From Aurelia coerulea (taxonomy: Eukaryota > Cnidaria > Scyphozoa > Semaeostomeae > Ulmaridae), in contig CM076958.1 of assembly GCA_039566865.1 (NCBI GenBank), positions 9,090,501 through 9,154,500 on the forward strand: a stretch of DNA of 64,000 nt, read 5' to 3'. The notes under the pieces are model-generated. The model was not told the DNA's origin and searched no databases. It worked only from the letters and a program-made list of their open reading frames with translations. Of the stretch, positions 1-64,000 are shown in pieces. The stretch's first letter is position 1; each line of letters starts with the position of its first letter. The translations under genes were made by a program, and so were the position numbers.

Positions 1-77
1 AAGGGTGTGTCACCATCGACGAACAGAAATAGTAGAGAGGATAGCAATGCGTTTCAGGTTTCACAGCGCTCCTGTAT

Positions 78-166
78 CAGCCTGGTTCCCTGTGCGTCAA
101 CTTGACCGCGTTCGCGTGAGGATACTGGGCGCCAGGGAAGCGATTTGTTGACGCCTGGACAAAAAC
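78..166 (+). repeat. 89-bp dispersed repeat, copy 1
   Basis: This stretch starts CAGCCTGGTTCCCTGTGCG and ends GCCTGGACAAAAAC. It recurs in the same orientation at 53751-53839 with only about one difference (GACGCC against GATGCC). Homology stops sharply on both sides of each copy. It has weak internal inverted symmetry (GTGCGTCAAC near the start, GTTGACGC near the end), so it may be a short foldback or a transposon end. Nothing coding is supported around it: the open frame at 145-543 has no recognisable domain. Confidence 0.75.
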
Positions 167-984
167 CAGAAAAGTTTTTTCTCAAACTTCTCACTCCTTA
201 TTTGGAAAGCCAGTTGTGTGTGGTGTGGTTTTGTAGACTTTTCTTTTGGGAAACCTCCAAGGACTTGTCTTTTTATGTGAAGAACAAAACTCTTTCGCTC
301 ATTTCAGGACGTTCGATTAGTTTCCCTAGAGACGTTCTAGAATCCAAAGTCCACAGCAAGGCTTCGCTCGTTCTTTGGCATGGTTACGGCCCATGGTTAC
401 AGTTTTTGTCCAGACGTTATTTTGGACCGCTTCCGTGGAGCCCAGTCCCCCTAGTCGAAAATGACGTCAGGGAACCAGACTGCTCCTGTATCAAATGCCT
501 CTGCGGCGCCGATAAACCCGCCAAGTTCAACTGTATCGAATAACAGCCAGCCGGTGCCTCGCCCTCGTGCATCGCAAGAAACGCTGCTTTGAAAATGGTA
601 TGCCCAAAGCACACAAAGCAATGATTGTCTTCATGGGTGCAGCACACTGGAAAAATTCAAAGGTAGCTACGCATAGAAAATGATACCGATCTCAATGCAT
701 CATTTCATATGTTTCTACAAAAACAAAGCATTTACTTCCCATTCAGACGTCCCTGGGAAAATCTGCCTTCAGGGCTTCCCCTGTCGTGAAGTATTGCTAG
801 CTGCGTTTTACTATTGTTAGTTTTCTCAAAGAACTTGATTAAGAGTCGACTACTCCTTTGCGTCCGAGAGCCTAATTCTATAACCAGTGGTCTGACATTT
901 TCGGATGTAGATTTTGGCCTATCACTTAGGGGTTGAATGATTTCAGATTTAAACATTACGCAATATCATTTCAAATTCTGATTT

Positions 985-1246
985 AGCATATCGAATGGGC
1001 TATCGTTTTAGCATCTCGTTTTCTCATATCGTTTTGTCATATCGAAATGGCATATCGTATTGGCATATCGAAATGGCTTATCGTTTTCTCATCTCGTTTT
1101 GTCATATCGTTTTGTCATCTCGCTTTGTCATCTCGTTTTGTCATGTCGTTTTGTCATCTCCTTTTGTCATATCGAAATGGGATATCGTTTTGGCATATCG
1201 TGTTGGAATATCGAAATGGCATATCCTATTGGCATATCGAAATGCG
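985..1246. repeat. 13-bp minisatellite (TTTTGTCATATCG-like)
   Basis: About 20 degenerate copies of a 13-base unit, TTTTGTCATATCG, with variants AAATGGCATATCG and TATTGGCATATCG. Because 13 is not a multiple of 3, all three forward frames stay open and spell the same low-complexity peptide. Those apparent ORFs are by-products of the repeat. From 1250 to about 1830 I see only AT-rich unique sequence. Confidence 0.85.
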
Positions 1247-2559
1247 TTTTAGATGTTAAATCGCCTTTTACATTAGAAATTGTCTTGTCAAATTGCATGT
1301 TTGAATATCATTTTGTATGTTTGGATGTCAAAATGTCTTTCAGCATTCAACTTTTAATTTTGGCCTTAATCTCACTTCATATATTGTGGTTTGTGACTCG
1401 TCATGACGTAAAACTCTTTGTGTATCCATAAGTCCAACAATGGTAAATTCGTTCGCAGTACTAGATTCCTAATTCTGGTAATGCTGCATGGCCGCCAAAA
1501 TAACACATCCACACAGATTACGAAATCGACCCCGCATTTTTTTCAGCAGTATCAAATCACAATGGTCAAACTTTGCTGTTTTATTGAATGATACTGAGGT
1601 ATTCGAAAGTACGTCAAAAGCTTTTAGGCCTGTTTTCAATTTAGCTGTCTAGGATTCTGCAGAAAAGTGTCGCAGGAATTGGCTACCATTTTGCCTGGAT
1701 ACGAGGCGAAGACTTAGATTCTTCTTCATTAGCTGAAGAGAAAAGCAACAATTGGCAGCTGTTTACCTACTCCCATACATTCCTGGTGCAAGTGGAACCA
1801 TTCAAATCGTTCTACATGTAAACATGCAATTTTGTGCACACCAGCATATGAGTCAAATATTTCAATAGGGCACAGGGAAACCCGCAAATCTTCCAATTTC
1901 ACGCTTATAAGCCAATGATATCGTCGTATTCCGATCACATGATTGAAAATAAGGCTTTCGAGATAAATTTTCGAGTACCTTCACGAAAATAGAAATGGAT
2001 ATTCGAGTAATAAAGATGCAGAGCTGGTTTTACCACGAATCGATTCGAGAGGCCTCACTCCACATTTGTTTTTCTGCATTTGGTTAAAATCTCGTCAGGG
2101 ATCGGCGTTACATCGAATTTCATTCCTTCGAAAATTGGCCTATGTTCAAGAATTCTTCAGAAACGCTACAAATAAGATATAGCTTTCAAAATTTCACATG
2201 TTACGTGAATTATGTCCAGGAATAACATGAAAATGTTTGTTTGTTTGATTTTCGAAAATCCTAGACGAATTAAAGCTATTTGCTGCGAAGAAAGCTCATG
2301 GGCCTACCTTCACCCCCAACAAAATATCAGTAATCGGCATTAAATCACTCTTTTCGCAATAATAACCAGCGGATACATTAACGAATAACTTCACCACAAA
2401 TCCAATTTCTTTTTCCACCATTTTATCATCGATAATTTCGATAAAATGTGACAAGACTTTACAGCCTCTGCAGCAAACCGTCCAACTACCGTCGATTCAA
2501 AGTTTTCTTGTTGCAAACACCAGGAAAGCTTGCATAAAACAAAAGTTTGTGCAAGGCTC

Positions 2560-2783
2560 AGGTCTCCCATATGACACAGCAAATTGTTACCTTTGATAAT
2601 AGATTGTACACCTTTGAGAATAGATTGCAGGGGAAATTTCTTCACACAATTTATGTACTTTTCCGATGTGACAAAGAAATTTGCAATCTTTGAGAAATGT
2701 TTTAATTTCTCTTTATTTTGCAACGATAGGAGTGTGCAATCTATTCTCAAAGGTGTCATTTTGCCGTGTCATATGGGAGACCT
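2560..2783. mobile_element. MITE-2, 224 bp, inside the left arm only
   Basis: The ends are inverted copies of AGGTCTCCCATATGACAC, followed on both sides by a match into CCTTTGA(G/T)AATAGATTG. That gives a TIR of roughly 47 bp on a 224-bp element with no coding capacity. The matching place in the right arm (near 4958-4975) lacks it, so it arrived after the arms were duplicated. It directly abuts the neighbouring MITE at 2784. Confidence 0.8.
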
Positions 2784-3050
2784 ACAATGCCTGCCAAAAG
2801 TCCTTGGAACACTTAGGCCATTTCTTGACAATCCGCAGTTCTGACCATAGCGATCAGGCTTAAACACCCCCTCACCCCCAAAACAATGTTGATTTGCAAG
2901 GTTATTGTCCTAGCATTCCATCAGAGTCGCGAATCGTCCTGCCATCCCCATTTTGTCATCACAGAACAACATTGTTCTGAGGGGGAGAGGGGGAAATCGC
3001 AAAAAATGCAAAAATGGCAAAGGTGTTCCAAGACTTTTGGCAGGCATTGT
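2784..3050 (+). mobile_element. MITE-1 copy 1 (267 bp)
   Basis: TIR begins ACAATGCCTGCCAAAAGTC and the right end is its inverted copy, ending GGCAGGCATTGT; about 28-35 bp match. The 152-residue open frame starting at 2886 is mostly this element and is not a gene. It is almost identical to copy 2 at 4690-4957 (about two differences, CGTCCTGCC against CGTCATGCC and one A in a run). A third, diverged copy lies at 40052-40660. Confidence 0.9.
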
Positions 3051-3178
3051 CTGAATTTTATTTCGATAATGGCGTCGTACAGGAAAACAAACTTCACGCA
3101 CCTTGGGGTTTTCGATGGTCCTGATTTCATTTTTGACCATCAAAAAGCCATATTTTATGTTGATGACGTCATAATTGG

Positions 3179-4560
3179 CAATGAAACCTATTGTAAGCGA
3201 CTAATTGGCACTGCCGCACAACTGATTTTGGGGTCGCACAAGCACAACGAAAAACGCAAGAAACTCGTCGCAGAAATGGAAAATAAATGTTTGTCGGGAA
3301 CTTTTCACAATGCTAAATGTTGTGAGTTAAGTACACCTATATAAACTATACATAAGTGGCGCAAGTTAGCATGCCAAACCAGGCTCAGTCTTCTGTATTG
3401 ACTGCTCCGCAGAGGAAAGACCGCCCCAGTTACACAAATGAAATCATATCAGTTTACAGTAACAGTCAACGAAAAGTTATTCCCATTTTCCCCCGTACTA
3501 CAGGAAGTAAGAACAGATATTTTGTGCCCAGTCGGTGTACATCATTGACGTACTTCGAATTCATCAAAACTTGCCCTGGCTACTTTCACGATAGAGGGGT
3601 AACTTCGAATAATTTCCACACTTTAACGATAAATGCAGAATGAAATTTGATATAGTCTAAATTCATCTTTTTAAAAAGTGTAAAGTGTTAGATTTTCTGC
3701 ACTTACTCCATAACAATTGGTCCAGTCAACCCGAAAGTACGGAAATCTGTTACCTCGGCCATGGTACACCTTTCTAGTAAGTTAGGGCCAGTTTGCCAGA
3801 CACTGTGGCATGTTTTTCGAGCGATTTCAAACTGTGAACTGTGAGTGTTTTCTGTCCATTTCAAACATTTTGAGGCAGAGAAGCGCGTAGATTCTATCGC
3901 TATTGTTTTCACTTGGCAACGTAACGTCTCTTATTGTCTACCTGCATTGTTTCATGCGCTTAAATTGAAAGACATTGGAAACGACTATCTGAACATATAA
4001 ATCGCAGCAAATTCGCAAATTGCTATATTGTTGTTGACAATGGCCTGCAACTGAACACAAAGGGTAATGGATAACCCCTTGCAATTTCGATGCTCGACTT
4101 GATTTCAATCAATTTCGATCGCCTGACTTGCTCCGAAGGACAACACCGAAGGATACATCTGAGGGCATATCTCGCCATATGACTGTGATCTGTGTCTGTC
4201 GGCAATTTTGAGTTTTGCCATTGCAGGTAAATGTGCCAATAACAATTCCTAGCTGTACTAGAGTATTTTACAATGCCCATAACCACTAGCGCTTGCAGAG
4301 GTGCAAATGATTCGATGGAAGTAACGCCAGGAGCAGAAAAAGGAAGCATGAAAAGTGGCAGCCTCGTTTCCATGTAGGATAAATTCACTTACTCTTTGGC
4401 CATGAAAAGATGTAAAATTCGGGTTTCTTATTGCAGATCGATCGGTAAACTAATAACCTATCATTATCATCCTATTCAAGTGTAAATAGCTGGATACACT
4501 GACTATTTGGTGGAATTCTGAGTGTGGTATCACAGTAAAATCCATGAAAATCTATACAAT
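3179..4560. other. Unique spacer of the large inverted repeat
   Basis: Two modest open frames lie here: 3356-3643 plus (95 residues) and 4023-4388 minus (121 residues). Neither shows a domain, transposase motif, convincing splice signals or repeats that I recognise. The spacer may be the remains of an element's body or captured host DNA. Confidence 0.4.
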
Positions 4561-4689
4561 GTTCAATTATGACGTCACATGTATGAAATATGAACTTTTA
4601 ATTATGACCAATGAAATCAGCACCACCGAAAACCCCTAGATGCTCGAAACGGTTTTCTTTTAAGTCACCGTAATCAAAATAAAATTCAG

Positions 4690-4957
4690 ACAATGCCTGC
4701 CAAAAGTCCTTGGAACACTTAGGCCATTTCTTGACAATCCGCAGTTCTGACCATAGCGATCAGGCTTAAACACCCCCTCACCCCCAAAACAATGTTGATT
4801 TGCAAGGTTATTGTCCTAGCATTCCATCAGAGTCGCGAATCGTCATGCCATCCCCATTTTGTCATCACAGAACAACATTGTTCTGAGGGGGAGAGGGGGA
4901 AATCGCAAAAAAATGCAAAAATGGCAAAGGTGTTCCAAGACTTTTGGCAGGCATTGT
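4690..4957 (+). mobile_element. MITE-1 copy 2 (268 bp)
   Basis: Same element and same orientation as copy 1. It sits at the homologous position of the opposite arm of the inverted repeat: the flank TTCAG before it is the reverse complement of CTGAA after copy 1. In an inverted arm an ancestral insertion should point the other way, so the element body is flipped relative to its arm. Confidence 0.9.
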
Positions 4958-5699
4958 AAGTCTTGCAAAACCTTTTGTTTTATGACAGTCTTGCAAGACT
5001 TCCAACGTGTTTGCAACAAGAAAACTTTGAACCGACGGTAGTTGGACGGTTTGCTGCAGAGGCTATAAAGTCTTGTCACATTTTATCGAAATTATTGATG
5101 ATAAAATGGTGGAAAGAAATTGGATTTGTGGTGAAGTTATTCGTTAATGTATCCGCTGGTTATTATTGCAAAAAAAGAGTGATTTAATGCCGATTACTGG
5201 GATTTTGCTGCGGGTGAAGGTAGGCCCATTAGCTTTCTTCGCAGCAAATAGCTTTAATTCGTCTAGGATTTTCGAAAATCAAACAAACAAATATTTTCAT
5301 GTTATTCCTGGACATAATTCACGTAACATGTGAAATTTTGAAAGCTATATCTTATTTGTAGCGTTCCTGAAGAATTCTTGAACACAGGCCAATTTTCGAA
5401 GGAATGAAATTCGATGTAACGCCGATCCCTGACGAGATTTTAACCAAATGCAGAAAAACAAATGTAGAGTGAGGCCTCTCGAATCGATTCGTGGTAAAAC
5501 CAGCTCTGTATCTTTATTACTCGAATATCCATTTTTATCTTCGTGAAGGTACTCGAAACTTTATTTCGAAAGCCTTATTTTCAATCATGTGATCGGAATA
5601 CGACGATATCATTGGCTTATAAGCGTGAAATTGGAAGATTTGCGGGTTTCCCTGTGCCCTATTGAAATATCTGACTCATATGCTGTGCACACCACAAAT

Positions 5700-6740
5700 G
5701 GAACAAGAAACCCCCGAAGAAACCCACGTTACTGGGTGCCGCAAGTGATTAACTTTCTAAATGTATTGCTCACGTGCCTCTTAAGTGGCCGCAGCCAATG
5801 ATCGACATGACTCACTTGCATATCGGTGGAACGGTCTTTGCCTAGCAATGCAACAGCCAGCACCGTTTGAAAAGATTTTCAGAAAATGAATTCATTAAAA
5901 GTAAGTAGCATGGTTTGCAAAAAAGAAGTATTCTATAATGTCCAGATAAATAGCGTTTTGTAGTTTCATCATAAAATTTTATGCTTTCTCTGCTATGCTT
6001 GACTTAAAAAATCTCCCTACACAACTCTCTCAAAAATCTATTGGGGAAAGCATTTAGCTTGCAATTTAGAGACAATCCATGACGATATTTGCTTTAAAAT
6101 GCAAATCTCCCCAGGGGCTTCGACCCTGGAGCCCAATGAGCCCATGAGACAAAAAATTTTTCGCTTTGCTCACAAATTTTTGTTTAACTAGTACCATCTT
6201 ATTTTTCGTGCCAGCCGCCACTGCTCGCATTGCACTATCAGCGGTGCTTGTGAGTTCAGACATTTTGGTGCTAGTGAGAATGTCAAAACTCCCTTACGAA
6301 TAATTGCCTATTTTTACGTTTGCTGAAATGTACAACGAGGAGTCATAAATTTTTCCTTTTCAGCAATGCTTTCGCACGTGTAAGGTTTCATACTTTCTCA
6401 GCGTCTGGTAAGTTAAGTAGTACAGCTTCACTTTGAAATATGCTATCTAAACTTATAGAGAAATTCATCTATAATCCATAGGGTGAGCAAAATATGGAAT
6501 CAGTTGATCCATTACAATACAAACAATCCATTGAAAAATTTGAGAAGGAAGATCATTCCCTTTTTGGCTCTCACCACATTGCAAGGCTACCCAATAGCTG
6601 CACCTAATATGGGCAAAGAACGTTGCCTCTACTTTTGACAGAGCAAATGCGAGATATGGATGTTGAAATTGAGACGATTCAGTCAATCACGGTTGGGGTG
6701 AAATGGAAGTAATTTTCGCTACCTTGAAGGCATCACACAC
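5700..6740. other. No supported feature
   Basis: AT-rich sequence without recognisable repeats or genes. A 65-residue minus frame (6066-6263) begins with an alanine-rich, helix-like N-terminus but has no recognised domain or splice support. The region presumably lies within or beyond the 3' part of the RhoGAP gene, whose last coding exon I could not identify. Confidence 0.35.
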
Positions 6741-6862
6741 CTGATGGTTGATTTCAACAAAGACAATGAAGCTGCGCAAAGATGACAAAGAGGATATTGA
6801 AATCGACGAGGAAAGGATTTTGCAGAACACGTTGATGACGAATCTTTTAATTGATCTCGCAA
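6741..6862 (-). CDS. Candidate further exon of the RhoGAP gene
   Basis: On the minus strand a TATGCAG acceptor precedes a 122-bp segment open in two frames, followed by a GTGTGTG donor. One frame is rich in Ser, Lys and Arg like the disordered ARHGAP11A tail, but that frame does not match the phase left by the exon at 7538-7665. The phase-compatible frame reads as hydrophobic, low-quality sequence. An unseen small exon in between would reconcile this. Only RNA evidence could decide. Confidence 0.22.
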
Positions 6863-6869
6863 CTGCATA

Positions 6870-6965
6870 AATGAGTTGGAAGTTAGTTCAGTTCTTCCTT
6901 CTCACATGGAAGGTAAAAAAATTAGTTCAGTTCAGTTTTTCCTTCCCACATGGAAGGTAAAAAAT
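6870..6965 (+). repeat. Short tandem duplication, about 45-bp unit
   Basis: Two near-identical units containing TTAGTTCAGTTC, then TTCCTTC, then CACATGGAAGGTAAAAAA lie next to each other. No function is evident. Confidence 0.6.
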
Positions 6966-7010
6966 CTAAGACCCCAGCGGAGAATCAATATTTACCATGA
7001 CTCAATGCCT

Positions 7011-7065
7011 TTAATATACTAAACGTTTCGGGCTTAACCCTTTATCAGTAGTAACGAGAAAAAGT
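7011..7065 (-). ncRNA. Degenerate hammerhead-ribozyme motif, Penelope-like remnant
   Basis: Read on the minus strand, the core is CTGATAA, then a stem II of GGG / CCC closed by a TTAA loop, then GAAACG. This is the spacing of a hammerhead core (CUGAUGA, stem II, GAAA), with one change in the first box (G to A) that should impair cleavage. Such motifs mark the terminal repeats of Penelope-like elements. I found no GIY-YIG or RT frame beside it, so this is a truncated relic. Confidence 0.4.
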
Positions 7066-7537
7066 TACGCTAGAAAGTAAGGAGCGAATGATGTATAGTT
7101 TATACGTGTAATGTTGCGTGTGTGTTGGACATGACAGTCAAGAGAGGAAACATCAAGAGTGATTACTGTAGGGGTACAGTAACCTTAAGATTATCTAAAA
7201 TCAATCTCAAAATAGAAGTCAGCAGAGATTTGTGACAACGCAAAACTACTGATGCAAAAGACTATAATTAGTTGTAACTCGCGGGCATTTTTACCTGATA
7301 TCCAATATAAGACAGGGGGAGAAAGATTTATGCGCAAAAAAAGCGTAGACCAATGATTTGTAAGTAGTTTTAGCAACGTGCCGTGACCCAACACCGATAA
7401 TATAGTTAATCTTGGAAATACCATGCTTTTGCATTCCCTTATGGTGCAGTGAAGAATCAAAGGTATCAAAGACAGACGAGCACACGAGCAAACGAAGATT
7501 CAGATAGAAGAGTCGAAATGATCCAGAAAATACATAC

Positions 7538-7665
7538 CATCTTCTTGGGATCTCATGATAGGAATTAGGGATGCTTTGTTGGCAAATAAATATTGGTTCG
7601 GCATTGAAATCAGTGTCGGGTTTGAAATGCTTTGACAAGACTCTGCTCTTCTGGACAACTTTGGG
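7538..7665 (-). CDS. ARHGAP11A: ARHGAP11A-like RhoGAP gene, tail exon
   Basis: On the minus strand the acceptor is TCTTGTTAG and the donor is GATG|GTATGT. The exon is 128 bp. Its first base completes a codon begun by the AG left at the end of the exon at 8442-8559, and the frame then stays open throughout (begins SPKLSRRAESCQS). It is Ser, Asn and Pro rich and has no fold signature, as expected for the disordered C-terminal region of ARHGAP11A-type proteins. Assignment rests on phase compatibility with three upstream exons rather than on sequence conservation. Confidence 0.6.
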
Positions 7666-7699
7666 CTAACAAGAATAAGTTTGAACATTATGGTATTTT

Positions 7700-8400
7700 T
7701 CGCCAAAATATGAATGAAACAATAAGAGAATACCATTCTTATACATAGAAGCATAAAGAGCTCTTCTTTTATTTGATCATCTGAAGATTCTCTGAATAAC
7801 TGCCGTAATTGCAAGAAAATCGGTGATGCTGTTCGTGAAATGGTTGACTACTTGTCCATCAAATACAGAATTGTTTTACTTAATCAATGACGAAATATTT
7901 ACTGGATGATTAGTCTTGTCGGACGGTTAGGACACACTGAAGCAAGTTGCACTTCTTGACTACTTACAATATGTATAGGATCTAACTGATTCCTCATGAC
8001 TTATAACTTCCGACGGCCAAGTGATCAGCCGAATGATAAACACTCCCCCCCCCTGCCCAGGGTACAAAACATTTTGTTCAATTTATTTTCGGAACCTTAG
8101 AAGAAATTAAAAAACCTGCCAGCCAATTGGAATGGTCTAGAAATAATATAATAAGGAAGTTTTTCTGAAATTTCAGTGGAATTGTAGGTAGATATATAAA
8201 GATGATCTGTGAGATTTTAACACGATAGAAGATGAACAAGATTGAGATTAAATGAAAACATTTGCATAAGATCCTAAGAACATATCACATGTCTCAAAAT
8301 CTGAAAACAAATGTTCAATGTTAGCTGAAAACCAGAGATGCATCAATAACCTAGTGCTGCGAATCTTACCCGCCTTATTTTCTCACCATGTGTAGCATGG
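7700..8400. other. Intronic sequence, no other feature seen
   Basis: Between two RhoGAP exons. AT-rich with short poly-C tracts (around 8044). No repeat family or frame was recognised. Confidence 0.5.
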
Positions 8401-8441
8401 AAAATAATTGAGTTGAAAACGATGGAGCAGCTCTTTCTTAC

Positions 8442-8559
8442 CTCTTATTGCGGCCAGGTGTCTGTGCGTATATCCTTTGTACCCCTGCCCTTCGCTTTAA
8501 TGCTCTCATGCCGGGTTTCGGATATGGGCTATTAACATTATCTGTTGAGCCAGGAAGTC
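8442..8559 (-). CDS. ARHGAP11A: ARHGAP11A-like RhoGAP gene, tail exon
   Basis: On the minus strand the acceptor is GGTTTTTAG and the donor is AAGAG|GTAAGA, a near-consensus 5' splice site. The 118-bp exon continues the phase from 9488-9673 exactly (one base carried in, two carried out). The peptide contains basic blocks such as ALKRRAGVQRIYAQTPGR. This resembles the Lys/Arg and TP-rich tail that follows the RhoGAP domain in ARHGAP11A proteins, which are nuclear and cytokinesis-linked regulators of RhoA in vertebrates. Function here is inferred from the family. Confidence 0.7.
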
Positions 8560-8754
8560 CTAAAAACCAGAATGTAGATAAAATTTATCATACATACAGC
8601 TTATAGAAATAAAAGGACTACCAGGATAGGGAAAAATGTATTAACAATTAATCAACCTATGAAAAAGAACCTAATCTTTCTGGCAGCCAACTACAACAAA
8701 ACAGTTGTCCTTTCAGCTGAGATAACCTAGGGTTAGGGTTAGTTGTTTTTTTTT

Positions 8755-8862
8755 CAGTGATTCATTTTAAGTAGGCTGGAAGGAGTACTAGCTATTTGAA
8801 GCTAATTCAAGCCCGCTGCGCATACCGCATCCGCCAGGCAGGGGACTCCTAGTTTAACGTCA
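8755..8862 (-). mobile_element. Truncated SINE copy
   Basis: ATTTTAAGTAGGCTGG followed by GCTATTTGAAGCTAATTC and the GCATCC..GGGGACTCCTAGTTTAACGTC block matches the 3' half of the SINE at 34795-35076 in the same orientation. It ends in a T run on the left and a C run on the right. The tRNA-like head is missing. It lies in a RhoGAP intron. Confidence 0.75.
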
Positions 8863-9487
8863 ATTCCAAAAACGTCCCCCCCCCCTGGAACAATTCTGCT
8901 CTGAAGAGTATTCCCTTTGAATTGCTGTTGATGTAGAGTCATTTTCATCGCAAGATTTGGACCGTTTTCTGTATTCCTTGCTTGAAAACCACAAAATCAA
9001 ACATTTAGGTAAAAAAGTAAAATCTTAGCCTTCCCGTGGCTTTTGATCACTATAAACATAAGCTACAAGTCATTTTCCAATTAAGTTTTACTTTACTTAT
9101 CCAGTAAAATTTTGAAATGAACAACCAACATTTAATCAAAGAATCGTTCAAACGACAGCTGCGGTGCATCAGTCGAAATTATGACAAGACCATTTATCAA
9201 TATACTTATTCAAAGACCTAAAGTTCATAGAAGTTATGAACTTCTTGTGCATCTTTTGTGGGATAGAAAAGATTTGGCGTAAATCAATTGCAAAATGAGA
9301 AACAAAACCAAATGTATAAAAGAACATTCTAATTGTGCTGCTTCCCCTTTGCCTCAAGAGCAATAGCGCTTGAAATTCGAATTTGTTTGAATTTGAACAT
9401 AAATTTTCCGCAAGCCAATCAAAACGCATGAGATTTTCTGCTAAATAAAAAGTAGTCTTAAATACCGCTTGAAGTCCAGAAACACAC

Positions 9488-9673
9488 CTGGCCGAATATC
9501 ATATACACTTGATGCTCTTTTCTCGAGTAATTGATCAACCTCTATTGCTTTATCGCTCTTTGTTCTTCGATGCCTGGATTGTCTTGTTACCACCGTTTCA
9601 TCCTCGACACCAGATGTGCAGCCAGGACCATTATTGCCTCCTTTAATCTTGCGACTGATGCCATTAACAAAAC
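9488..9673 (-). CDS. ARHGAP11A: ARHGAP11A-like RhoGAP gene, exon after the GAP domain
   Basis: On the minus strand the acceptor is GCTTTTTAG and the donor is GGCCAG|GTGTGT. The 186-bp exon takes two bases to finish the Gly codon begun at the end of the RhoGAP exon, giving the joined peptide SISGFVNGISRKIKGG. Vertebrate ARHGAP11A has a very similar basic-then-SVGDFVSGAL segment just after its GAP domain, so this is a family-specific match and not merely a RhoGAP match. The rest is charged and Ser-rich, including RQSRHRRTKSDKA. Confidence 0.8.
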
Positions 9674-9839
9674 CTAAAAAGCAAATTTAGGAGCATCTTA
9701 AAGGCATCACGTTAGCAATAATAGAAATAGAGGCATTGGATTACTTTCAAGATAGACCTAGTGACTCGCTAGCAACATCAAATACAAACCTCTTTCGTAA
9801 GAATTTGGAAATAAAAGCATTCCTCCAGCAGAGGTACCT

Positions 9840-10460
9840 TCAGCTTGAAGTATTGTCTTGGCCCTCTTCTTTTCCTCAGCTACATCAATTATCTCCCACA
9901 AGCTGTCCAAGCTACCACTCTGTCCATTTATGCTGATGATACCAGTCTGTGTCATCAGTCCGGTGATATGACTCAGTTGAAAGAGGCGATTAACAGTGAT
10001 CTTAAGCAACTGACTAATTGGCTACAAGGCAGCCACTTTCCTTTAATGTTGCAAAAACTCATTCCATGCTCATGTCTAGCAAGCAGAAACATAACATTCT
10101 CAAAGGTCAAAATGAGGTCATGGAATCATGAAAAAGAGCAGCTTTGATACCCCCAAGCAGACCTACTATTGAAGGGCTGGGTTGGAAGACCATTGAAGAA
10201 CTCATTGGTAATGAGTCTAAGATTATTGTTTTCAAATCTCTCAATGAGTCGGCTCCACAATAACTGTGTAACCTCTTCACCAAAAATTCACAATGCTCCT
10301 CCCGTAACCTACGTAATACAGAGACTGACTTGGGGTTACCAAAGAAAAAATCAGCTGCAGAACTGTTTTCTTTCCAGGGAGCTAAGCTGTGGAATAGCCG
10401 TCCATCTTAGGCTGCAAGCAGCCTCAAGACACCTCCGGCAAAGTTTACCTTTGGAAAAGT
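9840..10460 (+). pseudogene. L2-like LINE-E fragment (RT and C-terminus, internally deleted)
   Basis: The translation contains the RT block GPLLFLSYINYLPQAV and the catalytic box YADDTSLC, then EAINSDLKQLTNWLQG. It then jumps to the C-terminal region (TIEGLGWKTIEELI, NESKIIVFKSLNESAPQ, AKLWNSRPS) in another frame with in-frame stops. The same blocks occur in order in the copy at 45967-47480. The middle of the C-terminal domain is deleted. The copy sits in a RhoGAP intron on the opposite strand to the gene and is dead. Confidence 0.85.
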
Positions 10461-10983
10461 ACCGGATGTCTCAGAAAAAAGTACCCCCTTATGACTAGAA
10501 ATAGGAACAAAATGATAAGATGTCATTACTCCCCGAGTTCACAGCTAAATATATCAACCTTCAACTTAGATGCACATACCTTGAAATTAAAAATCGTACA
10601 CCAAACACCGGAGATACAAGTTTGCAAAGTCAAATTTACAGTGCACCCAAAAATAGAGGTTTTCGCCCAAAAACAGAGGTTTTGAAAAAAGGGCCTAGCC
10701 ATGATTTGTATCATGGAAATTTTCCAAAGCACCTGTAATTTTTAACTTTCAGTTTTTTTTTGGCTTTTGAAAAGAATAAACGACGCACGGGCATCTCCCT
10801 GATTAAACAATTATGATATTATAATAAAAATGTGGTAAGAATGATGAAGTCGTGCCATATCTCCAAAATAAGCGTGCATCTGTTCCTTTTCCTTGTCTTT
10901 GATACAAGGCTTCTAGAGTTTCTTATTAGAGGTTTCTTAAGAAAAATGATTGTAACATCAAAAAATAATTATTGCTGTCTCAC

Positions 10984-11539
10984 CTGATATGGATCTGCTT
11001 CTTCTCCTTCGCAGCCTCCTTTGCGTGTTTTGCGCACACCAATCTAGTTCATCTGCTGATGACGTACTCATTGAGGTAGCCTCGCCTTCAAGAGCATTCA
11101 ACTTATCGCTGATGTCATCATTAATCAGTCCAATCGAATTGGCATTCTTGAACAACAAGTCCACAATTTCTGTTTGCGCTTTATGATATTTATCAGTATC
11201 TTTTTCCTTGCTTGTAAACATTAAGTTTGGCGATAAGACAATGGCTAGGTTGCTTAGGGTCATCTTCGATTGCTGCGAGTGCGCTGCAACTTTTGACACA
11301 AACTGGCAGATGTATTGAAGGATACGTAGATTTGTGTCTGGTAGTAAAAGACAGACCAAGAGTATTGAGGTGATTTGCTCATTCGGAGTGTTTAGCTGAA
11401 GGCATTTAAGAAATGTGCCGTGCAATAATGTAGTGAGAATCGAGTCTGGTAACTCGCGTAAGAATTGTTTCAGGATGCTTGCCACGTCATGAGGTTGGGT
11501 GATTTCCGATTGGCATGAACCACCATTTTCAATTTGTTG
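10984..11539 (-). CDS. ARHGAP11A: ARHGAP11A-like RhoGAP gene, main GAP-domain exon
   Basis: A 556-bp exon on the minus strand bounded by ATTTCAG|CAACAA and ATATCAG|GTGAGA. It encodes most of a Rho GTPase-activating domain, including ASILKQFLRELPDSILT and KMTLSNLAIVLSPNLM, the helix with the conserved K, N and PNL residues that contact the GTPase. It joins in phase 0 to the upstream exon at 21511-21607. The combined sequence aligns without gaps of note to the ARHGAP11A GAP domain, and it ends in a basic RRLRRRRSRSIS stretch, again as in ARHGAP11A. The protein should stimulate GTP hydrolysis by a Rho-family GTPase; this is known for the family and not shown here. The open frame reads past the donor for a few codons, which should be ignored. 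Confidence 0.92.
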
Positions 11540-11559
11540 CTGAAATATTAAAGATTAAA

Positions 11560-14200
11560 ATACGGAATTAAAGAGTAACTTTTGAACATTGCGAGTTTTA
11601 ATCGATTGCTTGAACATCCATATTCTGAGCGATAGGTTTCATGAAAATTGCAATTTACCCAGGAGCCACAGTTCAACGATTATGAATTGACTGTCAACAG
11701 ACGATTACAGAAATGGCGGCGGATCGTATTCGAAGAGATAAATGCTGGGAAAATGCCTCCCCCCCCTATCAACTGCTTGATGGAAACCAAGGCCCTCACA
11801 ACACGTTCATCATTTTAAAGCCATAGCGAGGATTATCAATATCGTTAAAATTAACTTGAGCATGATTTGATGCCCCAGAAAGTAAAGTTTAACATTGGAA
11901 AAAATTTCAATTTCAGTGCTTTTACAAACGCCGAAATTAGTTTGACTAATCCAGTCAAGCAAGATATTTCACTTTGCAAAAAGTAACAAAATATAGACTA
12001 TAAAGATTAGTAGGACATAAGTCTCTCCCGTGTACCTGAAAACCCAGAAACCTAAAAAATTATTTACCTGCGAGGAAGGGTGGGAGAAAGGAAAGGGGGA
12101 GAAAGGAAAGGGGGAGAAAGGAAAGGGGGAGAAAGAAAAGCGGGAGAGGCATCTATTATTCCTTGCTTAATGAGAGGTAGTCTGAATTCTTGGACTCCTA
12201 TAATCTCCTTGTTTAAAGCAAGATGATTGACTGCTGTTGGTCAAAGTGGGTGCGCAGAATTCTGACCACCTCAGTCGTCTTTCATTTGCGACCTCGTTCC
12301 CAGCTGGCAAAAATTAACTCTCCACTGCCCTCTCTTTCCCGCTTTGCAGAGGTTATTATTCATTTAGGTATTTGGGTTTTGTAGTATTGGGGGGGGGGGG
12401 TTTAGTACGCGGGAGAGGCTTCCTAATAAAGTTTGTTATATGTACAGACTAACGATCAAATGTAAATAAAAAAAAGTCAATCATCCTTTTCCACGCTAGA
12501 AGTTATTGTAGACCGATAAGTACTCTGGTGTACAGACGGAACAGAAAAAATTAAAGAAAGATACTGTAACGCATTCAGTCATTAGAATATTTACAGACAG
12601 ACTTGCTGAACTGCCAATGGATTTGAAAATCAACGATATTTTATCAAGCTGCCGCTCTCATCATCGCAACGAAGTTGGGCCTAAATTTCATCTGCAGCAG
12701 TCATGCAGTTGGCAACCGCCATCGTCATCAGCGCTCCCGTGATCTTAATAAAGCCTGTTGCCCTCATCTAATATGCAGCAAGTCTTCATTTTATTTTCGA
12801 GAGTCTGGTACCCACATCGCACCCACACACGTTACATCGTTTCTTCTAGAATTGCTGTTGATCACATGACCAGTGAGATTCTGTCATGGTGCGGAGTCGC
12901 AGCCGGCAAAATAGATCAGCAATTGGCAACTGATCATATTCTTGGCATTCTTAGCTGGTCCTAAGAATGCGTTCTTGGTTCCTTACTTGCTGCGTTACAG
13001 CCCCTCACTCAAACATGTACTCGTTTTACTTCGTACATAATTAAAGGGGCCCATTAGCAATGAACGAGGAATGCTGGTACATGGTAAAGCTTACAACAGC
13101 TGAAGGAAGAACCTTCCAAATTGCCATGGCAAACAGAATGGTGGAATACAGCTCAGACTTCTCTGGCTGAGAGCAAGTAGGTTCTTCGAAGCTGCGGCAA
13201 TACCAATAGTTTTCGTTTAAATTGCTGGTCTTCAAGGTGCCTTTCATAAAATTCGTGAACAAGCTAAATTACCAATTTGGAAGCAATTTCTGACGATATA
13301 TTAGCAAAGGGTAAAATCCGTTTTTCTTTATTCTCCACCGTAATGACAACTTATCCCAATGGATAAACAATGGTACTTTGACACGGACCAGGATAGCATT
13401 TGCCCTACGGTCTCGTTGTCAGGGTTGTTGCGTTGGGCTTTAAGCATGAGTCCAGTGTTAGAAGTAAATAATGAAACTGAGAAAAGGTCTGTAATTTAAC
13501 ACACTGTGCCAACTAAAACATTTGTCCTGGGACAGAAAAGCTTAAAAGAAAATAAAAATAAGCAAAAGCCAGTCCTCAAGAAAAATAGTCGTTTTCTTAG
13601 TTAAACACGTATCTTTTTATGTTTATTCAAAAATGGTGTTCATTACCATTTCAATTTTCCAAGAATCAATAAAAGGGAAAGTGGAGGAATAAAAGTGGGG
13701 GGGATGGAGAATTTTCAAAATTAATAAGAGGGGGAACAAGTATTCGGTACTAGAGAGTAACTGGCCGTTTGTACATGAATTGTACACAAATCGAAAATAA
13801 TTAATGCAAATGGTTTGCTTGCGCATTCTTGGCTGGTTCCTGGAATGAGTTCTTGGTTCCTTACTTAATGCGTTGCAGCACCTTGCTCCTACATGCATTC
13901 GTTTTACTTCGTACATAAAAATATACTATATAAATGGGGACCAAGTGCCATGGTACCGAGGGCCGGGGGGGGGCGGGGCCGGTGATCTCTAATAGCGGTA
14001 ATGTAGTCCTAGCATGTAGGCTCTTATGTACGAAGTAAAACAAGATAAGGCTCAATCCTTACTGGTTGCCACTCCAATTTCATGCCAATCAGCCAATGAG
14101 ATCGCCGCCTTCTAACCTTGAGGGGGATTTTCCAGTACCCACACAAAAATTGAAATGGATACTAAAATCCTTCAGTTTTTTTGCAATCTTTTTATATATC
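11560..14200. other. Intron with short repeats only
   Basis: No genes. 12082-12150 is a purine-rich minisatellite of about four 16-bp units (GAGAAAGGAAAGGGGG). 12940-13045 and 13826-13930 are diverged direct copies of one repeat containing GTTCTTGGTTCCTTACTT and TTTTACTTCGTACATAA. Part of that repeat recurs inverted at 14020-14040. Several poly-G or poly-C runs occur (12390, 13965). Confidence 0.6.
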
Positions 14201-14239
14201 AGTTGTAGGGTATCAGTTATATATCAGTCAAATGTTTTA

Positions 14240-14826
14240 TATAAACATTTGAAGTACGACCTGCTGCTGCAAACAATACTGCGAACAATAATCGACGAAA
14301 TACTATTCCAGCGGAAGGCAAGAAGACGAGAAAAACGGTAGAAATTGTCGGAGACTCGTTGGTAAAGGATATCCAGTCATACAAGATGAACGAAGCTACT
14401 GGAAATACGGACGAGAAAATTTTTGTCAAGTCATATTCTGGTGCAACTGTCGACTGCATGAATAGCCACGTTTGTCCAACTATTAAACGGGACCCAGGAA
14501 GAATCATCCTTCATTGTGGAACCAATGATCTTCGCTCGAAGGCTACACCAAAAGATATCGCAGAAGAGATAGTTGATCTAGGAAATTCAATGAAAACAAA
14601 AGAAAACACTGTGCTCATATCGGGACTGGTACCAAGAGGAGATCAGTGGCAGAATAAAGCAATGGAGGTAAATCGATTTCTGAAGCAACTATGCGATTCT
14701 AAACATTTTTATTACATTGACAACACTAATATAACAGAGTTTCATTTAAATAGGAGTAGGCTTCATTTAAACAGAGAGGGCACACGTATCCTTGCAAATA
14801 ACTTTTTATATGCCCTCGGTTATTGA
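14240..14826 (+). pseudogene. LINE-A ORF1, SGNH-esterase type, 5'-truncated
   Basis: The frame is open from a TAA near 14238 to TGA at 14824. It encodes the SGNH-hydrolase blocks found in ORF1 of many CR1/L2-clade LINEs: EIVGDSLVKD (block I, nucleophile Ser), ILHCGTNDLRSK (block III, GTND) and LHLNREGTRIL (block V, catalytic His). The N-terminal region before the esterase (often coiled coil or zinc finger) is missing, so the copy is 5'-truncated. Within the surviving part I see no frameshift. ORF2 starts 120 bp downstream in another frame. Confidence 0.85.
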
Positions 14827-14945
14827 CTAGCTAGCATCGAAGTTCTCCTGATCAGCCTTCAGTACCTGTTCCATCTAACTCAGTTACTACTTCACAGCCA
14901 GGCGAGAGTGCCCATGACACAGAAAGGCCTCCCTTAAACCCAGAA

Positions 14946-17402
14946 ATGTCAGGTACTCCCTTAGACTCCTCCGCAGCTACCCCTCTTTCAGCTGACAATC
15001 ATGCTACTGATGCCAGATCTACATTAAAGTTGCTAAGAGTAAGAAACATTGGTAGGGTCATTATAGGATACCTAAATATCAATTCTGTTAGAAATAAATT
15101 TGATGCACTCAAAGAAATTGCTTCACAAAGTTTAGATGTATTGATGATTGCCGAAACAAAAATTGATGCTACTTTTCCAACGGGGCAATTTGCCATAGAT
15201 GGATTTGCAACTCCCTTTCGATTAGACAGAAATGCAAATGGTGGTGGCTTACTGGTCTATGTCCGAAGTGATATCCCTTCGCATCAATTAAAGTCTTTCA
15301 AATTTTCCGATGGTATCGAATGCATTAGTTTTGAAATAAATTTGAGGAAAAAGAAATGGGTACTTTTCAGTGTTTATCGACCACCAACCCAGTCTCAAGA
15401 TCATTTATTTGAAAACCTTGGTCGTGCGATCGACCACTACAGTGAAACTTATGAAAACTTTATGTTCATAGGAGATTTTAATATGACTGAAACTGAGGAA
15501 CAGCTCAAAAATTTCTTGGACCTTTATAGTCTTAAAAATCTTGTCAAGGAACCAACGTGCTATAAATCTCATACACCAAGATGTATAGATCTTGTACTGA
15601 CAAACCGAAACAGGAGCGTGCAACAAACTACCACAGTTGAAACTGATATATCAGATTTCCATAAAATGGTTGCTACTATCCTTAAAACTACTTTCCCCAA
15701 ACAAGGACCAACGGTAATCAACTATAGAAATTATAGAAAATATAATGAAATTGCTTTCAGGAATGATCTTCGAGAGGAATTAGGGAAAATAGAGCCATTG
15801 GACTTGAATTACAGTTCATTTGAAACTACTTTTGATAGAGTTTTAGATAAACATGCTCCTGTTAAGAAAAAATATGTCCGGGCAAATGATAAACCATTTA
15901 TGACTCGTGCTCTGCGTAAAGCGACCATGCTACGTTCTAGATTACGTAATAAATTCAACGAAGATCGAACTGCTGAAAATTGGAACAAATTTCGCAAGCA
16001 ACGAAACTCTTGTGTTAAGTTATTTCGGAAGGAAAAAAGAAATTATTACAATAACCTAGACATCTCACTTGTCACTGATAATAAGAAATTCTGGAAAACT
16101 GTGAAACCTTTTTTCTCGGACAAATCACAATCTAAGAATAAAATACTGTTGATTGAAGATGAAACCATTATTTCCAACGATGTTGAGGTAGCAGAAACTA
16201 TGAACGAATTTTTCGTCACTGTGACGGATTCCCTTGGCATAAATGAAAACTCTAATTACGAAAATGCAAGAGAAGGAATCACAGATCCTATTGATGAGGC
16301 CGTACATAAGTTTTCCAATCATCCTAGCATTCTGAAAATTAAAGGTCGCTTTCAAGATGCTGGTTCCTTTACTTTTCAGAAAGTTACCCCTGATACTGTT
16401 GACAAAGAGGTTAGGAATCTAAATCCTAAAAAAGCTACAACGCACAAAAATATTCCTCCTAAAATTCTTAAATCCAATTCTGATGTATGTGTAGAACCTC
16501 TGACGAAAATATTTAATGATTGCATAGAAAATTCGTCCTTTCCTGATGAACTAAAGTGTGCGGATGTCACATCTCTTCCCAAGAATGGACCAACCAACTC
16601 TAGGACCAACTTTAGGCCAATTAGCGTTCTACCTACGGTCTCAAAGATGTTTGAAAGAATAATGGATAAACAGATAGTTGCTTATATTACACCCTTTTTA
16701 TCATCACTTCTCTGTGGTTTTCGAAAAGGTTACAGTGCCCAGCATGCTCTCGTACGGCTCTTAGAAAAATTCAAAATTTGCCTTGATGAAGGTGGTAAAG
16801 CAGGGGCTGTATTGATGGATCTGTCCAAGGCATTTGATTGCATCAGACACGATCTTTTGATTGCAAAATTGCACGCCTGCGGTTTCTCTCGCAAAGCATT
16901 GGCACTAATTAATGATTACCTCACAAATAGACAACAAAGAGTCAAAGTAAATGGGTCATTTAGTTCTTGGAAAAGCGTCACGCGGTGTTCCTCAGGGGTC
17001 AGTCTTAGGGCCTCTGTTATTCAACATATACATTAATGATCTTCTACTCTTCATTCAAAACTCGGATATATGTAATTATGCAGATGATACTACAATCTAT
17101 GCCTGCGATAAGAACCTGGGCAATATAGCTCATAGGCTTGAAAATGGCTGTAGTGTAGCTTTAGAACGGTTTACCGACAACTTTATGAAATTAAATGCAG
17201 ATAAATGCCATCTTTTGGTTTTTGGGCAGAGGTGTGATGATCCTGTTACTGTTAGGATTGGAAATGCTGATGTTGTAAATAGCTCCGAAGAGAAGCTACT
17301 CGGAGTTCAAATTGATAGCAAACTTTCCTTCGGTAATCATGTTTCCAAATTGTGTCAAAAGGCTAGCAATAAACTTTATGCACTTGCTCGCATATCCCCT
17401 TT
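14946..17402 (+). pseudogene. LINE-A ORF2: endonuclease and reverse transcriptase, one frameshift
   Basis: The first 696 codons are open from ATG 14946. The order is AP-like endonuclease (GYLNINSVRNK near residue 41, AETK near 69, VYRPPTQS near 143, IGDFNMTE near 175, SDFHKMV near 236), a linker, then RT fingers and palm (FRPISVLPTVSKMFE, LMDLSKAFDCIRHD). A one-base deletion near 16980 shifts the frame. RT continues from there as GVPQGSVLGPLLFNIYINDL and YADDTTIYA until about 17402, where an opposite-strand LINE is inserted. The C-terminus resumes at 18625. Apart from the shift the catalytic residues are intact, so the copy is fairly young. Confidence 0.92.
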
Positions 17403-18622
17403 CATTTTATTTTTTTAATTTTCATTTTAAAATTGTTTACCCAGGGTACAAATTCAGTATAAATACTGTTTTACAATTGGCCCTGCAAAAAATTACTTAC
17501 AAAATTAAAGAATTATATACAACAAAATTTACAATAAAAAGAGCGGAATACGTCAAAATTAAAGATATATTAATTTACAGCGATACACCTCCATATATAA
17601 AAGGTTTATTTTTCATTGATTTTGGACTTGAAGGCATTGATTGAGGGAGCCATCTTTGTATCCAAATCAAGACTGTTCCAGAGACTGGCCCCACGATAAG
17701 CAAAGGATTTTTGGCCATTGCCAGTTCTCAACATGGGTATTGCAAGGTTTGTTTTAGAGTTTCTTAACTCTCTTGGATGTACCTCGGACGATCTCACGAA
17801 GAGATCGCTAAGATATTGAGGTGCAAGAGAGTTAAGAGATTTGTAAACCATAGAACCTGTTTCTTTATTTATCAGCTTTTGTACAGATGGCCAACCAAGT
17901 CTCTGGAGCAAAGGAGCTGCAGATGCATCGAAAGGGCTATTTGTTACTATTCTGGCTGCTTTATTCTGTAATTTTTGAAGCACGTCTAGCTTTGAAGCAC
18001 CACAAGAGCCCCAGACAGAACAACAGTAGCTGAAATGTGGCTCCGTGATGCTTCTATATAAATTTATCAAAGTGTCAGTTTGAACAAAATTTTTTGCATA
18101 CTTCAATAGGCCAATAGCTCTGGAGATCTTCTTTTGAACCGCGCTTATATGACTTTCCCAGGTAAGGCAATTATCAATCATGACCCCGAGGTATTTTGTT
18201 TCGTTTACCAGGTTGATTTCCTCGCCCCCTACTTTGAAAGAAGGAAGTGTGCTAAGATTGTTTTTTAGTTTTTTAATTTTTGGCTTTGAACCAATTATCA
18301 TAGCCTGGGTTTTAACAACATTAAGGGAAAGCTTATTGCCTTGTAGCCACCTTTCAATGTACGACAGCTCCTCGTTGATTACTAGGTCCAGTTCCTCGCT
18401 TTTATCAGAAGAATACGAAATTGCTGTGTCGTCGGCATACATGGTTGCCTTTGCTTTCTTTAGAGCAAATGGCAAGTCATTTATGTATAGTAGAAAAAGA
18501 AGAGGCCCTAGGCACGATCCCTGTGGCACTCCAATATCAATATTTTCAATGCTAGAAGTTGTGCCATTGACTCTGCAGTACTGCTTCCGATTATCAAGAT
18601 AAGAACTGAACCATTTGTGCGC
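17403..18622 (-). mobile_element. L2-like LINE-E fragment inserted into LINE-A
   Basis: The minus strand encodes RT and C-terminal region without a stop: CRVNGTTSSIENIDIGVPQG, LLFLLYINDLPF, YADDTAISY, LSLNVVKTQAMIIGS, then the C-terminal domain (EPHFSYCCSVWGS, KLQNKAARIVTNSPF, YRGASLWNSLDLDTK), ending near 17606. The 3' UTR runs to an A/T-rich tail at about 17403. The 5' end is truncated within the RT domain. It lies between LINE-A residues ARISPF and DQSKLRTLMR, so it inserted later. No clean TSD was found; a small target deletion is possible. Confidence 0.9.
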
Positions 18623-18624
18623 AA

Positions 18625-19373
18625 GTGGATCAGAGCAAACTAAGAACACTCATGAGGGCATTTATTACCAGTCAGTTTCAATACTGTCCTTTAATCTGGA
18701 TGTTTCACAGCAGGCAGCTCAGCCAAAAAATTAACAAAATACAGGAAAGGGCTCTGAGAATTACTTATAAGGATACTGAATCTACTTATAGTGAGCTATT
18801 AGAGAAGGACTGTGCCGTTACGATTCATGCAAAGAACTTGCAGTTACTTATGACTGAGATGTACAAAACAAAAAATAACCTGAGCCCTTCATTCATGCTC
18901 GAAATTTTCAGCGAAAATGAAAGTCATTACAATTTGCGTAACAATAACGAATTCTTCCAACCTAGGGTGAGATCTGTCAACAACGGAACAGAAAGCATCC
19001 GATTTAAAGGTCCACAGCTGTGGCAAACGTTACCACCAACTATACGAAATTCAGAATCTCTTTGTCAGTTTAAAACAAAAATAAAAAATTGGAACGGAGA
19101 AAATTGCCCATGTAAATTATGCCGCGTTTTTATTCCGAACTTGGGCTTTTTATGATGATAATATTTGAATATCTGCTTTTATACACTTTTATGCCTTTAT
19201 ACTGTATACTTTCGATGAATTGTAAATATTTTATCCCCTTTTTTCTGATGTAACATTTGTATTTTAAAATTTTAACTAACGTTGGAATTAATTAGCTGAC
19301 TACTTTTAGCTATATTTTTTATGTATCCAACGGTAAAGAAATTGATAATAATAATAATAATAATAATAATAAA
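18625..19373 (+). pseudogene. LINE-A C-terminus, 3' UTR and (AAT)n tail
   Basis: This continues LINE-A after the nested insertion. It encodes the post-RT region (LRTLMRAFITSQFQYCPLIW, KINKIQERALRITYKD, FKGPQLWQTLPPTIR) and the Cys-rich end CPCKLCRVFIPNLGFL, with stop at 19153. The 3' UTR contains AATTAGCTGACTACTTTTAGC and ends in an (ATA)n microsatellite at 19345-19372, the usual kind of 3' end for CR1/L2-type LINEs. The same C-terminal motif closes the copies at 43084 and 45066. Confidence 0.9.
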
Positions 19374-19798
19374 GGGATGTCCGTCCAGAGTTATTTACAT
19401 GCTTAGGCACATAGCTTGTTTGGGGCCCGAGATGCGTTCATTTTCCGGTCGAAGAATATTGACCTTCGTTGAATATCTACAGAAATCGCTAAAAAGGAGG
19501 TATACCGATAAGAATTTCAGCGATTATGCATACTGGCCTGAGCAATAACCCAAACTCCTTCACTGCTATAACATATCTCAAAATTGGAGGCAATTTCTAA
19601 CGATTTCTGGCAGATACATAACTTCATCCGAAGCATTTCCTCACTTAAAACTCATTCCATTACACTTACACTTAAAAAGTTATGGTAAAATTCTTGAGCT
19701 AAATAATTAACTTACCAATGACTCAGACATCAATTTGACTTCGTTTGCCTCAAAATTTTATAAGAAGCAACCATTTATTGATGAATTCTAAAAACTTT

Positions 19799-20443
19799 CC
19801 TAAATACACGATCCATTTAAACTGATCAGTTTAAACTGTCAGTCTTTTTCGTCAGTTTTAACTGATCAGTTTCACCCGACTACACGACCAGTTTAAACTG
19901 ATGAGCTGGGACAGTTTTTCCGCATTTTCGCGATGGACAGAGACTCAGAATCTGCTGCTGCAACTATAGTAGATAGTAGTTGCTGCACTTTTAAGATGAA
20001 GGAAGAAAATTTTAAAACGCAAAAAGAGATCTGCATGAGTTAAACCTTGGCTCCAAAAGTTCCAAAAGTTAAAAAGTTCCTTGTCAATGAATGAGCACAG
20101 AAACATTCGATGAATTATTGCAGTTGGTTTCGATTCGAATGATATGCGGAAACAAGAGACAGTGGCTCTGCTTCGAAAAACACTGATGAAATACTCTGTC
20201 TGCTCCATTCGTTTGCTTTAAAATCCGAGGACAATGCGTCTATTTGCAGAGCTTAGCGGCGCTATTGATTTTAATCATGACTGACATTCAGTTTAAACTG
20301 AAAAGTTGAACACGTCCAACTTTTAAAAAGACTGATCAGTCTGAACTGATGGTGTAAAAACGTCACTCTTTTGCCGACTACACGATCAGTTTTCTGATCT
20401 TCAGTTAAAACTGTCAGTTTAAATGGATCGTGTATTTCAGCCT
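19799..20443. mobile_element. Harbinger-like nonautonomous element, copy A
   Basis: Ends are inverted copies of GGCTGAAATACACGATC(C/A) (left end slightly eroded), with subterminal palindromes built from CAGTTTAAACTG and ACTGATCAGT. An ATG at 19933 opens a short frame, MDRDSESAAATIVDSS, that resembles the acidic/Ala start of HARBI1-type PIF/Harbinger nucleases. No nuclease domain follows, so this is a deletion derivative. The superfamily call is inference from that start and the TIR form; no clean 3-bp TSD was found. Confidence 0.6.
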
Positions 20444-20445
20444 TT

Positions 20446-21174
20446 TAAGGCTGAAATACACGATCAGTTTAAACTTATCAGTTTAAACTGTCAATTTTTT
20501 TCATCAGTTTTAACTGATCAGTCTCGCCCACGATCAGTTTAAACTGATGAACTGGGATGGACTTCCTGTATTTTCGCAATGGACAGTGACTTGGAATGTG
20601 CTGCTGCAGCTATAGTAGTCCCTGTACTTTTTAAGACGACGAAAGAAAATAATAAGACGCAAAAAGAGATCTGCATGAACCCAGTTAGGTATTTATGACA
20701 TGTTATTGCATTAACTTTTTCTTGAAGAAGAAGGAGACTGTAAAAAGTTCCTTGTGAATGAGCACAGGAACATTTGATGAATTATTGCAGTTGGTTTTGA
20801 ATGATATTCGGAAATAAAAGACAGTGGCTCTGCTTTGAAAAAGATTGATGAAATACTCCGTCTGCTCCACTCGTTTTGCTTCAGCAGCCATATTTCCTTT
20901 GGTGTTTCTTTTGGTGTTTCCTTGTGCAACTTCTATCACGCAATGGTTAATCCGAGGACAATGCGTCAGTTTGCAGAGCTTCGCGGCGCTATTGATTTTA
21001 ATCATGATTGACGTTCAGTTTAAACTGAAAAGTTGAACACGTCCAACTTTTAAAAAGACTGATCAGTCTAAACTGATGGTGATAAAAACGTCAGTTTTTT
21101 GCCGACTACACGATCAGTTCTCTGATCTTCAGTTAAAACTGTCAGTTTGAATGGATCGTGTATTTCAGCCTTTA
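20446..21174. mobile_element. Harbinger-like nonautonomous element, copy B (tandem to A)
   Basis: Same family and orientation as copy A, joined to it by CCTTTTAAGG, which places the two TIRs back to back. The internal blocks correspond, including ATGGACAGTGACTT at 20579 (MDSDLECAAAAIVV) and the stretch around GCGGCGCTATTGATTTTAATC. Copy B has an extra 90 bp near 20880-20960. Both lie just downstream (in gene sense) of a RhoGAP exon. Confidence 0.62.
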
Positions 21175-21510
21175 GTCCATATTTTTCTCTCAACAATCTC
21201 TCTGATTCAAACAACAAACAGTAAACTTTGACACTGTATCACAAAGGTTTTGCATCACAGAACATTCCTATAGAACGATTCCATGCGCTTTAGAGAGGCC
21301 CTTTTGGATTGTTTTCACGCATTTTGCTCTTTCGTTCTGATTTCAGTCAATGCAAAACATAAAAAGAACAAAACCTTACTTTGGGTTCGCTAAACAAGAT
21401 ACCCAATTTTGCTCTTTCGTTTGTTTGCATTGATTGAGTGAATCGAATGTGTGGAACACATTCAAAAGTGCCTCTCTCAAGCGCAAAACTTCAATTAAAT
21501 AATTACTCAC

Positions 21511-21607
21511 ACGAATCTTTTTCTGTCTTGCTAGGGAGCCAGATTTTCTGAAAAGACCCTCTGTTTTCAGGTGCGGTTCTAAATAGTCAACAGCATCGAC
21601 CAGAAAT
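21511..21607 (-). CDS. ARHGAP11A: ARHGAP11A-like RhoGAP gene, arginine-finger exon
   Basis: A 97-bp exon on the minus strand between GCTTTTTAG|ATTTCTGG and ATTCGT|GTGAGT. It encodes FLVDAVDYLEPHLKTEGLFR followed by KSGSLARQKKIR. EGLFRKSGS is the RhoGAP signature loop, and its Arg is the catalytic arginine finger. The exon joins in phase 0 to 10984-11539, giving the expected spacing to the next helix (LKQFLRELP). Its first base finishes a codon begun in an upstream exon that I could not locate. The intron to the next exon is about 10 kb and full of transposons. Confidence 0.9.
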
Positions 21608-21712
21608 CTAAAAAGCAACAAAATGTCTAAATATCGCTTCTGTGAGAAAACCCAAACGAACGTAAGAACACAAAGTCCGTTAAGATCGAAGCCCAAACTT
21701 CCGAAAACATCT

Positions 21713-21950
<238 letters not shown>

Positions 21951-21959
21951 TCTTTTACT

Positions 21960-24300
21960 TATATAGCAGGCAAAAAAGCAATAGCTAAAATTACAGTTAA
22001 TTAAGGCCTACTAATTTACATATTTTACAACTTTGAAGTCACTCAACAGAGCTTTCAAGTTACTCGGAATAAAAATGGGCCTTAGTTCCTCTAATTCGGT
22101 TGATGTGAAAGATTTTACCTCATACGAAAGCACCTTGCAACAGTCTATTTTGACTTGATATGAACATTTACATTTTGGTTGAACGATAACGATCATGCCA
22201 GTTTTTGTCAACTCTCTGACAAAATCATTGGACCACTTTACCAACATTCGACCTTTTATCCCCCGTCCTCCATGTCAAGGGCAGCCGAAGAAATATTTTC
22301 TGATCCATTTAACCACGTTAGAAGTATTGCTAGGCCAAACAACATTGACATCGGGGAAGAGGAGAAACAGTCCAGGGAAACATGAAAGATTGGAGAATTG
22401 CATCCGTAACCAAAGACAAATGGCTGAATCATGTCGATTTTATCATAACTGTGGTTGCCAAAAGGTGAATGCACTTGAACGACTCTCTTTCATTTTCCCT
22501 TCAACACAATCCCTTTTGATGAAGACTTGTACTAAAAAAGGACATTTTTCTGCAGCCCCCTCTCTCCAGCCTTGCTGCGTGACTCTTCAGTAAATTCCGT
22601 GCTAGATCATTTTTAAAAATCAAAGTTTCGTAGGAATGAAGTCACAATAACAGTAAGGCCTAGAGGTACAGTGCATTATCATTGCGGTTTCTTTAGAAAA
22701 TAGGAGGGAATTTTTTTCCGTGGAATAACTCAGTTCAGATTCAAGAAGTAAACATTAGCATTCATCTGCTCTCTAGATTTAACTGCTACCCTGTTTTGGT
22801 CGACAAAAAAACAGCTTTGTGGCTCCAAGAAAGTAAGTTGAGTTTTAATGTAGTAAATATTCAATTAATTATTTTCAACGGTCAAGGACTTACAAGTCGA
22901 TTACTGAAACAGATAAAACTTGTTCAGCATTCATAATTATTGAAGCTGGAAATTTTTGTTTGTTCACAGACAGCACACGAATTGCTTTTTATCTGAAGAT
23001 AGTCTTACAACAACAGGACATAATTCTGAATAAAAAGAAATACTAAGTACATGTGCCATTCATGGCGGGGAAAGACACAAGCTCGTCTGGTTCCCACCAT
23101 GGATGACACTTACAGTTCTACGGTTGACTTCATAAGAAAAACAAAACAAAAACAAAAAACGACAACCCGAGCAACGAAAACAGAGAGAAAGATAACCCGA
23201 AAAGAACGCTACACAGGGTGAGTATTAGCATGCTAAGAATATTAATGGAGCCGCTTAGTTTTCTCCATGAACGAAATTGTAGCTGCCAAATCATTCTGTT
23301 TGAGGAAATGTTTAATATCTCATCGCCAAACAGCAAGACGTTACCGAGTGCCTCGTTTTCCAAAACTGAAAGGTCCAATTAGATCAGGAAACTCCAACGT
23401 GTTCTTTTAGAGATTAGAATTAAATTTTCTCTGCTGCCTTATGTTTTGGGTTTGCATAATGGTTTATTCAACGTGGCGCAGTGATAGTGTTTTGCAGACA
23501 GAATTACGATTACTTGAACCTCATCAAAATTCCAAAGTTTCCAAACAAATTTTATTGCTAAGTGCTATTTACCTCGTTTCAACCTTTAAAAAGTATTTCA
23601 CAGCAGTGCGCATAAAGAAATAGTCCGAGGGTTTTCGCATAAAGAAATTTTCTTGAAAACGAAAAGACATTTGCAAAAGGCATGCATCCGTTTTTAGAGG
23701 GTTCCAGGGAGCAAATTTATGAGAAAATTATCTGGGTTACCAATACTTAACTTGAAGCTGAAACAAAACCAGCTTATAGTTTCTGTGGAGGAAAGAATAA
23801 ATGGTGAATGGATAGCCTGTGAAATTCTTCATAGGACATACCGTAGTCATGTAGGTCATAGGTAGCCCAATAAAACCACAGCTATACGGTATGAAGATGG
23901 TTAACTTGAAAGACATATTACAAACCGTGGCACTGGGCAATAGCAGTCATCTCCAACATTAATTGATGGTAGTTGATCCAATGCTACACCAAATATTTTA
24001 TCTTTTTCAAAAGTATCACTCTGAAAGATGCAAAATATGGTCTGTTAAAAATGAGTTGATAATTGATGCTTTCTAAGACGCAGGTGGGAATATCGCCAAC
24101 TACGTTTCGGTAATGCCTTGCACACATAAACAAGACCAGAATCTAAGAATTCCTATGAACATTTAAGAGTTCTTCCCGTTCTGATACGAATTTTTGAGCT
24201 ATGTAAAAGATTGTGAATTTTTATAACAAAGAATTCTTGTAAGATTACTGAACTCTTAGCAAGGAAAACCATGTCAATGTGCACAAGGCCTGTACCGTGC
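21960..24300. other. Intronic sequence, nothing recognised
   Basis: About 2.3 kb between RhoGAP exons. Short frames at 22011-22247 (minus), 22195-22593 (plus) and 23130-23378 (minus) show no domain. I looked here for the missing RhoGAP exon, expected to encode the segment just before FLVDAV with a phase ending in AG, and did not find a convincing candidate. Confidence 0.5.
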
Positions 24301-24303
24301 ATG

Positions 24304-24463
24304 GTCAAAATTCTGAAGTCTCGATGTTACTTACTTACTGAGCCAGCTACGTACCTCAAAAAAGGCCATAAATCTATTTGAGCGTCAAAATTCTGAAGTC
24401 TCGATGTTACTTACTTACTGAGCCAGCTACGTACCTCAAAAAAGGCCATAAATCTATTTGAGC
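24304..24463 (+). repeat. Perfect 80-bp tandem duplication
   Basis: Two adjacent 80-base units (24304-24383 and 24384-24463), starting GTCAAAATTCTGAAGTC, with no difference between them. This is either a very recent duplication or an assembly artefact. Confidence 0.92.
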
Positions 24464-24691
24464 ATATATAATCATTTACTTGCATTTGAAAAGGTATCCA
24501 GGCCAAGATGGCCTTTAGCCTAATTATAACAAATAAAACTATTCGATGAAACTAAGTTATTACAATATCAAATAAGTTACGAAACAAAGAAATCAATGTC
24601 GATTGTCCTACTCCTACATAATTATTGCATAATGAATACAATCTAATTTACACAATTTTAATCATGATAGTAGACATTAAATGGTGCACGT

Positions 24692-25340
24692 TTATTGCAA
24701 GGAGGATTGAGATTTCATTTTCGAACATTTTAATAAGAAAGTTGTTAACAAATTCACACAGTGCTTGTCCTCTTGACTCAGTAACCAGATAAATTTATTC
24801 CACAAACTGATTTGGGTGAAATTCGGGTATACATTTGCAATTTTGGATTCGATGCATTTCCTGTCCTCTCGAAACTGTGGGCACATCATGACAAAGTGAA
24901 CTTCATCACCAAGAATTTCTATTCCAAAAGAAAGACAGTATTTACAGCCTATCAGATCTAGGTACTATATTTTTTTCAAAGCGTTCAATTTCCATTGCAA
25001 GGTTATGTGCACTCATTCTTAACTTTGAGAAACATTGCCTCTTTTTAAAATTATTTATTGCATCCAAATATGTTTCGAATTTAAAAAAATTGCGAAACGA
25101 TTTACAGGCAAGTCGATGTGGCTCAGAGTCATTTAGTAATTGCAGTCTTGCAAAGTGGAGCCTCTTTGTATTGATAGGATTTACACATACTTGAATCCAT
25201 CCATTTTCAAACTGAATTTTGATGCCCAAGCAACAAACGATAGTGTTCAGTTCACTCCTAACCATGAGCAAGGATTCAATTCTTTGTTTCTTCATATTTG
25301 CTTTTGCACACCAAAAGAGAAAATCTTGACCCTTGTCCAC
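24692..25340 (-). pseudogene. LINE-D C-terminal fragment
   Basis: The minus strand encodes the post-RT region of a LINE: NTIVCCLGIKIQFENGWIQV, then FKFETYLDAINNFKKRQCFS, KLRMSAHNLAMEIERFEKN and, across a frame break near 24930, CKYCLSF, EVHFVMMCPQFRED and FIWLLSQEDKHC. The CxxC..H..C pattern is the zinc-knuckle-like motif at the end of many LINE ORF2 proteins. The same family is found at 41404-41608 plus 44653-44825. The RT domain is missing (5' truncation). Confidence 0.82.
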
Positions 25341-25471
25341 ACATATAAACTAATTTTTGAAAAAGCATCGAAAGTTTTACATAAATTCAGTGACTGTCTA
25401 CAATGAATTTTAGGACCGGTTAACACTCATACACACAACATACGCATTTCCTACTCGTTGAAAATGATATC

Positions 25472-25660
25472 TCTACAAAAATACAAGGCCGGGTAATAGC
25501 CATGTACAATCTTCGTACTTATGGCTATGTTACCTGTTCTTACAAGAAAAGCCTTGCTGTAGCTGTAACCTTGAAAATGGCTTGAAAAATGCTAATTAGC
25601 CTTGTGGAAACCTTCTGTTAGTCTGGTCGTAACTTGGAATCTTACTGATAGCCTCGTAAT
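25472..25660 (-). mobile_element. CCTGTACAAAAATACAAGG-type MITE, partial copy
   Basis: ACAAAAATACAAGGCC at 25474 and downstream phrases (AGCCTTGCTGTAGCTGTAAC, GCTAATTAGCCTTGTGGAAA, GGAATCTTACTGATAGCC) match, in reverse complement, the intact 305-bp element at 40086-40390. One terminus is lost. Confidence 0.7.
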
Positions 25661-26019
25661 TTCTTTAATAAGTGGTGTACCCAAGGGGGGAATGGGGGAT
25701 GTGATGCCAATAATGTGGGAGCTTAACTGGATAACTTAATGTCATACTAACATTCATCTTTTTCTTGTCATTCTTTTCCAACTCAACAGGATGGGTAACT
25801 CGCCTAACATATAAACGGGTCCTTAGCGCTCTGAAAGTTACCCAACCTTGTTCCAAGGGTGTTCCGACGTCATACGCTGGTCACGAAGCCGAATGAACAC
25901 CCTGGTACACTTGGATGAATCTTGCTAACCCTTTTGAAGGTACTTAATCATTAATCCAGGGTTAGCAAGTGCATTTAGTAGGGAAACGGGCACAATCCAT
26001 TTGGGTGGAAAAAGGGCCT

Positions 26020-26820
26020 AAGTGGAAATTTTCGAGAATTTCCCCCACAGCCTTGTTTGATGATGTTGGTGCATGGAGAGTTGGAACATTAATCTTGAAA
26101 GTTCAAATTTGCCTGAACCTCCAAACCAGAGCTTGTGGCCTTTAGCCTAAACTGCAAACGCGCTATTTTGGGGAATCTCCTGAATTACCGTGAAATAAGA
26201 GAATAAAGCCTCGTGTTGAGGAAAATATTCGAGATGAAATTCAATCAAATTCGTCAATTTTGTCGTGAAAAGACATCTTTTTTATGCTTCAAACGTTTCA
26301 AAAAGTTAGCATTGCATCTGTCTCATAAAAGAAAGTAATCCACAAAATAGTTTGCTTGGGTGTGAAAAATGAATTAGTTCTTGCAATCTTCGTGACTTTA
26401 ATGAAATGTATTTTGTATAATCTTTCTTTGAATTATTACAAAACAAGAAATCAAATATACCCAAGGAAAAATTATCCATGGATAAGATCCTTAAAAATGC
26501 TCATTAGTGCTTAGCTCTTTTGCAGGTGCACTATGCTATGATTGAAGAAATATATTCCTTTGTGAATTTTCCCTTCGGCATTGTTATGTTTGTCAATTTT
26601 TAGCATTCAAATTTCAATTTAAATGTGTGCCTAAACATGTGTGCCTTAGCATTCTCACACTACTACACTATGAATATAACTGAGGAGATTCCTCAAGCGC
26701 GTTTTCAGTTAGGTCAAAACCCGAAACCTCTGGTTTGAAGATGGAAACAAATTTGGACTTTCAAGATTGATATTCCAACTCTCCGTGCACCAATATCAAC
26801 AAACAAGGTATTTATCTTTA
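26020..26820. repeat. Inverted repeat, arms about 130-150 bp
   Basis: Left arm about 26035-26180 and right arm about 26686-26815 are imperfect reverse complements, anchored by GGAGAGTTGGAACATTAATC against GATTGATATTCCAACTCTCC, extending through the CTCTGGTTTG and GCGCGTTT blocks. Total span is about 780 bp with a non-coding AT-rich centre. It is likely an old long-TIR DNA element; no TSD was evident. Confidence 0.7.
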
Positions 26821-26934
26821 AGTTAGCTATCGAGGATTATATCCAAAAAAATTTGGATTGATTGGACCTAAATTCGTGTCGCTAGTCCCGATCAAATCCG
26901 TTGCGTTTTTTTTTTGGGACACGCGTTCAGTTTC

Positions 26935-27185
26935 AGTTTCATATATTTCAAATTCCACTACATACAATTTATAGTCCTAACTAATAACTACACAAACACA
27001 TAACTAAACTACAAAGATCAAAGATAAGTTACAAAAACTAATACAGTAATACAAAAGATGAATACAATATACAAAGACAAGGAGGAACTAAATAAATTGT
27101 ATACAGGGAATTACTTAAAGGAGGAGCTCTCTCAATAGGTAAACTAATTGAGCAGAGAGCCCACCCCCCCCCCCCCCCTACCCTA
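26935..27185 (-). mobile_element. Possible 3' end of a LINE, minus strand
   Basis: Begins with GTTCAGTTTCAGTTTC (a simple A-rich tail on the minus strand) and contains a stem-like GGAGCTCTCTCAATAGG..TTGAGCAGAGAGCC, then a C run of about 17. No coding sequence is attached. The call rests only on general resemblance to LINE 3' UTRs. Confidence 0.3.
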
Positions 27186-27204
27186 AGATAATATCAGGTG
27201 TATT

Positions 27205-29968
27205 TAGATGAATTTAAATTGATGGTTGGGATGAAATATCTGTGAGGATGATAAAGTTAAGCGATATTGCTTTAGTTCTTCCACTTAAAATAATTTTCAT
27301 AAATTGTTTGAGGCGTGGTTTATTTCCCGAAATATGGAAATATGCAAATGTAGTGCCGGTTCATAAGAAAAATGAGAAAAATGTGAAGGGGCATTAAAGG
27401 TGGTGTGAAGCGAAAATTTTTATTGATGCAAATGAATAGCGCAGTTGAATGATAAAGAATGTCGTTTGAATTTTTTTGATACCTCATTTCGTTTTCAAGT
27501 TATCCATTGATATTAAATTGCAGCTGATGACGTCATTTTGTTTGCAAATTACTAGGATAACATATGGAAATATAACTGTATCTGATTTTTGAAAGGTTAC
27601 AGTGGTAAGAAATATTTCAGCTGAGCTGAATAGATGTTATATAAATTGCCTCATGACTTAATATGATGGTTAGAAAGGCATATTGATTGTACAAAGTTTT
27701 TAATTAGATTTCTCTTTGGAAACATGGCCAACCTTGTATACTTTCTTTATATTTTGGAAACAAAATGACGTCATCAGCAAATCGTACAAAACAGTGGATA
27801 ACTCTGAAATGAAATAAGGTATCAAAAAAATTTAAACGACAGTCTTTATCATTCAACTGCGCTATTCATTTGCATCAATAAAAATTTTCGCTTCACACCA
27901 CCTTTAACGTCCTATATCTCTTTTACCAATTTTTGGGAAAATACATGAAAAACTCATATATGATTCTCTTTATTCACATCTTGTATCACATGAACTACTC
28001 AACCCAAATCAATCAGGTTTTCGCCAAGGCGACTCGACAATCAACCAGTTACTCTCAGTAACACATACGATATTCAAAGCTTTCGACTGTAATCCTCCTC
28101 TTGATGTTCGCTCAGTTTATCTTGACATTTCTAAGGCATTTGATAGGGTATGGCATGACGGTCTAAGTTGTAAACTAAAACAATGTGGTGTCTCAGGAAA
28201 ACTTCTTTCTTTAATCCAAAGTTTTCTCAAGGATCGAAAGCAGAGGACTGTATTAAATGGACAGAGTTCAAATTGGGGAGATATTTCGGCAGGGGTTCCC
28301 CAGGGCTCTATTCTAGGACCTTTGCTTTTCCTTGTGTACATAAATGATCTAGCTGTAGGCTTGAAATGCAATGTTAAACTATTTGCTGATGATACATCAT
28401 TGCTCACAGTGGTAGAAGATTCAAATTCAGCAGCCAGAACCATGACTTGGACTTGATAAGTCAGTGGGCTCACGCTTGGAGATTGTCATTTAATCCTGAC
28501 CCGCAAAAACAAGCTGTTGAATTGACATTTTCAAGGAAGAAAATTGAAATTGACCATCCAGTGATCCTTTTTAACGACATACCTGTTAAAAAAGTAAACG
28601 AACATAAACATTTAGGATTATCCTGGACTCAAAGCTATCTTTCTCACCTCATATCAAATCAGCTATCTCTAAAACAAGAAAGGGCATTGGTTTGCTGAAA
28701 TATCTCTCCAAATATCTGCCCAGGCATACCCTAAACGAATTATATAAGCTCTACGTTCGACCCCACCTGGATTATGGTGATGTTATTTATGATATTCCTG
28801 CTAAAGTGTGTGAATTCAGTCAAAACATCATTTTACCAAATTTAATGGAAAAGCTAGAGTCTGTTCAGTATTCTGCTGCTTTGGCGGTAACTGTACACAG
28901 AGCTTGGTTGGGAGTCACTGAGTTCCAGAAGATGGAGTAGACGCCTTACCTTGTTCTACAAGTTTTTAAATAATCTTAGTCCTGAGTATACAGTAGATCC
29001 AATTCCCCCTCTTCCTCAGTCGCAGTATCGTCTTCGCAACCAAGATGTCATTGGGCGATTAAAGGCAAGGACAGAAAAAATCAAGTCTTCCTTTTATCCT
29101 AATTGTTTATCTGAATGGAATAAGCTTTAGCCTGAATTGAGACTTGCTTCTTCTATTGCTGTTTTTAAGAAAAAGCTCCTTTCAATAATTCGCCCCCCTG
29201 CAAAATCTGTCTTTGGAATTCACGATCCAAAAGGATTATCCTATCTTACTCAACTTAGGGTTGGTCTCAGCAAGTTAAATTTCCACAAATTCGAGCATAA
29301 TTTCAGGGATACCATAAACCCGATGTGCCCAACAAGCGATGGTATTGAGGACGTGGAGCACTTTTTGTTCATCTGCCCTTCTTTTGATGCTCAACGCCAA
29401 GATCTTCTCGCTGGAATTTTTGAATTATTACGACCATCTGTACAAATCACCAATCTTTCAAATGATGCTTTGGTGCAGCTTTTATTATATGGTGATCAAG
29501 ACCTTTCTTATGACTTGAACAAAGATATACTCAAACTAACTTTACATTTCATTCACGAAACTGGTCGGTTTGACTAAGATCTTCCAAACCTCAGTCATGC
29601 ACAAAGCAGCCACCAAGTCTCTTTACGTAAATGTTTCCTTTTCTTTGTAAATTCTGTTTCGCATCAGATGACAGGCATTCGATTTACCTTAAATAACTAG
29701 AACGAGTTGCGCTCGTATTGATCGCAACCCTGACCTGACATCTGATGTGGGATGGAATCTAGTATAGTATCCAGTAGTTTTTAAATCGTTCGTAGTGTAG
29801 TTGTATTTAGTTTAACGTTGCGTGTCTTTTAATATTGGCCATGGGGTAGTCATTGTATTTCGCTACCCATGGTATAGTCCCTGTAGTGTAGTATAGTAAT
29901 CAGGAACGTATAGTAGAATGTAAGATTTATTGTAATATTTTTTAATATGAATAACAAAAATTTAAATA
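27205..29968 (+). pseudogene. LINE-B copy 1 (RT to 3' UTR), interrupted by a MITE
   Basis: A 5'-truncated LINE starting inside RT. Residues include EISVRMIKLSDIALVLPLK, FPEIWKYANVVPVHKKNEK, then after a 0.5-kb insertion SGFRQGDSTINQL, SVYLDISKAFDRVWHDG, ISAGVPQGSILGPLLFLVYI and the catalytic box FADDTSLL. Frame breaks follow near 28445, 28620, 28900 and 29128. The C-terminal zinc-knuckle region is MCPTSDGIEDVEHFLFICPS, with stop at 29575. The 3' UTR to about 29968 matches the younger copy at 30457-33674. It is dead. Confidence 0.9.
27394..27907. mobile_element. MITE with TTAA flanks, inserted in LINE-B copy 1
   Basis: TIRs of about 110 bp begin AGGTGGTGTGAAGCGAAAAT. TTAA is present on both sides (27394-27397 and 27904-27907), consistent with a piggyBac-like TTAA TSD or a TA TSD within it. 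The element interrupts LINE-B coding sequence between the residues before and after the RPISLLP box. Palindromic TGACGTCAT occurs inside both halves. No ORF. Confidence 0.88.
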
Positions 29969-30054
29969 ATTATGCATTTTCTTTTCATAGGTTAACAGAA
30001 ATTGTGGCAGTGTAGATTCATCGGTTGACATTTTTCAATAAGTAAATTTTCAGT

Positions 30055-30456
30055 TTTGTTTTGAACATTACTTCACTTCTGTCGGGGAAGATCTTGCTAA
30101 AAAACTACTTACTACTCAGCAACCCAAGCATAGCTTTATTAGCAGAGTAACACCTACATTAGACATCATTGATATTGATGAAGAACATTTAAAAAAGCAA
30201 ATTCATAAGATCAAACCAGAAAAAGCAGCTGGACCAGACAATATTAAAGCGAGAGACATAGGTATGGCAAGTGATTCCTTGGCGGATGGACTTAAAGGTA
30301 TGTTCGGGAGAATAATCTATAAAAAGCAACTTCCACACAACTGGAAGTACGCAAAACTGAAAGTAGCATATAAAAAGGGGGATTCAAAGAAGCGTGGAAA
30401 GTACAGGCCACTTTCAATGCTCAGCATAGTGAGTAAGGTATTTGAAGGTGTATTAT
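30055..30456 (+). pseudogene. LINE-C, part 1 (start of RT)
   Basis: The frame encodes HYFTSVGEDLAKKLL, then KIKPEKAAGPDNIKARD and YRPLSMLSIVSKVFEGVLL, the typical stretch before the RT fingers in LINE ORF2. It stops at the insertion of LINE-B copy 2 and resumes at 33687. The endonuclease is absent (5' truncation). Confidence 0.88.
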
Positions 30457-33400
30457 TATGACAAGGCAGATTTTGTAGCAATTAGGAAAAGTATTGTAAT
30501 GTTTCGCTGGCGCGAGTATCTTGAAAACTTGACATGCCCTAATGAACAGGTTAAATTACTTAATGAAGTCCTCTTGAACATTTATACTAATTTCATACCT
30601 AATGAGGTTAAGACGATTAGGCCCCGCCAAGCACCCTGGATAACACAGACTATTAAAAACTTTTTGAGGAAAAAGAATCATGCCTATAAAAATTTTGTGA
30701 GGAATGGTCGACCAGAAAACAAATTTGAAGGAATTCAAAGGATGGTAACTGAAGGTTCAAAATTGATAGAGGATGCAAAACGGAATTACTTTCTGAAGGC
30801 TGGGAACACTTTAGCCAATCCTGGGACTGCCAGAAAAACGTATTGGTCCTTAATTAACACCGTTCTGAACAAGGCCAAAATTCCTATAATACCGCCCCTC
30901 TTGGAGAATGAATTATTCATAACAGATTTCACTGAAAAGGCACAGTTATTCAATGAATATTATATACTTCAGTGTACTACAATTGATACAGGCAGTCAGA
31001 TCCCACAACATGTTCCAGTAACAACTACATTGATTGATGAATTTACCATTTCTGAAGAAAAGATACTAAATATAATCAGATCACTTAACATTAATAAAGC
31101 ATATGGCTGGGATGAAATATCTGTGAGGATGATAAAACTAAGTGACGCTGCATTGATTGTACCGTTGAAAATAATCGTTTCAAACTGCTTGAGGCATGGA
31201 TCTTTTCCCGAAATATGGAAACATGCAAATGTAGTGCCAGTTCATAAGAAAAATGAGAGAAGTCTCAAAGGGAATTATCGTCCAATTTCTCTCCTTCCAA
31301 TTTTTGGGAAAATTCTTGAAAAACTAGTATACGATTCATTATACACTCACCTTGTTTCCTGTGAGTTATTGAATCCAAATCAATCAGGTTTTCGTCCCTG
31401 TGATTCCACTATCAACCAATTAATCTCTATAACGCATAAAATTTTTAAGGCCTTCGATTGTAATCCCCCCCTCGATGTTCGCTCAGTTTATCTTGATCTT
31501 TCTAAGGCATTTGACAGGGTATGGCATGATGGTCTAATTTACAAACTTAAGCGGTGTGGTGTCTCAGGGCAACTTCTTTCCCTTGTGGAAAGCTTTCTGA
31601 AGAATCGGAAACAGCGAACTGTGCTGAATGGTCAGTGTTCTGGTTGGGGAGATATATCAGCTGGAGTGCCACAGGGTTCCATTTTAGGTCCCTTATTCTT
31701 CCTTGTTTACATAAATGATCTAACTGTAGACTTGAAATGTAATGTTAAGCTTTTTGCTGATGATACATCGCTTTTTACGATCGTGCAAGATCCAAATACA
31801 GCTGCCAGTGATATGAATCACGACTTGGAGTTGATAAAAAAGTGGGCTCATGACTGGAGGATGTCATTCAATCCTGATGCGCGAAAGCAAGCTGTTGAAG
31901 TAATATTTTCAAGGAAAAACAAGGCAGTTGATCATCCAGTAATCGTCTTTAATAACACACCTGTGAAGGTAGTAGATGAACATAAGCACCTGGGAATGTT
32001 CCTTGACTCAAAACTCTCATTCTCCACTCATATGCTTTAAACGTAAGATAGATAATCTAAGCTTTGCATGATAATCGTATAGTATTTTAGCTTTTCAATT
32101 TTTTACTTTGTCAACAGTTTCTTTAAACAGGACCCTTATTGATAGCAGTATTTTACTTGTACTGAAAAGGCGTATCCTGTATAAATATGTATTATTATTA
32201 TTATTATTATTTATTATTATCAAAGAAGTTATCTCTAAAACAAGGAAGGGCATTGGCATGCTGAAGTATCTCTCCAAATATCTGCCCAGGCATACCTTAA
32301 ACGAATTATACAAGCTGTATGTTCGACCACATTTAGATTATGGGGATGTCATTTACCACAGTCCTGCAAAAGTATGCGAATTTAGTCATAGCGTCATTTT
32401 GCCGAACCACATGGGAAAGTTAGAATCCGTTCAATATTCTGCTGCTCTAGCAGTATCCGGCGCATGGAGGGGGACATCACGAGAGAAGGTATTCGCTGAG
32501 CTTGGTTGGGAATCGCTAAGTCTACGAAGGTGGAGTAGACGACTTACTCTGTTTTACAAATTCATAAATAATCTGACTCCTGGGTATACTAAAGATCCAA
32601 TCCCACCACTTCGGCAGTCGCAATATTCTTTTCGCAACCAGGATGTGGTCGGACGAATAGTGACAAGGACAGAAAAATTTCAATCTAGTTTTTATCCAAA
32701 TTGCTTAACTGAATGGAACAATCTGGATCCCGAGATTAGACTTGCACCCTCAGTTGCTGTTTTTAAGAAAAAGCTACTCGCGATAATCCGCCCCAATGCA
32801 AAACCCGTTTTGGTACGACCCAATCGGCCTATCCCATCTTACTCAACTTAGGGTTGGTCTCAGTAAACTGAACTTGCATAAATTCCAACACAATTTCAGG
32901 GATACCTTAGATCCAATGTGCCCTTCGAATGATGGCATTGAGGATACTGAACACTTCTTGTTGCTCTGCCCCTCGTTTGATTTGCAACGAAGAGATCTTC
33001 TCGCTGGAGTTTCGGCAATATTACGACCATTCGGACATAACAACCTTTCAAATAAGGCCCTGACGCAATATTTACTGTATGGCAATAAAGACCTATCTAT
33101 TGATCTTAACAGAAAGATTCTCGAGTTGACCTTAGCTTTCATCCACAACACCGGTCGGTTTGATTGAGGTCATTTTAATCTTTGTTATACGCCAAGTAAC
33201 CATCAAGTCCCTTTACCTTTTTCTTTCGTCTTCTGTTTCTTCTTTCATTTAGAATAGTTACGTTGCATTATTTAATGGAAATGAACGATTGCGGAAAAGA
33301 CAGTGGTATAATATTCCAACAAAAACCCTGGCTTTCTGCATTTAATTCATCGATCAAATTGACATAATTCGGTAGGAAGCAGGGAAATTGTTCTGAAACT

Positions 33401-33674
33401 CCTTTCCCACAGTCTTTATGCCGCAAACGTTCATTGTAATTGGTTTAGGTTGTAGTTAGCGTATAGTAATTAGTTTACAAGTATTCTTTGTTTTCTTTTT
33501 GTGCGTTGTCCTAGTAGTGTTCATTGTTTTTTGTTATATGTAAGAACATGGGGTAGCCATGCCATTTTGCTCCTCACGTTATTGTCCCTGTAGTGTTGTG
33601 CAGTTGTATAGTATTAATATGTAGAGTAGGTAAACATGTATTGTAAGAATTTTATATGGATAAATAAAAAAAAA
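30457..33674 (+). mobile_element. LINE-B copy 2 inserted in LINE-C, with TSD and poly(A)
   Basis: Flanked by the direct repeat AAGGTGTATTAT (30445-30456 and 33675-33686; the AA is ambiguous with the tail) and ending in a run of A. It is 5'-truncated before RT. A 532-codon frame covers the linker, RT fingers (NYRPISLLPIFGKILEKL), VYLDLSKAFDRVWHDGL, AGVPQGSILGPLFFLVYIND and FADDTSLF, ending at 32037. There a roughly 180-bp foreign segment interrupts it. The C-terminal domain continues at 32221-33167 (KTRKGIGMLKYLSKYLP, MCPSNDGIEDTEHFLLLCPS) with one frame break near 32800. A 0.5-kb 3' UTR follows. Confidence 0.93.
32037..32220 (+). mobile_element. Short LINE 3'-end insertion with (TTA)n tail
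   Basis: About 180 bp of non-coding sequence ending in ATTATTATTATTATTATT breaks LINE-B between residues STHM and the KEVISKTRKG block. LINE-B copy 1 lacks it at the same point (28640-28660), which shows it is a later insertion. The tail form suggests a severely 5'-truncated LINE, or a SINE. Confidence 0.75.
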
Positions 33675-33686
33675 AAGGTGTATTAT

Positions 33687-34793
33687 GCAGGCCAATTGAA
33701 TGTCATGCACAAAGACAACAACTCTATAGTGAAAAAACAATGGGGATACTCTGAAGGCAAATCGACAGAGACCCTCCTTTTGCTTCTTACAGAGACATGG
33801 AAGCATATTATTGACAGAGGAGAAATTGTTGGCGCATTATTCATAGATTTTAGGAAAGCTTTTGATTCGATTGACCACCATATCTTACATGAAAAGCTAC
33901 AAGGGTTTGGGATAAGTGGAAATGGCTATGAAATCATAGAGGATTACCTAACTGACAGACATCAATTTACAGAGATAAACGGGTCAAGATCACAGGCTGG
34001 TAGCATTGCGTATGGAGTACCACAAGGGCCTCTCCTTGGTCCCAAACTGTTTAAAATTTTCGTAAACGATCTTCCAGAAAGCATAAAAGAAGGAGAGTTA
34101 TACATGTATGCTGATGATACGACTGCATACTGTGTGGGGAAAAGCATAGAAGAAGTAGTTGAACACAATAACAAAAGAGCTCAATAAATGGTGTGTGCGA
34201 AACAAGCTAACCGTGAACACGGAAAAGACGCAGACCATGATCATATCTGCTAAACCTTTCATTGGCCCCCTGCAAAAATTATCTCTTGGGAATGACACAA
34301 TCGAGTTTGTAACAGAAACAAGATGTCTTGGGATAAATATTGATAACAGACTAAAATGGAACAAACAAGTTAAAAATGTCGCAAAGGGGTTAAGTGCTAA
34401 GGTCGCTCAACTAAAGAGATTAAATTTTCTGCCAAGAAAAGTGTTGGAGGAAATATGCTACAAGTTGGTGATTGCCTGTGTTGTATATGCTATTTCTGTC
34501 TGGGGGAACATGCTCGAAAGCAACATTCAATGAATTAGAGAAGATCCATGAAAGAGCAGCCAGACTAATTTACAGCATTCCTACTGGCAGGGATCCCTTA
34601 TCCTTGGCTAATTGGAAATCTCTTAGCTACATATACAAGCGTCGTTTATCGTTAGTAATGCACGACATCTACTACGATAATGCCCCAAAAGAACTTACAG
34701 GAATGTTTGAAAAGCAGCACATACAGAGAGGACGCAATAAACACCATCTTGTAATGCAAAGACCAAGAACTGAACACGGAAGAAATAGTCTGA

Positions 34794-34794
<1 letters not shown>
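33687..34794 (+). pseudogene. LINE-C, part 2 (RT palm to C-terminus)
   Basis: After the LINE-B insertion LINE-C continues with STETLLLLLTETWKHII, LFIDFRKAFDSIDHHIL, AYGVPQGPLLGPKLFKIFV and YADDTTAYCVG. Frame breaks occur near 33690, 34170 and 34510. Next come NKLTVNTEKTQTMIISAKP, CLGINIDNRLKWNKQV and the post-RT block FNELEKIHERAARLIYSIP. It is interrupted again at 34795 by a SINE. Confidence 0.88.
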
Positions 34795-34837
<43 letters not shown>

Positions 34838-35076
34838 ATTTATTTTAAGTGGGCTGAGAGGGTTTCTAGCTATTTAAAGCTAATTCAAGCCCACTATGCA
34901 TGCCGCATCCAGGCATGGGACCCCTAGTTTAACGTCCCTTCCGAAGGACGGCGCGAGGTGAGTTGCTGCGAGGTCAGGCCTCAGAGGTCACCCATCCGGA
35001 GTTTGACCTCACTCGACCGAGCTTAACTTCAGTCACCTGACGAAAACTGTTTAAGCCACTCGGCCACTCACCCGAG
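34795..35076 (-). mobile_element. tRNA-like SINE inserted in LINE-C
   Basis: On the minus strand it starts GGGTGAGTGGCCGAGTGGCT. TGGCCGAGTGG fits the pol III A-box consensus and resembles Leu/Ser tRNA. A degenerate B-box-like AGGTCAAACTCC follows. A block with GAAGTTAAGC and GGATGGGTGACC recalls 5S rRNA promoter boxes, so the head could instead be 5S-derived or mixed. The 3' part ends AAAATAAAT followed by (TAC)n. GAGA on both sides is the likely minimal TSD. A truncated copy lies at 8755-8862. Confidence 0.82.
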
Positions 35077-35229
35077 ATATCGAGGACCTTTAACATGGAA
35101 TCTTTTATCAACAGAAGCAAAATCATGTCATAACAGAGACACTTTTTCAAGAAAATTAAAAAATTGCAAATTAGACAACATTAGTTATCGTAATTCAATA
35201 AAAATATGTTCGTTGCGTGTGGTACTATG
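35077..35229 (+). pseudogene. LINE-C, part 3 (end of ORF2)
   Basis: Encodes RYRGPLTWNLLSTEAKS followed by FSRKLKNCKLDNISYRN, the usual C-terminal end of a LINE ORF2 in which the product reads G..WN.LP...R......FK..LK. It continues NSLR from just before the SINE. It is then interrupted by a Penelope-like element. Confidence 0.78.
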
Positions 35230-35503
35230 TAATTGAACAGTAATATAATATATAAATGATTTAAGTACCAAAAATAGCTAAGATGTTTAAAACACGACGT
35301 TTCGCGCATGTACTCGTTATCAAGTGACTCGAAATCAATCGAGCCGAGCAAAGAGTAGAGAAGATTCGACAAATAGGAAGGAACGCGAGATGCGACGTGA
35401 CGTAGCGTACATAGGGAATGGGGAATAGGAGGAATGTGAGAAAAGAGTAAGGAAGGACCTATTGCAGATAAGTAAATTGCTTACTTAGTCCATTAGGATA
35501 AAG

Positions 35504-36000
35504 AGTTTTTAAATTCCCTAGTCAAAACCAACCTAGCAACCTCACAACTGCCTGGTACTTTCCCTTGCCAACATCGCCTCTGTCAGACCTGCACCCACAT
35601 CAACCAATCGACCACTATCACCAACCAAAACCGATCCTTCAATATCAGATCTAACTTTACCTGTTCATCATCCTGCGTCATCTATTGTATCATCTGCACC
35701 AAATGTCAATATTTCTACATCGGCGAAACCTCCCGACAAATCAACAACCGTTTTGGGGAACACAAACGTAATGTAAGAAACATGATCCACCTCGATGAAA
35801 ACCATGAAAACGATCCAGACAGCAACATATCCACACATTACAACTCAGCCAACCATTCAACTGCCGACATGTCCATTCTTGGCTTATTATATGCACCTCA
35901 AGACACCAGCAAACGCAAGACCTTGGAGAAACGCTTAATTTTCAACTTAAAAACTCTTTATCCTAATGGACTAAATAAGCAATTTACTTATCTGCAATAG
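35504..36000 (+). pseudogene. Penelope-like GIY-YIG endonuclease fragment (PLE1)
   Basis: Open from a TAG at about 35501 to TAG at 35998. It encodes a Cys-rich lead (PCQHRLCQTCTHINQS), FNIRSNFTCSSSCVIYC, and then the GIY-YIG core YFYIGETSRQINNRFGEHKR and the AHF..H/S..D-like part (HYNSANHSTADMSILGLLYA). The N-terminal RT is truncated away. GIY-YIG joined to RT is diagnostic of Penelope-like retroelements. Confidence 0.9.
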
Positions 36001-36133
36001 GTCCTTCCTTACTCTTTTCTCACATTCCTCCTATTCTCCATTCCCTATGTACGCTACGTCACGTCGCATCTCGCATTCCTTCCTATTTGTCGAATCTTCT
36101 CTTCTCTTTGCTCGGCTCGATTGATTTCGAGCC

Positions 36134-36170
36134 ACTTGATAACGAGTACATGCTCGAAACGTCGTGTTTT
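36134..36170 (+). ncRNA. Hammerhead-like motif in the PLE1 right arm
   Basis: TTGATAA, stem II CGAG / CTCG with loop TACATG, then AAAC GTC follow the order of a hammerhead core. The inverted counterpart is at 35292-35328 on the minus strand. The first box deviates from CTGATGA at two places, including the catalytically important C, so activity is doubtful. Confidence 0.55.
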
Positions 36171-36232
36171 AAACATCTTAGCTATTTTTGGTACTTAAAT
36201 CATTTATATATTATATTACTGTTCAATTAGTT

Positions 36233-36448
36233 ATTGTAAGGAAGCATCAATAGGAACCAATAAAGACAAGGATTTTATTTATTATTAATATTAGGACTGT
36301 TTTACATTGCATGTAATTTTAAGACTAAGGTACGTTTCTTTTAGTATTTGCAGGTCCGCATCAGCTCTTCTGAGTTGCATTAGCTAGACCTGCGTTATCA
36401 AATAAATGTATGTATGTATGTATGTATGTATGTATGTATGTATGTATG

Positions 36449-36477
<29 letters not shown>
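36233..36477 (+). mobile_element. LINE-C 3' UTR and (TATG)n tail
   Basis: Sequence after the Penelope-like insertion contains GTTGCATTAGCTAGACCTGC and AAATAAATG and ends in about 18 TATG/GTAT units at 36404-36477. This is the expected 3' end for LINE-C and closes the composite that starts at 30055. Confidence 0.65.
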
Positions 36478-36480
<3 letters not shown>

Positions 36481-37258
36481 AACTTGGTAAAATATATAAC
36501 TAGAAACTTGATTTAGAGAGGTTGGACGACAAAAAATACTATAAGCTATGTTTTAACACACTGAGGCCTTTCGGACTTGTGTCCTCATCAGAGTATGATT
36601 TCAAATGATTCTAAACTATCAACGATGTGTATATAAGCTTTTGCGAGGAAATTCTATACTTGAGGATTATGATGCACGAGGTAGATATTTAATTAGGAGT
36701 TTAGAAGGGCGTGTCCTTCTTTGAATAGTTTTTCTTCATAATATAAAAGAGCAGACGAGTTATTTAGAGCAAAGAATACGAATATTTTGAAAAACGGCTC
36801 TTTTAGCTTGTTGTGTCTTATTCCGCATTCGTGGACGTGTTTGGGAAAGCTACAAGTTGAAATGCCACTTCTGGATTCTGAAATATGATTATTCATGCGA
36901 TTGCGTAAGGTCCGTGGCTGTCCAATGTAACTCATCTCGTTGTTGCACATGTTACATGAAAGGAAATAAACCACATTTTCACTCTGGCAAGTAATGCTGG
37001 ATTTGATTTCCCAAGTGCTGTTATTTGCGGTCGTGAATGAGGTGACAGGCTGCAGATACTGTTTGCATAGCTTACATCTTTTGTTTGAACAGAGTGAAAT
37101 TCCAGGGATTCGATGTAGTGGTCGTACGTGTTTGGTCTCAAACTTTGCTTTTGTGAGTGTCGATAATAAGTTTTTAGGTTGTTTCAATGCAACGACTGGT
37201 TTCGATTTTGCGAACACTGTTTTTAATTTCTTATCATTGGCATTTTTCAAAACACACA
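36478..37258 (-). pseudogene. Penelope-like element 2, GIY-YIG part
   Basis: The minus-strand frame (stop at 36693) encodes the region after RT (FAKSKPVVALKQPKNLLSTL, then PLHRIPGISLCSNKRCKLCK) and a GIY-YIG endonuclease (NVVYFLSCNMCNNEMSYIGQ, RTLRNRMNNHISESRSG, FPKHVHECGI). It is 5'-truncated exactly at the long TATG microsatellite. The open frame that continues into His-Thr-Tyr-Ile repeats is the microsatellite and not part of the protein. A good hammerhead core lies downstream of the stop. Confidence 0.88.
36563..36594 (-). ncRNA. Hammerhead ribozyme core of PLE2
   Basis: On the minus strand: CTGATGA, stem II GGAC / GTCC with loop ACAA, then GAAA GGCC. All conserved core bases in both boxes match the hammerhead consensus and stem II pairs perfectly. 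It sits about 100 bases 3' of the PLE2 stop codon, where Penelope-like terminal repeats carry such ribozymes. Stems I and III were not resolved by eye. Confidence 0.7.
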
Positions 37259-37412
37259 ATGTATGTATGTGTGTATGTATGTATGTATGTATGTACGTAT
37301 GTATGTATGTATGTATGTATGTATGTATGTATGTATGTATGTATGTATGTCTGTATGTATGTATGTATGTATGTATGTATGTATGTATGTATGTATGTAT
37401 GTATGTATGTGC
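37259..37412. repeat. (TATG)n microsatellite, about 154 bp
   Basis: Nearly pure TATG/GTAT with three or four substitutions. It separates PLE2 from the 3' end of LINE-G and produces open frames on all six frames of low-complexity Tyr-Val-Cys-Met or His-Thr-Tyr-Ile; these are not proteins. Confidence 0.97.
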
Positions 37413-39760
37413 GATATTTTTGATGGAGCATTTCGGAGTTCCACTGGTAATGTATTCCAAAGTTTAGCACCAAGATATCGAATTGACTTTAGACCATATT
37501 GAAGACTGTTTTTCCGAGACATATATAAATCACCTTGACTGGCCTGTCTTGTGGCAAATTGATGAACAGATGAACTAAATAAGAAAAAGTCATGAAAGCA
37601 ACTAGGTGAGGTTTTATTAACTGAATCAAAAACAAAAGTTAAGAGTCGGAGTTCAAAAATCTCAGAAAGTTTCAGAAGTTTAAAATCATTGAAGATTGGA
37701 AGAGCAGGAGACATGCGAGGCTGAAATGAGATAGCTCTGACTGCTTTTTTCTGTAATTTGAAAATTGGATCAATGTATGACGCATAAGTTTGACCCCAAA
37801 CAATAAGACCATATTGTAAGAAGGACAGAAACAAAGCATTGTACAAGCAAAGTAAAACATCTGATGGAAGTAAGTTCCTAATTTTGAAAAACATTCCATA
37901 TATACATGTTCTAGCTAATTTCTTGGAGAGTTCACTGAGATGGTATTTCCAGCTAAGATGCTCACCCAGGAGGAGACCTAAGAACTTAACAAACTTAACT
38001 CTTTTAATATGTTTCTTGCCTATTTTGACATCAGAATCAGAGGGAACTTTGACAGATGAAGAATTAAAAATTATATAATTTGTCTTATCAATGTTTAATG
38101 ATTATCTATTAGCATCAAGCCACTTCTTTACTAATCTCAGTTCTTTGTTGACAATTTTAACCAAATGAGATAAATCTTTGGATTCATAGTAGATGTTTGT
38201 ATCATCAGCAAAGAGATAAAAATTAAGTTCTTAGAAGCATTTGGTAGATCATTGATATAAAGAAGGAAGAGTAATGGACCCAGTGCAGAACCTTGTGATA
38301 CACCACAAGTAATTTAAAGTAAGCTAGAATTAAACATATTGTTTTCTATCAGACAGATGATCTAAACCACTCAAGGGCACATCCACGAACACCATAATGT
38401 TCCAATTTTGATAGCAAAATTCTATGATTAACTGTATCAAAAGCTTTTTGTAGATCAATGAAATTACCACAACCAAATCTTTTAATATCAAGTGTATTTC
38501 TTACAGTTTCTGTCAAACTCACAAGGGTATGATCAATTGAGTGGTTTTCTTGAAATCCAAATTGTAAAGAATAAAGAACTTTATGAATTTAAAGAAATCT
38601 ATAAAGTCGTTTGTACATTAGTTTCTCAAATACCTTGCTGAAGATGGGTAAAAGAGAAATTAGAATGTAGTTTAATGGTAGCTCAGGATTTCCATTTTTA
38701 AAGAGAGATATCACCTTGCCAATTTTCAGTTTATCAGGGAAAATACCAGACTGGAAAGATTGATTCACAAGAAGAGCAAGAAGTGGGGAAATAGAATATC
38801 CAATAATTTTAAGTAATTTTATAGGTATACTATTAGGACCTACAGATTTGGAAGGATTTAAAATATTGATTAGGTCATGAACTTCTATCAAAGTAGCTGG
38901 AGTAAAGAAAAGTGAATTTCAAGATCTGTTAGATAAATAGTCAAGAGGAGACTTTGGAGTCATTGGGGTTGTCTTTTTTATGCCATCAGCAACATTGACA
39001 TAAAATCATTAAAAATATTTGACATTTTAGAAGGGTATGACGTTACATTTCCATCTTTGCCTTTGATTTTGTTAATTGAAGAAGAAGTGAAAGACTTATG
39101 AGAAATGATCGTCTTGATGCCTGACCAAAATTTTTCATATTTTGACTATTAGTAGAAAAACAATTATGGAAATACCTTGCTTTACTTTCTTTTAATTCAT
39201 TGGATATACGGTTTCTAAACTTCTTATACAGCTTGAGGTTATCAGGAGTCTGCTGTTTCTTTAGTTTCTGCAAAATTCTGTCTCGGATTCTCATCATCTT
39301 TTGTATTCTATTATTTATCCATGGTTTATCTTTCAGTTTTATTTCCTTTCTACTCCGTCTTTTGATTGGAGCATGTTTATTTGTCAAAGTGTTAAGATCT
39401 TTCAAAAAGCTTTCAAATTTATTGTTCACATCCATGTCAGTATTTTCTAGATAAGTAAAGTCAATCTGATTGAAGTCATCAAGATATTTGTCTTCTTTAA
39501 ATCTGGAGTAATCATATTTGAATGATTCCGATTTATTATGACTAACTTGACTCTAACTTGACTATTTTTCAAAATCAAAAACTAGGCAAAATGGTCAGTA
39601 CTTTGCATTACAATGTTACCACTTGTTAAATTAGCATTAGTAGCATTTAATGTAACTGTTATCAATAACTGATGCTCTATGTTCAGAAACTCTAGTTGGA
39701 TGATGAATGCAAGGAAGAAGGCTTGATATGAATGCAAGGAAGAAGGAAGAAGACACCCAG
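37413..39760 (-). pseudogene. LINE-G copy, endonuclease end to C-terminus
   Basis: Reading down the minus strand: end of an endonuclease (SEHRASVIDNSYINATNANL, then SGNIVMQSTDHF, near 39560-39710), linker (KDKPWINNRIQKMMRIRDRI near 39300), RT fingers (NPSKSVGPNSIPIKLLKII, KIGKVISLFKNGNPELPLNY), FADDTNIYYE near 38200, and C-terminal region (SFLQYGLIVWGQTYASYI, KKAVRAISFQPRMSP, RYLGAKLWNTLPVELRN) ending against the TATG tract. There are multiple frameshifts and stops. It is 5'-truncated. Confidence 0.85.
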
Positions 39761-39764
39761 TATT

Positions 39765-40050
39765 ATATTATATTGATTATATTTTATTACATTATATTAA
39801 AAAGGCTCAACCCATGACCGAGATACAATCATTTTAGGTAGGCCTACTAGACTCATATTGGTGTCTCTGTTGATCTCCCAAGGATGTTGTACCCTATCCA
39901 TCAGCCATTTGTTCGCTCGCTCGTTAGATATTGGTTATTATTATGAGATTGTGCTACAATTTTCTTGTGCGACATTGAGATTTTGACCAAATAAGTAATG
40001 AGCCCCTTTTCAAATTTCAGAGACCCAGATCAGTTCCTCAACAAAGAGTC
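39765..40050. other. No feature seen
   Basis: AT-rich spacer between LINE-G and MITE-1 copy 3. A 25-bp local duplication (GAATGCAAGGAAGAAGG) occurs at 39705-39760. Confidence 0.5.
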
Positions 40051-40051
40051 T

Positions 40052-40660
40052 ACAATAATGCCTGCAAAAAGTCCTTGGAACACTTACCTGTACAAAAATA
40101 CAAGGCTAAACTTGGCCTTGTACAGGCCAAGTTTTAGCCTTGTAGGGGGGATTATGACCTTGTTATGACCTTGTACTAACCTTGGAAGAAAATTACAAGG
40201 CTATCAGTAAGATTCCAAGCTGTAACCAGTCTAACACAAGGTTTCTACAAGGCTAATTAGCATTTTTCAAGCCATTTACAAGGTTACAGCAAGGCTATTC
40301 CAGGCTATAACAAGGTTACAAGGCCATAACTACAAGACTTGTACATGGCTATTACATGGCTATTACATGGCCTTGTATTTTCGTACAGGTAGTTAGGCCA
40401 TTTCTTTTCTTGATATAAATCCGCATTTTCTATCAATAGCGATGGAGCACCCCCTCATCTCAAGTTCATCTCGTGCCGCCAAATCAATGTTGATTTGCAA
40501 GATTATCGTTGTTTGCACGATTCCATCAGACTCGCGAATCGTTCTGTTGGCCTATCCACATTTTGTCGTGACAGAGAAACATTGTTCCGAGGGGGAGATG
40601 GGAAAGCGCAAAACAAGGCATAACTAGCAAAGGTGTTCCGAGACTTTTGGAAGGCATTGT
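40052..40660 (+). mobile_element. MITE-1 copy 3, split by another MITE
   Basis: Outer ends ACAATAATGCCTGCAAAAAG and GACTTTTGGAAGGCATTGT are diverged versions of the MITE-1 TIR. Internal blocks (TTGTCGTGACAGAG, GAGGGGGAGATGGG, TCAATGTTGATTTGCAAG) match copies 1 and 2 in the same order. A 305-bp element interrupts it at 40086. It lies in the first RhoGAP intron, 70 bases from exon 1, and is clearly older than copies 1 and 2. Confidence 0.88.
40086..40390. mobile_element. MITE nested in MITE-1 copy 3 (305 bp)
   Basis: TIRs ACCTGTACAAAAATACAAGG and its inverted copy (one mismatch) at the right end. TA lies on both sides of the CCTGTAC..GTACAGG core, as for Tc1/mariner-type insertions. The interior is built of many ACAAGG / CCTTGT repeats in both orientations, giving high folding potential. 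A partial second copy is at 25472-25660. Confidence 0.88.
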
Positions 40661-40729
40661 CGTGCCAAGACAAAACGAGAGGACGTACAAATAAAGAGTC
40701 ATCACATTTCTTGCAATCGAGCGAATTAC

Positions 40730-40843
40730 CTGCACTTTTGATGTCTTCTCCTTTGGGACCTTTATTCCAAAATCATCTTTGAGTGTTTTCTTGACCACTC
40801 TACGGACCGCATCCCTGCAATCGTAACTGAAAATGTTCTTCAT
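40730..40843 (-). CDS. ARHGAP11A: ARHGAP11A-like RhoGAP gene, first coding exon
   Basis: On the minus strand ATG at 40843 opens 38 codons, MKNIFSYDCRDAVRRVVKKT then LKDDFGIKVPKEKTSKVQ, ending at GTGCAG|GTAATT in phase 0. Vertebrate ARHGAP11A starts with a similar short helix and FYGIKVK motif before its first intron, which makes DDFGIKV the key match. The start is the first ATG after an in-frame-poor, UTR-like leader (TCAGCTCAAG before ATG). The next exon was not located and the arginine-finger exon is 19 kb away. Assignment to the same gene rests on strand, order, phase and this motif. Confidence 0.68.
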
Positions 40844-41187
40844 CTTGAGCTGACAATAAAAATGCAATGGCAAATGCTGGCGGGCCTAAATAACCTCGAG
40901 GCCCAACGGCACTCATGTGACTTTTGGTCGCCAGTATAAAGTTATTTCAAACTCAAATAATCACCAGGATGTTATAAATTTACGATATCATGCTCTCCAC
41001 TTCTTTCTTTATTATTCCTTTTCTTATCTTCGCGTGACCGTCCGTGATATTTGAAGCACTTTCGATGATCAAAGTTTGCACAACAACAGTTGCTTTCATC
41101 AACCACATAAAACGAACTTCGCTCCAAAATGAATACTGAACGTTCATTGGCCGAATGAGAATGAGACAATAAATTCGTTTTGCCACA

Positions 41188-41311
41188 GGGTGACCTTAGA
41201 CTGATTACGATTGAGTCCCAGTAATCGCTACCACCCACCCACCCTACTCGCTCATAATGGGTGGGTGGTAGCGATTACTAGGATTCAATCGTAATCAGTC
41301 TAGGGTGACCT
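41188..41311. mobile_element. 106-bp palindromic foldback element with 9-bp TSD
   Basis: GGGTGACCT at 41188-41196 is repeated exactly at 41303-41311. Between them, TAGACTGATTACGATTGAGT and following bases to ACCACCCACCCA form an almost perfect 46-bp stem with the right half; the loop is about 15 bases. A 9-bp duplication fits Mutator-like or foldback elements. It lies about 350 bp upstream of the RhoGAP first exon. Confidence 0.88.
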
Positions 41312-41403
41312 GTAGACACTGTAGACTTACTTTTTCTATAATAAAGTAAATAATATAATATATAATATATGAATAATATAAAATATATAATATACAATAT
41401 TAT

Positions 41404-41608
41404 TTGTACGATATAATAAAACTTTGCACTTATGCCCAGATAAAGTCGGTTTTTAAGTTCGAAACATACCTGGACACTATAAATGACTTCAAGAGAAGGC
41501 AATGCTTTTCAAAACTGAGAATGAGTGCACATAATCTCAAAATTGAAGCTGGAAGATTTGGAAAAAACGTGATACCTAGATGTGACAGGCACTGCAAGTA
41601 CTGTCTGT
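41404..41608 (+). pseudogene. LINE-D C-terminal fragment, part 1
   Basis: Encodes VFKFETYLDTINDFKRRQCF, SKLRMSAHNLKIEAGRFGKN and PRCDRHCKYCLS, matching the LINE-D copy at 24692-25340 line by line. It breaks off at 41608 where a foldback element begins and resumes at 44653. Confidence 0.85.
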
Positions 41609-42118
41609 CAATACACCTTTTCAAAATTCCTTTTCGTACACCTTTTCATACACCTTTTGGAAATTTTTGAAAATTTCCTCCTACGAAACTTTTGACCATG
41701 AATTTGGATTCGGCAGCCAAAGTTTAGTCTACATGCAAATTTCCATAATCCTACTGTTCGCGATTTTGATCTTATGACCAGGGACGCCGGAGCGATGGTA
41801 GGGCAAGGGGGGCGACTAGGAGGGTAAGGGCAATCGAGACCGAAGGCGAGGGAAGCGCGCCTAAAGATTGGGGGTCCGGGGGTACTCCCCCGGGAAAATT
41901 TTTGTGGCCACGCCCTTTAGATTGGCTTAAAATGCTATCAAAAACGTTTTAATGAACATTAATCATGTTCTTTCACGAAACTTTTCGGCAATTCCTCCAC
42001 ATGTCCTCATTCCGAATCGCATAAAATCGCATATTGCTTATTTTGAAGTTGCAATCGATAGTCACTTTTTCATTTTTTTCTTTTTTTCATTTTAAAATTA
42101 TTTATGCATGGTATAGCC

Positions 42119-43036
42119 AGCATAGGAATCATTCGTCGTACATAGCCGATTGCTCGTGGCCCATGGTCGAAACCGCCAAAGCCTCATTTTCACGGACCAA
42201 TCAGACGGCTAAAAAGCGAGGGAGACAAAAGAAACTCGTGAAGATTTTCCTAAATTTTACCTACCTTCATAAAACGCAACCAGGACAAAAAACTGCTTGA
42301 GATTTTCCGAATTTCTTTAAAGCAATCTACTCTTCAGATGTTTGGGAGTAAAAGTTTGGATGCCGGTTAAAATATCTCCAGGATTGATGGAGTTATGGCC
42401 ACAAACAAACCGACAAGGCACTGAACCTTGAACAATAGAGATTCTGGCCGGGAGAAATAGTAATAACAATGGTGATTGTTGTAAGAACGACCCGAAAACG
42501 CAACAATCTCTGTGTTTTCAATTGTTCTTGCTATTGTCTTTCGCTAAATGTTCTTTTATTGAAGATTCAATTCCCTACGGTTTCTATGTGAATTGAAAAA
42601 GTCTACAAAGGCTTGTTCGCGCATTTGCATGTGGCAATACTCTTGGGGAGTTTCTGGTACTACTTTTTACATTCATGGCAAAAGTTTGCTCGTTGCGAAA
42701 TAACTTGTAAAATTCAAAAGAGGATTTGTCAAGAGGCTTTATCACCTGACTTGAAGTGGCGTAAACAGGTCTCGACAAGCCTTCGCCGATTTTGTCTATT
42801 GGAGAGGCAATAACTCCGCCAATCCTGAAGATATTTTAACCGGCATCCAAACTTGCATCTGGAGAGTAGATTGCTTTAAAAAAAGCCCCTGATTGCGTTT
42901 TATGAAGGTAGGTAAAATTTAGGGTCACGGGTTTCTTTTGTCTCCTTCGCTTTTTAGCCGTCTGATTGGTCCGTGAAAATGATTTCGACCATGGGCCACG
43001 AGCAATCGGCTATGTACGACGAATGATTCCTATGCT
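42119..43036. mobile_element. Mutator-like long-TIR MITE with 9-bp TSD
   Basis: GGTATAGCC at 42110-42118 recurs exactly at 43037-43045. The element is 918 bp with TIRs of about 280 bp, starting AGCATAGGAATCATTCGTCG and including ATCGGCTATGTACGACG and TCTGATTGGTCCGTGAAAAT on the right side. Long TIRs plus a 9-bp TSD fit the Mutator (MULE) superfamily. The central 390 bp is non-coding. Confidence 0.9.
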
Positions 43037-43083
43037 GGTATAGCCCCGTCAGTCAGTATGACTGATTTTCAGGGGGCCGTGCC

Positions 43084-43573
43084 AAATAGTCTTAGAGAGG
43101 AATAAATCTGTGTCTCTTCATCAGAAGAATCTGCAGTTTTTGTTGGTTGAAATTTTTAAAACGAAGGCAAATCTAAATCCAAACTTCATGAAAGATATTT
43201 TTGTTGAAAAAACGGAAAACTATAATTTAAGAAGTGGGAGTACTCTCCAGTTACCAAAAGCCAGAACAACAACATACGGAATAGAATCTATATCGTTTCT
43301 AGGACAACGGCTTTGGCATGCATTGCCTGAAAGTTTAAAGCAATCTGAAAATCTAGCAATATTCAAAAAGAAAATAAGGAACTGGAAAATAGACTGTAAC
43401 TGTCGACTTTGTAAAATATATATTGCAGATTTGGGGTATTTATAGTTGATTTTCATAAATTTTGTATATATGGTATTATGTAAATAGGTAAATAGTTGGC
43501 TTTAATTAGCTGTAGTTAGCTACTTTTTCCTGCTGCCAACTGTAAATAAATCATTTATTATTATTATTATAAA
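43084..43573 (+). pseudogene. LINE-A C-terminal fragment
   Basis: Encodes VSLHQKNLQFLLVEIFKTKA, NYNLRSGSTLQLPKARTTTY, SFLGQRLWHALPESLKQS and the Cys-rich end CNCRLCKIYIADLGYL (stop 43443). The 3' UTR has TTTAATTAGCTGTAGTTAGC, TAAATAAATCATT and a (TTA)n tail. It is strongly 5'-truncated and inserted into the LINE-E 3' UTR. Confidence 0.9.
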
Positions 43574-44652
43574 AACTTTACAAATTAAAAAATCTACTAA
43601 AATTAATAACGGGAAAAGGAAACTAATTGCAACCATAAATAATTTATCTACAACTATTTACAATAAATTTACAACCGACCCTTTATCTTGTTCTTAAAAG
43701 AAGATAAAGAGGGAGCTTGCTTGGCCTCGCGGCTGAGATCATTCCAGATTTTTGCTCCACGAAATGCGAACGCTTTCTGTCCATTACTAGTTTTCATGAA
43801 TGGCACTAGCAAGTCAGTTTCGGCATTTCTAAGGTTGATAATATTGCGATAAGAATTTCTAACAAATAAATGCGAGAGATAATCAGGCGCGAGACTATTA
43901 ACAGATTTATATACAGTTGTTGCAGTCTCACTTCTGATCATATCCCTCACAGTTGGCCATTTTAACTCTGTAATCAAAGCTTCGGCAGGAGCATCGTAGC
44001 TGCTATTTGTAATAATTCTAGCGGCACGATTCTGCAATTTTTGAAGCTTAACCAGTCGGAACTCAGCACAGTTCCCCCACACAGAACGGCAGTACCGAAA
44101 ATGTGGCTCTGCAATACCTCTATATAATTTGCAAAGTACAGTTTTATAATTTGCAAAGTACAGTTTTATAATTTGCAAAGTGCAAAGTACAGTTTTCGTT
44201 ACTGGTGTGTTTCTGATAAAGGGAATGAAGCTATGGCGGCTTTTCCATCAAGTTTCAAAGTAAATTATTGTTTTTCATTGAAAGGGCACTTTTGCCCCCC
44301 TTGCCCCCGTTAGGAAAGGGCAGGAGGGGCACTTGACCCCCCGCGCCCTCCTCTCCGGCGTTCCTGCTTATGACGATAATAAGTTTGAAAATCTATAAGA
44401 GATTTGACCGTGAAAATTGCTCGGGGTGTAACTTTACACCCTCAGTCATTATTTACGGTCAAATCCCTTATAAATTTTCAACTTTACTATCGTCATAAAA
44501 TCGAAATTGTGAACACTGGAATTATGAAAATTAGCAACCAGACTAAAATTTAGGTGCTGAATCTAAATCTGATGTCAGAAATTTCATACGAAGCAATTTG
44601 GAGAAATTTATAAAATTTCCAAAATGAGGCCGCTTAGTTGAAAAGGTGTATT

Positions 44653-44825
44653 GGAATCAAGACTATTGGTCTGGTAATGAAGTTCATTTCTTCAGTTCAT
44701 AGTGTGCCCTTAGTTTCAAGATGAAAGAAGACTTCTTGAAACAAAGATAGTTGATTTGTACCCAAATGTATGTCAGCTAAATGTCAAGAACAAATTTATC
44801 TGGTTAATAAGTCAAGAGGATAAGT
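44653..44825 (+). pseudogene. LINE-D C-terminal fragment, part 2
   Basis: With frame breaks it encodes GNEVHF, then VDLYPNVCQLNVKNKFIWLI and SQEDK, matching the end of the other LINE-D copy (VYPNFTQISLWNKFIWLLSQ). It is the continuation of 41404-41608. From 44826, ACTAGACTTATGACATTTCG matches the TIR of the MITE at 59418-59969, so a partial copy of that family starts here. Confidence 0.75.
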
Positions 44826-44829
44826 ACTA

Positions 44830-45065
44830 GACTTATGACATTTCGTCCCTTGTTTCCCTGAGTTCTTTGACTTGCAGTTATCACTTGCTCATTTCCTTAC
44901 TTTTATAAAGTGTAGCCAGTATAAAGTGGTGTGGATCCATATTGACCAATCAAATTGCTAGGATTTAGTTTTCAACCAATAAGGAGGCGCTGTTTAGACT
45001 GTTGTTGTTGTTGTGTACAAAAACGGTTGATTCGGGAAAGAGAGCGAGACTGAACTTTATGACAG
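44830..45065. other. Spacer with a partial MITE end
   Basis: Apart from the MITE-like start at 44826 (CTTGTTTCCCTGAGTTCTTTG) I see only AT-rich sequence and a short GTT repeat at 45001. Confidence 0.5.
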
Positions 45066-45933
45066 AACTTTAAACCATAGAATAAATCATGTTCACGAAA
45101 GGGCACTGCGCATTGCGTACAAGGATCACGGAAGTTATTTTGGTTCTCTCCTGGAACAGAGCAATTCGGTGCCCATCCATGTAAGAAATTTACAGTTGCT
45201 TATGACGGAAATTTTTAAAACAAAGTCTGATCTAAATCCGCCTTTCATGAAGAATATTTTTATGGAAAGAGGTATTAGCTGCAACCTAAGGCATGGCAAT
45301 GACGCTCAAATTCCAATGGTGCGAACCACGTCCTTTGGAGTTGAGACCATAGCCTACCTTGGAAATAAACTTTGGCAGTTTTTACCGCACGAAATAAAAC
45401 GATCAAGCACCCTTCCTATTTTTAAAAAACGAATTAGATGTTGGAATGGAGAAAAATGCAACTGTAGGCTCTGCAAAACATACATTCCAAGAGTTGGGTT
45501 TCTAACATGATAAACATTTCATGGGCCTTCTCGTGAGGATGGGGGCGGTGCGCTGCTTGCCGTTGGGATGGGGGATGTGCTGTGCGGGATGTGAGGTCCC
45601 CTTCACGATGCAGGCACTGGGCTGCGGTTGAACTGGGGAATTGCTCCCTAGCGGCGACCGCAGCTTAGGATATGCGTGTGGGGGTTCCCTCGCGCGGTGT
45701 GTCCGCCGTCTCTCTGGGAGGTGGGCGTCACTCGATACCTCGTAGGGAAGGCATGCTTTTATCTTGTATATAATCCACTAAATGTTTTTATTGATTAGCT
45801 TTAGGAATTAATTTGAAAATTTTGTAAATTTTTGTAAAGTATAGGCCTAAATTAGCTGTAATTTAGCTATTCTTTATATTTTACTTAGCCTACTAATAAA
45901 CTATTGATGATGATGATGATTGATGATGATGAT

Positions 45934-45964
<31 letters not shown>

Positions 45965-45965
45965 A
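45066..45965 (+). pseudogene. LINE-A C-terminal fragment with GC-rich 3' UTR and (GAT)n tail
   Basis: Open frame from RINHVHERALRIAYKDHG through VRNLQLLMTEIFKTKSDLNP, VETIAYLGNKLWQFLPHEIK to CNCRLCKTYIPRVGFLT (stop 45508). The 3' UTR contains an unusual GC-rich block (about 45525-45755) absent from the other two LINE-A copies. It then returns to the standard end (TAAATTAGCTGTAATTTAGC) and a GAT microsatellite at 45905-45965. 5'-truncated. Confidence 0.88.
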
Positions 45966-45966
45966 T

Positions 45967-47480
45967 ATTTCATATTTTATATTTCATATTTAAATCTTTT
46001 AAGGAGGGTTGCCCTTCAACAAGTTGATTTTCAAGGGGCCCTCCGTTAAAAACGTTAATTACAATACAATAAAAAAGGGAAAAAGCTATTAATTAAATCA
46101 AACTATAAAACCTTATTTACAATATCTAAAACATATGTACAATAATGTTCAAAATTTACAATAAAAGCAAAAGGAAAAGTGCCTGTTTTTAGATGGTTTT
46201 TTTGAAACTATACAGAGAGGTTGTCTGCTTTAACTCGGCTGACAGGCTATTCCATAGTTTAGCGCCTCTATAAGAGAAACATTTCTGGCCATTAGTTGAC
46301 CTTTTCATCGGTAACCTCAAGTCGGTCCCCGAGTTACGAAGATTGTATGACGAACACAGCGAATTTCGGGTGAAGAGGTCACACAGGTATTGTGGGGCCA
46401 GCTCATTCAGGGACTTGAAGACCATTGTCTTAGATTCACTGGTAATCAGTTCGTCAACGGTCTTCCCTCCCAGCTCTTCGATAAGAGGTCTGCTTGGGGC
46501 ATCGAATCTGCTATTCGTTATTATCCTAGCAGCACGCTTTTGAAGTTTTTGTAACTGATTAATTTCAGTTAAACCGGCGCAGCCCCAGACAGAACAGCAG
46601 TATCGAAAATGGGGCTCCACAATACCTGTATAGAGAGTTTGCAAAGTTTCTTTCGGAAGAAAAGACTTGGCATGTTTTAGAAATCCAACTGCCCTGGAGA
46701 CCTTGGCAGATACTGCCTTGATCTGTTCTTTCCAATCCAAAGAGCAGTCAATTTGCAAACCGAGATATTTTGTCTTTTTGACTACTTCAAGCTCATTATC
46801 CCGTATTTTTCAATTTCAAGTCTTCATGTTGACCCTTGAGAATGTTGTGTTTCTGCTTTGTGGAAACAAGCATTGAATGAGTTTTTGCAACATTCAGGGA
46901 AAGCTTGTTGCCTTGTAGCCAAGCATCCAGCTTTCTAAGATCGCTGTTAATAGCCTCATTCAGCCGAGTCAGATCGTGAGACTGGTAGCACAAACTGGTA
47001 TCATCAGCATACATGGACACGTCGGAATCTTCAACTGCTTGTGGGAGATCGTTGATGTAGACGAGGAAGAGAAGAGGGCCAAGACATGAACCTTGTGGAA
47101 CACCAACTTCGATGTCCCCAATTTCGGAATCTACCCCATCAACCCTACAAAATTGCTTCCGGTTCATTAGGTAGGATTTAAACCAAGAGAGCTCACGTTG
47201 TTGTACACCGTAAATCTCAAGCTTTTTGCAGAGAATGTTATGATCGACGGTATCGAATGCCTTTTTAAGGTCAATGAACACTAGAACCACAAGCTTTCCA
47301 AGATCCATTCCATTATACCAGTCGTCAGTATTTTTCAGTAAGCATGTTACTGTTGAATGAAGGCGCAAAAAGCCGGATTGGCCTGATGAAAAGTGGCCAT
47401 TATCATTCATATACTGGTACAGCTGATTTGTTACTAATTTTTCAAAGAGCCTTGAGATGACGGGCAAGACTGATATTGAA
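45967..47480 (-). pseudogene. L2-like LINE-E copy (RT to 3' UTR)
   Basis: The minus strand from about 47480 encodes ISVLPVISRLFEKLVTNQL, GHFSSGQSGFLRLHSTVTCL, VFIDLKKAFDTVDHNIL, EVGVPQGSCLGPLLFLVYIN, MYADDTSLCYQ and LSLNVAKTHSMLVSTK. A frame break follows near 46797. The C-terminal domain is KYLGLQIDCSLDWKEQIKAV, EPHFRYCCSVWG, KLQKRAARIITNSRFDAPSR and SYRGAKLWNSLSAELKQ, with the frame ending near 46189. The 3' UTR (45967-46188) holds GTTGATTTTCAAGGGGCCC. It is 5'-truncated inside RT, head to head with the next LINE. Confidence 0.9.
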
Positions 47481-47520
47481 ATATGATGAAAATCAAATTT
47501 TCACAAAAGATTTACCTTCT

Positions 47521-48780
47521 ATGGAAGATCCTGTTGTGATACCTACAGATACAACTTGGACTATTGGGAGGGCTATGCCACAAATTCCAATCACTAAAAT
47601 CGCAGCCCCGGACACTCACATCTTAGGAGAACCGGACAATTTTTCTACTGTTGTGATACCTACCGATACTCCACAGCTTCATGGAAAGGCTCCACCACAC
47701 ATTCCTGTTCCTGAAACAATCCCAGACACTCAAATCCCATCAAGACCTTTATCCTTAGCTAATACAATAGCAAAATTGGCAGACACAGTCTCTAAACTAA
47801 ACAAATTATTGCAAAAAGAAAGAGATAAAAATGAAAGGCTCCTTTGTGAGAATTTCACACTAAAAACAAAGAATTTAGAGTTACAACACACTGGAAATAA
47901 TGCCAAAGGAAACCATTACACAGGGACCAGGAAGGCTATGGAAATCCGCACAAGCTTAATAAGTGATGCAGAAAGATTCCTTAGAGAAGAAAACAATGCT
48001 CTCCAGTCTGCTATTGAAACATCCAACAATGAACATAGTAAAAATAGAAAAAAACAGATTGCAACAGAAGTCAAAACAAACCAAAAATCAAGACCTGCCG
48101 AAAAAGATGGAAATCAGATGCAAAATGCCACGGGTAACAACAAAAACAACAGCAACGGCCAGAACAGGTCAGAACAGTATCAAAAACAAGACTTCCGGCG
48201 AGGTAAACAAACCCGTAACAAAACCGGCAACCAAGGCACAAACATAACAGGAAAAGATCATCATCCAAGCGAATCAAACAGCAATAAGAAGAAATTCAAA
48301 GTCCTTATCGTAGGTGATTCTCAACTCCGTCGCGTAGATGAATCGAAGCTTTCAAATAGCCACCGCGATGTGGAGAAAAGATTTCAACCCGGTATGAGGA
48401 TTGGGCAGGCAGTCGACAAAGCCGGTAAAAGTAACAGTGACGTTATAATTGTACACGCAGCAACAAACAATGTGGTTTCAAGCACGCCGGAAAAGCTTTG
48501 CGAGGAAACAGTAAGGACAATGAAGCAAATACAAGCAAACAACCCCAAAGCTAAAGTGATGTTTTCGTCGATTTTCAAGAGGAAGGATAACATGGCCCTG
48601 AGCAATAAAGTGAAACAGGTCAATGAACTTCTCGAAAATGAACTAGCTCTCAACGGCTTAGATATGATTGACAATTCGAACATTATGTTCAGCAATTTAT
48701 GGGACGATTGCCTCCACATTAACGATGGAGGTATCAGAAAGTTCTCTGGTAACATTAGTAGCTTTATAAAATATTGTTAG
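47521..48780 (+). CDS. LINE-F ORF1 (coiled coil and SGNH hydrolase)
   Basis: An intact 419-codon frame counted from ATG 47521; the frame is open a little further upstream but only with non-ATG starts. Order: Pro/Thr-rich N-terminus with an internal repeat (VVIPTDT twice), a heptad-rich helix (LANTIAKLADTVSKLNKLLQ, KERDKNERLL) near residues 80-125, a basic Asn/Gln-rich linker, then an SGNH-hydrolase-like domain (VLIVGDSQLRRVDES, HAATNNVVSS, and LHINDGGIRKFSGNI with the block V His). GDSQ carries the nucleophile Ser; the usual GTND is replaced by AATN. It would bind element RNA as ORF1 of CR1/L2-type LINEs does. The stop is TAG. Confidence 0.88.
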   Translation: MEDPVVIPTDTTWTIGRAMPQIPITKIAAPDTHILGEPDNFSTVVIPTDTPQLHGKAPPHIPVPETIPDTQIPSRPLSLANTIAKLADTVSKLNKLLQKERDKNERLLCENFTLKTKNLELQHTGNNAKGNHYTGTRKAMEIRTSLISDAERFLREENNALQSAIETSNNEHSKNRKKQIATEVKTNQKSRPAEKDGNQMQNATGNNKNNSNGQNRSEQYQKQDFRRGKQTRNKTGNQGTNITGKDHHPSESNSNKKKFKVLIVGDSQLRRVDESKLSNSHRDVEKRFQPGMRIGQAVDKAGKSNSDVIIVHAATNNVVSSTPEKLCEETVRTMKQIQANNPKAKVMFSSIFKRKDNMALSNKVKQVNELLENELALNGLDMIDNSNIMFSNLWDDCLHINDGGIRKFSGNISSFIKYC

Positions 48781-51078
48781 GGGTGTCACAGTTCTGATAA
48801 CGAGAAATTTAAGTGTAGAACAGAGCAACCAAGAAAGAGAAATGGTCTAAAAATAGCGTTTCTAAATATAGTCTCCCTCAGAAAACATAGGCATGAGCTA
48901 GAAATTGTGCTAAATGACCATGATATAGATATCATTGGCCTAAGTGAGACGCGGCTTGACAAAACAATATGTGACTCCGAAGTCAGCATAAGTGGTTATA
49001 ACATCTTTAGAAATGACCGTGACGTAAATGGTGGAGGTGTTGCATTCTATGTCAAGGCAAGCTTACCTGAACCAACCGTGAGAATTAAAAGTGAAAATCT
49101 GGACTTAATATCCCTTGATATCGCACCTAAGCATGCAAAACCGTTTCTGGTTGTTTGTTGGTATAGACCTCCAACAGCAGAAGATGCCGCATTCGAAAAC
49201 CTTAGGGAAGTTTTGAAAGATCTAGATCGAGATGGCAAAGAGATTATCTTTGTTGGGGATACAAACTGTGATTTCAAAAATAACCAAAGCTCAAACGCAA
49301 AAAAATTGAAAGCAATTTACTCAGAGTACCAGCTTGAACAACTGATTAAAGGCTATACTCGAGTAGCTGTAACGACAAATGAGCGCAACGAACAAAATAT
49401 CAGTAAAACGCTAATAGACCATTTCTCAACAACGAGCTCAAAATATATATTGAAGGCAGAAGTTCTAGAGTTGGGGATGGTTGACCACTATCTGGTGTAC
49501 GGAATAAGGAAAGTGAATGCCTGGCGAGTCAAAAATAAGAAACCAAAAGTTTTGGAGACTCGAAGTCTGAGCAATTATGACAGGGCATCGTTTCGCAACG
49601 ACTTGCAGCAGATAGATTGGGAAACCATCCTAAGATCTTATGCTGATAATCCTGATAATATGGCTACCACTTTTCAGGAGATCTTTGAGTCGGTTTTAGG
49701 TATCCATGCACCCCTGAAAAAGAGGAGAGTAGGTAACACTTCTACTCCTTGGATAACCCCAGACATTAGGAAACTAATGAAAGAGAGGGATGCAGCTAAG
49801 AAAGCGACGAAAACATCTCCTGAAAAGTGGAACACATATAAGCATCTCCGTAACAAAGTAACACAAAAAATTCGAGATGCAGTACAATCGCATTATCTAG
49901 GGTTAATTGAAGAAAACAAGGGAGATCCAAAAAGAATGTGGCAGGTTATTAATAAGGTACTGGACAAAGCAGCTCCTTCAACAGAAATTTCGAGCTTTGA
50001 TGTTGAGGGGAAAACAATTACTAAAGAAAAGGATATAGCTGAAGCACTTAATCATCATTTTACCACCATAGGACCGAAACTTGCTAGCAAGTTAGAGTCT
50101 AGGCCTGATGATGATTCTCTCAAGCATATCAAAATTCAACAGAACAAAATGACATTTGTACCCATTGATGAAACATATGTGCTGAACGCCATAAAGCAAC
50201 TGAAAAATGGCAAAGCACCAGGCCCAGACAAGATCTCCACTATGCTAATTAAAGATGCAGCAGACTTCATTTGGAAGCCATTAACCATGGTTTTCAACTC
50301 GTCATTGAAGTATGGTGTCTTCCCAGATATCTGGAAATTAGCAAGAGTCACACCAATCTTTAAAGCAGGCTCAAAAAGGGATGGAAACAATTATAGGCCG
50401 ATCTCGGTCATCTCAGTTTTTTCTAGGATGTTGGAAAGAATAGTTCACGATAAGCTCATTGATTATCTCATAACTAACAAAGTATTGACACCAAATCAAT
50501 CTGCTTTTCGAAAACTGTATTCCACTGTAACATCCCTGATAAACGGTACTGATTACTGGTATGACAATATGGATAAAAAACAGCTCAATTTGGCCATGTT
50601 TCTTGATTTAAAAAAGGCGTTTGATACCGTAGATCATACAATACTGATAAAAAAGTTAGGTGCACTCGGTATCAGGGCAAGTTCAGGAGAATGGTTCACG
50701 TCCTTCTTAAGTGGTAGAAAACAATTCTGCTCAGTTAATGGACAAAAGTCGGGGGCTAGATTGGTAACATGTGGTGTACCTCAAGGATCCTGCTTGGGAC
50801 CACTCATATTTATAATCTACCTTAATGACTTTGAAAAATGCTTAGAATTCTCTAGGGCTAGTATGTATGCAGATGACACACATGTTACATTAACATCTAG
50901 TAACGTCGATGATCTAATTACAAATGCCCACAAAGAATTAAGAAACATCTCGGAATGGATGCGGATAAACAAGTTAAGTGCCAACCCGAAAAAAACTGAA
51001 TACATGATCATTGGCCATCCACGGAGGACAAATAAGGTTGAAAACTCAGAACCACTGAATCTTAACAATTCAATGAAT
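48781..51078 (+). CDS. LINE-F ORF2 (endonuclease and RT), 3'-truncated
   Basis: The frame is continuous with ORF1 after its TAG and has no ATG before the endonuclease domain. Order: endonuclease (LKIAFLNIVSLRKHRHEL, IIGLSETRLD, VCWYRPPTAED, FVGDTNCDF, MVDHYLVY), linker, RT (NYRPISVISVFSRMLERIV, AMFLDLKKAFDTVDHTIL, CGVPQGSCLGPLIFIIYLND, MYADDTHVTL, LSANPKKTEYMIIGHP). No frameshift or stop over more than 760 codons. Similarity ends at PLNLNNS (51075). The C-terminal domain, 3' UTR and tail are absent, and the open frame reads on for 70 codons into unrelated sequence. Confidence 0.9.
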
Positions 51079-52940
51079 TATGTTTTTGCCGCTGACCGAC
51101 AGCACCTTGCGCCCCCGCATTTAGTTGGAATCTGTGAATCTGAAAAGCTGCCAGGAAAAACAGACAATAGATTTTCGAAGATTCCCGACCCCTGGGAATT
51201 GGCCTATTGTTTTCGGTACTTGGCCAAATGCACAGGTTGGAAGTTGAAGATTATTTGGACGAGAGCTGAAGTTAATCAAACATTTTAAAAGGCTCCAAAT
51301 GCGTGGAATAGATATCGTGGTGATTGTCACAAAAGACGAAGAATTCAAGGATTTAATGTTTTGGAAAATGCTCCGAAACTAGCCGCAGCCTTTTCAACGT
51401 CTTCTCTGAAATCCTTCTCCAAGATCTGAGCAACATTTTGAGCCAGGTGAGTTATTCGGGAAAATAGGGGATCATACTTAAATTTGTTATCAAAGTACCG
51501 GTGATCTTAACATGGTTATCGCCCTAAGTATTTTGGTCTGCCAAAGTAAACCCTCCTAGTGTTAAAAATCCTTGAAATAAACAAGCAGTCAAATTATTTT
51601 TGAAGAGGTAGATACTTTGTTGTTTATTTCATTGAATTTCAAGCCTAATTGACTCTTCTGAGCCTCACAAGCCAAGAAATTTAAAGGTTACTAGATTTTG
51701 GTTCCAAAATAGTGAGGAAAAATTGATCGAATTTCTATGTAATTTGCAAAAAATCTGGCCGCAGCCTTTTCATGAAGCTTTTTGTATTGATCGAAATTTT
51801 ATTTGGCAGTTAGAAAATCGTATCAGTACTGCCGGGAAAATAGGGGATGACATCGTAAAAATTAGATATCTGCGTGTTGGTTTTATGCTGATTTCGCAGC
51901 CCGCCATCTTTGTTTGTTTACAATCTAAAAGTCGCAAACAATGGAGAGCAACGACAACAGCTCAAGGTGAAGTCAAAACTATACCCCCGTCCTTAGCCTA
52001 AGTTAGTATTGATTAATTGAAATTTGGTTTTATGTACCAGGGGGTCAGTTTATGATAGATTGGAGCAAAATTCTCGTTGTTTTGAAGTATGTCGCAAATT
52101 TCTTGTGACGTTGATTTCACGTTGGTATTCCCTTTACGGCGAATTGATCTTTGAGCAAAGCTATTTTTTTACATTTTACAGAATAATTTTTTACTTTAAG
52201 GTAAGCATGCTGCGTTCAGAAAATATTACTCGCTCGTCGATGTTACTCGCAGTGACGCACGTCGGGCGGGAATTTTTAGTCCATCGAAGGGTTAGTTGAG
52301 AGAGCAGAAACTCCAGGCTTTGCAAGAGATTTTCATTGCCAAGAATTTAATAATTTGATATTTTTGCAACATTGGTTTGCGATTAATAAACTGGGTAAAA
52401 CTCCGCAGGTTCCTTGTGTGTATTTAAACTGGCTTGTTTTTGTTTTGGTTTGTTCTCCGCATTTCAAAGTAAGTTCTTTCCTTGTGACCTTCACCTATGC
52501 TCGTTGTTGTTCCTGTTATGGTTTCAGCTGTAGTCAGTTCTAGAATTGAGGAAAGGAGCGTTTGTAATAATTCTGATTTCACCATTGCCTCGGTTTCGAA
52601 GGATATCTGCGCGCGCATAAAAAACATAATTCAGTCTTGCTGGGAAAGAGTTCTCTCAGCTGCGATATATCTATTTTGTTTCTACAGAGGAAGATTACTG
52701 CTATTACTGCTTGAAAGGTATGTATTTTGCGATGAGTAGGTTCGTAAAACATTATTCTTTGTACTGCAAGTTTGCTTTTTAATGTTGAAGCTCTTTAAAC
52801 CAGAAATTGAAGCGATTTTGTTGAATGTACGAGAACTCCCGCTAATTTAGGACATTTTTACACAGGGTAATGAAATGATAGACTGATTATATGTTCGTAG
52901 GTTATCGCTATTGATAGGCTGATGGACGCTATAACTATAG
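51079..52940. other. Gene-free stretch with a weak tandem duplication
   Basis: Around 51380-51475 and 51757-51850 the phrases CCGCAGCCTTTTCA and GGGAAAATAGGGGAT recur about 378 bp apart, indicating an old tandem duplication. Frames at 51723-52001 and 52497-52739 lack recognisable domains. 52490-52740 could include a host 5' exon but I cannot support one. Confidence 0.45.
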
Positions 52941-52943
52941 CCT

Positions 52944-53749
52944 GCGTGCAGACTTTACTATTGTGGAGGAGTTAGAGGCGAAAAGAGCAAGGTAAAGTCT
53001 GCTCATCCACTCAAGTTTTTCCGTTCCAGCGATAAATTTTATCCCCCGTCCTCATTGTCTAAGGACCAATCACGTTCGTCTTTTGATTTCTCGAAAGTAT
53101 TGTTCTCTCTCACCTTGCATCTGATTGGTTACAACTAGAACAATCGGTGATCTGCATTTGCGTGTTGTCCAGCCCTTTATCGTGTGTAGACCTAAGATGC
53201 GACGTTTTCTCCACTGACATTTCTTTCTGCGTTTGTGAGGAGCACCTCTGTTGGAGGTTCTGTTCTCATCTACAGGCCTACCTAGCAAGTAGCAACTTTG
53301 TTCGAGCGGTTTCCCTTTTCTTCAGCAAGTCAACACATTTTCTGCAAATGTGCTTCGACGTCGACGATAAAATATATTTGAAAGAAAGGGTTCTAATTTC
53401 TTCGATAGGATTGAATGATGCAAAGCTGGTTTCAACAAGGAATCTGTCTTTAGGCTCCAAAATCACCTCGGCACAAAATCCACACCAACACAGTGCCTGT
53501 TCCTCCATTGTACGAGACACGCAAAGCTTAGGCCTACACAAGATAAAGGGCTGGACAACTCGCAAATGCAGATCACCGATTGTTCTAGTTCAATACTTTC
53601 GAGAAATCAAAAGACGAACGTGATTAGTCCTTAGACAATGAGGACGGGGGATAAAATTTATCGCTGGAACGGAAAAACTTGAGTGGATGCGCAGACTTTA
53701 CCTTTCCCTTTTCGCCTCTAACTCCTCCACAATAGTAAAGTCTGCACGC
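52944..53749. mobile_element. Long-TIR DNA element carrying a Cys-rich ORF
   Basis: The left arm (52944-53195) and right arm (53526-53749) are reverse complements over about 230-250 bp. They start GCGTGCAGACTTTACTATTG and include GTTAGAGGCGAAAAG, ATAAATTTTATCCCCCGTCC and GGGCTGGACAACTCGC. The arms differ by small indels. The 330-bp interior encodes a Cys-rich peptide on the minus strand. TIR length suggests a Mutator-like element, but no exact TSD was found. The right end abuts the 89-bp repeat at 53751. Confidence 0.82.
53278..53508 (-). CDS. Cys-rich ORF inside the long-TIR element
   Basis: On the minus strand ATG 53508 to TAG 53278, 76 residues: MEEQALCWCGFCAEVILEPK, then SSTSKHICRKCVDLLKKRET. 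The CxCxxC..CxxC spacing suggests a small zinc-binding module at the start of a larger protein. Beyond the stop, another frame continues as a basic stretch (SNRGAPHKRRKKCQWRKRR), suggesting either a frameshift or an exon/intron remnant. It may be a captured 5' exon of a host gene or the element's own accessory protein; I do not recognise the family. Confidence 0.5.
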   Translation of the reverse strand: MEEQALCWCGFCAEVILEPKDRFLVETSFASFNPIEEIRTLSFKYILSSTSKHICRKCVDLLKKRETARTKLLLAR

Positions 53750-53750
53750 A

Positions 53751-53839
53751 CAGCCTGGTTCCCTGTGCGTCAACTTGACCGCGTTCGCGTGAGGATACTG
53801 GGCGCCAGGGAAGCGATTTGTTGATGCCTGGACAAAAAC
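53751..53839 (+). repeat. 89-bp dispersed repeat, copy 2
   Basis: Nearly identical to 78-166, same orientation. It begins right after the end of the long-TIR element. Confidence 0.75.
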
Positions 53840-55280
53840 AGCATAGCCTCCAAATCTTTTCTTTTGTCCGAAGTTCCCCTGGGACGCTGACTCATCCTCT
53901 GATCAGATTGCGTTTTCTCCTAAAATTGACCAATAAGGTGCCGTCATTTCATTACTTCTGCGTTTCGCAGCTAGATTTAGGCCATTTTGGGTACCCCCAA
54001 TAAAAAAATAATGCACGCTCGAATAAATCGAATTTTTTGAAAATTTCAACGGGAACAGGATTCTTATACATAGGACCACAAGTGTTCATGTAACCCCCTT
54101 GCCATCACCTAGGATTGAAAAATTATGGCGATTTGAATGTTTGTCTTTGGTATTTTTTCAAACAGGTAGCGGCATCCTGCTCACCCTCCCCCAAAAATTA
54201 GTTTTTTAGCAAAATTATCAAAAATATACATATTTCCATGAATAATTCTTCCGAAATTTCCGAAATTTGCGCTTTACTTCGCCTTGACTTGCGAATTTGC
54301 GACACCTCCAAACTCTGTCCTTCTTTTCTGTATGGTAACTTATGCCTCTCTCTGGTCTGGACCCAACATAACAGGAAAAGGAGGGAAAAGAAATCTTTAA
54401 CGGTGGCGGTGTCGTCATGTTTTTGTTGGTAAAATCATTCATCATCTCAAATGTTTCAAATGGGGAAAAGAAAAGAAAAGAATAGTCTCGTTTAAATGCA
54501 ATGCCTGCTGACTGGAAGAGCTTGACAACAGTTTTATTAAAATCTGAAAGCGCTTCTTGGACTTGGCAACATCGGCAACATCTTCTTCAAAGAACACGCC
54601 ATGAACAAATTTTTTGAATCTCAACAAGAGAGAATATACAAGAATTTTGCCAACTAAAATCATAAGTCTACCCCTGTATCAAAAGGTTTGTTGGAGTTGT
54701 AAAAACAACACAAATTTCACAGACAACAATTACCAAGCTGCTTTTTAAGAAACGCAACCCTCAGATCGCCAAATATTATTAGAAACTGCTGTACACATTC
54801 TTTTTTACAAGAAACTAAGAATTGGGTCAGTGCTGAAAGCTCCTTAAAGAATTTCAGTTCTCTGAGTTTGATAGAGGTTCCATAACAATCTTCATGTTCC
54901 TTACTTGTGCCCTCGTGAACATTTCAAAACAAGGTTTTTGAAGCCTTTCCAATGCTAAGTATTACAGGAAACAAGTGCAAATAAGATAAAGATATGTCAA
55001 GGATTTCCTTCATCTTTATACTGTAAAAATAAATTGTTTCTTAAGTTATATTTTCCCAGTGCTGGAGTTTTGCAATTTTTTGGCGATCTGAGAGTTGAGT
55101 TTTTTACCCTTTCTTATAAAAAATACGTGTTCTGGGAAGAAACTATTTATTATGATACAGGAAGTCCTTGGGATATTTTTACTTTATTTTCACTTGGTTA
55201 TTGTATCATGTTGCTCGGAAGGGGCTCGTAAGGTACTTGAGAAAAGTCTAAACATTAGAAAGGCTTCAAAAACACTGTCT
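53840..55280. other. Gene-free stretch
   Basis: AT-rich sequence with no supported gene. 54885-54955 (CCCTCGTGAACATTTCAAAA, TTTTTGAAGCCTTTCC) is the reverse complement of 56215-56310, so a further copy of the flanks of the inverted repeat described below lies here. The minus frame 54442-54663 has no recognised domain. Confidence 0.45.
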
Positions 55281-55283
55281 CGA

Positions 55284-56215
55284 AATGGGGTTTTACCAAT
55301 CAATGGCCCTGGCCCTATGGCCCTATGGCCCTATGGCCCAATGGCACTATGGCCCTATGGCCCTATGGCACTGTGGTCTTGTATCTTTTATCACGAATAC
55401 CTTGAGTATGAGTTCGACAGTGTATTCGACTAGAATTCGTATAAATATTGCTTCAAATGATCCCCAAATTGATGCACAAAGTTCTCGTTCAGCGAGCGAG
55501 AATTCTCCGAAGTGCCGATGCAGGGAATCACCAGCTGTAACTTTCATTGCTTTGTTGCTGTAGGAAACACGACAAAAGGCCCAGCAGTTGTCAAAACCGT
55601 GCTTCTTATCTCGCTTCTGTTGCGAGATAAAGTAGAGGAAGGGGTTTGGCAAATCTTTACATTTTAGCACTCCCATAGTACCTTAGTCCATTCCCAACAC
55701 AAACATCGGCGTAGGGGGAAATAAAATTTTGGGGGGCTGCCCGATAAAAAATCCATTGTTTAAGAAAATTTTGCCCGACTTAAGGCGGATTTCTGCCCGA
55801 TTATGGCTGATTTTTGCACAATTTTCCGACGCTGGCGGGCTGCAGCCCCCCTTTGACCCCTGTCTCCTACGCCTATGAACACAAACCTGGTCCAATGGAC
55901 ATATTTCATATTTCATATGGTCATATTTCTTACCCTTTTGGTAATCTTTAAGGTATTCGATGATTTCAAAGGGGAATCCCCCACATCACTTCGGGAAATT
56001 CTCACTCGCTGAAGAGAACTTTGTGCATCAATTTGGGGATCATTTGAAGCAATATTTATACGAATTCTAGTCGAATACACTGTCGAACTCATACTCAAGG
56101 TATTCGTAATAAAAGATACAAGACCAAAGTGCCATAGGGCCATAGGGCCATAGGGCCATAGTGCCATTGGGCCATAGGGCCATAGGGCCAGGGCCATTGA
56201 TTGGTAAAACCCCTC
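55284..56215. repeat. Inverted repeat with a 9-bp minisatellite in each arm
   Basis: Left arm about 55284-55530, right arm about 55958-56215. They are reverse complements through GGGGTTTTACCAATCAATGG, a (GGCCCTATG)n tract (55306-55375 and 56130-56192), TACCTTGAGTATGAGTTCGA, and ATTTGTATAAATATTGC-like and GATCCCCAAATTGATGC blocks. The repeat number is nearly the same in both arms. The spacer contains a small hAT-like MITE. Confidence 0.88.
55704..55877. mobile_element. 174-bp hAT-like MITE with 8-bp TSD
   Basis: AACACAAA at 55696-55703 recurs at 55878-55885. Ends are CATCGGCGTAGG and inverted CCTACGCCTATG, followed inside by G-rich and C-rich blocks (GGGGGGCTGCCCG and CGGGCTGCAGCCCCCC). An 8-bp TSD with (CAGG)GGCGTAGG-like ends fits hAT. 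Confidence 0.88.
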
Positions 56216-56634
56216 GAAATGTTCACGAGGCACAGGAAGTAAACATGAAGATTGTTATATGTCTAAACATTGGAAAGGCTTCAAAAATCTTTGTTTTGAT
56301 GTTCACGGGGGTACAGGTAAACTTTGAGTAGCTACTCAAAATCTGATAATCTAAAAAACATTTACACTCATTTTTTTATAAGAAACCGCTTATAAGAAAC
56401 GGTAGGCTCAATTTTTCGAAAGCTAAGAAACAACCCTACCTGAATTGAAAAAAGCTAAGAAACTTCTGCAATTATCAGTTTTAATTTTCCTATCACACTC
56501 AAAAATATTGTGACATTGTGCAGTTAAAGCAACTGTTTGGACATTATTTTGAGTACGAATCATGTTATTTACTCTATGAAGTGTCATCAAGGCCAAAACT
56601 TGATTTCGATAGGGAAGACGACATTTTGACAAAT

Positions 56635-56945
56635 AGAAACCCTAAACGAAACATCAAAGTGACAAGCTTGAACTAATGTTGATAAATTGAAACCCTGAAC
56701 CGAAACTCCAGAAAACAAAGTTAAACTCCAAAGCGAAACCCTAAAGTGAAACCCTAACGTCCAAAGTGGAACTCTGAAGTGAAACCCAAAGTGAAACTCC
56801 AAAGCGAAACCCAAAAGTGAAACCCCAAAGTCCAAAGTGAAACCCCATAGTCTAAAGTGAAACTCCAAAGTGAAACCCCAAAGCGAAACCCCAAAGTGAA
56901 ACTCCAAAATGAAACCCTAAAGCGAAACTCCAAAGTGAAACTCTA
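56635..56945. repeat. 13-bp minisatellite (AAAGTGAAACTCC)
   Basis: About 20 copies of AAAGTGAAACTCC with variants AAAGCGAAACCCC and short deletions. The minus strand is open through it as Phe-His-Phe-Gly-Val-Ser-Leu repeats, an artefact of the repeat. A 41-bp unit (GACCTCCCCAATCAGTCAAC) is also duplicated just after, at 56960-57020. Confidence 0.9.
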
Positions 56946-57402
56946 GAATCTTACAGTAGGACCTCCCCAATCAGTCAACCGCTGAGCGATAGGACCTCCC
57001 CAATCAGTCAACCGCTAAGCGACAGGAGTTCCCCTTCACTAAAGGAGTTACCCCAGCCTCGTGCTGACTTCATATCTATGTGAGCCATGACAATTTTGTA
57101 TCGGAAGAGGACGATGGTGAATTTAATCATGCGAGTTGGCATCAAAAGCAACTATAAGAAGATTCTCCGAGCTTCCAATGGAACTGGTAAGCATTTAAAA
57201 TTTCCACTTCATTCTAATTTCCAATACTTTCCTTACGGCTCTCTACCCCCATAGATTTATCTTGAAAGATTGTTATGACCTATCAGGTAGTTCCTCCGTC
57301 TGCATGCAAGGTTGTTTTAAAATCCCGGTTTGCCCTCGATTATTGTTGTCAAGACCACTTCATTGAAAACAATCACATATCGCAACGTTTGGAAAATCAT
57401 TT

Positions 57403-57958
57403 GAGATTCTCCCAGAGGGGGGGGGGGGCACTCAGCACATACGCATACAGTGGGGTCGGTCCAAGAAATTTTCAGGCAACCCAAATATTTGTACCTACAA
57501 TCGTGGACAAAATATATTGGAACAACGTAAGATTCTACAATTTCAATTGAACAGCCCCCCTTTTTCCCCCGATACAATGTTGCTTGGATGTTTTCAGCTT
57601 CAAGATGCCAACCTACATTGTTTCGGGGGTAAAAGGGGGTGGTGCAAATGTAAGAGTGAGAAGAACTGAGATAATCACCAAAAAATCAAGTTTGTTCCAA
57701 ATATTTTGTCCAGGATTGTAGATATCTGTAAACAAACATCAAAGATCCTGAAACAATGCAAATCTAGGCCAGAATTGCCCCTAAAGAACCCAGAAATAAC
57801 ATTTTGACTATATTTGATGCCTAAAAGTTTTAAAGCATTAATTTCAGTTGGACCCAAAAATATCACTTTCGGCAATACTCTGACCCAAAAATTTTGGACT
57901 TTAACCTGCCCGTATGTGCATGTGCTGAGTGCCCCCCCCCCCCCATGGGGAGATTCTG
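57403..57958. mobile_element. MITE with G-rich TIRs (556 bp)
   Basis: Ends GAGATTCTCCC..G(n)CACTCAGCACATACG and inverted CGTATGTGCATGTGCTGAGT..C(n)..GGGGAGATTCTG. Poly-G/poly-C runs of 13-15 lie inside each TIR. A second MITE is nested at 57495-57721. Confidence 0.78.
57495..57721. mobile_element. Nested MITE (227 bp)
   Basis: CTACAATCGTGGACAAAATA at the left and the inverted TATTTTGTCCAGGATTGTAG at the right, extending to TTGGAACAA. It lies wholly within the previous element. TIR style resembles Tc1/mariner derivatives, but no clear TSD was seen. Confidence 0.75.
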
Positions 57959-57959
57959 T

Positions 57960-58134
57960 TTGATCTTATATATTCAGAGTGACTAGCTTTGAATGGGTAT
58001 AATTCCCGTCGTTTCCCCCCAAAGTCCTCCAGGGCGGCCAAGTACCAGGTACCGTATTGTTCCGTGGTCATTCCCCTTCCGGAACTGGCTGCGCCATTTG
58101 GCAGTTTCCTCATCAACGCAAGAAGAGCCTCCAT
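57960..58134 (-). CDS. Possible first exon of an unidentified gene
   Basis: On the minus strand ATG 58134 (context GTCAGCATGG, favourable for initiation) opens MEALLALMRKLPNGAASSGR, GMTTEQYGTWYLAALEDFGG and KRRELYPFKASHSEY. The composition is balanced and protein-like, unlike the random frames nearby. The frame runs into the MITE at 57958, so the exon end is unclear or destroyed. I do not recognise the family. Confidence 0.33.
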
Positions 58135-58159
58135 GCTGACATGACGTGTGTGGTTTTGT

Positions 58160-58930
58160 TTCTCATAATGAAATATTCATTTCTTTATGAGAAACAAAAG
58201 GTCCCGAGCTTAATTTCTTTAAACAGCACATTTTTAAAAAGACTGCCAAGGTGGCTATTTAGATTTTAAACCCGGGCTTAAAATCTTTTCTTTTAAACCC
58301 GTACATGACTTTCAATTGTGCACTCAAAGAACATTCTTTTCACCCTGCTTCAGAATTTTTCCCTCGAAATGATAGCCGGCTTAAGGAAATATCGACGAAA
58401 AGTATACTCCAAAACGTGAACATTTGTCTAAAAACAATGAAATAGCACGTTTGACAACCGGCTTCAGAAAAATTGCCTTCTTTGCCCGGTGTTAAAAAAA
58501 GAGGCGAAAATGATACCCGGAGTGCACATCCCGTCAGCAAAATATACTAAGTACCCCAACCCCCGGGATTTTAAAGCAAGTAGTAGAGAAGAATTTGCAC
58601 TCAGACATAAGCTTATTTGAGCCTTATCAGTAAAAATCTAATTTTCACTTTCGTTTGAGAAACGGATTTGTAAATGGAAAATTTATTCTATGATTGCAAT
58701 CTGCATGTCATGTCAAGTGCAGAGTGGCAGAATCCATTTCCGATTGATGTCAAAACTGTTTTGAGTGACTGGGGAAATTATGACTGCAAGTTACTCTCGG
58801 GAAAAGTTTCTTAGGTATTTAAAAGTTGAGCCTAATACTGTTTCTTATGAGCTGTTTCCTATTAGCTTTTTCCTATAGAAAATGAGTGTATTGCCATATA
58901 TATTTTTGAAGGAGCTACCAGGGAGGTATG
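58160..58930. other. No feature seen
   Basis: AT-rich unique sequence. A duplicated phrase (GAAATGATAGCCGGC / GAAAATGATACCCGG with GCTTCAGAA) near 58365-58520 hints at an old tandem duplication. Confidence 0.45.
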
Positions 58931-58935
58931 CAGCC

Positions 58936-59410
58936 GACTACCCTCACATGAGAAAACTCAGACCGATCTGAGTTTCAGATCGGTTTGAAATTTGGCTGTG
59001 TCTGCTAATTTACCTCCCCCTCACATGAACATTCTCAGGTCGGTTTTAGTTGAGCTCACTTCCTCTGCACATGAGCATTTCACAAACATTATCTGAATAC
59101 AAACAATGCGTGCGTTCCCCTGTCATTCAGGACAATTATGATTGCATTGTTGAAGATTCATCTTGATTTTTTTGATTGCCAAAGGAACGCAAGGAATGTC
59201 ATTCACACTTGTTTTGAAAATTCATTTCGCCGCGAAACGAAAAAAGTTTCTGCTCACATGAAAATTTCAGGTCGACCTGAAAACTCAAACCGGCCTGAGA
59301 AACCGAAATGAATTTCAGGTTGATCTGAATTTCATTTCGCCTGCGTCATAATGAGTTTCAAACCGATTTGAAACTCAGACCGGTTTGAGTTTGCTCATGT
59401 GAGGGTAGTC
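58936..59410. mobile_element. 475-bp MITE with 55-bp TIRs
   Basis: GACTACCCTCACATGAG and its exact inverse close the element; the TIR continues through AAACTCAGACCGATCTGAG-like sequence to about 55 bp. The interior contains further internal palindromes (CAGGTCGACCTGA, AACCGGCCTGAG). No ORF. Its right end was later hit by the next MITE. Confidence 0.87.
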
Positions 59411-59417
59411 TCAAACT

Positions 59418-59969
59418 AGACTTATGACGATGAGTCCCTTGTATCCCTGCGGTACCTTGCTCACAGGGACTCATAATGAAACAGTTAAAAACCTGACCCT
59501 ATCTTCTGCATTCGATTGATCGAATCTGGATCGAACGACTGCTTCGGCTCTGTTCAACGGTCACTCCTCAGAAAGGAAATGCGACTGAAACCACGGTACG
59601 CAGACACTTACTCAACAAAACTTGGTATTCATCTGAAGAAGAAAGTTCACTTTACCTGGTGAGTGCAAAATAAGTCTTTTAATGCTGCAATTTCCATGTT
59701 TTTAAGACCGAGAAAAAAACCAGAGAAATCTTCAAGTAACTGCTGCAGCAACTTCCTTCAAATTTAGTAAACTGCGTCAATCGAATTGCAGGCTCGAAAC
59801 TGATTGTTCTTCGCCAAATCTCGCATTCTGATTGGTATGCTAGGAATCCCAGCATATTAGGCCTAAATAGGGTCAACTTTTCAGAGTAATATTATGAGTC
59901 TCTGTTGACTGAAGCGCCATCAAGAAGTCAAAGAGCACAGGGAAACAAGAGACTCATCGTCATAAGTCT
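59418..59969. mobile_element. 552-bp MITE with 11-bp direct flank repeat
   Basis: AGTCTCAAACT at 59407-59417 recurs exactly at 59970-59980. Ends are AGACTTATGACGATGAGTC and its inverse. The TSD includes the last four bases of the neighbouring MITE (58936-59410), proving the order of arrival. A partial relative starts at 44826. Confidence 0.9.
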
Positions 59970-59981
59970 AGTCTCAAACTT

Positions 59982-60700
59982 GGGGGCACGACACTTCAAG
60001 AGCACCTCCTGAAAATAAAAAGGGCACTTCATTGTCTATCGCAAAATCTTGGGGGGCTCGTGCCCCCAGTGCGCCCCTGTTCCTACGTCTCTACCTTTAT
60101 CAGCGATAAGTGTTTCCCAATGAAAGAATTGCCTCGGACTTGAAAAAGTTGCGTCGGTCCCAGACCCCCATACAATGTAATGACTTACAATAGCCTATAC
60201 TGACAGATCTTAGCCTGTGCTCTAGACAACTTGAACAGGCTAAAAGATCTGTTCGTTAGTGTTGAGGAGGACACGATGAATGATTTGGTGGATATGAAAG
60301 CCTGCAAGGGACTGCTTCGAGAGTGAACAAATTTCTAACTGATATCGTTATTGCCCACTTTTGGAAAAAACTTGCCTTTTCTTAGAAAAACCCTTTATTT
60401 TCTGGCAGATAAATGGGTTTTATCTAAAAAGTCAACCTTTTCACTTCTAACACAATGGGTTTCTCAGACAAAGCTTGTTTTCCCACTAAAATGTGGATCT
60501 TTCTACGAAAGAAGTATGCTTTCCCTCTCTGAAAACAAACTAGCTGAGTAGCTATGCACGCAGATTTGTATGTCAATTTATTGGATGTTCCCATTCAACA
60601 CGCTAACAGCATTGTGTTTTTCCTGTTTTTGCTACCTCCCCTTACACCATTTTGGCGTCACGTCCGTAACGTTGAATGCGTATTTTTTCCGCCTTATCTT
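59982..60700. other. Spacer before the integrase gene
   Basis: 59985-60098 is G/C-rich at its end (GCCCCCAGTGCGCCCCTGTT then CCTACGTC), resembling the end of a hAT-like MITE, partial. 60580-60700 is T-rich and supplies a polypyrimidine tract before the exon at 60705. No promoter could be defined. Confidence 0.45.
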
Positions 60701-60704
60701 CTAG

Positions 60705-61399
60705 CATGATGCACGGCATGATATTGAGATGCACATCATTCAAGTGATAACTAATATGATACGCTGTTTAGAAGATCCTGCACTCAATGGAAGCGATCCT
60801 GAAACCATACTAGATCGACTTGAGGATGTCATTTCGATAACTCTTAGGCTAGAAGAAAGTAGCAATGCCCCATCGAGAGGTGCAATACACCTGTTACAAA
60901 GTGCCCGTCAACTGCTTCAAGGAGTAATTGGGGAGTCAGAGCTAAGCCAAATCAGCAACCTTACAGCTAATCATGCAATCGGAAGGCCATCCTATGATAT
61001 TCCAATGTCCCAACTGCAATATCTTGTGGAAACAGGTTTTACGGTTCCTGACATAAGTGCAATCTTCCATGTCAGTGTGCGTACTATACGAAGACGGTTG
61101 CAGGCATACAACTTATCTGTCAAACATCAGTACAGCACAATGAGTGATATTTGCTTAGATGATGTCGTGAAGAGGATTCTGGGTGACTTTCCTAATTGCG
61201 GGTTTCGGCGTATGGATGGTTTCTTAAGGAGCAGAGGCTACAGGATCCAACAAAAAAGAATACGCGAAAGTGTCAGGAGGGTGGATCCAGATGGAGTACT
61301 GCTAAGGTCATTGGAAATCCACGTAATCAGACGAAGAGCTTATAATGTGGTTAGACCCCTTGCGTTGTGGCACATAGATGGATATCACAAACTGATACG
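60705..61399 (+). CDS. DDE integrase-core protein, exon A (HTH and first Asp)
   Basis: In-frame from a likely acceptor (TTATCTTCTAG|CAT) or from ATG 60729, to CTGATACG|GTTTGC. Residues from that Met: an N-terminal helical region (DPALNGSDPETILDRLEDVI), an HTH-like segment (VPDISAIFHVSVRTIRRRLQ near 115), a second helical region (GFRRMDGFLRSRGYRIQQKR) and the start of the integrase core with catalytic Asp in LALWHIDGYHKLIR. The strong acceptor just upstream suggests an earlier exon, so ATG 60729 may not be the true start. Splicing to exon B restores a continuous core. Confidence 0.88.
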
Positions 61400-62469
61400 G
61401 TTTGCAAATTTAAACTATTTTATTCAATTTGACTCAAAGCGTCTCTTTTGCACGAAATGCCATGTTCAAGGCCTATGTACGAGTACGAGATGAACTTGTG
61501 AATTGAAGCCTTATGACAAATAGGCTTCATTAACTGCCTTGGAAGTTGGAAGAATGACATGTCAATCGCTTTCGTGTCATTCATCAGCATCTGCAGATGA
61601 CTTCTTCCAAAGTTTCTGTCAGCACAAGAGTTAGAGATTGTGATAGAGCGCATAAACTTGGTTTTCGTACTGGATAGCTACCTCCTTCTGTGTTTCCAAT
61701 ATCATCAATCTTAAGCCTATTTTGATTGCCCCCCCCCCCCTAGTAGACCATTTGTTATAACTCTGCCTGGATAACCATTATGGCCTGGAAACTTTCCGAC
61801 TTTTTGATGCAACTTATTGTGCAACGACTTGAGAAGTTTCATAAAAATATTTTGAAAAATGAGACAATTTACCGGAACTGACTCTATCAATTCTCAAATA
61901 TCAATTTTCGCTAAAAAAATTACCAAAATTGCTATATTTTGTAAATATATTTTGCAGGGCAGTGCCATTTGATGTAATCTATCATGATTTTAATGGTTGG
62001 CTTTAATTAAATTCTATCGCATTTTCCTGATTTTGACCAATTTTGCCACTTTTCTTGACCACACAAAGAAAAATGCTGACGCAAGCAATAATGACGGCTA
62101 ATTTTAGGTTAATTTTTATATTCTCATAAATTACACACCAAATCTGGTTGCCTCTATCTATTTCCGGTGGAGAGTTGGGTAGGAGGGCTTTTTTGCCACC
62201 CTCCCCCCCCGAACCAAAATAGGACGTGTCAGATATAGCCCATCCACTGTAGTATTAGTATAATATAATAGTATTAACGTAAGGAGATATTCCTAGAAAG
62301 ATATTTCCTTGAGATACAGGTTTTGTGACCAATTTAAAACTGATGCTGATACCGGCTAATGCTGAGCCTCTTTAAAGAGAGCTTCCCCAAAAATTTGAAG
62401 GCCAGGTTGAAAGTGGTTTTCAATTATTTTGATGACACAACATGATGATGTGTGCATAATTTTTTTCAG
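61400..62469 (+). other. Intron of the integrase gene
   Basis: Starts GTTTGC and ends TTTTTTTCAG. The retained frame reads about 30 codons into the intron and should be ignored. Contains a C run at 61730 and no recognised repeat. Confidence 0.8.
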
Positions 62470-63013
62470 ATGGCGTCTTGTGGTTCATGGAGGCATAGAT
62501 GGTCACTCTCGCAGAATCATGTTCATGCGATGCAGTAACAATAACAAGTCAGACACTGTTCTTAGTGCCTTCTTGGGTGGTGTTTCAGAGCACGGACTTC
62601 CAAGCAGAGTTAGGAGCGACAAAGGCAAAGAAAACGTCGGTGTTGGTGCTTTCATGTTGAACCATCCTGACCGTGGCCCAAACCGTGGTAGCATGATCAC
62701 TGGTCGAAGTGTCCACAATCAAAGGATTGAGAGATTGTGGAGAGACCTATTTTGTGGCTGCCTATATGTATTCTATGAGTTGTTCTATCGACTGGAGCTT
62801 TGCAATCTATTGGACCCTTGCAGCGACTTCCAATTATTCTGCCTACACTATGTTTACCTGCCAAGAATAAATAGGCACTTGAAGTTGTGGGCAGATGCTT
62901 GGGATCTGCATCCTCTTTCAACGGAACACAACAAATCACCGTTGCAACTCTGGATACGAGGCATTGCGGCCACAAGTTATACAGCAGATGACACCTTGAG
63001 ATCAACGCAAGGA
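62470..63013 (+). CDS. DDE integrase-core protein, exon B (second Asp and Glu)
   Basis: 544 bp from TTTTTCAG|ATGG to CAAGGA|GTAAAT. Joined to exon A it reads [20 protein letters not shown], giving the catalytic series D (HID), D ([12 protein letters not shown], 56 residues between) and E ([10 protein letters not shown], 36 residues between), the DD36E geometry of retroviral-type integrase folds. It continues into an alpha-helical C-terminal part ([36 protein letters not shown]). Proteins of this architecture are common in cnidarians and fish and may be domesticated or transposon-derived. Confidence 0.9.
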
Positions 63014-63014
63014 G

Positions 63015-63734
63015 TAAATCAAAAATTTTCAAATTTTATGAAATGTGCCTACTTTCAAGCATTATCATAAAATGGGCCATGTTTATGAGATTACTTTCCC
63101 CGCTGCTGTTGCTGCAAGGGCTCTTCTAATCGTTAATTACACCATTCATTGGACGCTCCCATTCAGGGATTCTATGCTGATCTTTCTAGATTTGACCCCT
63201 AAAGCTTTAAATAGTTTTGAATGAATATTAGTTGCGACGAACTTAAAGGGGATCTACACAGTTAAAAGCTGACCTGGGCCAAGTTAAAAACATAATCTAT
63301 TGCATTTGGCAACTTTGACATGTGCTGTTTCATTATGTACCTAAAGAAACAATGGGTATGCGGGCGTTTCTTTAGCCTATTTGTAGCATCTACGAGATAT
63401 AGATATCTCTATTCCCTTAAAGTGGTTTCTCACAATGATTTTCTCCAGCAAATAGGTAATAGATGATACATCTTAGGAAATCCTAGTATTATGCGGAAGC
63501 ATCTGGGAGACGTGCGAGGGTATACATTGCATAGTAAGATTGTAGAATAAAGCTTCGTCGAAGTAAATACGCGATCTTGCGAGCAATGAAAGAAGAAAAT
63601 TAACCTCTTTAGCAACACAACAAGAGCGTCTACACTACAATACAATAACATTTTGATCATAATACTAGAATATAACTACAATCAAGCTACAATCGAACCT
63701 AAGTCGTTTGTAAAGTAAACTTTTTTTTTTACAG
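63015..63734 (+). other. Second intron of the integrase gene
   Basis: GTAAAT to TTTTTTTACAG. ATTACACCATTCATTGGACG near 63136 resembles the inverted repeat in exon C. Nothing else recognised. Confidence 0.6.
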
Positions 63735-63845
63735 CAGGAATATGAGAATTATGGCATTGAATGGTGTAATAATCTACCACAAGATTTAACAGATGACATA
63801 GATTCAGATGACATAGATTACACCATTCAATGCCATATCATTTAA
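63735..63845 (+). CDS. DDE integrase-core protein, exon C (C-terminus)
   Basis: After a T-run acceptor (TTTTTACAG) the 36 codons QEYENYGIEWCNNLPQDLTD, DIDSDDIDYTIQCHII join in phase 0 to exon B. EEYGIEW-like ends are typical for this family. The last codons are made by a perfect inverted copy of the start of the exon, and the TAA at 63843 lies in LINE sequence, so the natural C-terminus is probably altered. Confidence 0.75.
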   Translation, partial: QEYENYGIEWCNNLPQDLTDDIDSDDIDYTIQCHII

Positions 63846-64000
63846 GGTCAAGTCGTTCATACGCGCAGCCTGTAAGCAGGACAGTTCGTTTTTCCAATGC
63901 ATACTTCCAAAGTACTCCCTGCGAATGGAACCTGCTAGATGAAGATACCAGAAATTCTGTTTCGATTGGGGAGTTCAAACGCAAATTGCTTGCTCAAATA
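63832..64000 (+). pseudogene. LINE-H C-terminal fragment, running off the window
   Basis: Open in the frame PYHLRSSRSYAQPVSRTVRF, then QSTPCEWNLLDEDTRNSVSI and GEFKRKLLAQI, the conserved end of LINE ORF2 proteins (R..FF.S....WN.L....R.S.S...FK..L). It begins immediately at the exon C inverted repeat and is cut by the window edge. Confidence 0.8.

Follow-up and report, generated by a model that had tools for sequence, protein, structure and literature searches.

Six transposable elements nested on five levels in a segment of the Aurelia coerulea genome, checked against uninterrupted relatives of each host

A nest of transposable elements in the window, the whole stretch of 64,000 nucleotides that was analysed (C16:9090501-9154500), is real, tidy and well supported, and its members belong to ordinary families. 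Six elements lie on five levels: a LINE (LINE-D) holds a foldback element, the foldback holds a hAT-type element, the hAT-type element holds a second LINE (LINE-E), and LINE-E holds both a Mutator-like MITE and a third LINE (LINE-A; Table 1). An uninterrupted form of every host is present elsewhere in the same genome, and most of the target duplications are in place. The whole arrangement is very probably the product of successive, ordinary transpositions in a eukaryote genome. The initial annotation had described a five-layer nest; the nesting and most of its breakpoints stand, whereas the count becomes six elements on five levels. It had also stated that the reading of each host resumes beyond its guest and had proposed a search for empty sites, and both points are borne out: uninterrupted relatives were found for LINE-D, the foldback, the hAT-type element and LINE-E, and they pass through every junction.

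Table 1. Features of the nest, in positions of the window
Feature	Positions	Strand	Basis or remark
LINE-D, left part, host of all others	41416..41612	+	39 best other places, 8 fetched
AT, foldback target duplication, left copy	41611..41612		LINE-D empty sites
Foldback, left part, near-palindromic ISL2EU-type MITE	41613..41778		tip rearranged
CTTATGAC, hAT duplication, left copy, also foldback sequence	41771..41778		
hAT-type non-autonomous element, left part, starts CAGGGACGCCGGAG	41779..42065		~462-bp family
LINE-E, part with the 3' tail; left MITE duplication GGTATAGCC at 42110-42118	42066..42118	-	
Mutator-like MITE, long terminal inverted repeats	42119..43036		19 genome copies
LINE-E, middle part, between guests, includes 43037-43045; ends AAA, maybe duplicated at 43571	43037..43086	-	
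LINE-A, 3' end of a young LINE, 5'-truncated; frame open as far as 43445	43090..43570	+	
LINE-E, coding 3' part; matches relatives to ~44145	43571..44192	-	
hAT-type element, right part, ends CTCCGGCGTTCCTG	44193..44366		fetched copies
CTTATGAC, hAT duplication, right copy	44367..44374		
Foldback, right part, ends TTGAAAAGGTGT	44375..44649		genome relatives
AT, foldback target duplication, right copy	44650..44651		LINE-D empty sites
LINE-D, right part	44652..44828	+	8/8 fetched relatives diverge at ~44828, other sequence beyond

The genome searched comprises 574,161,440 bases in 294 contigs. Queries were the whole nest (which gave the MITE copies), the foldback right arm, positions 43046-44366 (LINE-E), LINE-A, the hAT left end and the left part of LINE-D. 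The best 40 candidates of each search, the nest included, were scored, and copy numbers are therefore lower bounds; the copies that were fetched are the most similar relatives of each element, not a random sample. The region was also read directly, scanned for repeats and compared with the rest of the window. Pfam searches found no family in the LINE-A or LINE-E pieces of the nest, nor in the LINE-D copy of the window, and found RVT_1 in a LINE-E relative at 17606-18649; a protein search with the LINE-E relative gave 7471 hits.

LINE-D is visible from about 41416 to about 44828. Identity to its relatives is 76-98% among the best 39 other places and 95-98% in the eight relatives that were fetched. 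All eight pass from the left part straight into the sequence of 44652-44828 and thus represent LINE-D without the foldback; a further, less similar copy at 25250-24650 of the window (minus strand) is also uninterrupted at this site. The empty site reads TGTCAATTGG in all eight fetched relatives, and the nest reads TGTCAAT, foldback, ATTGG. As AT is present once in the LINE-D target and twice when the target is occupied, the foldback extends from 41613 to 44649 with AT on each side, which corrects the earlier bounds of 41609-44652. Two 5-bp insertions in the nest copy of LINE-D, within 44660-44700, are absent from all eight fetched relatives and could be footprints of excised elements. At the other end of the right part, 44826-44873 matches 59972-59925 on the opposite strand, and the sequence beyond LINE-D (44829-44873) may be the start of another element. 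Near the other LINE-D copy of the window, 24304-24463 consists of two exact 80-bp tandem copies.

The consensus of the foldback family is nearly palindromic and 421 bp long, not counting one base at each end, and the termini of the nest copy are ACACCTTTTC...GAAAAGGTGT. Neither of the two parts of this copy has a frame of at least 100 aa. At its left tip (41613-41660), the nest copy contains TACACCTTTTCA-like units about three times, a motif present once in 22 recognised copies; the right tip is normal. These 22 copies, in which both ends were recognised by pattern (the other seven of the 29 fetched were dropped), also provide the flank counts. AT flanks both ends in 19 of them, and A at position -3 and T at position +3 are each found in 14, which amounts to a preference rather than a rule, and CAATTG at the nest site conforms to it. 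For ISL2EU, a group within the PHIS superfamily, a published survey gives AT duplications within the target A|AT|T, with A preferred before and T after (PMC4482050). On the strength of this published target, the foldback is called ISL2EU-type, and it shares both the AT duplication and the preference for flanking A and T. It differs in being about 420 bp long and almost wholly palindromic, and it is placed in the group by its duplication and flanking bases.

A Tc1/mariner-type MITE with a TA duplication was favoured at first from the copy ends, most of which have TA next to CACC and GGTG; occupied sites taken alone suit TA and AT equally. The TA model, however, needs an extra TA, and the LINE-D empty sites are without it (CAATTG in all eight fetched). 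A second, unrelated empty site, at which foldback copy L043 is compared with one relative in the window (32122-32220), also favours AT, by the small margin of 134 for the AT model to 129 for the TA model. The Tc1/mariner assignment was discarded on these two sites and is very unlikely. An identical empty site would result if the element extended one base further on both sides and made no duplication; the AT duplication is preferred because AT is the published type. The two empty sites together argue for AT as the duplication of this palindromic MITE family.

The insertion of the hAT-type element into the foldback is marked by an exact duplication, CTTATGAC, on both sides of 41779-44366, just as initially annotated. 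When this stretch and one copy of CTTATGAC are deleted in silico, the foldback arms pair through the junction. In agreement, all 29 fetched foldback copies (best 39 others scored) align unbroken across the junction. Short terminal inverted repeats beginning with CAG are a mark of hAT elements, and the nest element has them (CAGGGACGCCGGAG / CTCCGGCGTTCCTG). Exact 8-bp duplications flank seven of the eight fetched family members (six by script, L086 by eye), the duplication of L089 being imperfect; five copies are 462 bp long and two are 461 bp (L086 fell outside the script measurement). With its 8-bp duplications and its ends, CAGGGACG...CGTTCCTG, the nest element resembles non-autonomous members of the hAT superfamily; its family length of about 462 bp leaves no room for a transposase.

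LINE-E, a putative L2-like LINE in the initial annotation, is contained in none of the eight fetched hAT copies (best 39 others scored). At the corresponding empty site, GTCAC is joined to TTTTCGTTAC, with GGCAC in L083 and GTCAT in L086 and L090 for the former, and TTTTCGATAC in L084 in place of the latter. These empty sites place LINE-E between 42065 and 44193 of the nest copy, a total span of about 42066-44192. TTTT is present at both ends and may represent a duplication or else belong to the LINE-E tail. At the 5' junction, 22-bp units recur about 2.7 times (44123-44188). To the right of the nest, a LINE piece at 45056-45487 is 97% identical to positions 992-1423 of L079, where it lies beside a LINE-E copy.

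Both guests of LINE-E have empty counterparts. All 29 fetched LINE-E relatives (best 39 others scored) align unbroken at the MITE and LINE-A sites, and a diverged relative in the window (17250-18300) is likewise uninterrupted at both. In a test with exact patterns, all 29 relatives had an empty MITE site and 26 had an empty LINE-A site; the other three, L057, L069 and L075, gave no match to the LINE-A empty-site pattern.

The Mutator-like MITE lies between two copies of GGTATAGCC, and its reported extent and duplication are upheld. With GG and CC at the MITE ends, the nest alone can be read as a duplication of 5, 7 or 9 bp. The 19 genome copies rule out the 5-bp and 7-bp readings: the duplication is 9 bp in 15 copies and 8 bp in two, and two have none. 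The exactness of the target duplication is qualified in one respect. The two nest copies are identical, but the TA within them is absent from all 29 LINE-E relatives, in which the target reads GGTAGCC (28/29) or GTTAGCC (1/29), so that a prior LINE-E variant with GGTATAGCC must be assumed. The family consensus is 977 bp long with arms of about 282 bp, of which 278/282 positions are paired. The nest copy is about 60 bp shorter, with losses of 24, 11, 10 and 6 bp in the right arm (42600-43036 region), smaller losses in the middle and none in the left arm. The 9-bp duplications and the long terminal inverted repeats, a feature not exclusive to the family, resemble those of Mutator-like elements; the nest copy has no frame of at least 100 aa, and its membership is a matter of structure.

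LINE-A had been annotated at 43084-43573 as a second insertion splitting LINE-E. The insertion is confirmed, but its start moves to about 43090, since near-identical copies match only from base 4 of the query; three unexplained bases, TAG, precede this start. Two LINE-A copies were fetched (best 39 others scored), and each differs from the nest copy at 1/483 sites. Both extend further upstream with sequence absent from the nest, and the idea of a fixed-length element, suggested by the common match from query base 4, was dropped for this reason. Comparison of the empty site GTGCCAAAAACTTTAC with the nest leaves a duplication of at most 3 bp, AAA, with TAG extra, and hence no clear target duplication for LINE-A.

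As insertions into successive hosts, the partial order is LINE-D, foldback, hAT-type element and LINE-E, followed by the MITE and LINE-A without mutual order. An ISL2EU-type palindromic MITE, the foldback, would have entered a LINE-D fragment, and the foldback would then have received, with an 8-bp duplication, a non-autonomous hAT element about 462 bp long. A 5'-truncated LINE-E would have followed on the minus strand of the hAT element, and the Mutator-like MITE, with its 9-bp duplication, and a 5'-truncated LINE-A would have entered LINE-E at two separate places. These insertions would have been carried out by enzymes of the named superfamilies, and at the present locus rather than within a loaded element that later moved here. 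The initial annotation took the nest to show the order of arrival directly. This is so for the order of insertion into each host, but not for the MITE relative to LINE-A, which lie side by side in LINE-E and are given no mutual order by nesting, nor for two boundaries at which the host presumably moves by cut and paste, those of the hAT element and the foldback. As such hosts may carry their inserts with them, nesting orders the events within a host and not arrival at the locus; across these two boundaries, the same order of arrival is likely.

The ages of the elements were approached through private substitutions, i.e., changes of the nest copy shared by no fetched, aligned relative. The counts are 6/321 for LINE-D (8 relatives; 41420-41611 and 44653-44826), 1/398 for the foldback (22 relatives; tip excluded), 10/460 or 2.2% for the hAT element (8 relatives), 3/634 for LINE-E (29 relatives) and 5/916 for the MITE (19 relatives); for LINE-A, the simple difference from its two relatives was used. 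The six rates differ (p 0.001). Those of the foldback, LINE-E, the MITE and LINE-A, about 0.4%, are statistically alike (p 0.75, with small expected counts). The hAT rate is higher than that of the foldback (p 0.013), LINE-E (p 0.020), the MITE (p 0.011) and LINE-A (p 0.005), uncorrected for multiple tests. The hAT element thus looks older than the foldback that contains it, although this comparison (Fisher test) sets 8 hAT relatives against 22 for the foldback, a disparity that biases the hAT count upwards. For the left 282 bases of the hAT element, the closest of the best 39 other copies is L083, at 98%. As the surrounding foldback looks young, the hAT changes are best placed before arrival, which would make the element an old copy that moved. 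LINE-E looks younger than the hAT element, as if it had joined late. The relative age scale for five families that had been proposed for the nest is therefore not retained: four of the six elements are statistically alike, and the hAT element appears older than its own host.

Divergence from the family consensus was rejected as a clock because 15 of the 20 MITE substitutions are common to copy L002, and 15 to L003, and because 10 of 12 foldback substitutions are common to L024. By this measure, the MITE (20/916) would score higher than LINE-E (8/634), the host into which it is inserted, but the difference is not significant (p 0.24).

The order of insertion could mislead if a loaded element had arrived, i.e., if the hAT element had entered the foldback already carrying LINE-E, with or without the MITE and LINE-A, or if a loaded foldback had entered LINE-D. 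The excess of private substitutions in the hAT element over both the foldback and LINE-E suggests that it probably existed elsewhere first, and a coral MITE family with TTAA ends, CMITE-IN, is reported to seem mobile as a unit with its insert (PMC2872659). The nest resembles CMITE-IN in having an element inside another; unlike the TTAA-ended coral unit, the composite shows no sign of movement. Loaded arrival is unlikely, given that the fetched hAT copies are all free of LINE-E, that LINE-E has fewer private substitutions than its host, and that none of the 79 matches listed for the 43046-44366 query, outside the nest, enters the hAT right end. Cut-and-paste transposition leaves no donor copy, and the absence of loaded hAT copies is accordingly no exclusion. 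In a specific form of this scenario, which is quite unlikely, an old hAT copy, about 462 bp long, acquired LINE-E, which may already have contained the MITE and LINE-A (about 2.1 kb in total), and the composite moved here by cut and paste. If this were true, the mobilised length would be several times that of the tiny non-autonomous carrier, and the order of nesting would mislead across cut-and-paste hosts.

An assembly or recombination artefact, in which separate repeats were collapsed or joined into a stack, might be suspected because every part of the nest is repetitive, with first-look candidates ranging from 60 (LINE-D) to 2649 (LINE-E query). This is extremely improbable: the hAT and MITE duplications are exact, at 8 and 9 bp, and AT is present at the foldback, as the families predict, and the foldback palindrome closes through the hAT element.

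Such nests are familiar, and using them for dating is not new. Relative dating from nested transposon clusters is established in the interruption matrix of TRANScendence (PMC5657132), and REANNOTATE is a further system (PMC2672092). Like the clusters treated there, the present nest has guests that split their hosts, an order given by nesting, and several families together; it is the same in kind, the difference being that a single locus is followed here at the level of bases rather than an entire genome. No description of this locus was found in the open-licence literature, among the titles and abstract openings of the matches listed. The nest offers a cleanly verified stack in which each level has its own empty-site control. 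The apparent age of the hAT element relative to its foldback, together with the higher, though not significantly higher, consensus divergence of the MITE than of its host, is a warning for dating based on nesting or on divergence. Just left of the nest, at 41189-41310, lies a separate hairpin with 53-bp arms that are 92% complementary.
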